Origin: a virus
Virus record (IMG/VR): IMGVR_UViG_3300010401_000010
Location: 1-54,697 of that record
Direction: 5' to 3' (one strand)
DNA length: 54,697 nt
The translations under genes were made by a program, and so were the position numbers. Under the pieces are notes generated by a model. That model saw only the letters and a program-made list of their open reading frames with translations, was not told where the DNA came from and did not search any database. Every line of letters starts with the position of its first letter. Position 1 is the first letter of the stretch. This document shows, piece after piece, positions 1-54,697 of this stretch.

Positions 1-123
1 ACGAGGAACTCGACGTGGCCGAGTGCCTGGACATCCGCCAGCTGCTCGCCGCCACTCCGAACCAGCGTTGTGCCCGGATGGAGGAGCTCCTCAACGCGGC
101 CGCCCGGAGTGGCGACGACATCG
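1..123. repeat. Terminal direct repeat, left copy (circular closure)
   Basis: These 123 bases are identical to 54575-54697. The repeat lies inside one continuous reading frame that runs off the right end and resumes here in frame. It therefore looks like the overlap of a circular assembly, not a biological terminal repeat. Confidence 0.95.
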
Positions 124-1940
124 TCAAGGACGTCGCGCGCCTGATCGTGATGAGGCTCGCGGAGACGACCGAGGACCGCATGCCGCCCGACTACGTCGAG
201 GCACTCCCCATGGTGCCCGACAAGCAGCGGGAGATCCTCTTCGAAGAGGCGAAGATGATCAAGACGAAGATCCTCGAGGCCGGGATCGGCGGCGCCCTCA
301 CCTGGGCCAACGCCGAGAAGCGCGACAAGTCCGACGGCCTCAAGAAGAAGAACGCGGCCGCGGAGGAGCTGCGGAAGCGCGCGGCTCAGGTCCCCGAGCC
401 CGACGAGCGCGACATCATCCGCCTGGAGGCCGAGAAGAAGAAGCTCCTGGTGGAGTCGGGCGCCGTCAAGCAGCGCTGGGCCGACTACAACCTCCTGGCC
501 GGGACCGCCACGCGGCTCCAGGAGCAGCTGAAGGTCACCGAGGAGATCGCCGAGCGCGTTCAGAAGTCCGCGATGGACGCCGAAGCGGTTCACGGCAAGG
601 CGGCGAAGGAGCTGCGGGAGCAGAGCGACCAGGTCCTCGAAAAGATGAGCGCGCTCAAGACGCCTCCCGAGGAGGACGACAGCCAGGTCACGAAGCTCCA
701 GGACGAAGCCAGAACACTCGCGCTGAAGGCCGAAGCCATCGATCTGCCGAACATCCCGGACACCATCAAGCACGAGCGCGCCGTCGCGGATCTGAAGGCT
801 CGGATCCAGATGGCGGAGATGTCCGAGTGGGCGGAGGTCCTGAAGATCGCGGAGGACATCGAGGGAATCGGGACTTCGAAGGGCTTCAAGACCGCACTGG
901 GCAAGCCTCTCAAGAAGCTGCGCGAGATTGCCGAGAAGGGGCTGGGCGCGAACCCCGCCGAGCTGAAGCAGGACCTGACCGCGGCGAGTGCCCGGCTGCA
1001 GGAAGCGACCGAGGCGAAGAAGAAGGCGGAGGCACTGCGTGAGAAGGCCGGGGCCGAACGCATCGCCCTGTGCCAGCAGGCGGACCAGAAGACCGCCGAG
1101 GCCATCAAGATCAGGGCCGAGATCAACCAGCGCCGACGGAAGGCCCTCCAGGACTTCGACGCCCAGCGCGCCGCCCTGGCCGCCGAGCGGACGAAGCTGG
1201 AGCGCGCGCTCGAGACTCACAAGGAAGCCCTGGAGATCGCCCGCCAGGAGCACGAACGCACCCAGCGCCGGGTGACCTCCCTGCGGGACCAGGCCAAGGG
1301 CGCCGGCGAGCTGCCCGCCGCCCCGCCGGATCCCATGGTGATCGAGGGCAAGCTGAGCGCGGTCGACGGCGAGCTTCAGAAGCTGATCGCCGCGAGGGCC
1401 ACCCACACCGAGATCCACAACGTCCTGAACGAGATCGAAGCGGCCAAGGCGGGCGCCGTGGTGTTCACCGCGATCGAGTGGGCCCTGCAGCGCCAGCGCG
1501 AGGTGGAGATCTCCAGCGCGGGCGGACCGCTGATCAGGACGATGAACGAGTTCCTGAAGGCCGCGGGCCGGAAGGAAACACCTTTCATCCGCGCGAGCCA
1601 GGGCCTCTGCACCATCGGGTGGAAGACCGCCGACGGCCGCGAGATCCAGATCCAGGCGCTCTCGGGGGGCGAATGGTGCCTCTTCGCCGCCGCGCTCACC
1701 ACCGCCGTGATCCTCTGCCGGAAGAGCGTGCTCAAGATCCTGCTGGTGGAAGCAGGCGAGGCGGACGGACGCGTTCTGAGCCAGCTCCTCGAAGGCATCC
1801 AGGGCGTGAACAAGGAGGAGCTGCTGACCGCGATCGTGATGTCGCCGAGGGCTCCCGACCAGAGGGTCGACTACCTCGAGGGCTGGGACGTCATCCGGGT
1901 CACCGAGGACAAGAAGGCGGCCGCCGGCGCGGCTGCGTAA
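1..1940 (+). CDS. SMC/Rad50-like recombination ATPase, C-terminal part
   Basis: This is the 3' portion of a gene that starts at 54226; joined across the closure it encodes 762 aa. After the N-terminal Walker A (in the other piece) comes a very long charged region rich in Glu, Lys and Ala heptads, as in SMC/Rad50/SbcC coiled coils. The ABC signature LSGGE is at about residue 670, and a Walker B-like segment (KILLVEAGEAD) follows at about 693-705. The usual Walker B Asp appears to be Glu here. It follows a Cas4-like exonuclease and an annealing protein in the same direction, so a role in phage DNA recombination or end processing is likely. RecN, RecF or SbcC labels are alternatives. Confidence 0.85.
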   Translation, partial: EELDVAECLDIRQLLAATPNQRCARMEELLNAAARSGDDIVKDVARLIVMRLAETTEDRMPPDYVEALPMVPDKQREILFEEAKMIKTKILEAGIGGALTWANAEKRDKSDGLKKKNAAAEELRKRAAQVPEPDERDIIRLEAEKKKLLVESGAVKQRWADYNLLAGTATRLQEQLKVTEEIAERVQKSAMDAEAVHGKAAKELREQSDQVLEKMSALKTPPEEDDSQVTKLQDEARTLALKAEAIDLPNIPDTIKHERAVADLKARIQMAEMSEWAEVLKIAEDIEGIGTSKGFKTALGKPLKKLREIAEKGLGANPAELKQDLTAASARLQEATEAKKKAEALREKAGAERIALCQQADQKTAEAIKIRAEINQRRRKALQDFDAQRAALAAERTKLERALETHKEALEIARQEHERTQRRVTSLRDQAKGAGELPAAPPDPMVIEGKLSAVDGELQKLIAARATHTEIHNVLNEIEAAKAGAVVFTAIEWALQRQREVEISSAGGPLIRTMNEFLKAAGRKETPFIRASQGLCTIGWKTADGREIQIQALSGGEWCLFAAALTTAVILCRKSVLKILLVEAGEADGRVLSQLLEGIQGVNKEELLTAIVMSPRAPDQRVDYLEGWDVIRVTEDKKAAAGAAA

Positions 1941-2060
1941 ACGCGAGAACCACATGAGACGGGCGGGCCCCAGCAAGGCAGTACCCGCCGGAGACAAGCC
2001 GCTCCCGAGGGAATCGCAGGGATAGGACCGGGGGCGCAAATCGAGAGAGGGAGGTCGGAC

Positions 2061-2159
2061 GTGGACAAGGTCGACGAGAAGTTCCCCCAGGCGGTGGCCT
2101 GGGGCCTGGCCGTGGCGGTGATGGTCCTGATCATCCTGCGCGCGGTCATCTGGCAGTAA
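2061..2159 (+). CDS. 32-aa single-span membrane protein
   Basis: A short GTG-started ORF encodes MDKVDEKFPQ followed by about 20 hydrophobic residues and a C-terminal RAVIWQ. A strong ribosome-binding site (agagggaggt) sits about six bases upstream. The charged N-terminus and single predicted span resemble small phage membrane effectors, but no function can be assigned. It fills most of the otherwise gene-free 1941-2231 gap; I see nothing else in that gap. Confidence 0.6.
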   Translation: MDKVDEKFPQAVAWGLAVAVMVLIILRAVIWQ

Positions 2160-2231
2160 GGGGCAGTTCCCGGGGCTTCGATCGAGGGTGGGCGCGCGGG
2201 GCGCGCCGAGAGAGACGGAACGGTAGAGAGA

Positions 2232-3545
2232 GTGGGCTTTCCTTACAACGAGATTCTGGTCGGAGATGCCCTAGAACAACTCAGGGCACTTCCGGCGCAG
2301 TCCGTCCACTGCGTAGTCACCTCGCCTCCCTACTGGGGGCTGCGGGACTACGGAGTCCCCCATCAACTCGGCCTCGAGCCCACGCCCGACGAGTACGTCG
2401 AGAAGATGGTCGTCATCTTCCGCGAGGTCCGCCGCATCCTGCGCCTCGACGGCACGCTCTGGCTGAACCTGGGCGACTGCTACGCCACTGGTGCCGGCAT
2501 GGTTGGGGATTCACCCGGAGGTGGAGAACAGGGCGCCCGGTGGCTTGGCGACGTGCAGCGGCATCGAGACGAGCGACGCAGGACGACCCGCGACGGAACC
2601 CACTGCGGGAAACACACCGCGATCGCCGCCCGGGGTCCGATGAACCAGCCCAACCGTATGCCCATCCCCGGCCTGAAGCCCAAGGACCTGGTCGGAATCC
2701 CCTGGCGCGTCGCCTTTGCCCTCCAGCGCGATGGGTGGTGGATCCGCCAGGACAACATCTGGGCGAAGCGCAACCCGATGCCAGAGAGCGTCCGGGACCG
2801 CACCACGCGCGCGCACGAGTACGTCTTCCATCTCTCGCGCTCGGAGAACTACTTCTACGACGCCGTCGCCATCGAAGAGCCCCAGAGCGAGGCCGAGCGC
2901 ACCTATAGGCTCCGGCAGCAAGCTCGCGGCGTCGAGACGGTCTACAAGCTACGCAAGGACGCGGAGGGCGCCAGGGCACCGGGGAACGCCTCGCAGGGTG
3001 CGAAAGGCTGCGCCCGCAGCGCGGAAGCCCGACAGCTCCTCGCCCTCAAGGGCACGCGGAATAGGCGCAGCGTCTGGTCGATCGCGACGCAGGCCTGTAA
3101 GGAGGCGCACTTCGCAACCTTCCCGGAGGACCTGGTCGAGCCCTGCATCCTGGCCGGGACCTCCGACAAGGGCTGCTGCGCGACGTGCGGCACTCCGTTA
3201 GTCCGCCGGCTGAAGGTCACCTACGAGAAGACCCGGCCGGGTGGCTGCCATGGCCCGAAGACGAAGGGCCGCCAACACGTCCCCTGCGGATCGGCTCGCT
3301 ACAACGAGCGGCTGGTGGCCAGGCGTGAGACGGTCTCCTGGCAGAAGTCCTGCGACTGCGAGCTCTGGAGCGGCACCGTGCCGGCCATCGTCTTGGACCC
3401 GTTCATGGGCGCGGGGACGACTGCCCTCGTCGCGCTGAAGCGCGGCCGCCGCTTCATCGGCATCGACATCAACGCCGAGTACGCAGAGATCGCTCGGCGG
3501 CGCATCGCGCCGTTCATGCCGGCGCCGGCGGGGGTGGCCCAGTGA
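2232..3545 (+). CDS. DNA methyltransferase, beta-class (N4-cytosine or N6-adenine)
   Basis: This 437-aa protein is an S-adenosylmethionine-dependent amino-methyltransferase. The catalytic motif IV is SPPYW at residues 31-35 and the AdoMet motif I is FMGAGTT near residue 391. Motif IV before motif I is the beta arrangement. SPPY is common in N4-cytosine enzymes, though some N6-adenine enzymes share it. A Cys-rich insert (CCATCG and CDC) near residues 315-375 may bind metal. No restriction partner is adjacent, so self-protection against host restriction is likely. The start is GTG, and the end overlaps the next gene by GTGA. Confidence 0.88.
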   Translation: MGFPYNEILVGDALEQLRALPAQSVHCVVTSPPYWGLRDYGVPHQLGLEPTPDEYVEKMVVIFREVRRILRLDGTLWLNLGDCYATGAGMVGDSPGGGEQGARWLGDVQRHRDERRRTTRDGTHCGKHTAIAARGPMNQPNRMPIPGLKPKDLVGIPWRVAFALQRDGWWIRQDNIWAKRNPMPESVRDRTTRAHEYVFHLSRSENYFYDAVAIEEPQSEAERTYRLRQQARGVETVYKLRKDAEGARAPGNASQGAKGCARSAEARQLLALKGTRNRRSVWSIATQACKEAHFATFPEDLVEPCILAGTSDKGCCATCGTPLVRRLKVTYEKTRPGGCHGPKTKGRQHVPCGSARYNERLVARRETVSWQKSCDCELWSGTVPAIVLDPFMGAGTTALVALKRGRRFIGIDINAEYAEIARRRIAPFMPAPAGVAQ

Positions 3546-4036
3546 TCTTCCCACTCATCACGTTCGACCTGATCCCCAACGAGGTTGCCGACGAGCGGCT
3601 TAAAGAATGGGGCCATTGGCTCGGGGGCTGCAACCGGCCGTTCGGGCGCCAATCCTTCGGACTGTCGATCGAGGGCGACGTCCTCTCAGTGGCGGTCAGC
3701 GCGTCCACGGTCAACGCAACCTGCGGCGGGGTCCCCCGGCAGGAATGCGTCGAGTTGGCCAGGCTCTGCTCTGCGCCGGCGCACCGAGATCTAACGCGCC
3801 CTGCCCTTCGCCTTTGGCGCAAGATCGCGCCCGTCGCGTGGACCCGCAAGTACTGGCCGGTCCGCGCCCTGGTCTCCTACTCCAACGCGATCCGCCACAA
3901 GGGCGACATCTACCGGTTCGACGGCTGGAAGAAGGTGGCCGACGTACGCGGCTCGACGGGCGGGGGCAACTGGACTCAAAAGAAAACCATGGAGCCAAAG
4001 GCGGTCTGGGTCTTCGACCTCCGGGGCGCTGCATGA
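3542..4036 (+). CDS. Mom/XF1762-like putative acyltransferase
   Basis: This 164-aa protein has the feel of compact GNAT-type phage proteins (Mom and XF1762 families). A short beta/alpha start is followed by a central segment with the pattern ELARLCSAP and a later YSNAIRHKGDIYRFDGWK block that resembles an acceptor-side loop. It is translationally coupled (GTGA) to the methyltransferase before it. A Mom-like protein beside a methyltransferase would fit DNA hypermodification against restriction. The family call rests on overall pattern only, and no catalytic residue can be named with confidence. Confidence 0.4.
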   Translation: MIFPLITFDLIPNEVADERLKEWGHWLGGCNRPFGRQSFGLSIEGDVLSVAVSASTVNATCGGVPRQECVELARLCSAPAHRDLTRPALRLWRKIAPVAWTRKYWPVRALVSYSNAIRHKGDIYRFDGWKKVADVRGSTGGGNWTQKKTMEPKAVWVFDLRGAA

Positions 4037-4104
4037 ACAAGAGTTTTTTGGGCAGTAACAGGAGCCGGGGGACCTGGCTGGGTGAGGGTGGAACGAGCGT
4101 GTGA
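4033..4104 (+). CDS. Possible 23-aa peptide
   Basis: An ATG overlapping the previous stop as ATGA opens a 23-codon frame (MNKSFLGSNRSRG onward). The same overlap is used by many true genes here, so coupled translation is possible. It has no recognisable feature and could be chance. Confidence 0.2.
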   Translation: MNKSFLGSNRSRGTWLGEGGTSV

Positions 4105-4110
4105 CCGGGA

Positions 4111-4137
4111 GGGGAGGCCCCAACGAGGGGCTTCCCC
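4111..4137 (+). other. GC-rich hairpin upstream of the sigma factor gene
   Basis: An 11-bp stem (ggggaggcccc with ggggcttcccc, one G-U) closes a 5-base loop. It is followed by gaaaattt and not a T run, so it is not a clear terminator. It lies about 35 bases before the sigma factor start and could attenuate or stabilise that transcript. Confidence 0.4.
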
Positions 4138-4170
4138 GAAAATTTGGGAGAGAGGAGAGGGGGCAGGTTC

Positions 4171-4743
4171 GTGGGTGAGATGCCGGAGGCGGTTCGGAAG
4201 ATGATGCCGACGATCAAGTACCTGGCCAAGAAGGTGAGCGCGCGCGGCGCCGCGAGCATCGAGGATCTGATCCAGGTGGGGGCCATGGCCGCGATCGACG
4301 CCCTCAATCGATTCGATCCGAAGAAGGGCCGCGTCTGGAACTTCCTTCGTCAGCGCGCCCACGGCGCCATGATCGACGAGCTGAGGAACCTGGACCACAT
4401 CTCCAGGATCTACCGGATCCGGGGACACATCAACGGCCGGCCGCTCCCCGAGACGCTGTCGCTCCAGACCTCGCCGATGGAGCTTGTTCCTCGGGTGTTG
4501 CCCGACAAGCGGGGCGAGTCCCCGACGCAGCGGTCCACGGTCCACGACTTCTGGACTGACGTCCGGGGCCACCTGAACGCCCGCGAGGCCCGAGCGCTGG
4601 TCCTCTACTACGCCGGCGACATGACGCTGAAGGCCGTGGCAGCCGCCATGGGCATCAGCGAATCGCGCGCCTGCCAAATCGTCGGCGGCGCAGTCCGCCG
4701 TCTACGGAAAACCTTCGCCAACCGCATCAGGAGGAACGCGTGA
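4171..4743 (+). CDS. RNA polymerase sigma-70 family factor (FliA/WhiG-like)
   Basis: This protein of about 190 aa would direct host RNA polymerase to phage promoters. Region 2 is clear (DLIQVGAMAAIDALNRFDP, then RQRAHGAMIDELRN), as is a C-terminal region 4 helix-turn-helix (LKAVAAAMGISESRACQIV). The part between is short, like minimal FliA/WhiG types and unlike primary sigma factors. I chose GTG at 4171 because a purine-rich site (gagaggagaggggg) precedes it; ATG at 4180 or TTG at 4144 are alternatives. Mid-operon placement suggests it is an early product that switches on later genes, which is inference. Confidence 0.85.
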   Translation: MGEMPEAVRKMMPTIKYLAKKVSARGAASIEDLIQVGAMAAIDALNRFDPKKGRVWNFLRQRAHGAMIDELRNLDHISRIYRIRGHINGRPLPETLSLQTSPMELVPRVLPDKRGESPTQRSTVHDFWTDVRGHLNAREARALVLYYAGDMTLKAVAAAMGISESRACQIVGGAVRRLRKTFANRIRRNA

Positions 4744-5216
4744 ACACCCTCGAGGCCGACGAGGTCGCGCTGCTCGGCAAGGAGCGCCGCTGGGGCTTCT
4801 GGAACCGTCGCGACATCACCGACGGGAAGACCGTCTACATGCGGCGGATCTCCCTGGTGACCACGCCGTGGTTCAGCATCAAGCTCCACCGGATCTATCG
4901 CCCCGACGGCCAGCGGGAGCTGCACGACCATCCCTGGAGCTTCTTCTCCATCGTGCTCCGCGGCTGGTACGAGGAGGACGTCCCGCACCGGTGCAACTAC
5001 GGGGATTGTTTCTTCGAGCTGTGCCCGACCAGGCGGAAGGTCCGCTGGTGGAACTGGAAGCGCGCCGAGGACCGCCACAGCATCCGCTTCGTCAGCCGCA
5101 CGCCGGTGTGGACGCTGGTGTTCTGCGCCCCCGCGCGCCGCGTGTGGGGGTTCTGGACCGACAGCGGCACGAAGTTCATCCCATGGAACCAGTACGAGAA
5201 GCTGAACGATGCCTAA
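4740..5216 (+). CDS. Cupin-like phage protein
   Basis: This 158-aa protein has a beta-rich core with HDHPWSFFSIVLRGWYEE, a cupin-type metal-binding and glycine-turn pattern, then a second strand set ending in WTLVFCAPARRVWGFW. Small cupins of this kind recur in phage early regions without a proven role. Translation is coupled to the sigma factor gene by a GTGA overlap. Confidence 0.55.
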   Translation: MNTLEADEVALLGKERRWGFWNRRDITDGKTVYMRRISLVTTPWFSIKLHRIYRPDGQRELHDHPWSFFSIVLRGWYEEDVPHRCNYGDCFFELCPTRRKVRWWNWKRAEDRHSIRFVSRTPVWTLVFCAPARRVWGFWTDSGTKFIPWNQYEKLNDA

Positions 5217-5628
5217 CATGAAAGCGCTCACGCTCTACCAGCCGCAAGCCGCGCTGGTCGTCTTCGGCGACAAGGACCTGGAGAACCGGAAGTGGTTCCC
5301 GCCTAAGGCCCTGGTCGGCGAGCGGATCGCCATCCATGCGGCCAACCACTGGGACAAGGAATTCGCCGCCAAGTATCCCGTCGAGGTAGCCGCGCTCAAG
5401 GAGAGCGCCGAGGTCCGCGGCGCCATCATCGGGACGGTGATCATCGACTTCGCCGTGGACACCGCGGCGGGCCTCTCGGGCGCGCTCCGGAAATACTGGG
5501 CCGGCCCGGTGGGCTGGATCCTCCGGAGCAAGATCGGCGTCGTCCCCATTTACTGCCGGGGCTACCAGAAGCTCTGGAACGTCCCGCACGAGATTCGCCG
5601 GCAGATTTACACGGGGGACGAGGAATGA
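5209..5628 (+). CDS. ASCH-domain protein
   Basis: This 139-aa protein begins with MKALTLYQPQAALVVFGDKDLENRKW, the typical opening of ASCH-fold proteins (a PUA-like RNA- or nucleotide-binding fold). The rest (RIAIHAANHW, then AIIGTVIIDF) also fits the family. ATG at 5209 overlaps the previous gene; ATG at 5218 is an alternative start. ASCH proteins in phages are thought to bind RNA or modified nucleotides; the substrate here is unknown. Confidence 0.75.
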   Translation: MPNMKALTLYQPQAALVVFGDKDLENRKWFPPKALVGERIAIHAANHWDKEFAAKYPVEVAALKESAEVRGAIIGTVIIDFAVDTAAGLSGALRKYWAGPVGWILRSKIGVVPIYCRGYQKLWNVPHEIRRQIYTGDEE

Positions 5629-6155
5629 GCATCCTCACCATTTCCCAGAAGAGCTTCATCGTCGTCTCGGGCGAGCTCGGCACCGCATGGTTCTCTCCCG
5701 ATAAGGCCTTCCGGTACCGCCTGGTGCGGCCGCTGTCGGACCTCCCGCGCACGATGGTGTCGATCGGACAGAACCCCTCGAAGGCGGACCATGAGACGAA
5801 CGACATGACCATCACGAAGGACATGGAGTTCGCCCGGCGGGCCGGCTGCGGCAAGCTGGTGAAGATCAACCTCGGCGCCTTCATCACAACGGACCCCCAC
5901 ATTTTGCGGACGGTCCCTGATCCGATCGGCCAACTCAACCGGCAGTTTATCGCCGAGGCGGCCATGGAGGCGGACGTCCTGGTCGCGGCCTGGGGCGCCA
6001 TGCCCAACGAGCTATGGGCCCGCTTCCGGCCGAGCGTGGAGCTGATCAAGACCTTCAACGGCGTGCAGTGCTTCGGCAAGACGAAGAACGGCGCGCCGCG
6101 GCACACCTCGCGCATCGGGTACCGGACCCAGCTCGAAGACTGGAGGCGCTCATGA
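5625..6155 (+). CDS. DUF1643 family protein
   Basis: This 176-aa protein matches the DUF1643 pattern: IGQNPSKADHETNDMTI, then a segment KLVKINLGAF, then DPIGQLN and VAAWGAMPN. The family is common in phages and mobile elements and has no proven activity; a relation to uracil-DNA glycosylase folds has been suggested. It is coupled to the ASCH gene by an ATGA overlap. Confidence 0.75.
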   Translation: MSILTISQKSFIVVSGELGTAWFSPDKAFRYRLVRPLSDLPRTMVSIGQNPSKADHETNDMTITKDMEFARRAGCGKLVKINLGAFITTDPHILRTVPDPIGQLNRQFIAEAAMEADVLVAAWGAMPNELWARFRPSVELIKTFNGVQCFGKTKNGAPRHTSRIGYRTQLEDWRRS

Positions 6156-6433
6156 TGACGATCAACCCCGGGGTCTGCAGAGGCTGCGGGGCCGCCATCC
6201 TCTGGATCAAGAACGAGAAGGGCAAGGCCGAGCCGTTCGACGCCGCGGTCCGCCGCGTCCTCCATGTCGAGAGCGACCCGCAGCCGGGCGGCGCGAAGTT
6301 CGGCGTCGGTCACGCCGGAGAACCCTGGGCCAGCCCCGCCGGCGAATGGGAGCTCGACACCGCCCACCTTCCCCATTTCATCACCTGCCCCAAACGCGAC
6401 CAGTTCAAGAAAACCAAGGAGACCACCACATGA
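6152..6433 (+). CDS. Small zinc-ribbon-like protein
   Basis: This 93-aa protein has an N-terminal CRGCGAAILWIKNEKG (CxxC knuckle followed by a beta hairpin) and a distal HFITC that could complete a metal site. The form is common in phage early regions. The ATGA overlap with the gene before shows coupling. Function unknown. Confidence 0.6.
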   Translation: MMTINPGVCRGCGAAILWIKNEKGKAEPFDAAVRRVLHVESDPQPGGAKFGVGHAGEPWASPAGEWELDTAHLPHFITCPKRDQFKKTKETTT

Positions 6434-6774
6434 ACAAATTCGGAGAAGTGATCCGCGCGCTGCGCCTGGCCGACAAACTCGACGGCCAGGACCTCGCCAA
6501 GAAGGTCCGGATCCCGCGCGGTTACCTTTCATCGATCGAGCTGGGGAAGGCGAATCCTCCGTCCCTCAAGATCCTGAAGCGCATGCAGAGGGCGTTCGAT
6601 CACCGCGGGATCCAGCTGGCCGACCTGGTCGAGCTGGCCTGGGCGGACAAGTCGCCCGAGCTGATCCACGACCGGGTCATGCACAAGATCCGGGACAACC
6701 CCCTCTTCAAGGTGAAGCTCGTCCCCCAGGAGATCCAAGTCCCCTTCGCCGCCGGCGAGAAGGAGGCGGTGTAG
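6430..6774 (+). CDS. XRE-family helix-turn-helix regulator
   Basis: This 114-aa protein has a Cro/CI-type helix-turn-helix in residues 5-55, with GQDLAKKVRIPRGYLSSIE as the two DNA-contact helices and a long C-terminal tail. It is transcribed within the early operon and not divergently from it, so it is not placed like a classical immunity repressor. It may be a Cro-like or late regulator. The start overlaps the previous stop as ATGA. Confidence 0.8.
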   Translation: MNKFGEVIRALRLADKLDGQDLAKKVRIPRGYLSSIELGKANPPSLKILKRMQRAFDHRGIQLADLVELAWADKSPELIHDRVMHKIRDNPLFKVKLVPQEIQVPFAAGEKEAV

Positions 6775-6777
6775 GCC

Positions 6778-7047
6778 ATGAGCGACTGGTACGAAGCGAA
6801 CAAGGCGGTGGCGGCCGAGCGCCGCGATCGCCTGGAAGGCCCGCGCATGAACAGCACCCGCCATCAGCTGATGCGCCTGGGGTGCCGCGTCTCGCAGGGC
6901 CCGGACCGCAAGAGCTTCACCGTGGTCTTCCCGAATGGGAAGCGCTTCAACTTCTGGCCCTACAGCGGCTGGTTCGCGGGCAAGCCGAGCGGCCGCGGGT
7001 TCAACGAACTTCTGAAAGCCGGGGGATGTTCCCCTGGCCAGCGATAG
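6778..7047 (+). CDS. Hypothetical early protein
   Basis: This 89-aa basic protein has a helical N-terminus followed by a short beta segment (KSFTVVFPNGKRFNFWPYSGWF). I do not recognise a family. It lies three bases after the XRE gene with a good purine-rich site, so it is likely real and co-expressed. Confidence 0.6.
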   Translation: MSDWYEANKAVAAERRDRLEGPRMNSTRHQLMRLGCRVSQGPDRKSFTVVFPNGKRFNFWPYSGWFAGKPSGRGFNELLKAGGCSPGQR

Positions 7048-7075
7048 ACGGCGGAACGAGAAAGGAGAAACAGGC

Positions 7076-7393
7076 ATGGCCAAGGACCAGGCCGAGCTCC
7101 CGGGCGTGCGCCCGGAGCACATCAAGCGCCTCGAGGAGATCGAAGCGGAGATCAAGGCGAACGAGGGGAAGGTGTCCAGACTCCGGTCGAAGAACCGCGA
7201 GCTGTCGGACGAGGCCGTCGGCCTCTGGAAGAGCCACAAGCTGAAGTCGACCCGCATCGTGGACGACCAGGAGTGGTACGTCGACGAGCCGCGCGCGAAG
7301 TACAAGCACCGCAAGTTCAAGGACTCCAAGGAGGAGGCCGGCGCGGCGCCCGCCGACAAGAGCCAGAAGGAAAAGGAAAAGGCGACGGCGTGA
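7076..7393 (+). CDS. Coiled-coil hypothetical protein
   Basis: This 105-aa protein has residues 15-45 as a charged coiled-coil helix (IKRLEEIEAEIKANEGKVSR), then a short WYVDEP segment, and a Lys/Glu-rich tail. The start has a strong site (gaaaggagaaa). It directly precedes and overlaps the resolvase gene by GTGA. Function unknown. Confidence 0.6.
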   Translation: MAKDQAELPGVRPEHIKRLEEIEAEIKANEGKVSRLRSKNRELSDEAVGLWKSHKLKSTRIVDDQEWYVDEPRAKYKHRKFKDSKEEAGAAPADKSQKEKEKATA

Positions 7394-7893
7394 CGGTTCG
7401 TTACCCCCGTCACATCCTGGGGATCGACCCCGGCACCACGTCGCTGGGTTGGTTGCTGCTTGAGGTCCCGAAGTCTCAGAGCTTCAAGGCTCTGGACTTC
7501 GGGACCATCCAACCCCCACGCGGCGACTGCCTGCGCTACCGCTTCGCCTACGAGCTGGAGCAGCTCGCGCCCGTCATCGCGAGGGCCAAGGAGCTCTGGG
7601 CGGAGTGCGTCGTCGAGCGTCCCTTCGTGAACAAGAACCACATGGCGACGCTCGCCATCGCGGGGTCTCGCGCGATCGCGCTGGCCATGATCGGCCAGGT
7701 GGGGCTCCGCTTCACCGAGTACTCCCCGCAGAGCTGGAAGCAGATCACGGGCAGCGGCTCAGCCGACGCGCCCAGGTACACCTACGTCGTTCAGCAGCTG
7801 CTCAGGCTGCGCGACACCCTGCCCTATGACGTCGGCGCCGCCGGCGGGCTGGCGATCTACCACGGCAGCAAGGAAGAGAGAGAGGACGACTGA
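7390..7893 (+). CDS. RuvC-like Holliday junction resolvase
   Basis: This 167-aa RNase H-fold endonuclease is predicted to cleave four-way junctions formed during phage recombination and replication. It opens with HILGIDPGTTSLGW (first catalytic Asp, D13). VVERPF carries E76, and PYDVGAAGGLAIYH supplies D147. Length and spacing match RuvC and the phage branch of the family. The GTG start overlaps the previous stop. It sits beside the replication initiator and in the same unit as the recombination genes. Confidence 0.82.
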   Translation: MTVRYPRHILGIDPGTTSLGWLLLEVPKSQSFKALDFGTIQPPRGDCLRYRFAYELEQLAPVIARAKELWAECVVERPFVNKNHMATLAIAGSRAIALAMIGQVGLRFTEYSPQSWKQITGSGSADAPRYTYVVQQLLRLRDTLPYDVGAAGGLAIYHGSKEEREDD

Positions 7894-8984
7894 TGGCCTA
7901 CGTCGAATGGCACCAAGAGATCCGAAACCACTGGAAGACTGACGACCTCATGCGCCGACTCGGCATCCAGCGGTATGAAGCGCTGGGCATCCTCGGCGCG
8001 ATCACCTCGTGGGCCATCGGGCACAGACCCGGCGGCATCATCGAACGGAAGCTCATCCAGGTCGCGGTTGAATGGAAGAAGGAGCCCGAGCCTCTCGTTC
8101 AGGCCCTGCTCGACGCCGGATGGCTCGACGTTTTCGATGACGACCGGGTGGAGGTCCACGACTGGGAGGACATCACGCAGGGTTACCGGAAGGCCAGGAA
8201 GGACGCGACGCGAAAGAAGCGGGAGCGCGCCGAACGGGCCAGAGCGAAAGAAAAGGACTTCAAGGACAAGCCAAAAAACGGGCGCGGAACTTCCAAGGAG
8301 CGTCCGCGGACGGCTTCCAAAAAAACGCGTCCAAAGAGCGTCCATGGACGGTCCACGGAGCGGCGCTCAGAACAGAACGAACAGAACGAACAGAACGAAC
8401 GAACAAGAGCAGGTCAACCACCTCAAAAGTCTTACAACAACCACAATCACCCCCCCTCTTCAGGCTCTTCCAGGGGTACGCGGGGGGACGAACAGGGGGT
8501 TGTTGTTGCTGTTTCGGATCGGAAGGAGGGTGAACACCCCCATTCACCACCACCCGCCCACGCCGAAGCCCCCAAGGAGCGCCTGCAAAAACAGGCATCC
8601 ATCAGGCTGAGCACCCCCATCCTCGAGGCCATCGGAGTCGACGGAGGGGTCGCCGAGCAGCTCGCCAGAGCCTATCCAGCCGTGCGGATCCTACACGTCG
8701 CGGAGCACGCCAAGAAGCAGGAGAACCCTGGCGGGTTCGCGCGCAAGGCCCTCGAGCTGGGGTGGACCGTGCCCGACTCGAACGGGACTGGCCTCGCGAA
8801 TTTACTGGCGGCCCTCGAGGAGGAGGTAACGGCGAACGAGCGGGCCTGGGATCGGATGGGCCGGTCGCCGTCCGGGCGCGAAGCCCCCGACTATCCGCAG
8901 CGGCGTGAGGGCGAGGACGAGCGGGCCTACACCACGCGCGTGAACGATTGGCTGAAGTCGAAGAAGACCGGAGGACAGCAGTGA
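7893..8984 (+). CDS. Winged-helix replication initiator (lambda O / DnaD type)
   Basis: This 363-aa protein has an N-terminal winged-helix domain (residues 1-95, with HWKTDDLMRRLGIQRYEALG and RKLIQVAVEW) and a basic arm (RKARKDATRKKRERAERARA). A long low-complexity linker with a QNE triple repeat follows, then a helical C-terminal domain (STPILEAIGVDGGVAEQLAR) likely to contact a host or phage helicase loader. This is the layout of phage replisome organisers. The linker DNA carries palindromes and iterons that could be the origin. The start overlaps the ruvC-like stop (TGATG). Confidence 0.72.
   Translation: MAYVEWHQEIRNHWKTDDLMRRLGIQRYEALGILGAITSWAIGHRPGGIIERKLIQVAVEWKKEPEPLVQALLDAGWLDVFDDDRVEVHDWEDITQGYRKARKDATRKKRERAERARAKEKDFKDKPKNGRGTSKERPRTASKKTRPKSVHGRSTERRSEQNEQNEQNERTRAGQPPQKSYNNHNHPPSSGSSRGTRGDEQGVVVAVSDRKEGEHPHSPPPAHAEAPKERLQKQASIRLSTPILEAIGVDGGVAEQLARAYPAVRILHVAEHAKKQENPGGFARKALELGWTVPDSNGTGLANLLAALEEEVTANERAWDRMGRSPSGREAPDYPQRREGEDERAYTTRVNDWLKSKKTGGQQ
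8301..8399 (+). repeat. Candidate replication origin repeats within the initiator gene
   Basis: Two related perfect 12-bp palindromes, CGTCCGCGGACG (8301-8312) and CGTCCATGGACG (8339-8350), lie 38 bp apart in similar flanks. They are followed by three exact tandem copies of the 9-mer CAGAACGAA (8373-8399) and then a lower-GC stretch to about 8455. Lambda and related phages place origin iterons inside the initiator gene in the same way. The repeats are seen directly; the origin role is inferred. Confidence 0.5.
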
Positions 8985-9181
8985 TTTACCTGATGGCGGG
9001 CCTGGTGATCGGAGTACTCGGGTTGTTCTTCGCGCTCACGATGCTGGCGGGCGACGTGAACGAGCTGAAGACCAGGGTCGCGTCCCTGGAGCGCGTGGCG
9101 GTGCTGCAGCAGAAATACAACGACCAGATCGACAGCGACGTCACGCGCCTCGAGAACCGGACGCGGGAGATGGTGCGATGA
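8981..9181 (+). CDS. Small membrane-anchored coiled-coil protein
   Basis: This 66-aa protein begins with a hydrophobic span (MIYLMAGLVIGVLGLFFALTM) followed by a heptad helix (DVNELKTRVASLERVAVLQQ). It is predicted to sit in the inner membrane with a cytoplasmic or periplasmic coiled coil. The GTG start overlaps the initiator stop. Its role is unknown; superinfection exclusion or membrane tethering of replication are guesses. Confidence 0.6.
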   Translation: MIYLMAGLVIGVLGLFFALTMLAGDVNELKTRVASLERVAVLQQKYNDQIDSDVTRLENRTREMVR

Positions 9182-9456
9182 GGCGCAGGAAGTCGAAGGC
9201 TCCGTCGCCATCGCCGCAGGTCCTGAACCCCCTGCGCGGCTGCAAGTACTGCGGCGGCACGGGCTGGGTCCAGACGCTACACGGCCAGATCATCCAGCGC
9301 AACATCCCCGGCCTGAAGGACACCCTGGAGGGGCGGCCGCGGGTGGAGCGCTGCAGCTGCACGAAACCTGAGCGGAGACAGGAGGTCGCGCCCGAGCCCG
9401 CGCCGGCGGGACTCGACCAGGCGCAGAGAGCGGCCGGCGAGAAGGAGGAGGCGTAA
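9178..9456 (+). CDS. Small CxxC protein, DnaJ-zinc-like
   Basis: This 92-aa protein has CKYCGGTGW near residue 22, which mimics one DnaJ-type CxxCxGxG zinc repeat, and a distal RCSC. The ends are basic or Ala/Glu rich. It overlaps the previous gene by ATGA. A metal-binding adaptor is plausible; function unknown. Confidence 0.55.
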   Translation: MRRRKSKAPSPSPQVLNPLRGCKYCGGTGWVQTLHGQIIQRNIPGLKDTLEGRPRVERCSCTKPERRQEVAPEPAPAGLDQAQRAAGEKEEA

Positions 9457-9457
9457 G

Positions 9458-9829
9458 GTGGCGGACAAGACGGCGGAGCTCCTGATGGGAGCGAGCAACC
9501 CGAATCTTCCCGACGAGGATGTCGTCCGGAGGGAAGTGATCGAGCAGCTGCGGCGCGAAGTTGTCGAGCTTCAGGAAGAGAATGCCGAGCTGCGCTGCGC
9601 GAGCCGGCTGCTCAACGATCGGCTGCTGAAGCAGGCGATGGAGATCGACCGCGTGAAGAACGAGCGCGACGGCCTCGACCAGCTGGTCCGGCGGGCCCGG
9701 CTGATCGTGAAGACGTCCCACCTGCACGATCACAAGACCCATCGGAAGTACTTCAACCCGCTCACCATGGCAACGCCCGCATGCATCACGTGCCGCGTGC
9801 TCGTGTCGATGGAAAGGAGCGTGTCGTGA
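9458..9829 (+). CDS. Coiled-coil hypothetical protein
   Basis: This 123-aa protein has a continuous coiled-coil helix at residues 24-70 (REVIEQLRREVVELQEENAE and following) and a C-terminal part with TPACITCRV that may form a CxxC knuckle. The GTG start has a purine-rich site (gaaggaggcg), and its end overlaps the ATPase gene by GTGA. Function unknown. Confidence 0.55.
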   Translation: MADKTAELLMGASNPNLPDEDVVRREVIEQLRREVVELQEENAELRCASRLLNDRLLKQAMEIDRVKNERDGLDQLVRRARLIVKTSHLHDHKTHRKYFNPLTMATPACITCRVLVSMERSVS

Positions 9830-11613
9830 GTCGGATCGAAATCGGCCGTGCCGGCGGGAAGCCCGCCTACCTGGACCTGAAGATCTTGCTCCGCACCCGC
9901 GCCCTCGTCGCAGCCAATTCGGGCGGCGGAAAGTCCTGGCTCCTGCGGCGCCTGGCCGAGCAGCTCTTCGGCAAGGTGCCCGTGTGGATCATCGACCCGG
10001 AGGGCGAGTTCGCCACCCTGCGCGAGAAGTTCGGCTTCGTCCTCGTGGGCAAGGGCGGAGAGACGCCGGCGGATCCGCGCACGGCACCGCTCGTGGCGCA
10101 CAAGCTCCGGGAGCTGCAGGCCTCCGCAGTCTTCGACCTGTACGACCTCAAGCCGCCGACCCGCCACGCCTGGGTCCGCGCCTTCCTCGAGGCCCTGATG
10201 AACCTGCCCAAGTCCCTCTGGAAGCCGCTCGTCGTAATGCTCGACGAGGCGCATGTCTTCGGCCCCGAGAAAGGGATGGGCGAGAGCGAGGCCTACGGCG
10301 CCGTGCAAGACGTCGCCACGCGCGGGCGCAAGCGCGGGATCTGCCTCATCGCCTACACGCAGCGCCAGGCCAAGATTTCCAAGACCATCACGGCCGAGCT
10401 CCTCAACCGCCTGGTCGGGATGACGCGGGAGGGCGTGGACATCGACCGGGCCGTCGAGGTCCTGTCCGTGGCGCGCGACGAGCGGGACGAGTTCCGCGTC
10501 GATGTCAAGAAGCGAAAGCCCGGGGAGTTCTACGGGCTGGGCCCCGCGATCGGCGATGACAGGATCCTGCTCACCGTCGGGCCCGTCGAGACCACCCATC
10601 CCGAAGTCGGCTCGGAGATCTCCGATGTCCCTCCGCCGGCGCCGGAGAAGATCCGAGCGCTGTTGCCCAAGCTGGCCGACCTGCCCAAGGAGGCCGAGGA
10701 GAAGGCCCGCAACGAGGCGGACCTGCGCGCGGAGATCCGCTCCCTCAAGGCCCAGCTCGCGGCCAGACCGAAGGAGCCGACCGCCGCACCGCCCCCCGCG
10801 CACAAGATCAAGCCGGTCGAGGTCAAGGTCCTGAGGGAGGGAGAGCTGGGACGCCTGGCGCAGATCTGCGACCAGGCACGCAAGGCGGCGGACTATCTCA
10901 CCGTCGCCACGCGCAAGATCGACGAGGCCACGGAGCGGCTCGGACGAGGCGAGCGCAGCGTCCACGTCGCGGTGGAGAGCGCTCGGGATCGGCAGCGCCT
11001 CCAGCTCGTACAGACGTCTGCACCCGTGAAACGGGTTGAGCCCGCTCTGCAACACTTCACCGTCCCAGTGAAACGAATCGAGCCTGTTCTGAAACACGGA
11101 GACGTCGATGTGAGGGATACGACCGTCTCCCGGCCGCAGCTCAAGATCCTCCAAGCGATCGCGATGTTTGAGGCGCTGGGCTTCAGCGAGGTACCGCGGA
11201 CGTGGGTCGCTCCCCTCGCCGACACCACCTGGAAGTCGAGCGGCTTCGAGAAGAACGTCTCGACTCTGAAGACGGGCGGATACCTGGACGTCGGCAGTCC
11301 CGGAACCCTGCGGATCCTCCCGCCGGGACGTGGCGAGGTGGGCAACCAGCTGGCCCCGACCCACGAGCTGCTCCTCCAGAAATGCGCCGCGGCGATCTCC
11401 ACGCCCCAGGGGGCGATTCTGAATACGCTGGTCCAGATCTTCCCCATGGACCTGGACCGCGACGAGATCGCAAGCCGGTCCGGCACCACCCCCACGTCGA
11501 GCGGCTTCGAGAAGAACATGAGCACGGTCAAGACCGCGGGAATGATCGAGATCACCGGGAAGGGCCGGGCTCGCGCCGCGGCCTGGTTGTTCCCTGATCG
11601 GGAAAGGAGCTGA
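9826..11613 (+). CDS. HerA/FtsK-like ATPase with two C-terminal winged-helix repeats
   Basis: This 595-aa protein has a RecA-type motor domain with Walker A AANSGGGKS (residues 29-37), WIIDPEGEF after it, and Walker B VVMLDEAH with D140-E141. DVATRGRKRGICLIAYTQR matches the sensor region of DUF87/HerA proteins. A proline-rich and coiled linker follows (residues about 260-440), then two similar C-terminal units that each contain SSGFEKN-STLKTGG-like helices, read as tandem winged helices. It likely pumps or remodels DNA in replication or recombination. No NurA partner is recognised nearby. Confidence 0.78.
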   Translation: MSRIEIGRAGGKPAYLDLKILLRTRALVAANSGGGKSWLLRRLAEQLFGKVPVWIIDPEGEFATLREKFGFVLVGKGGETPADPRTAPLVAHKLRELQASAVFDLYDLKPPTRHAWVRAFLEALMNLPKSLWKPLVVMLDEAHVFGPEKGMGESEAYGAVQDVATRGRKRGICLIAYTQRQAKISKTITAELLNRLVGMTREGVDIDRAVEVLSVARDERDEFRVDVKKRKPGEFYGLGPAIGDDRILLTVGPVETTHPEVGSEISDVPPPAPEKIRALLPKLADLPKEAEEKARNEADLRAEIRSLKAQLAARPKEPTAAPPPAHKIKPVEVKVLREGELGRLAQICDQARKAADYLTVATRKIDEATERLGRGERSVHVAVESARDRQRLQLVQTSAPVKRVEPALQHFTVPVKRIEPVLKHGDVDVRDTTVSRPQLKILQAIAMFEALGFSEVPRTWVAPLADTTWKSSGFEKNVSTLKTGGYLDVGSPGTLRILPPGRGEVGNQLAPTHELLLQKCAAAISTPQGAILNTLVQIFPMDLDRDEIASRSGTTPTSSGFEKNMSTVKTAGMIEITGKGRARAAAWLFPDRERS

Positions 11614-11615
11614 CG

Positions 11616-11816
11616 ATGGCGGCTAAGTTCATCTGCGATGGCTGCGGGAAGGAAGCGCCGGCCGAGTACGTGAAGCGCGGCGGCTCGGGCTGGTTCAAAC
11701 CAGCCTCCTGGTTCCAGCGCCAGGACGACGACGGGCCGCAGGACGCGTGCTCGCGCGAGTGCATCGAGAAGATCGCCAAGGAGTCGGGCAAGACCGGCGT
11801 GGTCCTGCCCTTCTGA
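11616..11816 (+). CDS. Small zinc-finger protein
   Basis: This 66-aa protein opens with FICDGCGKEAP and carries a second Cys pair in DACSRECI, giving a CxxC...CxxxC site separated by about 37 residues with a WFKPASWF segment between. The start ATG follows aaaggagctgacg. Compact zinc proteins of this form are common in phages; function unknown. Confidence 0.65.
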   Translation: MAAKFICDGCGKEAPAEYVKRGGSGWFKPASWFQRQDDDGPQDACSRECIEKIAKESGKTGVVLPF

Positions 11817-11837
11817 ACGACGAACGAGAGGTGCGAC

Positions 11838-12416
11838 ATGCCTAGCCTGGACATCAAACTGAACGGCGACGGCGCCTGGGAGGACCTGGCCATCTGCCCG
11901 CCTGACAAGATCTACCGCACGCAGAGCGCGAAGCTCCTCGCCCTCGAGGGCGGCATGGAGAGCGGCCTTCCGGCGGTGATGCTCCGCATCGACCTGCCCG
12001 ACGGCAAGGTCGCGATCTACGAGACGTCGGCCGCACAGTTCCTCATGGCCGCGCAGGCGATCCGTGGCCGCTTCCCGGAGCTCGAGGTCGAGGTGCCGCG
12101 GCGGCCGCAGCAGCACAGCGCGCCGAGCGCGACTCCGGCCGGCTCCCTGGTCGGGAAGAAGAACGTGTACATCTGCGTCAGCTGCGAGCGCGGAGTGGTC
12201 ACCGTGGACCGCGAGGACGGCGTGACGCCGATGCTGATCCCCTGCCAGTTCGGGTGCAAAGCGGTCATGCACTCCCAGTTCTACCGGGTCCAACAGGACC
12301 TCCCGGCCACCCACGAGTGGTACCGCCCGACCGAGGAGGAACTGCGCGACGCGTCGCCCGCGATGCGAGACCACGTGAGCCGCGGAGGCCTCGACATCAG
12401 GAAGATCGGCGGATGA
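11838..12416 (+). CDS. Hypothetical protein with C-terminal zinc site
   Basis: This 192-aa protein has a beta-rich N-terminal half and then a Pro/Ala linker near residue 85-100. Its C-terminal part has YICVSCERG and PCQFGCKAVMH, which together look like a zinc ribbon. I do not recognise a named family. It has its own ribosome-binding site (gagaggtg) and ends in an ATGA overlap. Confidence 0.55.
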   Translation: MPSLDIKLNGDGAWEDLAICPPDKIYRTQSAKLLALEGGMESGLPAVMLRIDLPDGKVAIYETSAAQFLMAAQAIRGRFPELEVEVPRRPQQHSAPSATPAGSLVGKKNVYICVSCERGVVTVDREDGVTPMLIPCQFGCKAVMHSQFYRVQQDLPATHEWYRPTEEELRDASPAMRDHVSRGGLDIRKIGG

Positions 12417-12634
12417 GGACCATCAACGTCGTCGCGGACGTGGGCCAGATCGTGCGCCTCGAGCTCGCCAAGGACCTGGAGGCGATCGTGACGGCCATCA
12501 CCATCCGCGAGGAAGGCATTGCCTACGAGCTGACCTGGCTCGCCGCCGGCGAAGTGCAGTCCGCGTGGCTGCCGGCGAGCGCCATCCATCGTGACCGCGA
12601 ACCCCAGCAGATCGGCTTTTCGAGGACCACGTGA
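12413..12634 (+). CDS. Hypothetical small beta-barrel-like protein
   Basis: This 73-aa protein is predicted to be mostly beta strands (VGQIVRLELAKDLEAIVTAI, then ITIREEGIAYELTW). A motif of this kind, with a conserved W-x2-AGE-V, is common in short phage proteins of unknown role. It is coupled on both sides by four-base overlaps. Confidence 0.55.
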   Translation: MRTINVVADVGQIVRLELAKDLEAIVTAITIREEGIAYELTWLAAGEVQSAWLPASAIHRDREPQQIGFSRTT

Positions 12635-12951
12635 AATGCATCGGACGACACGACCGACGCGACGAGGACCTCGACTGGGAGGACGAGGGCAACGACCCGC
12701 CCGGGGATCCCGAGGCGGAGTACTTCCGCGAGTGCTCCTTCTGCGGCGCCACGGTGTGGCTCTGCGGGGACTGCCGGGATCGGATCTTCCTCTGCTCCCG
12801 GTGCTTCAACGCCCAGAAGACCTGGGGCAAGGACGAGGCCAGGCGCATCGGGCGCCGGCGAGAACGAAAGCGCGAATGGCAGCGGCGGGCCCGGCGTAGG
12901 GTCCCGCGCGATAGATCGCAGCTGGAACTGTTTGAGGAGAGATGGGTATGA
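12631..12951 (+). CDS. Small protein with three CxxC knuckles
   Basis: This 106-aa protein starts with an acidic segment. It then has ECSFCGATVWLCGDCRDRIF and LCSRCF, three CxxC pairs in 25 residues, enough for one or two zinc ions. A strongly basic tail (RRRERKREWQRRARRR) follows and suggests nucleic-acid binding. The GTG start overlaps the gene before as GTGA. Confidence 0.6.
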   Translation: MKCIGRHDRRDEDLDWEDEGNDPPGDPEAEYFRECSFCGATVWLCGDCRDRIFLCSRCFNAQKTWGKDEARRIGRRRERKREWQRRARRRVPRDRSQLELFEERWV

Positions 12952-13439
12952 ACGACGTCGACGTCCAGGCCATGAAACAGATCGAGCAGTCGCCCGTGAC
13001 GACCGCCCCGCCGGTGAAGGCCAACGAGGAGACGAAGAAGATCGAGGCGCCTCCCGCCAAGCCCAAGAAGGAGGAGCCCCTTCCCCCGGATCTCCCCGAG
13101 GACGTGAAGCGGCCGCAGAAGCTCATCGAGGCCATCCACATGCGCCGCGAGATGCGCGCCCGGTTCGTTTCCGAGAAGCTCCGCCGCGGCGTGGAGATCG
13201 AGAACGAGCTACGGCAGGCGGAGAAGGACCGCAACGCCCGCCTCGATGCCGTCGAGGCCCATGCCAAGGTGCAGCTGGACGCGATCGCGGCGGCCTACCA
13301 GGACCTGGGCCGCGAGCGGAAGGCCGAGCTCGATGCACGTGATACCCAGATCGAGAAGGTAGATCTCTCCCTCGAGCAGCTGTGCAAGCAGCTCGAAGCC
13401 GAGCTGGCCAAGCTGACCGGGCGGAAGGTGTCGGCGTGA
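12948..13439 (+). CDS. Hypothetical coiled-coil protein with Pro/Lys-rich head
   Basis: This 163-aa protein has a Pro/Lys/Glu-rich unstructured region in residues 15-55. Residues 60-160 form a long helix with repeating charged heptads. ATG at 12948 is preferred because it gives an ATGA overlap and a correct spacing to gaggag; ATG at 12942 is two codons earlier. Function unknown. Confidence 0.55.
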   Translation: MNDVDVQAMKQIEQSPVTTAPPVKANEETKKIEAPPAKPKKEEPLPPDLPEDVKRPQKLIEAIHMRREMRARFVSEKLRRGVEIENELRQAEKDRNARLDAVEAHAKVQLDAIAAAYQDLGRERKAELDARDTQIEKVDLSLEQLCKQLEAELAKLTGRKVSA

Positions 13440-13981
13440 CGGAGCCGATCAGCGAAGAGGCACTGGTCGAAATCGAGTCCGTCGCGCGCCGAGCGCAGCG
13501 GACTCCGACGAACGGCGATGGGACGTTTGCCAGGATCGCGGTGGACAACGTTCCGCGGCTGGTCGAAGAGATTCGCCGACTGCGGAAGTGCCAGCAAGAA
13601 GACTGGTGCCCTGGCGTCCCTGTCGCCTGCCAGAAGCACGTCGACCAGCTCGGCATGGACGTCTTCTCAGCGAACGTCGAGCTGGATAATCTGCGCAAGC
13701 AACTGGCCGACGAGAAGGCGAAGGCCCTTCTCTACGACAAGACCTTGCATCGCACGCTCGGGTCGCTCCACGTCATCAACGCCCGCGCCGGGAACATCGT
13801 CCGGTGGATCAAGGACCCGAACCTGAAGGCCGAAGTTGAGGCGCAGGCCATCGTCGATGAGCGGGGTAAGGCCCACGAGTGCATCGTGGAGGCAGTCACC
13901 CCGAAGCCCGTCCCCATGTGCAAGCCCGACGCCCTGCACGACATCTTCCCGGAGTCCAGCGGGGAGGGCAACCCGTCATGA
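13436..13981 (+). CDS. Hypothetical helical early protein
   Basis: This 181-aa protein is mostly helical, with a predicted coiled coil near residues 80-100 and Cys residues in KCQQEDWCPGVPVACQK that might bind metal. No family is recognised. The GTG start overlaps the previous stop and its own end overlaps the next gene by ATGA, which supports it as a true gene. Confidence 0.5.
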   Translation: MTEPISEEALVEIESVARRAQRTPTNGDGTFARIAVDNVPRLVEEIRRLRKCQQEDWCPGVPVACQKHVDQLGMDVFSANVELDNLRKQLADEKAKALLYDKTLHRTLGSLHVINARAGNIVRWIKDPNLKAEVEAQAIVDERGKAHECIVEAVTPKPVPMCKPDALHDIFPESSGEGNPS

Positions 13982-14178
13982 AGACCAAGTTCCACGACTT
14001 CGGGAGCGGCTGTCCGAAGTGCCGCGCGGCCGCCGGCGTGCGTAGCCACTGCCTCGGCTGCAAGGCCCTGAAGGACGGCTCCGACCATCACCACTGCGCC
14101 TGCACGTCCTGCGGCTTCGCCTGGGTGGAGAAGCCCGCCGACGCCATGAAAGCAACGAAAGGGGGAAAGAAGCGATGA
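13978..14178 (+). CDS. Small zinc-ribbon protein
   Basis: This 66-aa protein has GCPKCRA, HCLGCK and HHHCACTSCGFAW, six or more Cys with a His cluster, which fits a compact zinc ribbon. It overlaps both neighbours by ATGA, directly before the ParB-methyltransferase. It may be a DNA-binding accessory, but that is inference. Confidence 0.6.
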   Translation: MKTKFHDFGSGCPKCRAAAGVRSHCLGCKALKDGSDHHHCACTSCGFAWVEKPADAMKATKGGKKR

Positions 14179-15572
14179 ACACCATCCCGGCACCGAAGAT
14201 CGAGACCGTCGAGATCACGCGCCTCAAGCCGTGGGGAAAGAACCCGCGCAAGAACCATGCGGTCGACGCCATCGCGCGGTCGATCGAGGCCCTCGGGTAC
14301 CTCGCGCCCATCATCGTCCAGGCGGGGACGTACCGGATCCTGGCGGGCCACGGCCGCCTCGAGGCGCTGCAGCGCCTGGGCGTGCAGCAGGTCCCGGTCA
14401 TCGTGGCCGAGATCTCCGACGAGAAGGCGGACCTCTACACGATCGCCGACAACAAGCTGACCGAGGCGGCTTCGTGGGACGAGAACCTCCTGCGCGCGCT
14501 GGTCGGCGAGCTCAAGGGACTGGACGTCGACCTGACCGTGACGGGCTTCAGCGAAGGCGAGCTGAAGGAGATCGAGGGGCTCACTATCGACGACCCGGCC
14601 CTGGACGCCGAGGACGCCCTGGTCGAACCGGAGGCCTCCGCGATCACCCAGCCTGGGGACCTCTGGAGGCTCGGCGTCCACCGCGTGGCATGCGGGGACT
14701 CCACCACCGAGATCGCCTACCGTAAGCTGCTGGGCGGTGAGCACGCCGATCTGGTCTTCACGGACCCGCCATACGGCGTGGACTACAAGGCGAAGAAGTT
14801 CGACCTGATCAAGAACGACGAGCTGAAGGGCGAGAAGCTGCTGTCGTTCCTCGCCGAGGCGTTCTCCTGGACGTCCTTCTGCGCGAAGGACGACGCTGCG
14901 TTCTACATCTGGCACGCGTCCTCCACGCGCGGGTACTTCACGAGCGCGATGGCAATGGCCGGCCTCCTCGAACGCCAGTACCTGATCTGGGTGAAGCCGT
15001 CGCTCGTCCTGGGCCACGCCGACTACCAGTGGCAGCATGAGCCCTGCTTCTACGCGGCGAAGCAGGACGGCAAGCCCCAGTTCTACGGCGCGCGCGACCA
15101 GGCTACGGTGTGGCACGTCGCGCACCGGTCGAAGAAGTACAGCTCCGCCGTCCTGGGTTCGGGCGCCGTCGTGCAGGTCGGCAAGCAGCGCCTGTACGTG
15201 AGCGAGATCGTCCCGAAGAGCCGCAAGATCCGCGAATTCCGTCTCCCGCCCGACATGGCGATGAGCTTCATGGCCGAGCCGACGGCCACGGACTGCTGGA
15301 CCGTCGGACGCGACGCCGGCGCCGAGCATCCGACCCAGAAGCCCATCGAGCTGGCCCGTCGCGCGATCGAGAACAGCAGCAAGGTCGGGGAGATCGTGCT
15401 CGACCCGTTCCTCGGCAGCGGCTCGACGCTCATCGCCTCCGAGGTCACGCAACGCGTGTGCCGCGGCATCGAGCTGGCGCCGCAGTACGTGGACGTCATC
15501 GTGAAGCGCTGGCAGCTGCTCACCGGCGAGAAGGCGCAGAACCTCACGCGTCCGGAGGTGACGATTCCATGA
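14175..15572 (+). CDS. ParB-domain/DNA N6-adenine methyltransferase fusion
   Basis: This 465-aa fusion has a ParB/Srx N-terminal domain in residues 10-135, with PWGKNPRKNH and the loop AGHGRLEAL (residues 57-65). The methyltransferase domain has DPPY at 197-200 (motif IV) and the AdoMet motif LDPFLGSGST near 406-415, a beta-class order. Such fusions are frequent in phages and are thought to methylate phage DNA to evade restriction. The isolated ParB-like part probably does not segregate plasmids. Coupled by ATGA on both sides. Confidence 0.88.
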   Translation: MNTIPAPKIETVEITRLKPWGKNPRKNHAVDAIARSIEALGYLAPIIVQAGTYRILAGHGRLEALQRLGVQQVPVIVAEISDEKADLYTIADNKLTEAASWDENLLRALVGELKGLDVDLTVTGFSEGELKEIEGLTIDDPALDAEDALVEPEASAITQPGDLWRLGVHRVACGDSTTEIAYRKLLGGEHADLVFTDPPYGVDYKAKKFDLIKNDELKGEKLLSFLAEAFSWTSFCAKDDAAFYIWHASSTRGYFTSAMAMAGLLERQYLIWVKPSLVLGHADYQWQHEPCFYAAKQDGKPQFYGARDQATVWHVAHRSKKYSSAVLGSGAVVQVGKQRLYVSEIVPKSRKIREFRLPPDMAMSFMAEPTATDCWTVGRDAGAEHPTQKPIELARRAIENSSKVGEIVLDPFLGSGSTLIASEVTQRVCRGIELAPQYVDVIVKRWQLLTGEKAQNLTRPEVTIP

Positions 15573-15658
15573 GACCGCAATGGGGGCAGATTCTGGGAGT
15601 AGGGCTGCTGGTCGCGTTGGCGATCGGCTGCATGCTGCTCCTGTCCTGGTACCTGTAA
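15569..15658 (+). CDS. 29-aa single-span membrane peptide
   Basis: An ATG overlapping the methyltransferase stop (ATGA) opens a 29-codon frame with MRPQWGQIL followed by a hydrophobic stretch (GVGLLVALAIGCMLLLSWYL). It is a plausible membrane peptide. It resembles the small membrane gene at 2061-2159 in size and layout only. Confidence 0.55.
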   Translation: MRPQWGQILGVGLLVALAIGCMLLLSWYL

Positions 15659-15674
15659 CCAACGAGGAGAATTC

Positions 15675-15896
15675 ATGGGGATGAGAGAGGTGGTAGCTAT
15701 GGCAACGGGTGAGAAAGCCAGCGACGACGACAAGGACAAGGTGGTCCCCTTCAACATCCGCGTGCCGGAAGGGAACCTCGAGGAAGCTCGCCGGCGTGCG
15801 AACTCCCGAGGCATCAGCCTCAACGCATGGATCTGCGACGCGATCGCGGACAAGCTGGAGGACACGGGCAGAATCGTCCCGTTCAGAAAACCGTGA
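15675..15896 (+). CDS. Ribbon-helix-helix (Arc/CopG-like) regulator
   Basis: This 73-aa protein has residues 20-65 with the ribbon-helix-helix layout: a beta strand VVPFNIRVPEG, helix EEARRRANSRG, then SLNAWICDAIADKLED. Such proteins bind operators as dimers of dimers. It is the last gene before the packaging genes, and palindromic sequence starts five bases after its stop, so it probably controls the early-to-late boundary or itself. It has a strong site (aacgaggag); ATG at 15699 is an alternative start. Confidence 0.7.
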   Translation: MGMREVVAMATGEKASDDDKDKVVPFNIRVPEGNLEEARRRANSRGISLNAWICDAIADKLEDTGRIVPFRKP

Positions 15897-15900
15897 TACC

Positions 15901-15934
15901 AAAATGGGATGAAAGTAATCCCATTTTCATCCCA
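15901..15934. promoter_or_regulatory. Nested overlapping inverted repeats (operator or switch)
   Basis: Two perfect 10-bp inverted repeats share bases. AAAATGGGAT (15901-15910) pairs with ATCCCATTTT (15918-15927), and TGGGATGAAA (15905-15914) pairs with TTTCATCCCA (15925-15934). As DNA this suits cooperative binding by a ribbon-helix-helix dimer. As RNA the two hairpins exclude each other. It sits between the regulator gene and TerS. Confidence 0.6.
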
Positions 15935-15980
15935 AAAGGTGCGAATCCGTCGATTGGCAGTCCTTTTTTCATGATTCATT

Positions 15981-15997
15981 CGCCATTATCCATGGCG
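15981..15997. promoter_or_regulatory. Short inverted repeat before TerS
   Basis: CGCCAT and ATGGCG form a perfect 6-bp inverted repeat with a 5-base spacer, ending two bases before the TerS ATG. It lies in the AT-richer gap 15897-15998, which holds this repeat, the larger nested repeats and a T6 run (15964-15969). No clear sigma-70 promoter is visible, so the late promoter may be of another class. Confidence 0.35.
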
Positions 15998-15998
15998 C

Positions 15999-16586
15999 AT
16001 GGACGCGAACGGCGATTCCACCCAACTCGGGAACGGCAACGGCTCTTCGAAGCCGGACCATCCCGAAATCACTCCGCTCCCGTCCGCCGCAGCGGCCCCT
16101 TCGGGGGCCCCGGTCAGCGCCTCCCCCGCGGATGCGCCGGCCGGAGCTCCCGAACCCCTCGTCGTAGTCGACGAGGACCTCCGCGATGAGAACGGCCGCA
16201 TCAGGCCGGGCAAGACCCTCAACAAGAAGGGCCGCCCTCCAGGCAGCCCGAACCTGAACGCCGAGCTGCAGAAGGCCGTCAAGAAGTACAAGCTCGGCCA
16301 GAAGAGCTACCTCGAGCTGCTCCTCACGAAGTCCCTTCAGGACGTCGAGTACGCCAAGCTCGTCGTCCCGAAGATCCTGTCGAACGTCGACGTGCCGGCG
16401 CCGGCGGGTGGGGTCACCATCCACAACACCCCGCAGGCGAACGCCTCGGCCAATCACGAAACCAATGTCGAACTTGTTGCAAAACTCCTCGCCGACGCTG
16501 ATGGCCGCGAGGACGCTGCTCGATTCACTGAGCGCGTCGCGGCTTGCGGCGGTTTCTCCCGGGATGCTGGGAATGTACGCAACTAG
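15999..16586 (+). CDS. Terminase small subunit (putative)
   Basis: This 195-aa protein has a low-complexity Ala/Pro-rich head (residues 25-60). A basic GKTLNKKGRPPGSPN segment and a helical block (ELQKAVKKYKLGQKSYLELL) follow, typical of small terminase or DNA-recognition proteins. It directly precedes the large subunit. It should recognise phage DNA and recruit the packaging motor. Its 3' end overlaps the large-subunit frame by up to 120 bases. The family is weakly conserved, so the call leans on context. Confidence 0.6.
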   Translation: MDANGDSTQLGNGNGSSKPDHPEITPLPSAAAAPSGAPVSASPADAPAGAPEPLVVVDEDLRDENGRIRPGKTLNKKGRPPGSPNLNAELQKAVKKYKLGQKSYLELLLTKSLQDVEYAKLVVPKILSNVDVPAPAGGVTIHNTPQANASANHETNVELVAKLLADADGREDAARFTERVAACGGFSRDAGNVRN

Positions 16587-18054
16587 GGACTCGAAGAAGC
16601 CCTGGAGGCTGTACCGGCACATGGCCCTGTTCAACCGAGTCGCGCTCGCGATCGCCGCGGCGCTTCTGGCCGGGACGGGCTTCAACCTCATCGTCAACAT
16701 CCAGGCCCAGATCGGCAAGAGCGACTTCTGGTCGAAGTACTTCCCCGCCTGGGTGATCGGCACCTTCAAGGACAAGTGCGTCGCGCTCTCGTCCTACGAG
16801 GCCTCCTTCGCGCAGGACAAGGGCCGCGCCGTTCGCGACCTGATCGAGCAGTACGGACCCGAGGTCTTCGGCGTCACGGTCCGCCAGGACAAGCGCGCGG
16901 CCGACAACTGGGAGATCCAGAACCTGCTGACCGGCGAGTTCTGCCGCGGCGGCATGGTGACGTGCGGCGTGGGCGGACCGCTCACGGGGCGCCCCGCGGA
17001 CATCGGGATCATCGACGACCCGATCAAGAACAACGAGGAGGCGGCCTCTGAATCCCACCTCGAGAAGATCCACGACTGGTACCAGGCGGTCTTCTCCACG
17101 CGGTTCAAGGAGGCGGGGGTCAAGATCGTCGTCATGACGCGCTGGTCCCACAAGGACCTGGTCGCGCGCATCAAGGAGTCCGCGAAGGAGAGCGGCGAGA
17201 AGTGGGTCGAGCTCTCTCTGCCGGCCATCGCCGAAGAGGACGAGGACTTCAGCAGCAAGACCGGCCCCGACGGGCAGCTCCTCGGCCTCGACTGGACCCG
17301 CAAGAAGGGTGACGTCGTCTGCCCGGAGATGTACTCGAAGGCGACCATGGAGAAGCGCCAGAAGGTGACGCTTCCCTACTGGTGGGCCACGATGTACATG
17401 CAGCAGCCCTACCCGCGCGAGGGAGGCGAGTTCCAGAGCTCGTGGTTCCAGATCGTCGACGAGATCCCCAAGCTCACCATGTCGTGCCGCTCGTGGGACC
17501 TGGCGGCGAGCGAGGACAAGAAGAACGCCCAGACCGCCGGCATCAAGATCGGCTTCCGAGGCATCTCGGAGGACCGGGAGTACTACATCACCGATGCCAA
17601 GGCCGACTGGTGGAAGAGCGGCCCGCGCGACAAGGAGATCAAGCAGACCGCCCAGACCGATGGCAAGAGCGTGACCGTGATCCTCGAGCAGGAGCCGGGC
17701 TCGGGCGGCAAAACCCAGGCCGAGGCGATCGAGCGCAAGCTGGACGGCTGGGCCGTGAAGATCACCGTGGCCGGCAACGAGGGCTCCAAGCTCCTCCGCG
17801 CCGACCCGCTCGCCTCCGCGGCCCATGCGGGGAAGGTCTTCCTGAAGCGCGCCGATTGGAACGAGAAGTTCCTGGAGCAGGTCCGCCGCTTCCCAGGCGG
17901 GAAGCCCATCGACATGATCGACGGCGCCGCCCAGGGCTACAACTGGCTCGCCGAGCAGCCGGATCCCGAGATCATCGACCCCGAAGACATGCTCGGACCT
18001 GAAGAGGACCGCGTCTTCGGCAGCGCCCCGGAGGGGAGCGTGTTCGACGAATGA
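16465..18054 (+). CDS. terL: Terminase large subunit
   Basis: The packaging motor and nuclease, about 529 aa. The ATPase part carries a variant Walker A NIQAQIGKS and Walker B IGIIDDP. MTRWSHKDLVAR matches the coupling region of large terminases. The nuclease part has RSWDLAAS, YYITDAKADWW and the late DMIDGAAQGY. No start has a good ribosome-binding site; ATG 16465 or 16501 are likeliest, and the frame is open from 16408. It overlaps TerS in another frame, which suggests coupling. Confidence 0.85.
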   Translation: MSNLLQNSSPTLMAARTLLDSLSASRLAAVSPGMLGMYATRDSKKPWRLYRHMALFNRVALAIAAALLAGTGFNLIVNIQAQIGKSDFWSKYFPAWVIGTFKDKCVALSSYEASFAQDKGRAVRDLIEQYGPEVFGVTVRQDKRAADNWEIQNLLTGEFCRGGMVTCGVGGPLTGRPADIGIIDDPIKNNEEAASESHLEKIHDWYQAVFSTRFKEAGVKIVVMTRWSHKDLVARIKESAKESGEKWVELSLPAIAEEDEDFSSKTGPDGQLLGLDWTRKKGDVVCPEMYSKATMEKRQKVTLPYWWATMYMQQPYPREGGEFQSSWFQIVDEIPKLTMSCRSWDLAASEDKKNAQTAGIKIGFRGISEDREYYITDAKADWWKSGPRDKEIKQTAQTDGKSVTVILEQEPGSGGKTQAEAIERKLDGWAVKITVAGNEGSKLLRADPLASAAHAGKVFLKRADWNEKFLEQVRRFPGGKPIDMIDGAAQGYNWLAEQPDPEIIDPEDMLGPEEDRVFGSAPEGSVFDE

Positions 18055-19616
18055 ACATCCTCAGCCGCGTCGCGTCGATGGTCCAGGGCATGCTCTTCGG
18101 CCGCACACAGCTGGCCGCGGGCGACGACGACTCCGATCCGAGCGGCAGCGAGCTGCAGGGACACTTCGGAGCGCACGAGTTCCCCCCCTACGTCAAGACC
18201 ATCATCGGGGAGTTCAAGCCCCACGCCGTCACGATGCCCCGCCGGATCCAGATGCGCTATTCGCCCGACGTGGCCTTCATGTCGGCGCTGGTCCGGTCCC
18301 CGATCGTGAACATGCGATGGACGATCGAGAGCCGGGATCCTCAGATCGCCGCGCTCTGCGATGCGATGATTCGGCCGGTCTACCCGGAACTGTCCCGGTC
18401 CGCGTCCCTCTCGCCCCTCTACGGCTTCCAGCTGATCCAGCCCATTTGGCAGTCGGGGCCCTTCTCGTTCGACCTCGAGGACAAGACCAAGGGCGAAACA
18501 GAGTCGGTGACCCTGCCCGTCGCCTGGGCGCCGCGGCGGATGAAGGGCATCGACCCGCGCACCATCACCCTCACCTCGGACGAGCGGACCGACGAGTTCA
18601 AGTCGGCCTCCCAGGGTCTCGAGAACGGCAAGACGCTGACCGTCGACGCCCACGAGCTCCTGCTGTGGTCCCACGCGGTCGAGGACGAATGGGGCCGGCT
18701 GCTGGGCCTGGGCATCTTGGACGCCGCTTACACGCCGTGGTACGACCAGTCCGGGCTGATCTTCCTGCGCAATACCTACTTCGAAGGCCGCGCCCACCCG
18801 ACGCCGATCGGCTACGCGACCCAGGGGACGGCCACCGACAAGAAGAACGAGCCCATCGACGCGACGGAGCAGATGCGGAAGGCCCTGGCAGCGCTCAAGG
18901 CACGCTCCTACGTGGTCCTCTCCGGCAAGCGCGACGAGAAGGGCAATCGGCACAACGAGATCCAGTACCTCACCGACGACAAGCGCGGCGACATGTTCCA
19001 GCAGGCGATCGACGCGGAAGGGGTGCGAATCCTGAAGTGCGGCCTCATCCCCGGCGAGTCGTCCAGTTCCGAGCCCATGGGCTCCCGCGCGCGCGCGGAG
19101 GTCCATGAGAACCGCCTGGGCGAGATCCAGCAAGGCCGGGTGAACGAGTTCGTCTCGAAGATCCTGCAGCCCGTGGTCGACCGCGTGATCCTCCTCAACA
19201 AGGGCCAGAAAGCCCTCGAGGAATCGAAGACCTCCATCAAGGCCTGGGGACTCTCCCCCGGGAAGCAGCTGCTCTACCGCGACGTGCTCATGAAGATCAT
19301 GGAGTCCGAAGCCACCCTCGAGCAGGGGGACTCGGTGCCCCTCCGCAAGCGCATCGACGCGATCGGCATGGCCGACGACCTGGAGATGCCGCTCCGGCCG
19401 CTCGACGAGGCGCAGGAGGAGTGGGACCAGGAGCGCGAGGAGCGCCAGGCGCAGGCCGACGCGATCGCGAAGGGCAAGGGCGCCGTGAAGGTCACGCCCG
19501 AGATGGAGAAGCAGGTCGAGGAAGAGCTGGCGCGCATCGGCGCGACCGACGATGACGACGTTCAGCGGATGGTCCGTCGGGAAATGGCCAAGCGCACGGG
19601 AATGAACGACGAGTAA
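18051..19616 (+). CDS. Portal protein, Mu gp29-like (DUF935)
   Basis: This 521-aa protein forms the dodecameric ring through which DNA enters the head. Its pattern fits the Mu gp29/DUF935 family: FMSALVRSPIVNMRWTIE early, YGFQLIQPIW, a central LNAVE-like segment (AVEDEWGRLLGLGILDAAYT), and GSRARAEVHENRLGEIQQGR. A charged C-terminal tail follows. It starts as ATGA on the TerL stop, as expected in a packaging cluster. Confidence 0.8.
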   Translation: MNILSRVASMVQGMLFGRTQLAAGDDDSDPSGSELQGHFGAHEFPPYVKTIIGEFKPHAVTMPRRIQMRYSPDVAFMSALVRSPIVNMRWTIESRDPQIAALCDAMIRPVYPELSRSASLSPLYGFQLIQPIWQSGPFSFDLEDKTKGETESVTLPVAWAPRRMKGIDPRTITLTSDERTDEFKSASQGLENGKTLTVDAHELLLWSHAVEDEWGRLLGLGILDAAYTPWYDQSGLIFLRNTYFEGRAHPTPIGYATQGTATDKKNEPIDATEQMRKALAALKARSYVVLSGKRDEKGNRHNEIQYLTDDKRGDMFQQAIDAEGVRILKCGLIPGESSSSEPMGSRARAEVHENRLGEIQQGRVNEFVSKILQPVVDRVILLNKGQKALEESKTSIKAWGLSPGKQLLYRDVLMKIMESEATLEQGDSVPLRKRIDAIGMADDLEMPLRPLDEAQEEWDQEREERQAQADAIAKGKGAVKVTPEMEKQVEEELARIGATDDDDVQRMVRREMAKRTGMNDE

Positions 19617-19617
19617 A

Positions 19618-19650
19618 GCCGCGCAGGCCGGGCGGCTTGTCGCCCGCGGC
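19618..19650 (+). other. GC-rich intergenic hairpin
   Basis: GGGCG (19630-19634) pairs with CGCCC (19641-19645) across loop gcttgt, and outer GCCGC (19618-19622) can pair with GCGGC (19646-19650). No T tract follows. It is the first of several hairpins in the spacers of the head cluster. Confidence 0.45.
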
Positions 19651-19685
19651 GCAAGAGTGGATACGAACCGAAAGGAGAACTTCAG

Positions 19686-20333
19686 ATGGGCCGAGTGAGA
19701 GACGCGGGCAGCAAGAGCTACGCGGCCGTCCAGATCACGGACTTCGCCAACCTCCTCGACGAGGAGACCATCACCATCGGCGACCCCGACAACGGCGGCA
19801 AGGTCTTCGAGTGGGACAACGACGCCGCGGTCACCGACGGCAACATCGCGGTCACGATCGGCGGGAGCGACGCGGTGTGCATCACCAACCTGCGCGACGC
19901 CATCAACGCGCAGATGCCCTCGCAGGTGGTGGCCTACGTCGACCCCGTCAACACGAAGACCCTGCGACTCGAGGCGGCGAACGAAGGCGCGCTCGGGAAC
20001 CTCGACATCACCCACACGATGCTGGATGCGGGGAACACCGTCGCGGCGGTTGCCGACAAGTTCGCCGGCGGCGACAACGACGGCAACCGGGCCCGCGCGT
20101 CGGGCACCTACGTGGTCACGGCGCAGGACGTCACGGCGACGAACGTGATGATCCCCACGCCCTTCGCGGCGCCGGTCCTGGGCGCGCTGCGCGTGGTCAG
20201 CTCAGCCGACGTGCCCAAGTACTTCACCAGCAAGCCGACGATCTCCGGCACCCGGATCAAGATCACCGACAACGGCGCGACCGTCCTGGCCGCGGGCGAC
20301 AAGGTCTACTGGGAAGTCTGGAGCGCCGAGTAA
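19686..20333 (+). CDS. Head-region structural protein with repeat domain
   Basis: This 215-aa protein is beta-rich. Residues 20-125 resemble a domain also found in the 21447-22160 protein: an acidic hairpin start (ETITIGDPDNGGKVFEWDND), then DAINAQ-like and EAANEGALGNLDIT blocks. The rest (ARASGTYVVTAQDVTATNVM) looks like a virion beta sandwich. It lies between portal and head morphogenesis genes, so a head or decoration role is likely. No named family. Confidence 0.5.
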   Translation: MGRVRDAGSKSYAAVQITDFANLLDEETITIGDPDNGGKVFEWDNDAAVTDGNIAVTIGGSDAVCITNLRDAINAQMPSQVVAYVDPVNTKTLRLEAANEGALGNLDITHTMLDAGNTVAAVADKFAGGDNDGNRARASGTYVVTAQDVTATNVMIPTPFAAPVLGALRVVSSADVPKYFTSKPTISGTRIKITDNGATVLAAGDKVYWEVWSAE

Positions 20334-20356
20334 CCTCGATACCCTTTTTTCACATG

Positions 20357-20388
20357 GGGCGGGGTTCGCCTCCAAGCGGGCCCCGCCC
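20357..20388 (+). other. GC-rich intergenic hairpin
   Basis: GGGCGGGG (20357-20364) pairs perfectly with CCCCGCCC (20381-20388), and an inner cgc/gcg pair is possible. A run of six T lies upstream at 20345-20350, not downstream, so it is not a simple terminator. It lies between two structural genes. Confidence 0.45.
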
Positions 20389-20409
20389 ATAACCCGGAAG
20401 GAAGGACGC

Positions 20410-21240
20410 ATGGCCGAGATCAAGCTGGTCGAGGATATCGACGCGCTTCTCGCCCTGGATCTTCACAATCCCGGCGACCTGGCGCGGATCAAGGATCTCC
20501 AGGAGTTCGCGGAATACGATGCCGAGAGCGAGGAAGATCACGACGGCCGCAAGGTCTTCAAGCCCACGAACCGCCTTGCGACTCAGAAGGGCCGCTGGAT
20601 CCTCCAGAACGAGCGTTCGGTCTTCTACGACGGTCAGGGCCACTCATTCCAGGCCCTGGCGGTGGATCTCGAGCTCGACGCCGCGGCCGGCAGCGACGAC
20701 GGTGCCGACCCCAAGTTCCTCGCGCCTATCATGGGCAACCTTCTTGGTGCGGACATCGCGGGCGAAGGCAACTACCTCGGCGGCCTGATCGGTGCGATCT
20801 CGGCCACGGGCGTCGCGAGCGACTACCCGACCGGAGGAGTCCTCGGGGTCATCATGGACGGAGTCACGGGGATCGACGGCGCGGTCGTCGCGGTCCTGGA
20901 CGGCTCCGACCCCTCCGCCGTCACGCGCGCTCGAGCGATGTTCGCATGTCGCGTCCTCAACAACAACGAGGGAAGCGGTGTCGACTTCGGGCTGGATCTG
21001 TACGCCGAGCCCAGCGCCCACTTCAGCGACACCGAGACGGAGACCCCTCAGGGCCTGAACGTGGAGATCGCGGAGATCCGGCTGTCGAACGGACTCTACA
21101 TCATGAGCGGCGCGGCCGACCCATCGGCGGCCGGAGGCGTCGCGGCTCCCATCGGCTCTCTGTACCTCCGGACCAACGGCGAACACTGGCGCAAGACCGG
21201 AGCCGCGGACACCCAGTGGACCGAGAACGGAGACGCATAA
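20410..21240 (+). CDS. Virion structural protein
   Basis: This 276-aa acidic protein has a helical N-terminus (DLARIKDLQEFAEYDAESEE) followed by a beta- and Gly-rich body with repeated GVLGVIMDGVTGIDGAVV-type turns. The C-terminus (PIGSLYLRTNGEHWRKTGAA) resembles motifs seen at the ends of virion surface proteins. It has a good site (ggaaggaagg). Its place upstream of the capsid gene suggests a head fibre or decoration part. Confidence 0.5.
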   Translation: MAEIKLVEDIDALLALDLHNPGDLARIKDLQEFAEYDAESEEDHDGRKVFKPTNRLATQKGRWILQNERSVFYDGQGHSFQALAVDLELDAAAGSDDGADPKFLAPIMGNLLGADIAGEGNYLGGLIGAISATGVASDYPTGGVLGVIMDGVTGIDGAVVAVLDGSDPSAVTRARAMFACRVLNNNEGSGVDFGLDLYAEPSAHFSDTETETPQGLNVEIAEIRLSNGLYIMSGAADPSAAGGVAAPIGSLYLRTNGEHWRKTGAADTQWTENGDA

Positions 21241-21243
21241 AAC

Positions 21244-21450
21244 GTGGACACCGAAGCCGTCGCCATCCGCCTGAAATCTCTCGAGCTCGAGAGGGAGAAG
21301 AAGCTGAGGCTCCTCGGCATCGCAGAAGCGGCGCGCGAGGAGGCCTTCGGCAACCTGCGGGCGGTCGATGGCGCGATCGAGGACTGTCGGTACTGGCTGG
21401 GGAAATCCAAGCCGGCGCCGGCGCAACCCGAGAAGGAGACCCCTCAATGA
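21244..21450 (+). CDS. Small coiled-coil protein
   Basis: This 68-aa GTG-started ORF is one long charged helix (IRLKSLELEREKKLRLLGIA and onward) with a Pro/Ala tail. It fills the gap between two structural genes and ends as ATGA on the next start. Function unknown; a scaffold or assembly role is possible. Confidence 0.5.
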   Translation: MDTEAVAIRLKSLELEREKKLRLLGIAEAAREEAFGNLRAVDGAIEDCRYWLGKSKPAPAQPEKETPQ

Positions 21451-22160
21451 CCCCTCCCTATACGGTCGTGCCGCAGATCGTCGACCAGGCGGCCCCCGGC
21501 GCGAACACCGACATCCTCGCCGAAGACTTCACCCTGCCCCACGAAGGAGTGCAGGAGGTCACCATCAACGTCGCGGTGCAGAACGCCGGCAAGGTGAATC
21601 TGGTCATGAAGCCCGGCCCCACCCTGACGGGAGCAAAGGCCGCGGGGACCATCACGGCGATCGCCGGCGCCAGCCTGGTGGACGGCGAGCAGTTCGTGCT
21701 GGACGACGGGGTGAACGACCCCGTCACCTTCGAATTCGACGACGACGACTCGGTCACGGAGGACGACACCACCCGGCAGATCGTCATTGCCGGCACCGAG
21801 ACGGCAGAGGAGATCCGGGACCTCATCGTCGAGGCGATCAACGCCGCCCCCGTCCTGGACATCACCGCGGAGGCCGACGAGGACGTCGCGGCGAAGGTCA
21901 ACCTCGAGAACGACACCCCGGGCAGCATGGGCAACGTCGCGATCACGGACACCGTGGTCAACGCAGGTTTCACCCACACGGGCATGACCGGCGGCTACGG
22001 CGGCGACGTCACCATGCTCCTGGACATCAACGGAGCGGCCAACCTGGCGGCCGACGCCCTCTACTCGAAGACCTTCAAGCTGGAGTCGGGCTACGCCTAC
22101 AACCTGCAGCTGACCGTGAACGGCATCATCCGGGCGCTGTCGGTGTCGGCCAGCAAATAG
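21447..22160 (+). CDS. Virion structural protein, paralogous domain
   Basis: This 237-aa protein has a central domain (residues about 75-180) with DGEQFVLDDGVNDPVTFEFD, then VEAINAAPVLDITAEADED and NDTPGSMGNVAITDTVVNAG. It has the same order and shape as the domain in the 19686-20333 protein. The C-terminus is a beta sandwich (YAYNLQLTVNGIIRALSVSA). It is probably a surface or decoration protein. Starts ATGA on the previous stop. Confidence 0.5.
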   Translation: MTPPYTVVPQIVDQAAPGANTDILAEDFTLPHEGVQEVTINVAVQNAGKVNLVMKPGPTLTGAKAAGTITAIAGASLVDGEQFVLDDGVNDPVTFEFDDDDSVTEDDTTRQIVIAGTETAEEIRDLIVEAINAAPVLDITAEADEDVAAKVNLENDTPGSMGNVAITDTVVNAGFTHTGMTGGYGGDVTMLLDINGAANLAADALYSKTFKLESGYAYNLQLTVNGIIRALSVSASK

Positions 22161-22167
22161 GAGATCC

Positions 22168-23328
22168 ATGGGCCTCGCGCGCGACCTGCTGATCCTGCTC
22201 GCAAGCGACCGCAACCTGGCGGAGCTGGACAGGCTCTACGCCGGGATCATCGATCGCATCCTCCGAGAGCTGGCCGCTGGCGTCACGCGCGCGGGCGCGG
22301 GGCGTGCCCGGGACACGCTCATCCGGATCCGGCAGCTGGCCGCCGAGATCAACCCCCGGGTCGACAGCCAGCTCCGCGACTGGATCCGGCGGGAGCTCCC
22401 CAAGGCGTTCATCCTCGCCGACAAGGACACGGCCAACGAGGTCCGCCGGCAGCTCGCCGACGCCGCGGCCGAGAGGGTCCAGGGGATCCGCGTTGGCGAC
22501 ACCTTCACCGGGGCGAGCAACGCCCAGCTCAACATCCTGATCGCCACCATGATCTCGAGGATGGAGGATGTCCACCGCCAGGTCCTACAAACCGCGGGCC
22601 TGTTCGTCCGCAACACCCAGCTCCGCGCCCAGACGAACGCGGAGATCCGGGAGCACATCGTCTCGGGCATCGTTCGCGGCGCCACCGGCCGCGAGATCTC
22701 GAACGACATCGCGAAGGCAATCCTTACGGGAAAGATCTCCCCCGAAGCTGCCGAGCGCCTCCGCGCTGCAGGCCACGCCGGGGATCTCGAGCTCTACAAG
22801 CAGCTCGCCGAGGGCCAGTTCATCACCGTGGGCAAGCGGCGCTTTGAGGTCCGCGCCTACGCCAACCTGGTGGCGAAGACCATGCAGCGGGACGCCGCGG
22901 CCGTCGCCACGATCGCGCGGCTCCAGCAGTCGGGAATCAACCACATCCAGGTCAGCCCCACGATGCCGACCGAGCCCGACGTCTGCTCGCTCGTGGCCGG
23001 AAATGTGTACTACATCGGCGCCGGCGAGGACCCCCTGGGCTTCCCCGCCTACACCTCCATGCCGGGCGGGAAGCTGGGGCTTCATCCGAACTGCCGGCAC
23101 GTCCCGCTCCCCTACGTGGCGGCACTCAAGAGCGAGTCCTCCACCGACGAGCTGCGCGACAACGTGTTCGCCTCTGAAAGCTTCTTCGGCGCGACGTCGG
23201 CGGAGGCCTCCAAGCGGATCCACGAGCTGGTCAAGGCCGGCGGCATCGCCGCCATCCACAAGTTCAACCCCCGCCTGTTCGGGCAGACGCCGCCCGCGCG
23301 CGGGAGAGCGAAAGGAGTCGCCGCGTGA
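22168..23328 (+). CDS. Head morphogenesis protein (Mu F / SPP1 gp7-like)
   Basis: This 386-aa minor head protein is helical for most of its length. It ends with the family signature: a Cys region (PDVCSLVAGNVYYIGAGEDP) and GGKLGLHPNCRHVPLPYV, a conserved pattern of Mu F-like and SPP1 gp7-like proteins. It is thought to act in head assembly and DNA ejection beside the portal. The next gene overlaps as GTGA. Confidence 0.75.
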   Translation: MGLARDLLILLASDRNLAELDRLYAGIIDRILRELAAGVTRAGAGRARDTLIRIRQLAAEINPRVDSQLRDWIRRELPKAFILADKDTANEVRRQLADAAAERVQGIRVGDTFTGASNAQLNILIATMISRMEDVHRQVLQTAGLFVRNTQLRAQTNAEIREHIVSGIVRGATGREISNDIAKAILTGKISPEAAERLRAAGHAGDLELYKQLAEGQFITVGKRRFEVRAYANLVAKTMQRDAAAVATIARLQQSGINHIQVSPTMPTEPDVCSLVAGNVYYIGAGEDPLGFPAYTSMPGGKLGLHPNCRHVPLPYVAALKSESSTDELRDNVFASESFFGATSAEASKRIHELVKAGGIAAIHKFNPRLFGQTPPARGRAKGVAA

Positions 23329-24500
23329 CGAAGCAAGCCATCCTCTTTCAGGGTACGAAGTTCAAGGCCGGCAACGGCAATTTCTTCCTCAAGGACGTGA
23401 TCCACGAGGGACGCTTCTTCCACTCGCGCACAAAGGAGATGATCGAGTTCTCCCAGGAGCGCGTGGACAAGCACCTCCACAACCTCAACCGGTACATCGC
23501 CGCGGGCAACACGGTTCCCATGCGGGACGGCCACCGCAACAGCACGCTGGCCCGCATCGGCAAGTGGCCCGGCCCCGCGGTTCGCGACGGAAAGGACCTG
23601 GTCGTCGTGGCAGAGATGACCAGCCCCGAGGCGGCCAAGCTGGCGCGCGAGGGGACAATGGACGGCGTCTCGGTGGTCATCGAATTCGACCACACCGACA
23701 CGTTCGGCAACCACTTCGACGAGGTCATCACGGCGATCGACGCCACGGACTTCCCCGTGGTCCCCGGCAAGCCCTTCGTGGCCCTGTCGCGGGATGCGGA
23801 CGGCAAGGAGATCGACACCTACATCCCCAAGCACCTCGCGGGCATGTCGCCCGAGGGAAATAGACAGGAGGCAATCATGCTCAAGCAGCTGGCCCTGGCC
23901 CTCGGGCTCCCCGAGGACGCCACCGAGGAAAAGATCCTCGCCGAACTCAAGAAGCGCGAAGAGGAGCGGGTCAAGGCGCTCAGCGCCGCCAAGGCGTTCG
24001 GAGGCGCTTCGCCGGTGAAGCTCGAGGACCTGAAGGCCCACGGTTTCGAGCTCAAGGACGGCAAGGTCGTGAAGCTCGCGGCGCCCCCGCCCGCCGACGA
24101 GACGCCGCGCGAGAAGGAGTACCGCGAGCGCGCGGAGCGCCTCGAGCGGACGGCGGCTCTGTCCCGCCTCCAGGACGTCAAGGGCAAGATCGAGACGGCC
24201 TCGAAGAACATGCAGATCCCGCCGGCGCTGGTTCCGGCCTTCACCGAGCTCGCATCGATCGAGAGCGAGATCTCGGCTCTCTGCCTCTCGGCCGACGGCC
24301 AGAGCGCGCAGAAGAAGACCATCAACGCCCTGGGCCGCGTGATGGAGATCGTCAACGGCCTGCCGAAGTTCAACGCGGAGACGCTCAAGCAGCTGTCCGC
24401 GGCCGAGCAGGACGAGCAGGAGAAGATCAAGAAGGACGCCAGGAAGCGCGCCGCCGAGGTGCTCGCCCGCACCACGGGGGGCGTCGTCGACGAGGAGTAA
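23325..24500 (+). CDS. Prohead protease-scaffold (Mu I-like)
   Basis: This 391-aa protein has an N-terminal half (residues 1-180) with GRFFHSRTKEMIEFSQERVD, NTVPMRDGHRN and a core GTMDGVSVVIEFDHT that fits phage Mu I-type proteases. The second half is a charged Ala/Glu/Lys coiled coil, as expected of the scaffold that the protease removes. It precedes the decoration and capsid genes, the normal order. The catalytic residues cannot be named surely. Confidence 0.68.
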   Translation: MTKQAILFQGTKFKAGNGNFFLKDVIHEGRFFHSRTKEMIEFSQERVDKHLHNLNRYIAAGNTVPMRDGHRNSTLARIGKWPGPAVRDGKDLVVVAEMTSPEAAKLAREGTMDGVSVVIEFDHTDTFGNHFDEVITAIDATDFPVVPGKPFVALSRDADGKEIDTYIPKHLAGMSPEGNRQEAIMLKQLALALGLPEDATEEKILAELKKREEERVKALSAAKAFGGASPVKLEDLKAHGFELKDGKVVKLAAPPPADETPREKEYRERAERLERTAALSRLQDVKGKIETASKNMQIPPALVPAFTELASIESEISALCLSADGQSAQKKTINALGRVMEIVNGLPKFNAETLKQLSAAEQDEQEKIKKDARKRAAEVLARTTGGVVDEE

Positions 24501-24504
24501 GAAC

Positions 24505-24535
24505 CGCCCGCGCGCGCGGCCTGTCGCTGCGGGCG
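24505..24535 (+). other. GC-rich intergenic hairpin
   Basis: CGCCCGC (24505-24511) pairs with GCGGGCG (24529-24535). The enclosed sequence contains a tgtcg loop like those of the hairpins at 19618 and 25040. No T tract follows. Confidence 0.4.
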
Positions 24536-24572
24536 CCTGAAGGAAAACAGAGACAGCAAGGAGGACCAATCG

Positions 24573-25022
24573 ATGGGCTACAACGAACATCTCGGACACA
24601 ACCAGCTCCCGGGCGTCAGCGCCTCGGTCGAGCAGACCCAGAAGGTCTACAAGTACAGCCTCGGCCACGAGGACTACGACGGCGTCCGGATCCACAAGGA
24701 CACGGACGACGAGGGCAACGTGGGCAGCGAGCACAAGCTCCGTCCCGGCCTGTGCCTCGTGAAGGTCATCAACGGCGGCGCGAACGACGGCATGTACGTC
24801 GACCCCGACCACGCGGATGCGCCCGCGAACAACGACGTGACCGACGTCGTGATCCTCGACGAGTGGGTGGACCTCAAGGACAAGACCGGCACCCGGCAGA
24901 ACTGCCAGGCCAAGGTCCTCGTCCACGGCCAGGTGAAGGACAGCGAGATCGAGTACAACTCCGCCGACGCCACGCGGCAGGGCGTCCTCCAGGGGAAGGC
25001 CAAGCTCATCCGCTTCGTGTAA
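24573..25022 (+). CDS. Head decoration protein (lambda D-like)
   Basis: This 149-aa beta-rich protein has VYKYSLGHEDYDGVRIHKD, then RPGLCLVKVINGG and DVVILDEWVDLKDKTG. Length, composition and place immediately before the major capsid protein match small phage decoration proteins that stabilise the capsid. It is separated from both neighbours by hairpin spacers and has its own strong site (aaggagg). Confidence 0.6.
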   Translation: MGYNEHLGHNQLPGVSASVEQTQKVYKYSLGHEDYDGVRIHKDTDDEGNVGSEHKLRPGLCLVKVINGGANDGMYVDPDHADAPANNDVTDVVILDEWVDLKDKTGTRQNCQAKVLVHGQVKDSEIEYNSADATRQGVLQGKAKLIRFV

Positions 25023-25039
25023 TCGAAGCGGAGCGGATG

Positions 25040-25063
25040 GGGCTGCCCCTGTCGGGCCCGCCC
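25040..25063 (+). other. GC-rich intergenic hairpin
   Basis: GGGC-t-GCCC (25040-25048) pairs with GGGC-cc-GCCC (25054-25063) through a small internal loop, with loop ctgtc. It lies between the decoration and capsid genes and lacks a T tract. Confidence 0.45.
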
Positions 25064-25096
25064 TGATATTGGGGAAAGAAAGAAGGAGACAGAGAG

Positions 25097-26131
25097 ATGC
25101 CCAAGGACATGGAAATCTTCCGCCAGGAAGACCTGACGGAACTCGTGCAGAAGTACAAGAGCGCCGGGACCCCGCTCATGAACATGGGTCTCGTGCCCAC
25201 CACCAACATCTCCGGCAAGAGCAAGCAGTGGGATGAGAAGACCGAGCTCGAGGACGTCGGCGCCTTCACGGGCGACAACGACCCGGCGAACGTCGTCGAC
25301 GAGGAGCTGCTGGGCAACCGCTCGGCGAAGCTCATCACGTCCTTCGACGAGGACAGCTTCGACGGCGAGGAGCTCCTCCAGATCCGCAAGGCCGGATCCG
25401 AGGAGAAGGAGACCATCGAGAACAAGGTCGGCGAGAAGATGAACCGGATGTCGGAGATCCACGCCCGGCAGGACGAGATGATGCTGTCCCAGGGCCTCTC
25501 GACCGGCGCCTTCACCGCCAAGATCAAGAATCTCACCCATTCGGTGAGCTACGGCTTCAACGCCGCGAACCACTTCAAGATCGGCGGCGGCGGCGGGAAC
25601 GGCACGATCCCGCTCTCGTGGGGCAATAGCGCGGCGAAGGTCAGCGCGGACGTCGAAGCCATCATCAAGATCCCGCGCGAGGAAGCGGGTCGGGATCTCC
25701 GCGGCGGCACCGTGCTGATGGGCCCCGGCGTCAAGACCGCCCTCTTCCAGAACGAGGAGGTGCGCGAGCTGGTCGGCGGGACCGCGGCGGCCGCCACCAT
25801 GGCCGTGACCGGCGAGATCCCCGATCTCTATGGGATGCGCTGGAAGGAAGTCCTGCACTACTTCAAGCATCCGATCACGGGCGCCCGGACCTATCACATC
25901 GGCGCGGGCCGGTGCGTGTTCCTGCCGGCGTCCGATCGCAGCTGGGCCGAGTTCTGCCGCGGCACGGTCGCGGTGATGAACAGCTCCGGCCAGATGACGC
26001 TGGTGCAGGGCGCCGGCGCCTGGTCGAAGGACTTCGACAATCCTCCGAAGCGCGTGCTCTATCGGCGCTACCGCCGCCTGCTCATCATCAAGGTTTCCCG
26101 CGCCATCGCGACCGCCCAGGTTCTCCCGTAG
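25097..26131 (+). CDS. Major capsid protein (lambda E-like)
   Basis: This 344-aa protein builds the icosahedral shell. The N-terminus (FRQEDLTELVQKYKSAGTPL), RSAKLITSFDEDS, LQIRKAGSEEK and the C-terminal PPKRVLYRRYRRLLIIKVSR fit the lambda gpE family of HK97-fold capsids. It has a strong ribosome-binding site (gaaggagac) and is followed by a very stable hairpin, as expected for the most abundant virion protein. Confidence 0.8.
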   Translation: MPKDMEIFRQEDLTELVQKYKSAGTPLMNMGLVPTTNISGKSKQWDEKTELEDVGAFTGDNDPANVVDEELLGNRSAKLITSFDEDSFDGEELLQIRKAGSEEKETIENKVGEKMNRMSEIHARQDEMMLSQGLSTGAFTAKIKNLTHSVSYGFNAANHFKIGGGGGNGTIPLSWGNSAAKVSADVEAIIKIPREEAGRDLRGGTVLMGPGVKTALFQNEEVRELVGGTAAAATMAVTGEIPDLYGMRWKEVLHYFKHPITGARTYHIGAGRCVFLPASDRSWAEFCRGTVAVMNSSGQMTLVQGAGAWSKDFDNPPKRVLYRRYRRLLIIKVSRAIATAQVLP

Positions 26132-26159
26132 TCCCGGAGGCCCTGAGAGAGAGGCTTGC

Positions 26160-26190
26160 GGGCCGGGAGGGTTCGATGCCCTCCCGGCCC
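26160..26190 (+). other. Perfect 12-bp hairpin after the capsid gene
   Basis: GGGCCGGGAGGG (26160-26171) pairs without mismatch to CCCTCCCGGCCC (26179-26190) across a 7-base loop. No T run follows, so it is more likely an mRNA stability or attenuation element that keeps capsid message high. Full termination is less likely. Confidence 0.6.
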
Positions 26191-26209
26191 ACCTCATACG
26201 AGGAAACGA

Positions 26210-26731
26210 ATGGATCTGAACGCGACAGTCGGCGATCCGGAGGCCAACTCCTACCTCACCATCGAGGAGGCCGACTCCTTCATGGACGGCTTCCTGTCGG
26301 CGGAGCTCTGGGACGCCCTTAAAAGCGAGTCGTCGGAGTCGACGGGCGACACGATCCGGAAGCGTCTGCTCATCCAGGCCACGCGCCTGGTCGACCGCTA
26401 TCGCCCGCTCCCGCCCAAGGCGTTGGCCACCCAGGCTCTGGCCTGGCCGACGGTCAAGGACCCCGCAGGCGAGATCCCGCGCGACGTGAAGCTCAGTATG
26501 TGCGAGTGGATCGACGCCTACCTCCAGGGCGGGCCGCGGTTTCAGGCGCTCAAGCGGATGCAGGCCGAGGGCGTGACCTCGATGTCCCAGCTCGGGCAGT
26601 CGAGCAGCTTCGAGAAGGATCTCTCGATGCTGCCCGGCGGCGCGCGGCTGCTCCTGGACCGGAAGATCGATTCCTACGAGACGATCATCGTGGACGGCCC
26701 AGGCACCTGCCAGCCCCCGATCTTCGAGTAG
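26210..26731 (+). CDS. Head-tail connector, DnaT_2-like
   Basis: This 173-aa helical protein opens with NATVGDPEANSYLTIEEADSFM and contains KRLLIQATRLVDRY and QALAWPTVKD, the pattern of the phage DnaT_2 family. That family is named for similarity and is now viewed as head completion proteins. ATG 26210 follows gaggaaacga; a longer frame from 26156 is less likely because it would cross the hairpin. Confidence 0.65.
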   Translation: MDLNATVGDPEANSYLTIEEADSFMDGFLSAELWDALKSESSESTGDTIRKRLLIQATRLVDRYRPLPPKALATQALAWPTVKDPAGEIPRDVKLSMCEWIDAYLQGGPRFQALKRMQAEGVTSMSQLGQSSSFEKDLSMLPGGARLLLDRKIDSYETIIVDGPGTCQPPIFE

Positions 26732-26733
26732 CT

Positions 26734-27114
26734 ATGTTCGGATTCGACTTCGACGAAGCGGTGACGATTCGGCGCCCCAAGAAGGGGACGCTGGGGATCG
26801 GCGGCCGCCCCGACTACGAGCAGCTGCTGAACGCCGACGACGAGTCGTCCGTGCGGGTGATGTGTCGGGTGGAGGAGAAGGGCCGCATCACCGTGGACGC
26901 TCGCCAGCGCGAAATCAAGACGGACGCCACCCTCATCTACAGCCCGGAAGGCCGTGCCACGATCCAGAACGGCGACCTGGTCGTCCGCGCCGGCAACCGC
27001 GCCTACGAGGTCGTGGGCATCGAGACCGTGAAGGATCAGTGGGGCACCGCCTTCGAGAGCCGCGTCGACCTTGTGAAGACCGCCATCCCGGTCCAGGAGG
27101 ACCGCCGTGGTTAA
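26734..27114 (+). CDS. Head closure protein (putative)
   Basis: This 126-aa protein is predicted to be a small beta barrel (VTIRRPKKGTLGIGGRPDYE, RVEEKGRITVDARQ, ALQNG-like turn NGDLVVRAGNRAYEVVGIE). It fits head-tail stoppers by size, fold and place between the connector and the HK97 gp10-like gene. Assignment is from synteny plus fold pattern. Confidence 0.5.
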   Translation: MFGFDFDEAVTIRRPKKGTLGIGGRPDYEQLLNADDESSVRVMCRVEEKGRITVDARQREIKTDATLIYSPEGRATIQNGDLVVRAGNRAYEVVGIETVKDQWGTAFESRVDLVKTAIPVQEDRRG

Positions 27115-27694
27115 GCCCTTCATCACGGTCGACTCCGGAAATCTTAAGGCGCAGATCGACCGCGTCAACAACTCCCTCGACCGTACCGCAGAGGTCGTCA
27201 TCGCGTCGACGGAGCGGGCCATGATCGAGATTGCCGAGGACATGCTCTCGAAGGCCCAGGCGAAGATGGCCAACAATGTCCGCAGCGGCGATCTCATCGG
27301 AAGCGGGTTCGCCTTTAAGGAAGACCTCACGGGCGCGGAGATCGTCGTCAAGTGGGGCTTCAACAAGGAGTACGCCAGGATCCGGGACCAGGGCGGCGAC
27401 ATCTTCCCGTCGAAGGCCAAGCTTCTGGCCATCCCCCTCGACCCCATCATGACCGCGACGGGCCCTCGCTTTGCCAGCCCGCGCGAGGAGCCGAACCTCG
27501 AGCTCGTCCCGATCCTGCAATACCTCTTCCTGGCCGACAAGGACACCGGGGAATTCCACTGGCTCCTCACGCCCCACGTTCACCAGGAGGGCAGCCACTA
27601 CGCCAGCAGCACCGTTCAGGAGGAGGCCCAGAACGTCGCGCCCACGGTCGCGCGACGCGTCGGGGAACTCCTGGAAAGCGGAGGCCCCAAGTGA
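27107..27694 (+). CDS. Neck/tail completion protein (HK97 gp10-like)
   Basis: This 195-aa protein has an N-terminal helix (QIDRVNNSLDRTAEVVIAST), then SGDLIGSGFAFKED and NKEYARIRDQGGDIFPSKAK, the usual shape of HK97 gp10-like head-tail joining proteins with a GG-containing loop. A C-terminal helical segment follows. It starts GTG and overlaps both neighbours, which supports coupled neck assembly. Confidence 0.62.
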   Translation: MVKPFITVDSGNLKAQIDRVNNSLDRTAEVVIASTERAMIEIAEDMLSKAQAKMANNVRSGDLIGSGFAFKEDLTGAEIVVKWGFNKEYARIRDQGGDIFPSKAKLLAIPLDPIMTATGPRFASPREEPNLELVPILQYLFLADKDTGEFHWLLTPHVHQEGSHYASSTVQEEAQNVAPTVARRVGELLESGGPK

Positions 27695-28194
27695 ACGATG
27701 CCATCCGCCTGGTCGGGTTCGAAGAGGGGCTGTGCGAGCGCATCGCGCAGGACTTCCGCTTCCTCTCGGACCCCTACCTGAAGGACGTGAGCCTGAAGGT
27801 GAAGCGCCACCTGTTCGCCGGCTGGATGCCGGAGCCCGAAGCCGTCCTTCGGGACATCGTCGCCGGCGAGAGGTTCGACCCGGTCCGCGAGCCCGTCATG
27901 GCGATCTTCGGTGATCAGAACTCAGGCCCCGTGCAATCCGCCAGCTATGGGGGGAAACACATCCTCCAGGGCGAGATCCTGATGCGGCTCCCCAAGCAGA
28001 ACAACGTGGTCGGCGCCCTCCTGGGCGAGCTCCTCGAGTGGATCAGCGAGGGCCTACCCAACACGTCCATCGGCGCCTTCCGTGTGATCTCCGTCCGCGC
28101 TCCCAAGCTCCCCGGCAGTTTCGTCCGCTTGGCCGATGGCTCGGTGTTTGCGTCGGGCAAGCTCAACTTCCTGGCCGTCCCGACGCTCTCGTGA
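27691..28194 (+). CDS. Tail terminator/neck protein (putative)
   Basis: This 167-aa protein has a helical start (IRLVGFEEGLCERIAQDFRF) and a beta-rich centre (GEILMRLPKQNNVVGALLGE). GTG 27691 overlaps the previous stop as GTGA. Lying just before the tail tube gene is the usual site of the terminator that caps the tail. Function is inferred by order. Confidence 0.45.
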   Translation: MNDAIRLVGFEEGLCERIAQDFRFLSDPYLKDVSLKVKRHLFAGWMPEPEAVLRDIVAGERFDPVREPVMAIFGDQNSGPVQSASYGGKHILQGEILMRLPKQNNVVGALLGELLEWISEGLPNTSIGAFRVISVRAPKLPGSFVRLADGSVFASGKLNFLAVPTLS

Positions 28195-28211
28195 ACTGAG
28201 GAGGATCTTCC

Positions 28212-29231
28212 ATGGGCAACAACTTCCGTGCGCACAACCCCGACAACTATCGGGCCACGTCCAAGATGCAGGTCTGGCTCTGGCCCAAGGATTCGCTCAC
28301 GCCGTCGGTCGATCGAATCTCCCTGGGCAACATCGTCTCCTTCTCCCACAACGTGGCGAACAAGACCCTCGAGCACTTCTCCAACTACCTGGGCCAGCGC
28401 GCGAAGGACCGTGAGATCATCACCGAGCGTCTCCTGACGCTCGACTTGGTGATCGACGAGCTGAGCATGCCCAATCTGAAGCTGATCCACGGCTTCGGGT
28501 TCGGCGCGGCCACCTCCACCACGAAGGACAAGTTCTTCGACCGCACCGAGAAGAACCCGGGCGCCGGCGGGCTGATCAGCCTCGGGAAGTCCAACATCAA
28601 GAACGTGATCGTTCGCAGCGTCTCGCTGGACGACGATGTCACCTACGTGCTCGACACCCTGGACACGGACACCACCGAGGACACGGCCAACAACGACTTC
28701 AACAACGTGACGAGCCCGCTCACCGTCGTGGGCGCGGTCTCCGGCTATGCCGGCATCACGTTCGCGGTGGGCCAGTACCTCAAGATCGGGAACGAGATCC
28801 TCAAGGTAACGGCCATCGACGGCGACGACGTGACCTTTGCGCGCGGGCAGCTCGGAACGACGACCGCGGTCCACGCGAACGCCGTCAGCATCTTTCAGGG
28901 CTCCGGCGGCGACTACCTCACCGACCTGGTGAACGGCAAGGTGAGCCCGGTCCTGGGCGGCGACCTGATCGCCGTGGCGAGCATGCACATCTACTTCGAG
29001 CAGACCGTGAACGTCGACACGTTCGAGATGTTCCCCGGCGACACCATCGAGTGCGAGGCCCAGGTCCAGTTCGACGACGACTTCGAGGGGCCCTTCCAGG
29101 GCTGCTTCCTGAAGAACAACGGCCCCATCGATCTGGGCGACGGCTCGGACACCCGCAAGGTGTCCCTGACCCTCGAGATCACGATCGACGCGGACGGCAC
29201 GTTCGGAAACTACGCGAAGGAGACTGCGTAA
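28212..29231 (+). CDS. Major tail tube protein
   Basis: This 339-aa beta-rich protein starts with MGNNFRAHNPDNYRATSKMQ. It has an inserted immunoglobulin-like stretch (residues about 165-230) and ends with a hairpin of the tail-tube fold (KVSLTLEITIDADGTFGNYA). It follows the neck genes and precedes the frameshifted tail chaperones, the standard siphovirus order. It should polymerise into the non-contractile tube. Confidence 0.7.
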   Translation: MGNNFRAHNPDNYRATSKMQVWLWPKDSLTPSVDRISLGNIVSFSHNVANKTLEHFSNYLGQRAKDREIITERLLTLDLVIDELSMPNLKLIHGFGFGAATSTTKDKFFDRTEKNPGAGGLISLGKSNIKNVIVRSVSLDDDVTYVLDTLDTDTTEDTANNDFNNVTSPLTVVGAVSGYAGITFAVGQYLKIGNEILKVTAIDGDDVTFARGQLGTTTAVHANAVSIFQGSGGDYLTDLVNGKVSPVLGGDLIAVASMHIYFEQTVNVDTFEMFPGDTIECEAQVQFDDDFEGPFQGCFLKNNGPIDLGDGSDTRKVSLTLEITIDADGTFGNYAKETA

Positions 29232-29255
29232 GGCATTTCTTTTCGGAGGTGGCGA

Positions 29256-29693
29256 ATGGCGGACGGAACGAACGGGGCGGCGGCCCCGCAGGTCTTCGAG
29301 CGATCGCGGCTCATCAAACTCCCCGTCTGTGGAAAGACGGTCGAGGTCCGGCGGTGGGCCTTCACACGCATGGCGATGGTCAATCGATTCCTCAACGAGA
29401 CCATGGAGTCGCTCCCGGAGGACTTCAAGACGGCTCTCGATATTTTCTATCGGGAAGCGCCGGCGAAGTTGCTGGAGGTCGCCAAGTTTTCTCTTCTGGA
29501 AGGCGATCGTCCGATGCTCGACGAGGAGTGGTTCGATCACCTCGACGTGCTGGCGATCATCGATGCCGCCTTCACCCTCAACAATGCGGGGGGCGGTATG
29601 GGAAAAATGAACGGCCTCGCGGGGAGGTTCCTGGTGGAGAAGGCGGCGATCCAACTGGGGACGAGCGAGGCCAGCCCCCAAGCCGTGAAGTAA
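29256..29693 (+). CDS. Tail assembly chaperone, 0-frame product
   Basis: This 145-aa protein folds around the tape measure during tail assembly. Helical segments (WAFTRMAMVNRFLNETMESL, DIIDAAFTLN-like) fit the lambda G-type chaperone. It has the strong start context ggaggtggcgaatg. A GGGAAAA slippery heptamer (29600-29606) in the correct phase lets ribosomes enter the -1 frame and make a longer G-GT-type protein. Confidence 0.8.
   Translation: MADGTNGAAAPQVFERSRLIKLPVCGKTVEVRRWAFTRMAMVNRFLNETMESLPEDFKTALDIFYREAPAKLLEVAKFSLLEGDRPMLDEEWFDHLDVLAIIDAAFTLNNAGGGMGKMNGLAGRFLVEKAAIQLGTSEASPQAVK
29600..29606 (+). promoter_or_regulatory. -1 programmed frameshift site GGGAAAA
   Basis: The heptamer reads G GGA AAA in the chaperone frame, the exact phase for a -1 slip. 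The new frame stays open to 30043. Lambda G-GT uses the related GGGAAAG. The place, phase and open frame agree with the conserved tail chaperone frameshift of long-tailed phages. Confidence 0.8.
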
Positions 29694-30043
29694 TCCCGAT
29701 CGAGGAGGCCTGGGCCCGCCTGTGCGCGGCCAAACTGGCGACCCTGTCGGAGCTCATGGACCCCGACGGCCCTTGGACTGTGGAGATGGTGGAAAAGATG
29801 CTCGGCCAGGCGATCGTCACCGAAACAAAGTGGAAAATGGCGGCCCACGAAGCCGTCCTTTCCGGTATCGGTGCGGCCTTCCAAAGCGAAGCCGGCGCGG
29901 GGTATGTGGCCGCGCTGCAGAAGGTGATCGACCAGGTCAAGGGCGATTCCGCTCCGCGGACGGTACCGGGGGAGTTCCCTCTCGAGAAGGTCCAGGACCT
30001 GCGGAGAGCTCTCCGGGGCGGGAAGCCGAAGGTGAGGAAGTGA
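29600..30043 (+). CDS. Tail assembly chaperone, -1 frameshift extension
   Basis: This is the T-part of the fused chaperone, about 145 codons translated after the -1 slip. It begins KNERPRGEVPGGEGG and continues VIPIEEAWARLCAAKLATLS to RRALRGGKPKVRK. It has no good start of its own, which agrees with expression only by frameshift. It should bind the tape measure encoded next on this strand. Confidence 0.7.
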   Translation, partial: GKNERPRGEVPGGEGGDPTGDERGQPPSREVIPIEEAWARLCAAKLATLSELMDPDGPWTVEMVEKMLGQAIVTETKWKMAAHEAVLSGIGAAFQSEAGAGYVAALQKVIDQVKGDSAPRTVPGEFPLEKVQDLRRALRGGKPKVRK

Positions 30044-30048
30044 AGGTC

Positions 30049-30393
30049 CTACTTCTTCTCGCGATTGGCCTTGGCCTCGGCCTCCACCTTCTTGCAGGCG
30101 TCGCGGTTGACGCAAGCCTCGCTCAAGGGGTGGTACCTCGGATCGAGGCCTCGCTCGACCGTGTGGACTTCTACCATGATCTCCATCTTCCTGCATCGGT
30201 CGGCGAAATCGCAGCTCGAGAACAGTGGGTGCTTGTAAGCCCTCGGGTGGACGTCGATCCGCTGCAGGCGGTTGCTTTCGGTGAGAAGCGCCTTGATCTC
30301 CTCGAGCTGCTTCGAGTCGTCCCTCGGTGCGGTCGCGCCGACCACGAGGAACGCCATCAGAGCCACCGCTACGAGCCATCCCAGCTTTGCCAT
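30049..30393 (-). CDS. Signal-anchored small protein on the opposite strand (moron)
   Basis: This 114-aa protein has an N-terminal hydrophobic segment (LGWLVAVALMAFLVVG) followed by a soluble charged domain with two Cys pairs (FSSCDFADRC and ACVNRDACK), which may form disulfides outside the cytoplasm. It lies opposite to all its neighbours, between the tail chaperones and the tape measure. It has its own strong site (ggaggtggcgaatg). An independently expressed lysogen gene is likely. ATG 30393 is chosen over 30408 for this site. Confidence 0.68.
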   Translation of the reverse strand: MAKLGWLVAVALMAFLVVGATAPRDDSKQLEEIKALLTESNRLQRIDVHPRAYKHPLFSSCDFADRCRKMEIMVEVHTVERGLDPRYHPLSEACVNRDACKKVEAEAKANREKK

Positions 30394-30419
30394 TCGCCAC
30401 CTCCTCATCGTGGGATTGA

Positions 30420-30425
30420 AGTATA
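30420..30425 (-). promoter_or_regulatory. Candidate -10 element for the 30049-30393 gene
   Basis: TATACT on the minus strand lies 27 bases before the start codon of the small minus-strand gene, in a locally AT-richer patch. No matching -35 is seen, so this is a weak promoter call. Confidence 0.3.
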
Positions 30426-30448
30426 CCCCGTTTTGAACAGGGAACCGG

Positions 30449-31945
30449 ATGCCTCCTGAGATCTCCGGTGGCGCCGTCCTGATCGAGCTGAAGGCTCAGT
30501 ACCAGGACCTGAAGAAGAACGTCGCGGCTGCCAAGGCCGAGGTTTCGGGCTTCGGCGCCGGCGTCGACGCCACGGCCAAACGCGTCCAGGCAAGCGGGCA
30601 GCAGATCTCGAGCAGCTTCGACGCGATGGACAAGAACTCCATCAAGCTGACGGCTCGTATCGCCCGCCTGACCGGGATCATGTTTGCGGCCCAGAGCGTG
30701 TTCCAGAACTTCGCCGGCAGCGACGGCTCGGGACCGCAAGGCAAGGGCGGCCGCGGCGTGGCGGCTGCTGCCACGGGACTGAGCACCTTCGCCAGCGTGG
30801 CCTTGGCCTTCCCGACTCCGGTCGGTGTCGCCCTGGGGGCGATCGCCGGGCTCACCGCGGGAATCGCGCACTTCGTCAAGACGGCCGAGAGCGGGGTCAA
30901 CATCGCCGATCAGCTCCGCGCGTCCATCGAAGCCGTCGCCAAAAGGCGGCATGACTTCGCCGTCGAGAGTGGCTTCATCGGCCGCACCCAGACGGGCACG
31001 ACGCGCGATCTCTCCCTGATCCAGCTCCAGCGCCAGCGGCAGGAGGACCTGCTCCGGCTCGCGATCTCCTCGCAGCAGACTCAGCGCGACAAGCTCGACG
31101 CCGGCGAGATCACGGCCGACGAGGCCCAGGAGGCAATCGATCGAGCGGAGAAGCTGATCACCCTGACCCGGGGAAGGCTCCGCGATCTCATGCTGGCGGA
31201 GGGAGTCAAGGACCGGGAGGCCCTCGCCGAAGAGAACAAGAAACTCCTCGATGGCACGGCGATCCAGCTTCAGGCCGGCCTGATCTCGCCCCTCGAGGCG
31301 GTCCAGATCGAAGCGGCGGCCGCGCGCCGGGAGCTGGACGCGCTCCTCAAGGACCCCAAGACCGACCCGACCGCCCTGGGCCTGGCGATCGACAAGTTCA
31401 AGACGAAGCAGGGGAAGGTCGAAGCCCAGCAGAGCCTGAACGAGCTTGCCTCGGGGTTCTCGAGCGCGTTCGGAAACGCGATCCGTGACGGCATCCTCAG
31501 CGGCAAGAAGCCGATGGCGATCCTCGCCGACTTCGGATCGCAGCTGTTCGGCAACTTCATCCAGAACTCCATGAAGCAGCTCCAGGAGGGGCTCGCGTCC
31601 GTCCTGGCGTCCTCCGGCCTCGGCGCCGGCGGCGCGGCCGCGATCACGGGGATCCTGGGGATTGGCGGAGCGCTCCTGTCCCGAATCGGCAACAAGTCGA
31701 CCGAGAAGTTCACGGGCGTGAAGTCCATTGTCGAGTCCTCGCAGGCGGTCCGCGGCATTGTTGCGGGCCCGTCCTCCGTGGCCATCGCGCAAGTGGGCGA
31801 GGACCTCGCGCGCGTGATGGCGCCCATCCGTGAGATCCTCTCGGCCCAGCTCCTCGTCCAGGGCCGAATCGAAAGCAACACCAGGGGCGGCGGCGGCACC
31901 GCGGGAGCGGGCGGCGCCGCGTTGGTCGGAGTTCCGACCGCATAA
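30449..31945 (+). CDS. Tail tape measure protein
   Basis: This 498-aa protein is Ala/Gly-rich and helical, with a hydrophobic block in residues 105-145 (VALAFPTPVGVALGAIAGLT) and coiled parts on both sides (QRDKLDAGEITADEAQEAID). The C-terminal third has Gly-rich hydrophobic runs (GLGAGGAAAITGILGIGGAL). It follows the chaperones, as tape measures do. At roughly 0.15 nm per residue it predicts a short tail of about 75 nm, which is an inference. Confidence 0.75.
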   Translation: MPPEISGGAVLIELKAQYQDLKKNVAAAKAEVSGFGAGVDATAKRVQASGQQISSSFDAMDKNSIKLTARIARLTGIMFAAQSVFQNFAGSDGSGPQGKGGRGVAAAATGLSTFASVALAFPTPVGVALGAIAGLTAGIAHFVKTAESGVNIADQLRASIEAVAKRRHDFAVESGFIGRTQTGTTRDLSLIQLQRQRQEDLLRLAISSQQTQRDKLDAGEITADEAQEAIDRAEKLITLTRGRLRDLMLAEGVKDREALAEENKKLLDGTAIQLQAGLISPLEAVQIEAAAARRELDALLKDPKTDPTALGLAIDKFKTKQGKVEAQQSLNELASGFSSAFGNAIRDGILSGKKPMAILADFGSQLFGNFIQNSMKQLQEGLASVLASSGLGAGGAAAITGILGIGGALLSRIGNKSTEKFTGVKSIVESSQAVRGIVAGPSSVAIAQVGEDLARVMAPIREILSAQLLVQGRIESNTRGGGGTAGAGGAALVGVPTA

Positions 31946-31957
31946 GGAGAGAGACAG

Positions 31958-32791
31958 ATGGCCGACCTCAGCATCGCCAAGCGCGGCGTCGTGACGATCA
32001 CGAGCGCCGACGTGGGAACCTCCAAGGACATCGCCCTCGCGTCCCCGGTCAAGCCGGGGTCGAGCTTCCTGTCGGTCTCGATCAAGGACCGCCGGCGGAA
32101 TGCGCTCCGCCAGCGGTTGGCGATCGCCATCACGGACGCCGACGTGGGCGGGACCAAGGACTCGGCGGCGCTGGGGACCGCGGTGGACACGACGGCCGCC
32201 GAGATCATCACGCAGATCCGGGAGAAGCGGACCGACGACCACCGCGGGGCGACGGTCGACTTCTTCAGCTCGACCGTGCTCCGTGCAACCTTCAACCCGC
32301 CGGCGGCCGGCGACACGATCAACCTCGACTGCCAGGTCATCGAGCACAAGCCCCGTCGCGGGGTGAATCTGCGGCTGATCGACGAGGACACCCTGCGCGC
32401 CGAATGGGACCTCCAGCTGGTGACGGACGAGACGATCACCATCGCCTACGACCTCCTCGACCTCGACGAGGTCGCGGGCATGCTCCTGGAGATCCAGTTC
32501 CGCAATCAGCGCATCCTGGGCGAGCTCGGCGTGAACCAGATCCAGGACGGCATCGTTCGCGACGACGTCGGCAACGTGATCGAATACCGCTCGCGGACCT
32601 TCACCACGAAGGAACTCGCGGAGGCGGCCACGGAGAACATCCCCGACGGCGATCCCCTGGAGGAGGGCGAGATGTCCCGCAGGAAGGTCATCGTGGACAT
32701 CGACATCCGCAAGAACGACCGGAAGCTCCTGATCAGCACGATCGAGGACCTGATGCCGACCCCGGGCCTGACGGTCGAGGAAGAGGCGTAA
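31958..32791 (+). CDS. Distal tail-region protein
   Basis: This 277-aa protein is beta-rich in its first 160 residues (KRGVVTITSADVGTSKDIAL and repeated TDADVGG / SADVGT turns), with an acidic C-terminus. It does not match a family I can name. The position after the tape measure suggests a tail tip or distal tail component. A good site (gagagacag) precedes it. Confidence 0.5.
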   Translation: MADLSIAKRGVVTITSADVGTSKDIALASPVKPGSSFLSVSIKDRRRNALRQRLAIAITDADVGGTKDSAALGTAVDTTAAEIITQIREKRTDDHRGATVDFFSSTVLRATFNPPAAGDTINLDCQVIEHKPRRGVNLRLIDEDTLRAEWDLQLVTDETITIAYDLLDLDEVAGMLLEIQFRNQRILGELGVNQIQDGIVRDDVGNVIEYRSRTFTTKELAEAATENIPDGDPLEEGEMSRRKVIVDIDIRKNDRKLLISTIEDLMPTPGLTVEEEA

Positions 32792-32797
32792 CCAGCG

Positions 32798-33406
32798 ATG
32801 GACGAGCTGACGCGCGGTCTTGGGGCGAACTACGGCGAGGCGATCCTGGATCCCCTCTCGCCCTGGTGGCGCCCGGCCAGGCGCGGCGATCGCCGGCTTC
32901 GGAACGCCGTCGACGGTGACCCCGTCACCGGCGCCGGTCCGCGCATGACCCACCCCTACTACGAGGACTTGGTGTACGCCCGGATCCCCGACCGCACCAT
33001 CAACCTCGGAAGCGATGGGCTCCGCCGGGCCGACACCGTCGTCACCAAGACTCTGGACGGCTCGGCGGTGACGCGGTTCGACGAGTTCGAGGACGACGTG
33101 ATCTTCAGGGAGATCTGGCTCGCCGATACCCTGTCCACCCTGACCGACATGTACCGGCACTTCCATCGGTACTGGATGGACCAGCTCCCACCGGAACGCT
33201 ACATCGGGTGGCAGCCCCGGCATCGGACGTGGAAGCGGTACTTCATCGAGATCCTCCGCGTCGACTGCGGGGAATCCGACACCGAGTTCCTGATCGAGGA
33301 GCTCGGCAAGCGACCCGGCATGATGCGCGTGTCCCTCTCCGTGACCTTCAAGACCATCCGCGAGTTGGCGTCGCCCTCGGGAATCCTTCTGGCGGGGGGT
33401 GCATAG
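32798..33406 (+). CDS. Distal tail-region protein
   Basis: This 202-aa protein contains aromatic-rich helical segments (LSTLTDMYRHFHRYWMDQLP, RYIGWQPRHRTWKRY) and ends in a beta segment (VSLSVTFKTIRELASP). It is probably an adapter of the tail tip. It ends one base before the next start, so the two are probably translated together. Confidence 0.45.
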   Translation: MDELTRGLGANYGEAILDPLSPWWRPARRGDRRLRNAVDGDPVTGAGPRMTHPYYEDLVYARIPDRTINLGSDGLRRADTVVTKTLDGSAVTRFDEFEDDVIFREIWLADTLSTLTDMYRHFHRYWMDQLPPERYIGWQPRHRTWKRYFIEILRVDCGESDTEFLIEELGKRPGMMRVSLSVTFKTIRELASPSGILLAGGA

Positions 33407-34810
33407 ATGCCGTTCCGTGGCCGCGGCTCGGTCCCCTTCCCCGATCACCGGCGGGTCCACCGCGCGGAGGATCCGCGTCTCCGGAGCCTCTCGCCGGCGC
33501 AGCGGGATCCCGTCGAGAACGGCAACCAGGTCATCAACGCCGTCGCCCTCACGCTCGCGCGAGCTGGGTCCCACCGCCGGAATCCCATCATGGCGGGCCT
33601 GGGCCTCGAGCTGTCGATTCCGCTGGCCCTGGGCGACGACCTGAAGGGAATCTACCTGTTCCAGCGCCGGGCGCGTCCTGGGGCGAACCTGAAAGCCCAG
33701 GCCACCGTCCAGGCCCCGGGGGTCTTCGGGTTCGAGCTGATGGTCGGGAGCGGGCAGACTCTGGCCGGCACGGCGCTGGCGGGCCCGGTCCGGAACTACG
33801 TCCGGATCCAGACGGCGCGCGGATCCTACGAGCGCGAGTTCTGGGCCCAGGACTACGAGGCCGACATCGTCACCCTGAACGGCGAGGCGGCCCTGGACCC
33901 CGAGACCCTGGATCCCGTCGAGATCGTCTGCGAGATCGTGGACGGCTCCAGGACCTGGCTCGACGTCCAGACCGACTTCATGGTCGGCTGGTCGGACGAG
34001 TTCAGCGTCCTCCACCGCCGCGGCGCCGAGGACGTCGAAGCCGGCTTCAAGAAGGCCTACGGTGGCGCGCAGTTCGTCTCCTTCTTCGACGCCACCCCGG
34101 GGACCGAGGGCGTCGGCATCCAGGTGAATCCGCTCGACCAAGTGGCGATCGAGACGCGCCGCACCATCCAGGTCCAGAACACGGTCGGGCTGAAGTCCAT
34201 CATCGCCCGGTTCCGCTCCAAGCAGGACTCCCTCTACTTCGTGGACGTGCCCATCCTGATCCGGGTGATCGACCAGGAGGAAGTCTGCCTGGCGCCCGAG
34301 GTCATGCCGTGCGTGGACCTCTTCGTGAAGGCGGGATCCCCCACCCCGACGGGCCTGCCGTCCACGGCCTCGACTCCGATGGTGCAGGTCGTGGCCGGGC
34401 CGGGGTCGACCGTCGACCAGGACCTGCTCTTCATCACGATCCGCGGCGCCACGGTGGGCGCGACTCCCAAGATGCGGATCCGCCGCTGGTCGTTCACGCC
34501 CTCGCCGGCGGCGCTCATGGGGGCGCGGAAGGTGGCGCTCGACGACGTCGACTACCTGCCGCTCGTCCAGAGTTCCGGGACTCCCGACCTGGACGCGCCC
34601 TACGGCAGCGGGCACCGGTACACGATCGCGCTCTCGGTGGCGCAGCTCCGGAACGACAACGTCGAAAGCCTGGACGTCGTCCTCGTGGACGGCACCAAGC
34701 CCAGCATGCCCATCAGCGTCTACGGCCCCATGGCGCGCGGCCTCGGCTTCGTCTCTATCGGCGCCGGCGGCGTGGGCTCGGGCGGCGGAGTCGTCTGCGG
34801 ACCTTACTAA
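33407..34810 (+). CDS. Large tail-tip protein (putative)
   Basis: This 467-aa protein has a basic N-terminal 45 residues, then a beta-sandwich body with VQAPGVFGFELMVGSGQTLA and YVRIQTARGSYEREF. It ends in a Gly-rich tail (IGAGGVGSGGGVVCGPY). There is no recognised domain. Its size and place suggest a receptor-binding platform or distal tail subunit. It could be a substrate for the two glycosyltransferases encoded next, which is speculation. Confidence 0.4.
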   Translation: MPFRGRGSVPFPDHRRVHRAEDPRLRSLSPAQRDPVENGNQVINAVALTLARAGSHRRNPIMAGLGLELSIPLALGDDLKGIYLFQRRARPGANLKAQATVQAPGVFGFELMVGSGQTLAGTALAGPVRNYVRIQTARGSYEREFWAQDYEADIVTLNGEAALDPETLDPVEIVCEIVDGSRTWLDVQTDFMVGWSDEFSVLHRRGAEDVEAGFKKAYGGAQFVSFFDATPGTEGVGIQVNPLDQVAIETRRTIQVQNTVGLKSIIARFRSKQDSLYFVDVPILIRVIDQEEVCLAPEVMPCVDLFVKAGSPTPTGLPSTASTPMVQVVAGPGSTVDQDLLFITIRGATVGATPKMRIRRWSFTPSPAALMGARKVALDDVDYLPLVQSSGTPDLDAPYGSGHRYTIALSVAQLRNDNVESLDVVLVDGTKPSMPISVYGPMARGLGFVSIGAGGVGSGGGVVCGPY

Positions 34811-34814
34811 GCCA

Positions 34815-35555
34815 ATGAGCGAGAAATACTTCGTCTCGTGTGTCATGCCGACCTACGCGCGGCCGCGCTTCGTCGAGCAGGCGGTGAAGTATTTCCTCCG
34901 GCAGAGCTGGACGCGCGCGGAGCTCCTGATCCTCGACGACTCTCCCCAGGACCTCCGGGCCGAGATCTCGGACCACCCCCGGATCAAGCTCATCCGCCTC
35001 AAGGACCGCCTCCCCATGGGGGAGAAGCACAACCTGGGGCTCGACCAGGCCCAGGGCGACTTCATCGCCCACTGGGACGATGATGACTGGCAGTCCAACC
35101 TCCGCCTGGTCCGGCAGCTCGAAACGCTCACCCTCGAGGACGTCGACCTCTGCGGTTTCTCCATGGGGACCCTCCTGACGACGGGCAACGCCCGCTTCTG
35201 GAAGTTCGACCGGAGCTTTACGCCGCGGAAGCAGTACGTGGGAAACTCGATGGTGACTGTCGGCGTGCCGTTCATGGACGGAACCGCGATGTTCCGCCGC
35301 GGCATCGTGGGGGCCACGCGGTACCCGACCATCCAGGTCAGCCAGAAGGTGCAGTTCCTCCATGACCTGTGGAAGAAGCAGGGAGCACGGATCAAGGCAC
35401 TGCCGAACGCCGGGATGTACGTCTACGTGCGGCACTCGCCGAAGACCGGCGCGACCAACACGTGGCAGTACCTCCAGGACCGCCGGCTGCTCGCGATCGA
35501 CAAGCCGAGCTGGTTCCCCTATGGGGACCTGGACTTCTACAGGAGGGCTGCATGA
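34815..35555 (+). CDS. GT2-family glycosyltransferase
   Basis: This 246-aa GT-A-fold enzyme transfers a sugar from a nucleotide donor. It opens with FVSCVMPTYARPRFVEQAV. AELLILDDSPQ follows, then the catalytic acidic motif HWDDDDW at about residue 90, and GTAMFRRGIVGATRYP for acceptor binding. It has no signal or membrane span. It lies inside the tail module and is coupled (ATGA) to a second GT2 gene, so sugar modification of virion proteins or host surface sugars is likely. Confidence 0.85.
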   Translation: MSEKYFVSCVMPTYARPRFVEQAVKYFLRQSWTRAELLILDDSPQDLRAEISDHPRIKLIRLKDRLPMGEKHNLGLDQAQGDFIAHWDDDDWQSNLRLVRQLETLTLEDVDLCGFSMGTLLTTGNARFWKFDRSFTPRKQYVGNSMVTVGVPFMDGTAMFRRGIVGATRYPTIQVSQKVQFLHDLWKKQGARIKALPNAGMYVYVRHSPKTGATNTWQYLQDRRLLAIDKPSWFPYGDLDFYRRAA

Positions 35556-36262
35556 GCTCTCCGCTGGTTTCCTGCCTCCTGCCGACGGCGCGGCGCCCGG
35601 AGTGGGCCCGCCAGGTCTTCCGAATGATCGAGGAGCAGACCTACAAGAACCTGGAGCTCGTGGTCGTCAATTCCGGCGACCCGATCTCGGGGCTGCCGGC
35701 GTTCGCGCGCGAGGTGCCCGCGAGGGCGAAGGGCTTCCCCGAACAGAACGGCCAGACCATCCTCGAGGCCCGCGGCGACATCCTGGTCTTCCTGGACGAC
35801 GACGACTACTACGCTCCGGACCGGGTGGCGCGGCAGATCGAGCCGATCCTGGCCGGGCGCGCCACCGTCACGGGCGTGAAGATGTACTACTACGTCGAGG
35901 TCCCCGCGATGCGGTGGTACCACCACCCGCCCGCGTCGCCGCTACCGGGTTCCCCGAAGGGCTGGTCGGTGCCCTTCTTCGAGGGCTCGGCCTGCTTCCA
36001 CCGGAGCGTCCTGCGGCACTTCAGGCGCGAGCAGCTCCAGCGCATCTGGCGCACGCCGTTCGTGAACAAGCTCAAGGACGTCGGGGAGAAGCTCGAGATC
36101 ATACCGAACCGGAACGCCATTGTCCGAGTGCAACACGTCGAGGGCTCGACCGGCGCACCGCAGTGCTACGCCCGCGACCTCTCCAAGTGGGTCCGGACCA
36201 AGGCCCCCGCCGAGATCCCCGCCTACGTGACGGACTTCTGGAAGCGAGGGGGTTCGGCATGA
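35552..36262 (+). CDS. GT2-family glycosyltransferase, second copy
   Basis: This 236-aa enzyme has the same GT-A layout as its neighbour: LVSCLLPTARRPEWARQVF, LELVVVNSGDP, the DxD-like LVFLDDDDYY near residue 88, and GSACFHRSVL. The two differ strongly in sequence, so they are not a recent copy and may act in sequence on the same glycan. It overlaps the flanking genes by ATGA at both ends. Confidence 0.85.
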   Translation: MSSPLVSCLLPTARRPEWARQVFRMIEEQTYKNLELVVVNSGDPISGLPAFAREVPARAKGFPEQNGQTILEARGDILVFLDDDDYYAPDRVARQIEPILAGRATVTGVKMYYYVEVPAMRWYHHPPASPLPGSPKGWSVPFFEGSACFHRSVLRHFRREQLQRIWRTPFVNKLKDVGEKLEIIPNRNAIVRVQHVEGSTGAPQCYARDLSKWVRTKAPAEIPAYVTDFWKRGGSA

Positions 36263-37971
36263 GATCGGCCCTCCTAGGATCCAGGCTGAACGAGTTCGCC
36301 GGCGCCCAGACGCGGAAGCCCCGGGCGCAGGTCCTCGTCGTCAACCCGAACCGCACCACCATGAACGCCGTCGCCAACGGCTCGAACGCTGAGCCGTGGG
36401 TGGATCTCTCCGCCTTCGTCGAGTCGGTCGCCTTGAAGTGGGTCGTGGGCTACGAGAACGGCAACGACCAGGGCGTCCCGTCGGCCCAGATCGTCTTCCA
36501 CCGAGCCCCGAACCGTGGTCTCAACTTCCGCGAGGGCCTGATCCAGGACGGCGTGATCGTCCAGATCCGGGTCGGCGATGATCGCGTGAGGAAGTCCGAA
36601 TGGGAGCCCGTGTTCACCGGCAAGTTCCGGGGAACGCCGGGCAACGACGCCGGCACGAGGGCTGACAAATCCGAGGGCTTCACCGCCACGGCCTACGGGC
36701 GCGAGGAGCAGTTCCTCAACCTGAAGATCGAGGCCACCGAAGCGAAACCCGCCGGGACGGACCTGGGCGAGATCGTGTTTCAGATCGCGGTGAAGATGGG
36801 ACTCACGCAGGGGGAGCTCCTGATCGGCGCCCTGGGCGTCGTCACCCAGCACGAGACGAATCAGATCGCGGACGAGCTCGCGCTCTCCGCCCTCTGGCAG
36901 TGCCTCTTCCCCGCCGGCAAGAAGCCCATGTTCGACGGCCGCGGCCGCCTGGTCGCCGTCGACTTCAACCTGGACAAGCCCGCCACGCGCATCTACTCCG
37001 AGGGCGATTTCGTCATCCGGTCGCTTCGGAAGACCCCCAACGAGATCGAGGTCAAGAACTCGGTCCTCATGGTGGGCCAGAACCACAACATGACGAAGCT
37101 GCCCCAGGAGGCCCAGCAGCTGAACGAGGTCATGCCGACCGTGGGCTTCTTCGAGAAGAGCTACAGCGAGAAACATTGGTTCAGCGACGACAAGAAGCAG
37201 CGGGCCGACGACACGCGTCTCGTCACCAAAACCAAGATCATCTGGTCGAACGGACGGTGGAGCCAGATCGACGAGTTCAAGGGCCGCCTGTCGATCGACA
37301 CCCACTGGCTGCAGGCGGCACGAATCATCATCTTCGTTACGTGGCTGGCTGCCCAACTCGCGGTGATCGCTATCGAGCTTCTGATCGATGAAGGCGTAAA
37401 CCCCAACACGCCCATCACGACCTCGACCGGCCCGACGACGCTCGCCATCCTGAAGAGCATCCTCAGCGTCATATCCCAGGTGGCTATGGCCTTCCTGCTA
37501 TGGGCCATGCAGTTCATCGGCCGCGGCCGGTACCAGATCTGGGGGAAGCCCTACGAGAACGCCTACCAGGAGCTCGAGGTCCGCGCCCAGCTTCCCGGCC
37601 TTCTCCCGGAACAGGTCCGGGAGGTGGAATACAAGAACGCCTTCATCAGCACCATGCCGGCGCTCCGCGCGGCCGCGATCGAGCGCCTGCGCCGAGAGCT
37701 GGTCAAGAATCAGGTCTACGAGATCGAGATGCTCGACGACCCCGGCCTCGAGGTCGACGACGTTTTCGAGACCTCAAACGGGGACCGGTTCTACACCCTC
37801 GCCCTCGCCCGCACGCTGCAGCGGAGCGGGCCCTCGCTGATGCAGGTGACCGCCTGGAAGGTGTTCGAGGACATGATCGGCAAAGCCCGCCGTCGGCAGG
37901 AAGCGGCAGATGCCACGGGCACGGTGGGCTATGGCCAGCTCTACGGCGAACTCTACGGGGAGGCTTTCTAA
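36259..37971 (+). CDS. Tail hub-like protein with membrane-type segments
   Basis: This 570-aa protein has N-terminal beta-rich domains (residues 1-200: VALKWVVGYENGNDQGVPSA, VFTGKFRGTPG) that resemble baseplate hub folds. Residues about 355-385 and 400-425 form two long hydrophobic stretches (IIIFVTWLAAQLAVIAIELL and VISQVAMAFLLWAMQFIG). The C-terminal part is helical plus a DDVFE/TNGDRFYTLAL barrel. The hydrophobic pair could insert in host membrane during DNA entry. Confidence 0.55.
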   Translation: MRSALLGSRLNEFAGAQTRKPRAQVLVVNPNRTTMNAVANGSNAEPWVDLSAFVESVALKWVVGYENGNDQGVPSAQIVFHRAPNRGLNFREGLIQDGVIVQIRVGDDRVRKSEWEPVFTGKFRGTPGNDAGTRADKSEGFTATAYGREEQFLNLKIEATEAKPAGTDLGEIVFQIAVKMGLTQGELLIGALGVVTQHETNQIADELALSALWQCLFPAGKKPMFDGRGRLVAVDFNLDKPATRIYSEGDFVIRSLRKTPNEIEVKNSVLMVGQNHNMTKLPQEAQQLNEVMPTVGFFEKSYSEKHWFSDDKKQRADDTRLVTKTKIIWSNGRWSQIDEFKGRLSIDTHWLQAARIIIFVTWLAAQLAVIAIELLIDEGVNPNTPITTSTGPTTLAILKSILSVISQVAMAFLLWAMQFIGRGRYQIWGKPYENAYQELEVRAQLPGLLPEQVREVEYKNAFISTMPALRAAAIERLRRELVKNQVYEIEMLDDPGLEVDDVFETSNGDRFYTLALARTLQRSGPSLMQVTAWKVFEDMIGKARRRQEAADATGTVGYGQLYGELYGEAF

Positions 37972-40900
37972 TGGCCGAGACCTTCACGCCCAATCTGCGG
38001 CTCAGTAAATTCGCCCAGGGCGAGCGCCCGCCGATTCTCAGCGCTGCAAAGCTCAACGAGAACTGGACCAAGACCGACTTGTACATCACCGCATTCGGGC
38101 TCAACGTGAAAGCCAAGGGTGCGATCGGTGACGGAGATCAAGATGACACGGAGGCAATCCAGGAGGCCTTCAATTCTGGGAAGCACGTCCTCCTCTTCGA
38201 CGGCACTTTCAAGGTAACCTCCAAGCTCACGCTTCCCGATTACGACATGCAGCTCATCTTCACCGCCGGATCGGTGATCGACGCATCCTCGGCCGACTTC
38301 CTCCTTTTCGAGTCCGCATACGACCGGGTCTACAAGTTCTCCGGGCAGGCCACGATCAAGGGCAGCGGAAACGTGGGCTCGAAGTTCTTCGCTGCCGAAG
38401 CTGGATCCGCCTCGGGCCCCGGGATCATCATGGAGGACTACTTCATCGTCCGCAATTTCGAGATCATGATGGACAGCCCGAACGGAACGGGCTGCTTCGC
38501 CTTCCTCCGCTCCGTCTACTGGCTGACCGCCAGCCTCACCACGGCTCTTCACGCGAGAGCGGTTCAGCCAGGGAACAGCGTGATCTTCGCGTTCCATTCG
38601 AATTTCATCTCCGAGGGCGGCGGCGAGTGGGGAACCGGCCACGGAGGATTCGAGGGCGGGATCAGCTTCGAAGCGATCGGCGAGCACGTGAACCTCTACA
38701 CGAAAGGCGAGTTCGCCTTCTTCAATGTGGTGGGGGTTGACTTCGGGTACGGCTCTTTGAAGTTCATCGGAACCGAGCCCAGCCAGAGCATCGTCGGCTG
38801 CTACTTTGTGCCCACGAAGGCCGGACAGCTGAACTGGATCGACAACACGGGCGCCGCCGGCTCCGAAATGCAAATCGCGAACACTCTTTTCGTGGCCGGC
38901 GGCGACATGACGGAGGTCATCAAGACCGACAAGAGCCGTTGTCGCCTCCTGGGGGTCAACTTCCAGGGAGTCGCCGGCGCACAAAACACGTTCAAGGAAA
39001 TCAATAGCGCGGACTACAACGAGCTCGTGGGCTGCGTGAATCTGGGCGACGGAGGGGGCCCCACGATTATCGGGGCGAACACTCGGATCAATGGCTCTCT
39101 GGATCGGAACGTCGTGGATTTCGGGGCCGATCCCACTGGGACCAACGATTCCGCCCCAGCATTTTCCAGAGCGATCGCGGCCTCAGGAAAGAGGATCGTT
39201 GCGGACGGAACCTTCAAAGTCAATTCCATGCTCACATTCCCGGACCGCGACGTGGACATCCAGCTGGCTCCCGGGACCACGATCGACATAGGCAACAACG
39301 TCATCACGCTGTTCAAAGTGCCGACCGGTCTGACCGAGAAGCGTCGGTATCGCGTGATTGGCGGCAAGAAGATCATCGGTGGGAACGTAGCCGGTCAAAC
39401 GTTGGTCGAGCAGGCCGACTCCAATTCGAGAGGGGTGATCAATTTCGTGGACGTCGCTCTGATCTCGGACTTTCGCACGATCCTGAACCAGTCCGCCGGC
39501 GCTTTGTCCTTCGTGCAGGACAGCGTCGTGAGAGCGTTCTTCACCAGGTGCAAGATCGTTCCGCCAACCGACGGATCCGTGCTCCTGAAGACTGCCTCTG
39601 CGGCTGGAACCTACGGATACCCGGCGGCAGCGCACTTCGAAGACTGCCCCCTCTGGTCCGAGATCGCACCCGGGCAGAAGGGATGGACCTTCAGCTACGA
39701 CGGCGACATCCTCTGCAAGGGCTACGTGTCGGGCACCTTCAAGGGCACCTGCAAGTGCGACGGTCTCAATACCAGCGGGCCCGTTTTCGCGCTGAACGGG
39801 GCGACCGCAGACGGCACGGATTCGCTGGAAGCTCTTGGCGTGACCTACGACTCCGGCGACGAGATCGGCAACGCCTTCCTGGACAACATCATCCTCAAAT
39901 TCTCCGCTAACAGTTTCTTGATCAAAGGGCCGGGCCTGTCGAGCCGGTCGAAGCTGATTCTGAATGCGTCGACTCTGTCGGTTGTAAACCCGCGCCTCTT
40001 CTTCAGCCTGGCCGACCCAGACGTCCGCATTGACGTGCTCGCCGGCGCTGACAACTGCGAGGTCATCGGTGGGCATCTGGGAAACGCGACGACCGCGCTG
40101 ATCAGAACTGCGGCCGATGGACTTCGGGTGGCGGATTGCGATCTGGACGCCACGGGGAACGTAAAGACGATTCTGGAATCCGGAGCTGCGGACGGAACTT
40201 CAATCGTCAATTGCACGGGGTTGGGCACGGGCGGTGGACCAACGATCATCGGCCCGCGCACGAAGATCAATGGGTCTCTCGAGCGGAATGTGACCGACTT
40301 CGGAGCGGATCCGACAGGTGCAGCATCCTCGATGGACGCCATCCGCGCCGCCCTGGAATCGGCCTGTCCCACCGCCGGAGACCAGGGAACGGTGGTGTTC
40401 GAAGCCGGGACCTATCTCTGGGATGAAACCCTGGAGATCGGCGACATCGAGCCCAGCTTCATCTTCAAGAAGGGCGCCAAGCTCATCCATACCGGCCTGG
40501 GGGCAAACCCTGCCATCAAGTTCCTGGACGGTCTGACCGCGGTTCGGAAGCCCCTTTTCGTCGACATGGAGTCGGAGGGAAACGATTCGGCAACCGATTC
40601 CCTCTTCGAGCTCAACGACGAAGGCTCGCTCTGCAAGCCCCTGATCATCCGACCCCAGCTGAAGGAATGGAGGACCGTGGTCGACATCGTCGGCGCGGAC
40701 CTCACCTACGCGGAGCCGGTCCGCGTCAGATTCGAAGGCGGCCGCATCTTCTCGCCGAACGCCGCGAGCCCGCTGATCAAGACGCCGGACTCGGCCGGCA
40801 CCTACGGCTTCGGCGCCGTCGTCGAATTCATCGGCACCTCGCTTGACGACGACCAGGGCTCGTCTCCGGGCTGGACGATCGACTTCGACGGCGATTTGAT

Positions 40901-41447
40901 CCTTCATGACATCATCGTCCTGAGGCTGGGCGGAGATTCGGCGGTGGATGGATTCCAGCCGAGCGGGACTTCTTGGCTCGGTGGATCTTCGACGATCACA
41001 CAGTACGGGGCAAACTACTGGTCCACCGACCAGGGAGACATCGGCTTCAGTGGCACCGTGATCTTCAAGGTTAGTAATGGCGGCTTCAGGGTGGTCCTGG
41101 CCAACGGTGCAAGCATCCTTGTCAACGGGGTTGCGGTCGAGATCGACATCAGCATCACCTACCCGAACGTTGTGGCCGCGATCGCGGTGGACATTCCCAC
41201 GGGCATGGACTACGCGCGAATCACCGGCCTCTTCGGGGATCACGCGACGGCTGCCATCCGGACAGCTGCGACCAAGGGCAGCTTCTCGTGCCGCTTCAAA
41301 TCCACCGGAGCTCACAAGACCGTTCAGGAACTGGCGGGTGCGGACTACAACGTCGCCGCAGGGTGTTCCGGACTCGCGGCCGGCGGCGGTGTGACCGTTG
41401 TAGGGGCGAACTCCCGATACGACACGACCATCGCGAATTCTGCTTAG
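37971..41447 (+). CDS. Tail spike with three pectate-lyase-like modules
   Basis: This 1158-aa protein has a short virion-binding head (FTPNLRLSKFAQGERP). Three modules follow that each open like pectate-lyase-superfamily depolymerases: KAKGAIGDGDQDDTEAIQEA near residue 48, VVDFGADPTGTNDSAPAFSR near 380, and VTDFGADPTGAASSMDAIRA near 773. Modules 1 and 2 end in GGGPTIIG...RINGSL-like linkers, and the C-terminus carries a variant of the same block. It likely binds and cuts a surface polysaccharide. Starts TAATG on the previous stop. Confidence 0.78.
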   Translation: MAETFTPNLRLSKFAQGERPPILSAAKLNENWTKTDLYITAFGLNVKAKGAIGDGDQDDTEAIQEAFNSGKHVLLFDGTFKVTSKLTLPDYDMQLIFTAGSVIDASSADFLLFESAYDRVYKFSGQATIKGSGNVGSKFFAAEAGSASGPGIIMEDYFIVRNFEIMMDSPNGTGCFAFLRSVYWLTASLTTALHARAVQPGNSVIFAFHSNFISEGGGEWGTGHGGFEGGISFEAIGEHVNLYTKGEFAFFNVVGVDFGYGSLKFIGTEPSQSIVGCYFVPTKAGQLNWIDNTGAAGSEMQIANTLFVAGGDMTEVIKTDKSRCRLLGVNFQGVAGAQNTFKEINSADYNELVGCVNLGDGGGPTIIGANTRINGSLDRNVVDFGADPTGTNDSAPAFSRAIAASGKRIVADGTFKVNSMLTFPDRDVDIQLAPGTTIDIGNNVITLFKVPTGLTEKRRYRVIGGKKIIGGNVAGQTLVEQADSNSRGVINFVDVALISDFRTILNQSAGALSFVQDSVVRAFFTRCKIVPPTDGSVLLKTASAAGTYGYPAAAHFEDCPLWSEIAPGQKGWTFSYDGDILCKGYVSGTFKGTCKCDGLNTSGPVFALNGATADGTDSLEALGVTYDSGDEIGNAFLDNIILKFSANSFLIKGPGLSSRSKLILNASTLSVVNPRLFFSLADPDVRIDVLAGADNCEVIGGHLGNATTALIRTAADGLRVADCDLDATGNVKTILESGAADGTSIVNCTGLGTGGGPTIIGPRTKINGSLERNVTDFGADPTGAASSMDAIRAALESACPTAGDQGTVVFEAGTYLWDETLEIGDIEPSFIFKKGAKLIHTGLGANPAIKFLDGLTAVRKPLFVDMESEGNDSATDSLFELNDEGSLCKPLIIRPQLKEWRTVVDIVGADLTYAEPVRVRFEGGRIFSPNAASPLIKTPDSAGTYGFGAVVEFIGTSLDDDQGSSPGWTIDFDGDLILHDIIVLRLGGDSAVDGFQPSGTSWLGGSSTITQYGANYWSTDQGDIGFSGTVIFKVSNGGFRVVLANGASILVNGVAVEIDISITYPNVVAAIAVDIPTGMDYARITGLFGDHATAAIRTAATKGSFSCRFKSTGAHKTVQELAGADYNVAAGCSGLAAGGGVTVVGANSRYDTTIANSA

Positions 41448-41457
41448 AGGGGGACCA

Positions 41458-41634
41458 ATGGCAAACGAAGTGAACTGCATCAAGTGTGGTGCCGAGATCC
41501 AGCCCGCAGAAGTCCAGCGTCCCAGCTATGTGGTCAAGGCGACGAACAAGAAGATCACGCCGCTCCCGAAGTGCGCCGAGTGCCGCGCGGCTTGGGAAGC
41601 GGCGGCAACGGGAGTCGAGAAGGTTCAGAACTAG
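41458..41634 (+). CDS. 58-aa zinc-ribbon protein
   Basis: This 58-aa ORF has CIKCGAE near the start (C7, C10) and CAECRAAWE near the end (C39, C42), a minimal four-Cys zinc site. It follows the spike by ten bases with a gggg-rich site (agagggggacc). It is a rare small non-structural-looking gene in the tail module; function unknown. Confidence 0.6.
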   Translation: MANEVNCIKCGAEIQPAEVQRPSYVVKATNKKITPLPKCAECRAAWEAAATGVEKVQN

Positions 41635-41637
41635 CCC

Positions 41638-42297
41638 ATGGCCAGCATCCCCTTCATCAGCCGTCGTGAGATCGAGGAGCACCGCAAGACCCGGAACGGG
41701 ATCACCGCGGAGCAGCCGCGCTACGTCGTCGTCGACCAGGCCGGGAACAAGGAATGGGTCGTCGACGTCTTCCTGGGGATGGCGCGGACGGGGCAGCCGA
41801 GCATCGTCCGCGCCTGCCCGATCGCGCCCATCGCGCACGAGCTGATCACCGACGTCCGGATGCCCGTCGAGCTGGAGCGAAACAAGCAGGGCAAGTTCAC
41901 GGTCATCGGCCGGGCCAAGGTGGTGCCGGCCGGCGCCCAGATGCCCGACGACTCCATCCTCAACCCGACCTACCAGGAGGTCCGACCGAACCTCGCCGAG
42001 CTGGGGCTCCTCTGGATCCAGGACGTGGACTTGACCCTCGAGAGGTGGGGCGAGAAGGCATGGGGCGCGCCCGGGAAGCCGTGGCGGCGGGTCACGATGA
42101 AGGACGCCTTCGGGGCGGAGATCATCGGCCCGGATACGGATCCGGAGGACGTCCCGCCGCTGCTCTCCCTCACTCCGACGACGTCCATCGTCACCCGGCA
42201 TACGAAGCTCGCCCGAATTCCTTGGGGTTCTCGGGCATGGGGATCGTGGCCCTGGGGCGGCCACGAGCAGATCACCATCGAACTCGTTGAGGAATAG
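41638..42297 (+). CDS. Virion-region hypothetical protein
   Basis: This 219-aa protein has a beta-rich centre (RYVVVDQAGNKEWVVDVFLG, VELERNKQGKFTVIGRAKVV) and a Trp/Gly-rich C-terminus (GSRAWGSWPWGGHEQITIEL). The frame starts three bases after the preceding stop. It is likely a spike accessory or tail adhesin part; no named family. Confidence 0.45.
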   Translation: MASIPFISRREIEEHRKTRNGITAEQPRYVVVDQAGNKEWVVDVFLGMARTGQPSIVRACPIAPIAHELITDVRMPVELERNKQGKFTVIGRAKVVPAGAQMPDDSILNPTYQEVRPNLAELGLLWIQDVDLTLERWGEKAWGAPGKPWRRVTMKDAFGAEIIGPDTDPEDVPPLLSLTPTTSIVTRHTKLARIPWGSRAWGSWPWGGHEQITIELVEE

Positions 42298-42306
42298 GAG
42301 AAAACC

Positions 42307-43329
42307 ATGCCGCTCAGCCTGGAAGAGATCACCGACGGGGGCTTCGACTACCCCGAGAAGATCGAGGAGAATTTCGCCGCTATCCAGAGCTTCGTCAACT
42401 CACTCGCCCAGCAGGTCCTCGCCGCGAGCGGCGACGGCGCGAGCCTGATTCTCGACGTCTTCGACCGGCCCGGCCTGGTCGGCACGCACTCCTACGTCCT
42501 CGACCAGGACGCGTACGCTGGCGGGGCCGAGATCCTGATCGGCCGGCGGCCGGCGCCCAACATCCTCTTCGGGGAACTGAACGTCTCCGCCGCGTGGGGG
42601 ACCTTCGCGGGAGAGACGCAGAAGGTCCAGCAGAACGGCGACGTCACCCTGGACGCGGCGCCCTTTCTGGCGGGGCTGCCCAAGACCATCTATGTGGGTA
42701 TCGGATCGAGCGGAACAGCCCAGCTCTACGAAGACAACCTCGAGGCCGAGATCCTCTACATCTACTCGATGACCTGGAACGGGTTCAACCTCACCAACTT
42801 CAAGCGCCTCGGCCATTACCTCCCGGCCTACTCGCTCTTCCAGAGCATGGTGAAGCACGCCCAGGTCGTGCAGATCTCCGACTGGGAAACCCAGTGGACA
42901 GGGGACCTCGTGGCGGAGATGTCCCTGCCCCTCCACGGTGGACCGCTGGCGAACGAGATCGGCGTCAACCATGCCGTCGAGGTCATCGGCGGGTTCGTGG
43001 ATATCCCGCGCGCGGGCGCGGGACGCTTCCATTCGCCGAGCGCCACCGAGAACACCCTCGTGCTCAAGCTGATGGCCGCCGGCGTCAAGTGGAACCTCGA
43101 CCCCATCGAGATCGACGTGGCGAACTGCCCCGACCGCATCTACTTCCAGATCGACGAGGGTGCGGTGGGCGACGACCGGTTCGTCACCGACGTCGAGGAC
43201 TTCCGCCTCGAGCGGGTGTCCATCGGCGCCCACGTCGTCAGCGCCCGCGGGTACACCCTCGGGCTCTTCGTGCGACCGATCCTCGGCATGCCCATCCCGA
43301 AGGACAACGACTCTGTCGACCAGGTATAG
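42307..43329 (+). CDS. Virion-region hypothetical protein
   Basis: This 340-aa protein begins with a short helix (EITDGGFDYPEKIEENFAAI) as in tail-fibre attachment proteins. A long beta body follows with HSYVLDQDAYAGGAEILIG and FRLERVSIGAHVVSARGYTL. Strong site (aggag) upstream. It may be a second host-binding or capping protein; the role is inferred from place and shape. Confidence 0.45.
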   Translation: MPLSLEEITDGGFDYPEKIEENFAAIQSFVNSLAQQVLAASGDGASLILDVFDRPGLVGTHSYVLDQDAYAGGAEILIGRRPAPNILFGELNVSAAWGTFAGETQKVQQNGDVTLDAAPFLAGLPKTIYVGIGSSGTAQLYEDNLEAEILYIYSMTWNGFNLTNFKRLGHYLPAYSLFQSMVKHAQVVQISDWETQWTGDLVAEMSLPLHGGPLANEIGVNHAVEVIGGFVDIPRAGAGRFHSPSATENTLVLKLMAAGVKWNLDPIEIDVANCPDRIYFQIDEGAVGDDRFVTDVEDFRLERVSIGAHVVSARGYTLGLFVRPILGMPIPKDNDSVDQV

Positions 43330-43353
43330 AACTCGAATTGAAGGGAGACCCTC

Positions 43354-43830
43354 ATGGCTGCAGGAAAATGGAAGGTCTACGACAAGGCGAAAGTCCGTCT
43401 CGCGGACGGCACGTTCGACATGGACAACACGGGGCTCGGCCTCACGATGGCCCTGTTCCTGTCGACGTCGAACTGCGAGACGCTGGGCGTGGGCACGGGC
43501 GTGTACGGCGACCTCACGAACGAGCACGCCAACGGCAACGGCTACACGACCGGCGGCATCGCGCTGACCGGCGAGACCTGGACGAACTCGACCAGCACCA
43601 CGACGTTCGACTGTGACGATGTCACGTGGACGGCGTCGGGGGGCTCGATCGTGGCGCGGTTCGCCGTGATCTACTGCAACGCGACGGTCAACTCGATCGT
43701 CAAGCCGCTCCTCTGCGTCTCCCTGCTCGACACCACGCCGGCGAACGTCACGGCGACGGACGGGAACACGTTCAAGGTGGCGATCAACGCGAGCGGAGTC
43801 TTCACGCTCTCCGGAGCGACTTCGGACTAG
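43354..43830 (+). CDS. Small virion beta-sandwich protein
   Basis: This 158-aa protein with KWKVYDKAKVRLADGTFDMD, then ALFLSTSNCETL and NEHANGNGYTTGGIALTGET has the look of a common phage virion protein found near tail fibre genes. Thr/Gly-rich strands suggest a surface domain. Function unproven in the family. Confidence 0.55.
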   Translation: MAAGKWKVYDKAKVRLADGTFDMDNTGLGLTMALFLSTSNCETLGVGTGVYGDLTNEHANGNGYTTGGIALTGETWTNSTSTTTFDCDDVTWTASGGSIVARFAVIYCNATVNSIVKPLLCVSLLDTTPANVTATDGNTFKVAINASGVFTLSGATSD

Positions 43831-43844
43831 GAAAGGAGGCGACC

Positions 43845-44084
43845 GTGGCGATCGGCGGAATCCCCGAGGAGTTTGAACTCCACATCAAGTTCAACACCCG
43901 CACGAACGATTGCTTCGTGTCGGGGAAGCTCAAGAACAAGGAGCTGTGCTACCGGGCGCTGGAGCTGGCGAAGGACGTGCTCGATCAGCAGTACCGCAAG
44001 ATGGCGCGCGAGCTGGCCCAGCAGCCCGGGATCGTTCAGGCCGACGTCGAAGGGCTGAAGCGGATGTTGAGGAACGGCGGATAA
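43845..44084 (+). CDS. Small helical hypothetical protein
   Basis: This 79-aa GTG-started protein has a beta start (EEFELHIKFNTRTNDCFVSG) and a C-terminal helix (ELAKDVLDQQYRKMARELAQ). A strong site (gaaaggaggcgacc) decides the start. It lies between virion proteins; function unknown. Confidence 0.5.
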   Translation: MAIGGIPEEFELHIKFNTRTNDCFVSGKLKNKELCYRALELAKDVLDQQYRKMARELAQQPGIVQADVEGLKRMLRNGG

Positions 44085-44088
44085 GTAG

Positions 44089-46155
44089 ATGGCGCTGACA
44101 GGAACCGACCGAGGTCAAGGAACCCACAACACGAGCGCAACTTCCTTCGGATTTGCGCCAGGCTCCAACCTCACGGCGGCGGCCCTGGCGGTGCTCTGCG
44201 TGGCTGCCGACAACGCCCACTCTGGTGGCACGGCCATGACCATCACCGTCACCGACACCAAGAACAATACCTGGACCCGGCGGTGCTCCGCCCTGATTGA
44301 TCCCGGCGCGGCGAACGCCGGTCAAGAAGGAGCCATCTTCACGACGCCCCAGGACAACGGTACTCTGACGACCGGAGACACTATCACCGTCTCTTTCGGA
44401 TCTGACACTCCGACGGCAAAGACGTGGACGCTGATGGAAGTTACGGGCTCCGTCGGCGTGCCGGCATTCAAGGAGCAGAATGTCGGCACCAGTGGCACAG
44501 GCGGCACGTCGCCAACCATCACGACCACGAACAACGTCCGCAATGGACAAATGGTCATCGCTGCACTATTCCTGGAAGCAGGTACGACCGAGACGATCAC
44601 CCAGGACGGCGACACCACCAACGGCAGCTGGTCGACCCAGCAGACAGCTGAGATCGGATCGACGACTTCCGGCAGCAACATCGCGTCACAGCGCAAGGTG
44701 GTCACGGCGACAGCCACTCAGACGTACAACCCTACCCTTGGGATCGCAGGCGATCTCTGCCTGGCGTACATCACAGTCGGCGAAGACATCACGGTTACAG
44801 CCGGACTTGGGCAGCCGACGGTCACCGGCTTTGCTCCGACGGTAACGGTCACAAGCAATCAGACCGTCACGCCGGCGCTCGGGCAGCCGACGCTGGCCGG
44901 CCTCGCCCCCACGGCGCAGATCTCCGATAACAAAACATCGACACCCGGGCTCGGCCAGATTGCCGTCGACGGCTTCGCGCCGACGGTCCTCGTTTCGGTT
45001 ACGGCCTTCACGAGCGTCGGCCAGCCGGTGCTTACTGGATTTGCGCCTTCAGTCCAGATCTCGGACAATCAAGTTGCGACTCCGGGTCTCGGACAGCCGG
45101 TTCTTACCGGCCTCGCGCCGACCTTCCAGACTTCCGATAATCAAGCGGCGACACCAGCGCTCGGGTCCTTGGATCTGACCGGAGCCGCCCCGACGGTGCA
45201 GATCTCGGACAATCAAATGGCGGCGCCGGACGTCGGGGCCATGGCCGTCACGGGATTCAGCCCGACGATACTGATCTCCGTGACGGTGTTTTCGGACACG
45301 GGTGCGCTCGTCGTCACAGGCTTCGCGCCCACCGTAGAGATCTCCGACAATCAGGTTGCTGCCCCAGAACTCGGACAGCTGGCGCTGACGGGATTCCCTC
45401 CCGTCGTGGAGCTGCCGCTCGTTGTGAGCCCTGGGCTCGGGGATATCACATTCGCAGGGTTCTCTCCCACGATCGAGATCTCGGAAGGCTTCAGTCCTGG
45501 CACGGGCGAGCTGAGTCTGACCGGCTTCTCTCCCACCGTCGAACTTCCTGTCGTAGCGACGCCTAGCCTCGGCGCGGTGACTATCACGGGGTTCGCTCCT
45601 TCCGTCCTTATCTCGGTTACGGCAACAGCCGGCACCGGAGCTCTCAGTCTCACGGGCTTGGCACCAGCTGTCCGGATCTCGGTGACGGCAAGTCCGGATT
45701 CCGGAACAATCGATCTGCAAGGCTTCGCACCCTCCGTGGTTGTCACCAACAATGCACTCGTCGCGCCGGGGAACGGCGACGTCTTGTTGACCGGCTACGC
45801 ACCAACAGTCACGGGGTCCACCTCACCTCCGGTAGAGGAAGGCGTCATTGAGCAGTTCGGTGGCGCCAGATTTGAGCCTGTAGATCTCCAAGGCTCTGAG
45901 GTATTCGTGAGGGTCAAGCAGCGACAGGAGACCAACAGCTTCCGGGTGCAACTCGCCCGAGAGGACGGAGTGCCTCTTCCCCTTAGAGGCGCAGCGGTGT
46001 CATTGCTCTGTGATGGCAAGGAGTATCCCGTTCGCTCCGTGAGAAACGGTGCGGTGACGTTCACGTGCCCGGAGGTTAGCAAACGAACTTTGATCCGGGT
46101 CGCACGGCATGGCAGGCCGTTGCTGATGGTTCCTCTTGAAAACCTGTTGCGCTAG
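44089..46155 (+). CDS. Virion protein with fifteen 22-24-residue repeats
   Basis: This 688-aa protein has a beta-rich N-terminal domain (residues 1-235) and about fifteen tandem repeats (residues 237-580) of the form LGQ-x-x-LTGFAPTV-x-ISDN. The C-terminal domain of about 100 residues contains FRVQLAREDGVPLPLRGAAV. The regular repeat of a TGFAPTV core suggests a long fibrous beta solenoid or flexible stalk. Codon use looks more AT-tolerant than that of its neighbours. It is probably a host-contact or capsid fibre; no named family. Confidence 0.55.
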   Translation: MALTGTDRGQGTHNTSATSFGFAPGSNLTAAALAVLCVAADNAHSGGTAMTITVTDTKNNTWTRRCSALIDPGAANAGQEGAIFTTPQDNGTLTTGDTITVSFGSDTPTAKTWTLMEVTGSVGVPAFKEQNVGTSGTGGTSPTITTTNNVRNGQMVIAALFLEAGTTETITQDGDTTNGSWSTQQTAEIGSTTSGSNIASQRKVVTATATQTYNPTLGIAGDLCLAYITVGEDITVTAGLGQPTVTGFAPTVTVTSNQTVTPALGQPTLAGLAPTAQISDNKTSTPGLGQIAVDGFAPTVLVSVTAFTSVGQPVLTGFAPSVQISDNQVATPGLGQPVLTGLAPTFQTSDNQAATPALGSLDLTGAAPTVQISDNQMAAPDVGAMAVTGFSPTILISVTVFSDTGALVVTGFAPTVEISDNQVAAPELGQLALTGFPPVVELPLVVSPGLGDITFAGFSPTIEISEGFSPGTGELSLTGFSPTVELPVVATPSLGAVTITGFAPSVLISVTATAGTGALSLTGLAPAVRISVTASPDSGTIDLQGFAPSVVVTNNALVAPGNGDVLLTGYAPTVTGSTSPPVEEGVIEQFGGARFEPVDLQGSEVFVRVKQRQETNSFRVQLAREDGVPLPLRGAAVSLLCDGKEYPVRSVRNGAVTFTCPEVSKRTLIRVARHGRPLLMVPLENLLR

Positions 46156-46187
46156 AACTTCGACGACCGGGGGGATGGGAGAGAGAG

Positions 46188-46619
46188 ATGCAGACCGCGG
46201 ATTTGCTTCGCGCGGCCGCCCAGGCACTAGGGGTCACGACGGCCAAGCTCGACGAGGTCCTCCTGTGGCAGCGGCATCTCGCCCAGGAGCAGAAGCTCCA
46301 GGGAGAGCGCATCGCCAAGCTCGAGAAGGGGGAGGAGTGGACCGGCGAAGAGCGGCGCAACGTGCGCGAGCGGCTGAAGACCGGAGACCACACCTTCGAT
46401 GCGATCAAGGAGATCGCGGTCGACGCCAAGAAGACGGCCGATAGCGCCAAGCTCATGCTGGCCGAGGTGCTCAAGCGCCGGGCCTCCGACGGCACCCGAG
46501 TCCGCTCGAAGTGGTTGGAGTTTCTCAAGCTGGCCGCGCCGTACATCTGGGCGACTCTGTCGGCGGCTGGATCCTGGATCGCAGCCAAGTTCACGTATAC
46601 GGGGGGAGGACATCCCTAA
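46188..46619 (+). CDS. XhlA-like holin/membrane protein
   Basis: This 143-aa protein has a coiled-coil N-terminal part (KLDEVLLWQRHLAQEQKLQG and KLEKGEEWTGEERRN) and ends in one membrane span (WLEFLKLAAPYIWATLSAAG). The order coiled coil then C-terminal span fits XhlA-type proteins that help host lysis. It is placed after the virion genes, where lysis genes are usual. The next gene starts on its stop (TAATG). Confidence 0.5.
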   Translation: MQTADLLRAAAQALGVTTAKLDEVLLWQRHLAQEQKLQGERIAKLEKGEEWTGEERRNVRERLKTGDHTFDAIKEIAVDAKKTADSAKLMLAEVLKRRASDGTRVRSKWLEFLKLAAPYIWATLSAAGSWIAAKFTYTGGGHP

Positions 46620-47092
46620 TGGCCACAACGCGCCTGCTTCGGCCCGACGCGGTTCTGCTCGTGGAAGATCACGAACAGACGCGGGCCACCTACAAGGAGT
46701 GGGTCGAGTCCGCGGGCTTCGTGGTCATTGAGGCATCCACCAAGGCGATGGCGCTGATGCACCTCGACCGCCTGGACCTCTCGGCGATCGTGCTCGACCT
46801 GATCCTCCCGAACGGCCACGGCCGCGAGGTCGTGGACACGCTGGTCGCCAAGCGCGACGACGTGCCAGTGGTGGTCGTGACGGGCTTCCCGGATCCGCCG
46901 GTCTTCGGCTTCCCGGTGACCTGCGTCCTTCGAAAGCCTTTCCCGCGCGGCATGCTGCTCAACGCGGTGAACGCCGCGGCCGAGACCGGCAGAAGTCTCC
47001 GATCGATTCAGCGGTCCACCAGGGTGCTCCACGAGAGGTGCAATCGTCCCCTCCCAGAGCTCCCGCCCGAAAGCCCGAAGCAAGCTCAATAG
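46619..47092 (+). CDS. CheY-like response regulator receiver protein
   Basis: This 157-aa single receiver domain has all key sites: the acidic pair E16-D17, the phosphoacceptor D60 in AIVLDLILPNGHG, T88 in VVVVTGFPDPP and K106 in LRKPFP. Residues 125-157 form a short basic and Pro-rich tail without a DNA-binding domain. It overlaps the membrane protein stop and sits before a lipoprotein at the end of the late operon. Phages seldom carry receiver domains. It may tap a host histidine kinase to time lysis or alter behaviour, which is inference. Confidence 0.88.
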   Translation: MATTRLLRPDAVLLVEDHEQTRATYKEWVESAGFVVIEASTKAMALMHLDRLDLSAIVLDLILPNGHGREVVDTLVAKRDDVPVVVVTGFPDPPVFGFPVTCVLRKPFPRGMLLNAVNAAAETGRSLRSIQRSTRVLHERCNRPLPELPPESPKQAQ

Positions 47093-47114
47093 AACTTTTT
47101 TGGAGAGTGCAGGT

Positions 47115-47810
47115 ATGGGGAAGAAAGTGGGATGGGCGCTCGTAGGGGCGCTGGTGCTGTTGTTCATGGTCTCCTTCGCCATGGGGTGCAGTCCGCCCGT
47201 GAAGGAGGAGGACAAGCAGCTGGTCGACCAGCAGGAGCAGATCGCCGATCTGCAGGACGCCGAGCTGGTCCGCATCGAGCAGGCGGTGCAGGAGGATCCG
47301 GAGCTCGCCGAGAAGGTCGCTCCCAACCTTCTGGCGATGCGACAGCGAAACAGCGACTCGCGCGAGCACGCGAAGCAACTGAAGGCGAATCTGGGGGCGC
47401 CCACAAAGCGAGTGCCCTACACGCCCGAGAGCGCGAAGAGGCTGCGCGACGATTCTGCAAAGGCCCATGAGGGAGGCTTCTGGAAAGGGCTGGGCGCCGG
47501 CGCCCTGGCCACCGGACTCCTCGTCATCGGACTGGCCCGAAAGTTCGGGAGATTCATCCCGGGCGTGGGGTCAGTGATCACGGCGTTCGACAGTACCCTC
47601 GGAGCCGTCGAGGAGTGGATGCAGGAACAGAAGGATGCTGGAAAGCCGGAGCTGGCCGCAAGCCTGGCTACAAAGCTGGGCGACAGCCACTACGAGGCCG
47701 GCGTCCAGCCCGTCGTCGAATCGGCTCTCGACAAGGTGAAGGAGAAGATGGGCTACGAGCTGAAAGCTCCGTCACCTCCTCCTCCCGCCGCTCCTGCTCC
47801 GGCGGTTTAA
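47115..47810 (+). CDS. Lipoprotein with a second membrane-type segment
   Basis: This 231-aa protein has a signal (VGWALVGALVLLFMVSF) ending in AMGC, a plausible lipobox with Cys at 25. A soluble coiled-coil part follows (EEDKQLVDQQEQIADLQDAE), then a second hydrophobic segment (WKGLGAGALATGLLVIGLAR), and it ends in a Pro/Ala-rich tail. The form could suit a spanin or envelope-bound partner of the lysis genes; a moron surface lipoprotein is the alternative. Start ATG 47115 follows ggagagtgcaggt. Confidence 0.55.
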   Translation: MGKKVGWALVGALVLLFMVSFAMGCSPPVKEEDKQLVDQQEQIADLQDAELVRIEQAVQEDPELAEKVAPNLLAMRQRNSDSREHAKQLKANLGAPTKRVPYTPESAKRLRDDSAKAHEGGFWKGLGAGALATGLLVIGLARKFGRFIPGVGSVITAFDSTLGAVEEWMQEQKDAGKPELAASLATKLGDSHYEAGVQPVVESALDKVKEKMGYELKAPSPPPPAAPAPAV

Positions 47811-47849
47811 AACAGCGCCACCGGTCCCGCCTCCGACGGGACCTCTTCG

Positions 47850-47883
47850 GGCCTCTCCGCTCCGCCGGCGGGGAGGCCTTTTT
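47850..47883 (+). terminator. Rho-independent terminator of the late operon
   Basis: GGCCTCTCCGC (47850-47860) pairs with GCGGGGAGGCC (47868-47878), with one G-U, and is followed at once by five T (47879-47883). It closes the + strand late unit 40 bases after the lipoprotein gene and overlaps the end of the convergent gene. Confidence 0.85.
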
Positions 47884-48268
47884 ATTTCCGGTCGACGAAG
47901 TGGAGCGGCCAGCGCGGCGCGTCGTCCAGTGGGATGTCGTCGAGCAGGACCTCCATCGTGTACAGTCCCGGCCGGTCGATCGAGACGAACCCCTCGATGA
48001 TCGCCTTCCCCTGTCGGCCCGGCTCGGCCGCCGGAAGATGGCCAGTCGTCTCGTCGATCGTGCGGCCGTCTTCAGACACGATTCTAAAGGTGACCTGGTG
48101 CGATTGCGCCTCGCCCTCAAGTGGCGCGATCGCCAGCAGGACCGAGAGGGGAATGCCGACCCCCGGCCCGTTCCAGGGGATCTCATCCAGGTAGACGTTC
48201 ATCGGCGATATCGGGGCGCCGCGGAGGTGAAGGATTCGCTCACAGGCGACGAGCCAGGTCACACGCAC
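47882..48268 (-). CDS. DUF6941-like protein
   Basis: This 128-aa beta-rich protein starts RVTWLVACERILHLRGAPIS. It continues MNVYLDEIPW and HQVTFRIVSEDGRTIDETTG, then IDRPGLYTMEVLLDD. This follows the pattern of DUF6941 proteins, which look like an immunoglobulin-type fold and have no proven role. The GTG start has no clear ribosome-binding site, and an extended -10-like TGCTACAT lies about 15 bases upstream, so the message may be nearly leaderless. It ends in the shared terminator. Confidence 0.5.
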   Translation of the reverse strand: MRVTWLVACERILHLRGAPISPMNVYLDEIPWNGPGVGIPLSVLLAIAPLEGEAQSHQVTFRIVSEDGRTIDETTGHLPAAEPGRQGKAIIEGFVSIDRPGLYTMEVLLDDIPLDDAPRWPLHFVDRK

Positions 48269-48325
48269 GCGAATGTTTCGGCGTATGTAGCAACCTGGCT
48301 TTGGCGATTCGGATATTACTTTTTG

Positions 48326-49243
48326 CTACTTCGCCTCGAAGCTGCCGTTCTTGAGGATCTCCCGGCCTTCCACAACGAAGGACATGTCGTCGACGAAGAC
48401 GCGCCCCTGTCGGGATCCCCGATTGAAGCCGAATCTGAGCTTCGCGGCCTTCTCGGGAACAACGCCTTCAACCTCCAGCTTCGACCAGATCGGGCGGTCG
48501 ATCATGGCGTGCGGCCCGGTGGAGGATAGGACCTTGTCGCCCACGTCCAGGAACGCGATGCACATCAGGTCGGCGCCCTTCTCTGTTCCATCGGTAAGGA
48601 CCCAGCACGACGCCTTATACTTCTGCCCGACCGCGACAGGAATGTCATCGGTGCGGAACCAGGCCATACCGCTCGCCCCGGGATCCGCAGGCGGGATCAG
48701 CTTAATTGCAACCGTACCCGACCGGACAAACTCGGAATCGATGCCCGCGTTGCATTTCGCGTTCAGCGGGAACCAGCCCTTCGCAGGGTAGGGACCAAGG
48801 TTGGCCGAGGGCTTACCAGTCCGCTGAATCGCAAGGACCCGCTCGCGGGTCTTGTCCTTCCAGACCGGATCCGTGAGCTTCGGCCATGCCTCGCCAAAGT
48901 GAAAGAGGGCGCGCTCCCGCAGCCTGGGGCCGAGCTGCTTGTTCGGCTTCTCCAGGAGGAGCCAGAGATCCGCCACCTCGATTGAGAAGAGGGCGCTCTC
49001 CTTCGGTTCGAGATCCTTCCGCGCGACGTGGGCGAACCCGTCGTCGCCCCCCTTGGCCATGAATGGAAGACCCTCGGCCCAGTTTCCTGCCACGAAGCAC
49101 AGGTGCTTCCCCAGCGCCAGGTTCGCCGCGGCGTCGTCCGGCGTCTTCTCGACCGCCAGGCGCAGCTGCTCGCCCTTCTTCTTCTCCGCCGGCGAAAGGT
49201 CCTGGGGACCGAGCAGCAGGGCGAGCGCGAGTGTCATGACCAT
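48326..49243 (-). CDS. Secreted planctomycete-type protein (cargo)
   Basis: This 305-aa protein has a signal (VMTLALALLLG). Residues 15-125 contain NLALGKHLCFVAGNWAEGLP and MAKGGDDGFAHVARKDLEP, a layout I know from planctomycete exported proteins. The C-terminal half (SGTVAIKLIPPADPGASGMA, GRVFVDDMSFVVEGREILKN) resembles a carbohydrate-binding jelly roll. ATG 49243 follows ggaggccatt. It is likely host-derived cargo expressed in the lysogen. The family link is from memory. Confidence 0.6.
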   Translation of the reverse strand: MVMTLALALLLGPQDLSPAEKKKGEQLRLAVEKTPDDAAANLALGKHLCFVAGNWAEGLPFMAKGGDDGFAHVARKDLEPKESALFSIEVADLWLLLEKPNKQLGPRLRERALFHFGEAWPKLTDPVWKDKTRERVLAIQRTGKPSANLGPYPAKGWFPLNAKCNAGIDSEFVRSGTVAIKLIPPADPGASGMAWFRTDDIPVAVGQKYKASCWVLTDGTEKGADLMCIAFLDVGDKVLSSTGPHAMIDRPIWSKLEVEGVVPEKAAKLRFGFNRGSRQGRVFVDDMSFVVEGREILKNGSFEAK

Positions 49244-49264
49244 AATGGCCTCCTGGGTTCTTGG

Positions 49265-49273
49265 ACTATAGCA
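49265..49273 (-). promoter_or_regulatory. Extended -10 promoter for the secreted cargo gene
   Basis: TGCTATAGT on the minus strand is a good extended -10 element, about 22 bases before the ATG of the cargo gene and 13 bases past the integrase stop. A near -35 is not seen, which extended -10 promoters do not need. The gene could also be read through from the integrase. Confidence 0.45.
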
Positions 49274-49286
49274 CAAGTTCAACGTT

Positions 49287-50288
49287 TCATGGATTGCGCC
49301 TGGCGCGGGGGTGGGTCCGGCGGAGCTCGGCCTTGAGTCGGTCCTGGGCGACGTGGGTATAGATCTCGGTGCTGGCCAGCACCCCGTGACGAAGGAACTC
49401 CTGAACGGCCCGAAGATCCATCCCGCGATTCAGCAGGTGCGTCGCGGCGCTGTGCCTGAACATGTGGGGGTGCGCGGGGCCCGAGACGCCGGCGCGGGCC
49501 GCGGTGTCGTGGACCATCTTCCAGAGCGGGTAGTATGAAAGCCGCTGACCGAGCGACGAGACGAAGAGGGCCTGCTCGTGCTCCCGACCGCGAGCGGCCA
49601 GGATCTCGGTGCGCTCCGGCAGCCAGGCCCGGACCGCCTTCACCGCCTCCTCGGTGAAATGCAGCAGGCCCTCCTGCCCGCCCTTTCCCCTCACCTTCGC
49701 CGTGCCGTCGTCCAGGTTCAGCCACTCCATATTGATGCCGCGAACCTCGTCCTGCCGAGCGCCCGAAGCGTAGAGGACCTCCAAGATGGCCCGGTCGCGC
49801 GCGGTCCGACCAGCGGCAAGGATCTTCTCGACCTGAGGTTCCGTCCAGAATTCTGGGAGCGGTCGATCGACGTGGATGGGTTCGAGATCGTCAGCCGGGT
49901 TGTGATCCACCTTGCCCTCCCGTTTTAGCCAGTGGTACAGCGACGTGATGGCGACGATGCAGTCCTTGATCGTCTTCGGCTTCTTCTCCTCCTGATGCAT
50001 GTGGACCATCCAGGCTTCGAGGAACCGGAAGGTCACGGTGAAGGGGTTCTGCTTGCGAAAGCTCAGATAGCGGAAGAAGGTCTTGAAGTGCCCGGTATAG
50101 ACTCTGACTGTGTTAGGTTTGAAATTCCGAAGCACCGTCGCGTAGAGAATCCAGCCGCGTGTCAGATCGTCTGCCACGGCGGCGGTCTCTGTTCCGCCTG
50201 CCACTAATTCCCAGCCGCTGCCCGCTGCCCTATTTCCCCTCGCGGGCCCAACCTCTCGCCTTGTCCCCCGGGCACCCTCCTCGTTCAC
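49287..50288 (-). CDS. int: Tyrosine recombinase / phage integrase (XerC/D-like)
   Basis: This 333-aa enzyme should integrate the circular genome at a host site. The N-terminal SAM-like domain spans residues 40-140. The catalytic set is complete: R178 (ASGARQDE), K202 (VRGKGG), H275-x2-R278 (HMFRHSA), H301 and the nucleophile Y310 (TEIYTHV). The first 36 residues are low-complexity and the GTG start has a poor site, so a later GTG may be the real one. No excisionase is recognised nearby. Confidence 0.9.
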   Translation of the reverse strand: MNEEGARGTRREVGPARGNRAAGSGWELVAGGTETAAVADDLTRGWILYATVLRNFKPNTVRVYTGHFKTFFRYLSFRKQNPFTVTFRFLEAWMVHMHQEEKKPKTIKDCIVAITSLYHWLKREGKVDHNPADDLEPIHVDRPLPEFWTEPQVEKILAAGRTARDRAILEVLYASGARQDEVRGINMEWLNLDDGTAKVRGKGGQEGLLHFTEEAVKAVRAWLPERTEILAARGREHEQALFVSSLGQRLSYYPLWKMVHDTAARAGVSGPAHPHMFRHSAATHLLNRGMDLRAVQEFLRHGVLASTEIYTHVAQDRLKAELRRTHPRARRNP

Positions 50289-50434
50289 GCCGAATGTTTC
50301 GGCCCGGTCGCAGGGTGCCTTTCCCTTGGGGGTTTAGGCGTCGCGGAGTCTTCGGTCAGGGGAGAGGGTACCAACGCAATTTGAACAGGTCAAAGATTTT
50401 CTACGCAAAAAAATAGCACTCGCTCCAATATTTA
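50289..50434. other. Non-coding control and possible attP region
   Basis: No gene is supported here. The part next to the integrase is GC-rich; 50380-50434 is AT-rich. TTTGA-acagg-TCAAA (50380-50394) is a short inverted repeat that could be an operator. Phage attachment sites normally lie beside the integrase, so attP is probably within this gap, but its core cannot be seen from one sequence. Confidence 0.4.
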
Positions 50435-50464
50435 TTGACACATTTTCTAGAATTGTGCTACTAA
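50435..50464 (+). promoter_or_regulatory. Early rightward promoter
   Basis: A perfect -35 TTGACA (50435-50440), an 18-base spacer with TGC just before the -10, and TACTAA (50459-50464) form an extended sigma-70 promoter in an AT-rich patch. The predicted start near 50471 is where the first stem of the folded leader begins. Confidence 0.75.
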
Positions 50465-50469
50465 GACTA

Positions 50470-50677
50470 CGTGCCCCAAGCGAAGAGAGTCAACAAGAGC
50501 CCGACGGTGCCCAGCCATCCCGCATTGCGCTTGGGGCACGGCCGTCTCGGAAGAACGGTTCCACGCCGAGTGGGGCGGCTGGGTTACGACGGGCTCATGA
50601 TCGGCGGAGCGGCGGCTTCAGAGTAGTTGCTAGTTTCCGACTTCACTTAGGTGGAGACGGAAACCTGAAGCCGCCGC
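50470..50677 (+). ncRNA. Structured early leader RNA with pseudoknot
   Basis: Four helices are seen. P1 is 13 perfect pairs (50470-50482 with 50528-50540). A helix of 11 of 12 pairs joins the P1 loop (50510-50521) to a downstream strand (50572-50583), making an H-type pseudoknot. P2 is 13 perfect pairs (50609-50621 with 50665-50677). P3 inside it is 13 of 14 pairs (50633-50646 with 50651-50664) with loop TTAG. The non-Watson-Crick pairs (50518-50575, 50643-50654) are G-U only on this strand. It ends just before the first early ribosome-binding site. Function unknown. Confidence 0.65.
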
Positions 50678-50698
50678 CCCCGGAATGGGAGGCGGACG

Positions 50699-50911
50699 GT
50701 GGCGAACAGTAGCGGGGCGCAGGGCGCCCAGGACAAGGTCCGGTATTTCTGTCACTCCTGCGGCGGGGTGACGATCTGGCTCACGCCCAAAGAAGCCGCT
50801 GATCAGCGGCTAGAGAAGCACGACCTCGAAGCCTTTCCCCTCTCGGGCGACCCCAGGGACCAGGCTTTCCGCACCATCCAGGCCAGCCGGCCGGAGGTGG
50901 CCCTTGGGTAA
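50699..50911 (+). CDS. Small CxxC early protein
   Basis: This 70-aa protein has YFCHSCGGVTIWLTPKEA with a CxxC knuckle and a short helical tail. The GTG start follows gggaggcgga, immediately after the structured leader, making it the first early gene. The next gene starts TTG inside its end. Function unknown. Confidence 0.55.
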   Translation: MANSSGAQGAQDKVRYFCHSCGGVTIWLTPKEAADQRLEKHDLEAFPLSGDPRDQAFRTIQASRPEVALG

Positions 50912-51248
50912 GCACACGCCCGGACCTTGGAAGCTTGGAAACTCACCGCACGATGTCATCTCAACCGAGCCCGTCGAAGGCGGCGCGCACCCGATGGATG
51001 AGGAGCACGTCCAGCACTACGGCGGTTACCTCATCTGCGAATCGGCCACGACGGACAACGCCCGCCTGATCGCGGCTGCACCAGACCTCAAGGACTCCCT
51101 GAAGTGGGCGCTGGAAGCCCTCGAAGCTTCCGACCTCGCCACCTGGCCGGACTCCATCGGCTGGGACGCGGGCGCCTACAAGATCGGACTCCAGCAGGCC
51201 AAGGACGCTATCGCCAAGGCCGAGCCGCAGGCGGTGGACCGTGGCTAA
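50904..51248 (+). CDS. HTPGPW-motif phage protein
   Basis: This 114-aa protein begins GKHTPGPWKLG and has TTDNARLIAAAPDLKDSLKW, the two signature segments of a very common phage early protein of unknown function. A TTG start with ggaggtgg upstream fits best. Overlaps at both ends show a coupled operon. Confidence 0.7.
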   Translation: MGKHTPGPWKLGNSPHDVISTEPVEGGAHPMDEEHVQHYGGYLICESATTDNARLIAAAPDLKDSLKWALEALEASDLATWPDSIGWDAGAYKIGLQQAKDAIAKAEPQAVDRG

Positions 51249-51684
51249 GACCTCCCCCAAGCGATCCCGCGAACTTCGTGCCCGCCGCTGGGCCGCGATC
51301 TACATCCGCGAGCACATCGACACCGAGCAGAAGTTCATCAGCGACGCCCAGTACGAGATCAAGGGCCAGGACCTCCAGTCCGCGATCGCCAACGGGTTCC
51401 TGGCCGGCTGGTTGGATAGGGACGGCGAGGGCAACCCGCCGCTCCAACTCCTTGAGGCGGCGATGGCCGCGCTCGACATGATCGAGCATTGCGGCTTCGG
51501 TGGCTCCAACAGCCGCGCCGAGAAGCGCATCGAGACCAAGCTCAAGAAGGCAATCAGGGCCGCGACGACCCCTCCCGGGGCAAGCACCATTTCCCCCATT
51601 GCGGGCCCACGTACCGAACTCGTCGCGGAGTCCTCGGACGGGCCCGCCAATTCTTCGGCGGGGAGAGAGGGGGAATCGCGGTGA
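51241..51684 (+). CDS. Hypothetical early protein
   Basis: This 147-aa protein has a basic N-terminus, a helical core (IREHIDTEQKFISDAQYEIK, LQLLEAAMAALDMIEHCGFG) and a Ser/Pro-rich tail. No family is recognised. The GTG start overlaps the stop before by eight bases, which supports coupling. Confidence 0.5.
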   Translation: MAKTSPKRSRELRARRWAAIYIREHIDTEQKFISDAQYEIKGQDLQSAIANGFLAGWLDRDGEGNPPLQLLEAAMAALDMIEHCGFGGSNSRAEKRIETKLKKAIRAATTPPGASTISPIAGPRTELVAESSDGPANSSAGREGESR

Positions 51685-52091
51685 AGATCTACTACTGCCG
51701 CGAGTCCGAGTTCATCAAGGCCGGACAGTGGGGTCCGAAGGATCGCACCGAGCCCATCGTCGACCTGCTCGACATCCAGGTCTACAAGGACGACGGCTTC
51801 GCCTACGAGTTCCTGATCGAGGAGTGGGTCCTTTCGGGCAGGACGATCCGCCTGGGGATCTACCAGGAGTCCTTCGACGCGTTCGCCGACTGCGAAGGCC
51901 TCATCAAGTTCCTGCGCGACATGAAACCCAACAGCCTGGCCGAGGTCCAGGGCTGGCTCGACGCGAACGGCGCCCTCAACAACCTGCATTACAAGGCACC
52001 GGGCGATACCAGCCCGGATCCTCTCTCCGGAAGGGGGCGCGCTGGGGCGCCCCCGACCCCTTCCCCTCGCAAGAAAGGACGGAAGGCATGA
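51681..52091 (+). CDS. Hypothetical early protein
   Basis: This 136-aa protein has a beta-rich start (KIYYCRESEFIKAGQWGPKD), a helix-rich centre and a Pro/Arg-rich disordered tail. Not recognised. The GTG start overlaps the prior stop as GTGA, and the end overlaps the exonuclease start. Confidence 0.5.
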   Translation: MKIYYCRESEFIKAGQWGPKDRTEPIVDLLDIQVYKDDGFAYEFLIEEWVLSGRTIRLGIYQESFDAFADCEGLIKFLRDMKPNSLAEVQGWLDANGALNNLHYKAPGDTSPDPLSGRGRAGAPPTPSPRKKGRKA

Positions 52092-52921
52092 CCACCGAGA
52101 CGAAGCGCCTGGAGATCCACCAGTCGCACCTGGTCAAGTTCGAGATGTGCGGGGAGGCGTACCGGCGGCAGTACGTCGAAGGCGAGAAGGACCTGGCCGG
52201 CACGGCGGCGCTGCGCGGGAGTGGCGTCCACGGCGGCGCGCAGGTCAACCACATCCAGAAGAAGAAGACCGGCGTGGACCTGCCGCGCAAGCAGATCATC
52301 GACGCAGCGGTCGCGGCCTTCGAAGCGAGGAAGGAGATGGAGGGCTTCCGTCTCACCCCCGACGAGGAGTCGATGGGCACTGGGACCGTGATGGCGCGGA
52401 CCGTGCAGACGATCACGACCCTCACGGGCCTGTACGCCGACCAGGTGGCGCCCGGGATCCAGCCCGACCTGATCGAGGAAAAGATCACCGTCGAGGTCCC
52501 CGGCGCGGGCATCGATCTCGCCGGCACGATCGACCTCTCCACGACCGAGTCCAGGCTGAAGGACTTCAAGACGTCCACGCGATCGAAGAGCCAGAAGGAC
52601 GCCGACGAGTCCCTACAGCTCAGCCTGTACGACTTCCTCTACGAGAAGAAGACAGGGCGGAAACCTGCCGGTGTCGACCTCGAGGTCCTCGTCGACCTCA
52701 AGACCCCCAAGCATCAGCGACTTACCACCGTGCGCACCGGGCGGGACCGCCAGGTCCTCTTCAACCGCATGAACGTGATGCTCAAGTCTCGCCAGGCCGG
52801 GATCTTCGCGCCGGCCGCGGTGGGCTCCTGGAACTGCTCCCCGAAGTGGTGTGGCTTCTGGACCACTTGTCCCTTTGTGAACAGCGAACGGATGGCCGCC
52901 GCGGCCAAGAACGAGGACTAG
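52088..52921 (+). CDS. Cas4/RecB-like PD-(D/E)XK exonuclease with Fe-S cysteines
   Basis: This 277-aa nuclease opens with QSHLVKFEMCGEAYRRQY (C21). The core has DLIEEKITVEVPGAGIDLAG, then TESRLKDFKTSTRS with the D-x-K catalytic pair and LQLSLYDFLY as the following Q-x3-Y motif. The C-terminal CSPKWCGFWTTC supplies C250, C255 and C261, which with C21 would hold a 4Fe-4S cluster, as in Cas4 and AddB/RecB relatives. It directly precedes the annealing protein, so it probably makes single strands for recombination. No CRISPR array is present. Confidence 0.82.
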   Translation: MTTETKRLEIHQSHLVKFEMCGEAYRRQYVEGEKDLAGTAALRGSGVHGGAQVNHIQKKKTGVDLPRKQIIDAAVAAFEARKEMEGFRLTPDEESMGTGTVMARTVQTITTLTGLYADQVAPGIQPDLIEEKITVEVPGAGIDLAGTIDLSTTESRLKDFKTSTRSKSQKDADESLQLSLYDFLYEKKTGRKPAGVDLEVLVDLKTPKHQRLTTVRTGRDRQVLFNRMNVMLKSRQAGIFAPAAVGSWNCSPKWCGFWTTCPFVNSERMAAAAKNED

Positions 52922-52935
52922 AAGGAGAACGACCC

Positions 52936-54144
52936 ATGGTAGACCAGCGAGCACAGTCCACGGATCTCGCACCCATCCCCAGCAAGGATCTCGCGGCCGC
53001 GGCGGGATTCGACGGCGCCGGAGCGATGTCGGAGGCCAAGAATCAGGTCGGCGCCGCGGCCGCAGTCGCGCGCGAGGAAGCCGAGCTGAAGGCCGCGATC
53101 ATCGTGGCGAAGCGGTTCCCCCGGAACGAGTACGACGCCTTCACCAAGATCATCAAGGCGTGCGAGCGGCCGAGCTTCGCGGAGGAGGCCCAGTACGTCT
53201 TCCCGCGCGGAGGCGAGATGATCGATGGGCCGAGCGCACCGTTCGCCAGATCGGCCAGCACCTACTGGGGCAACATCCGCTCCGGGATCCGAATCGTCTC
53301 CAAGGATGACGACTGGATCCACCTGAAGGGCTGGGCCCACGACGCGGAGAACAACGTCTACCGCGAGGAAGAGGCCAAGTTCAGGCGCCTTATCTACCGG
53401 AAGAAGGGCGGCTGGCAGAAGCCCGACGAGCGCGACGAGCGCGAGCTGACGAACCGGATCGGCGCGATCGCCGAGCGGAACGCGATCCTCAAGTGCATGC
53501 CGAACGACGTGATCGAGGACGCGATGCGCCAGGTCAAGGAGACCAAGCGCAAGGCGGCCGCCGGCGAGCTCAAGAATTTCCAGAGCCGACAGGACGCGAT
53601 CCGGCGCATCGTGAAAGCCTTCTTCGAAGTGTACGTGTCGGCCGAAATGCTCGTCCGGTTCCTCGGACATCCACTCGAAGCGGTCAACGAGGACGAGTTG
53701 GTCAAGCTCCGCGGCATCTGGAAGTCGATCAGCGACGGCAACTCCAAGCGCGAGGAGTATTTCGACATGAACGCCGCGCAGGGAGCCGAGGAGGTCGAAG
53801 GCCCGATCACGGGCAAGGCGATCTCCGAATCCCTGCCCAAGACCGGCACCGAGACTCCCGCGGTCGACGACAAGGTCGTCCAGCGCCAGAAGGAGCTGGA
53901 GGCGGCGAAGACCGGGCAGCCCTCCGGCGCCCCCTCCGCCGAGGAGCAGGAGAGGATCCGGTTCCGCGAGGACTTCGACTCCAAAGCGCTGAAGTGCGCG
54001 AAGTGCCCGCCCTACACGTTCGCCACCGACGACGCGAACGAGATGAAGAAGCACCTCGAGGACAAGCACCCCAACGGCAACGCCCAGACCAAACCGGCCG
54101 CCCCGGACAAGAAGGGCGGCGACCTGTTCGGCCCCAAGAAATAG
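52936..54144 (+). CDS. Putative single-strand annealing protein with C2H2 finger
   Basis: This 402-aa protein's core (residues 45-240) has YVFPRGGEMIDGPSAPFARS, WGNIRSGIRIV, a charged beta part and ELTNRIGAIAERNAILKCMP. I recognise this pattern from a phage recombinase family usually found beside an exonuclease. A low-complexity linker follows, then C354-x2-C357-x15-H373-x4-H378, a C2H2 zinc-finger-like site near the end. It likely anneals homologous single strands with the Cas4-like partner upstream. The name is by pattern and context. Confidence 0.62.
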   Translation: MVDQRAQSTDLAPIPSKDLAAAAGFDGAGAMSEAKNQVGAAAAVAREEAELKAAIIVAKRFPRNEYDAFTKIIKACERPSFAEEAQYVFPRGGEMIDGPSAPFARSASTYWGNIRSGIRIVSKDDDWIHLKGWAHDAENNVYREEEAKFRRLIYRKKGGWQKPDERDERELTNRIGAIAERNAILKCMPNDVIEDAMRQVKETKRKAAAGELKNFQSRQDAIRRIVKAFFEVYVSAEMLVRFLGHPLEAVNEDELVKLRGIWKSISDGNSKREEYFDMNAAQGAEEVEGPITGKAISESLPKTGTETPAVDDKVVQRQKELEAAKTGQPSGAPSAEEQERIRFREDFDSKALKCAKCPPYTFATDDANEMKKHLEDKHPNGNAQTKPAAPDKKGGDLFGPKK

Positions 54145-54225
54145 GCCGAGCCCTCAACGTGGGGGGCCCTGGGCCACCAAGCCCAGGACCTCCCGGTGGA
54201 CGGCTCGGATCAACGGAGGTGGCGA

Positions 54226-54697
54226 ATGACGATCAGGATCACGACCAAGGGAATCGGAGCGCACGACCAGGACCTCGAACTTCGGCATCACACCCTGCTG
54301 GTGGGCCCGAACGGTTCGGGCAAGTCGAAGCTGGCTGAGGCGATCAGGATGCTGGCCCTGGGCTACGTGCCGGCGTTGGGGAAGCGACCGGTCGACCTGG
54401 CCGCGCTGATGCACGGCGAATCGATGTCGGTCGAGCTCACCATGGACGGCGGGCGGACCATCCGACGGACCCTGGAGCGGCGCGACCAGGGCTACACGGC
54501 CTCGGCGGAGGCCTCCTGGATGCGCCAGGCCAAGCCGGGCGAGGTGTCGAAGGCGATCACGAAGCTCTTCGGCAACGAGGAACTCGACGTGGCCGAGTGC
54601 CTGGACATCCGCCAGCTGCTCGCCGCCACTCCGAACCAGCGTTGTGCCCGGATGGAGGAGCTCCTCAACGCGGCCGCCCGGAGTGGCGACGACATCG
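54226..54697 (+). CDS. SMC/Rad50-like recombination ATPase, N-terminal part
   Basis: This is the 5' portion of the 762-aa gene that continues at 1-1940 after circular closure. The N-terminus (TIRITTKGIGAHDQDLELRH) is the first strand of an SMC-type head, and Walker A LLVGPNGSGKS covers residues 24-34. It has the strong start context ggaggtggcgaatg, shared with the tail chaperone gene. It follows the annealing protein by about 80 bases. Confidence 0.88.
   Translation, partial: MTIRITTKGIGAHDQDLELRHHTLLVGPNGSGKSKLAEAIRMLALGYVPALGKRPVDLAALMHGESMSVELTMDGGRTIRRTLERRDQGYTASAEASWMRQAKPGEVSKAITKLFGNEELDVAECLDIRQLLAATPNQRCARMEELLNAAARSGDDI
54575..54697. repeat. Terminal direct repeat, right copy (circular closure)
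   Basis: Identical to bases 1-123 and in the same frame of the same gene. It marks the overlap at which the circle was opened. Confidence 0.95.

Follow-up and report, generated by a model that had tools for sequence, protein, structure and literature searches.

A structured, pseudoknot-capable RNA leader at the predicted start of a phage operon is conserved in one distant relative

The window, that is the whole stretch of DNA analysed here, is an entire virus record of 54,697 bases (IMG/VR IMGVR_UViG_3300010401_000010) with a GC content of 65% (AT 35%). Because a direct repeat of 123 bases is found in identical form at both record ends (positions 1-123 and 54575-54697), the sequence probably represents a complete, circularly permuted genome; one gene, SbcC-like by eye, runs across the circular junction from 54196 to 1940. 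The window encodes terminase, portal and head proteins, a sigma factor, an HTH protein and DNA methyltransferases, including one fused with a ParB-like nuclease domain (14175-15572). No close relative was found in the annotated phage collection, the portal matches being about 24% identical. A stand-alone response-regulator receiver domain protein is encoded beside the tail genes (46511-47092) and shares 43% identity with its counterpart in the relative described below. A tyrosine integrase gene is adjoined by a minus-strand gene (48326-49282) for a cargo-like protein with a carbohydrate-binding-like C-terminal part, of which the relative carries a 50% identical copy; the hunch that this cargo gene is planctomycete-like was not supported by protein searches.

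The integrase gene lies beside a structured leader of about 210 bases (50470-50677, plus strand), which fills the interval between a predicted transcript start and the first Shine-Dalgarno (SD) sequence. Between the integrase gene and the promoter, an 8-bp inverted repeat (GGCACCCT/AGGGTGCC, 50271-50319) is a possible operator or part of attP. The predicted promoter (50435-50464, plus strand) consists of a perfect -35 hexamer, TTGACA (50435-50440), and, after a spacer of 18, the -10 hexamer TACTAA (50459-50464), with an upstream TG at 50456-50457; the 70 nt upstream are 67% AT as compared to 35% genome-wide. These features make the strong promoter proposed in the first-pass annotation plausible, but the adjective is overstated since the -10 is poor (3/6) and a strict promoter scan did not list the site. 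G50471 is the seventh base past the -10, and the first helix of the leader, P1, therefore starts at the predicted start or one base before it. In the relative, a CATAAT hexamer is located 5 nt before P1, the same distance as TACTAA in the window. Downstream of the leader, the SD sequence GGGAGG (50687-50692, plus strand), whose flanks are the part best conserved with the relative, precedes a gene for 70 amino acids (50699-50911, plus strand) with a weak zinc-ribbon likeness that fails the cut-off (E 0.06). The second gene (50904-51248, plus strand) belongs to the PHROG 1273 family and is likewise second after the leader in the relative. The leader belongs to a rightward, probably early, operon.

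Three helices, all on the plus strand, make up the leader. P1 is a perfect inverted repeat in which 50470-50482 pairs with 50528-50540 (13/13 bp); it spans 71 nt, encloses a loop of 45 nt and starts so close to the predicted 5' end that no more than one base there stays unpaired. P2 joins 50497-50516, within the P1 loop, to 50577-50596, beyond P1, and pairs 17 of its 20 positions on a single diagonal, with A.A, G.A and U.U mismatches and one G-U pair. With one P2 arm inside the P1 loop and the other past P1, the two helices cross in the layout of an H-type pseudoknot. P3 pairs 50609-50621 with 50665-50677 (13/13 bp) and ends 9 nt upstream of the SD. Within it lies an inner hairpin (50633-50664, arms 50633-50646 and 50651-50664, TTAG loop) in which 12 Watson-Crick pairs, one G-U pair and one A.A mismatch give 13/14; the relative has no such inner hairpin. 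The two perfect 13-bp stems and the 13/14-bp inner hairpin had been described correctly from the sequence, whereas the helix given there as an 11/12-bp loop-to-downstream pairing is present but longer, corresponding to P2. The imperfect pairs had been said to be G-U only; both G-U pairs do fit a plus-strand transcript only, but the mismatches in P2 and in the P3 inner hairpin show that the statement was too broad.

Folding of a 221-nt segment gave a z-score of -7.36, none of 200 shuffles being as stable. The leader was also the strongest of 1090 segments of 200 nt from both strands (z -6.1, next best -5.0), and P1 together with both P2 blocks (summed) formed the top crossing-helix set in the genome. 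The leader of the relative reached z = -4.75 against its own shuffles.

This relative, IMGVR_UViG_3300045933_000271 (IMG/VR), was found by a terminase search and has a TerL 74% identical to that of the window. Tail, head and packaging genes are syntenic, with up to 84% identity; identity falls to 40% in the integrase, and the early region has diverged strongly. When the relative was searched at the DNA level with the leader region, the sole significant match was the ribosome-binding site of the first early gene, with a PHROG 1273 homologue just downstream. Directly upstream of this site, on the minus strand, lies the corresponding leader (L087, 8534 to 8385). Its P1, CGTGACACGAGCG...CGCTCGTGTCACG, is a perfect 13-bp stem spanning exactly 71 nt as in the window; GAACCCGA and further segments in the P1 loop pair beyond the stem, so that P2 again crosses P1; and P3 is a perfect 14-bp hairpin that ends 3 nt before the SD. 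As a yardstick for chance, the 108,358 positions on the two strands of the relative contain 8 starts of inverted repeats of at least 13 bp with a span of 50-110; one of these 8 falls on the homologous site, with a span identical to that in the window. The structured leader RNA capable of a pseudoknot that the first-pass annotation described is supported, its H-type layout being kept in the relative.

Of the 34 pairs that could be compared, 11 differ between the phages at both bases and still pair; no pair differs at a single base with loss of pairing. The double changes were distributed as three in P1 (with no break), one in P2 (outer block) and seven in P3; at one further position an A.A mismatch in the window is replaced by A-U in the relative. 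When the partners were slid by 1-3 columns as a control, 0-2 double changes were obtained. It is to be noted that the comparison comprises two sequences, too few for formal covariation statistics, and that the helices were picked as helices; P3 was aligned as a whole helix, starting at the base of the stem, so its seven changes indicate a kept hairpin, not proven column homology. The combination of 11 double changes and no one-sided change indicates that selection acts on base-pairing. We conclude from the aligned sequences that the structure is real and is conserved between two distant phages with largely different sequence. Compensatory changes, whose absence from relatives had been named beforehand as a refutation, were thus found, and the structure is not refuted on this ground.

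The same comparison bears on two readings in which the region is not primarily a folded RNA. An element acting as DNA, such as an attachment site, an operator or a replication signal, would be in keeping with perfect 13-bp inverted repeats and with the neighbouring integrase gene. However, complementarity is kept while the arm sequence is not, something that protein-binding dyads do not need and which points to pairing within one strand. The arms lie 43-45 nt apart, and all elements are confined to one strand between the predicted start and the SD, with G-U pairs that suit only the plus-strand RNA; we regard a DNA-level element as very improbable. The second reading is a leaderless leader peptide, the region being coding or its translation unfolding the RNA. 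A GTG at the predicted +1, placed alike in both phages, opens a frame of 51 codons in the window and 36 codons in the relative; as far as the end of P2, the distances between conserved blocks differ between the phages by multiples of three, and the peptides are 39% alike over 33 amino acids, a marginal similarity (E 9e-4 in a single comparison), with a matched-frame score of 42 as compared to 28-29 for other matched frames. Against this, the GTG start codon lies inside P1, where every substitution alters an amino acid and every one keeps the base pair. In the structure-based alignment, differences amount to 7, 12 and 9 of 24 at the three codon positions, with no excess at the third; in addition, the two frames end differently, and at 65% GC open frames as long as these occur often. 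A leader peptide hence appears improbable. A conserved protein frame across the region had been listed as a second possible refutation, and it is only partly excluded: the codon-position pattern and the P1 changes argue against it, but an open frame at the predicted +1 exists in both phages.

Searches for further members returned no third example from phage and virus records or genome contigs. DNA similarity to phage records and an exact DNA pattern detected no relative carrying the leader, nor did protein searches with the integrase, a recombination-type protein, the PHROG 1273 protein, a PD-(D/E)XK-like protein and the cargo gene; portal and chimeric conserved-block searches recovered the same relative only, and nothing was recovered from genome contigs. 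We attribute the failure of most protein searches to the fact that the lineage is barely sampled. A scan for the pseudoknot covered 80 PHROG 1273 loci; a P1 covariance model was run on 48 of the corresponding records, and at 63 of the loci the upstream sequence was checked for folds of unusual stability. The one extra P1-model match (L060 record, E 0.008) was rejected, the sense strand there being unstructured (z +1.5), and the other stable upstream folds were unlike the leader. Matches to the ribosome-binding-site motif outside the relative were two unrelated coding stretches. A search of Rfam 15 found no family at gathering score in the window and only sub-threshold, chance-level matches with E up to 10, in agreement with the earlier statement that the RNA belongs to no known family, and we found no description of such a leader in the literature. 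The leader is therefore a structured phage-mRNA leader, a known kind of element, in a form that is new and not in Rfam.

How P1 and P2 relate to each other was considered with a nested folding program, whose energies cover no pseudoknots. In both phages, the favoured nested fold has an extended P2 hairpin and lacks P1, with an advantage of about 11-12 kcal/mol over nested folds that contain P1. When the transcript was folded as it grows, P1 formed first, being predicted for lengths of up to about 120 nt (window) and 90 nt (relative); in the relative, the extra pairing inside the P2 loop is weak and P1 is fully kept. The energies of P1 and P2 sum, before any pseudoknot penalty, to about -57 (window) and -63 (relative) kcal/mol, values that compare with the nested minima of -62 (window) and -53 (relative) kcal/mol. 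On these predictions coexistence of the two helices as a pseudoknot is plausible, more so in the relative, the alternative being that they form by turns.

We tentatively interpret the leader as a cis-acting 5' leader RNA that would shield the 5' end of the message and insulate the ribosome-binding site with a proximal hairpin, a reading to which we assign a probability of roughly 0.4. It is preferred because bacterial mRNAs are known to be stabilised by 5' secondary structure that hides the 5' end from RppH/RNase E (PMC3997798). In the proposed sequence of events, P1 would form once about 71 nt have been transcribed, hiding the 5' end; P2 would then pair the P1 loop with the following segment to yield a compact pseudoknot; and the last to form would be P3, an independent hairpin next to the SD. 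The 5' block would protect the 5' end from 5'-end-dependent decay and lock up the G/C-rich leader, whereas P3 would separate this block from the ribosome-binding site, leaving an early message both stable and translatable. Three elements are constant in both phages: pairing of the 5' end at the predicted start, a block with pseudoknot layout and, 9 nt (window) or 3 nt (relative) ahead of the SD, a hairpin. In the window, the pseudoknot block raises the predicted openness of the SD from about 0.35 to 0.8 in transcripts that extend no more than 45 nt into the gene; the effect vanishes for longer window transcripts and is absent in the relative. A parallel is offered by ompA-type 5'-terminal stem-loops, in which a stem likewise sits at the very 5' end with almost no unpaired bases (PMC3997798, for the principle), but in the leader the 45-nt loop closed by the stem takes part in a second helix. 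It counts against simple shielding that a shield alone would have no obvious need for a pseudoknot of such constant geometry. Also conceivable, though doubtful, is a new class of element whose 5'-terminal pseudoknot would target the machinery of transcription or decay directly, perhaps with coupling to translation of the leaderless open reading frame; examples would be a polymerase modifier that works without protein and is unrelated to put, or an element that resists 5' nucleases.

The promoter-proximal position of a structured RNA in a phage early operon, together with the fact that no N- or Q-like protein was noticed, raises the possibility of a put-like, cis-acting antitermination or antipausing RNA, whose nascent pseudoknot would bind RNA polymerase and make it resist pausing and termination through the early operon. 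HK022 put RNA is about 70 nt long and folds into two tandem stem-loops with a short triplex (PMC9378689). The putL and putR sites resemble the leader in being structured RNAs that start temperate-phage early transcripts, and the first domain of the leader, 71 nt in both phages, is close to their 5' domain of about 70 nt. By anatomy, however, we rejected the leader as a put RNA: both phages have an H-type layout, in which a 13-bp 5' stem is crossed by a second long helix and followed by an SD-adjacent hairpin, instead of tandem stem-loops. Furthermore, no intrinsic-terminator-like site was found on the sense strand in the downstream stretches scanned in both phages. An alternative way to control later genes is also at hand, since the phage encodes a sigma-70-type factor with regions 2 and 4 (4144-4743), a candidate for the switch to these genes. 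In view of the anatomy and of the failure to find intrinsic terminators on the downstream sense strand, the antitermination option raised by the first-pass annotation is not favoured and appears unlikely, though it keeps some weight.

Another unlikely reading is an operator or riboswitch, with translation or elongation of the early operon governed by a ligand, or by a protein such as possibly the small product of the first gene, that would bind to the pseudoknot. This reading draws on the presence of a pseudoknot upstream of a phage gene, on the alternative folds available (P1 versus extended P2) and on a short unpaired TGATCG between P2 and P3 that is conserved in both phages. On the other hand, no U-tract follows any helix and no terminator-like site with a U-tract exists in the leader of either phage, so that it is not an intrinsic attenuator or intrinsic-terminator riboswitch. 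The first-gene products also differ, with 70 amino acids in the window and 134 in the relative. Masking of the SD by the freed 5' arm of P1 was predicted for short transcripts of the window only, with nothing consistent in the relative; we therefore rejected a conserved switch of this kind, and the earlier riboswitch proposal is not supported in its simple SD-masking form. A phage example of a leader operator is T4 gene 32, where gp32 acts on its own leader and a pseudoknot near the 5' end lies 67 nt upstream, followed by unstructured A+U-rich sequence that gp32 binds (PMC3014915). The gene 32 leaders of T4, T2 and RB69 share with the present one a pseudoknot near the mRNA 5' end, upstream of the ribosome-binding site of the first gene. 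Their pseudoknot is much smaller. The leader described here has a high G/C content and is structured as far as the SD; the layout of unstructured sequence over the ribosome-binding site was rejected, the G/C-rich P3 hairpin taking that place in both phages.

Two other architectures with crossing or loop-mediated pairing were compared. HDV-like ribozymes form a nested double pseudoknot with a P1 of about 7 bp and with P3 between the 5' arm of P2 and the 3' arm of P1. The leader was rejected as a member, with only 11 or 3 nt in this interval, a P1 of 13 bp and no Rfam match. In IncI/IncB-type plasmid rep leaders, the loop of a leader hairpin pairs downstream, ahead of the ribosome-binding site, by short loop pairings, and an antisense RNA and a translated leader peptide take part. 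These leaders share the loop-to-downstream pairing before a ribosome-binding site but differ in their antisense RNA, for which no partner was found in this phage genome.

A compact and autonomous fold of 150-208 nt at a promoter could also be the source of a trans-acting small RNA, serving for instance in counter-defence or host regulation, with the operon transcribed by read-through. Such an RNA would have to end without a terminator, and in both phages the transcript runs into a conserved SD and gene. Neither phage genome contains a complementary target longer than 12-13 nt elsewhere, which also argues against a phage-encoded antisense immunity RNA; a small RNA of this type is improbable.

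As a cis-acting leader, the element would join a small number of structured RNA leaders that influence early transcription, decay or translation in phages with no dedicated protein involved. The comparative support, the fixed geometry and the freely varying sequence make its function open to mutants in which pairing is broken and restored. The case also illustrates how an RNA family may be limited to a phage lineage with very little sampling and escape detection by Rfam.

The other stable segments of the window, around 7400 and at 15900-16300, consist mostly of coding sequence and do not represent copies of the leader. The former includes a coding stretch, RuvC-like by eye (ILGIDPGTTSLGW, 7397-7893), with unusually strong folding on both strands. 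In the latter, two overlapping and mutually exclusive 10-bp inverted repeats (15901-15934; AAAATGGGAT/ATCCCATTTT and TGGGATGAAA/TTTCATCCCA), without any equivalent in the corresponding stretch of the relative, sit just 5' of the gene preceding TerL.
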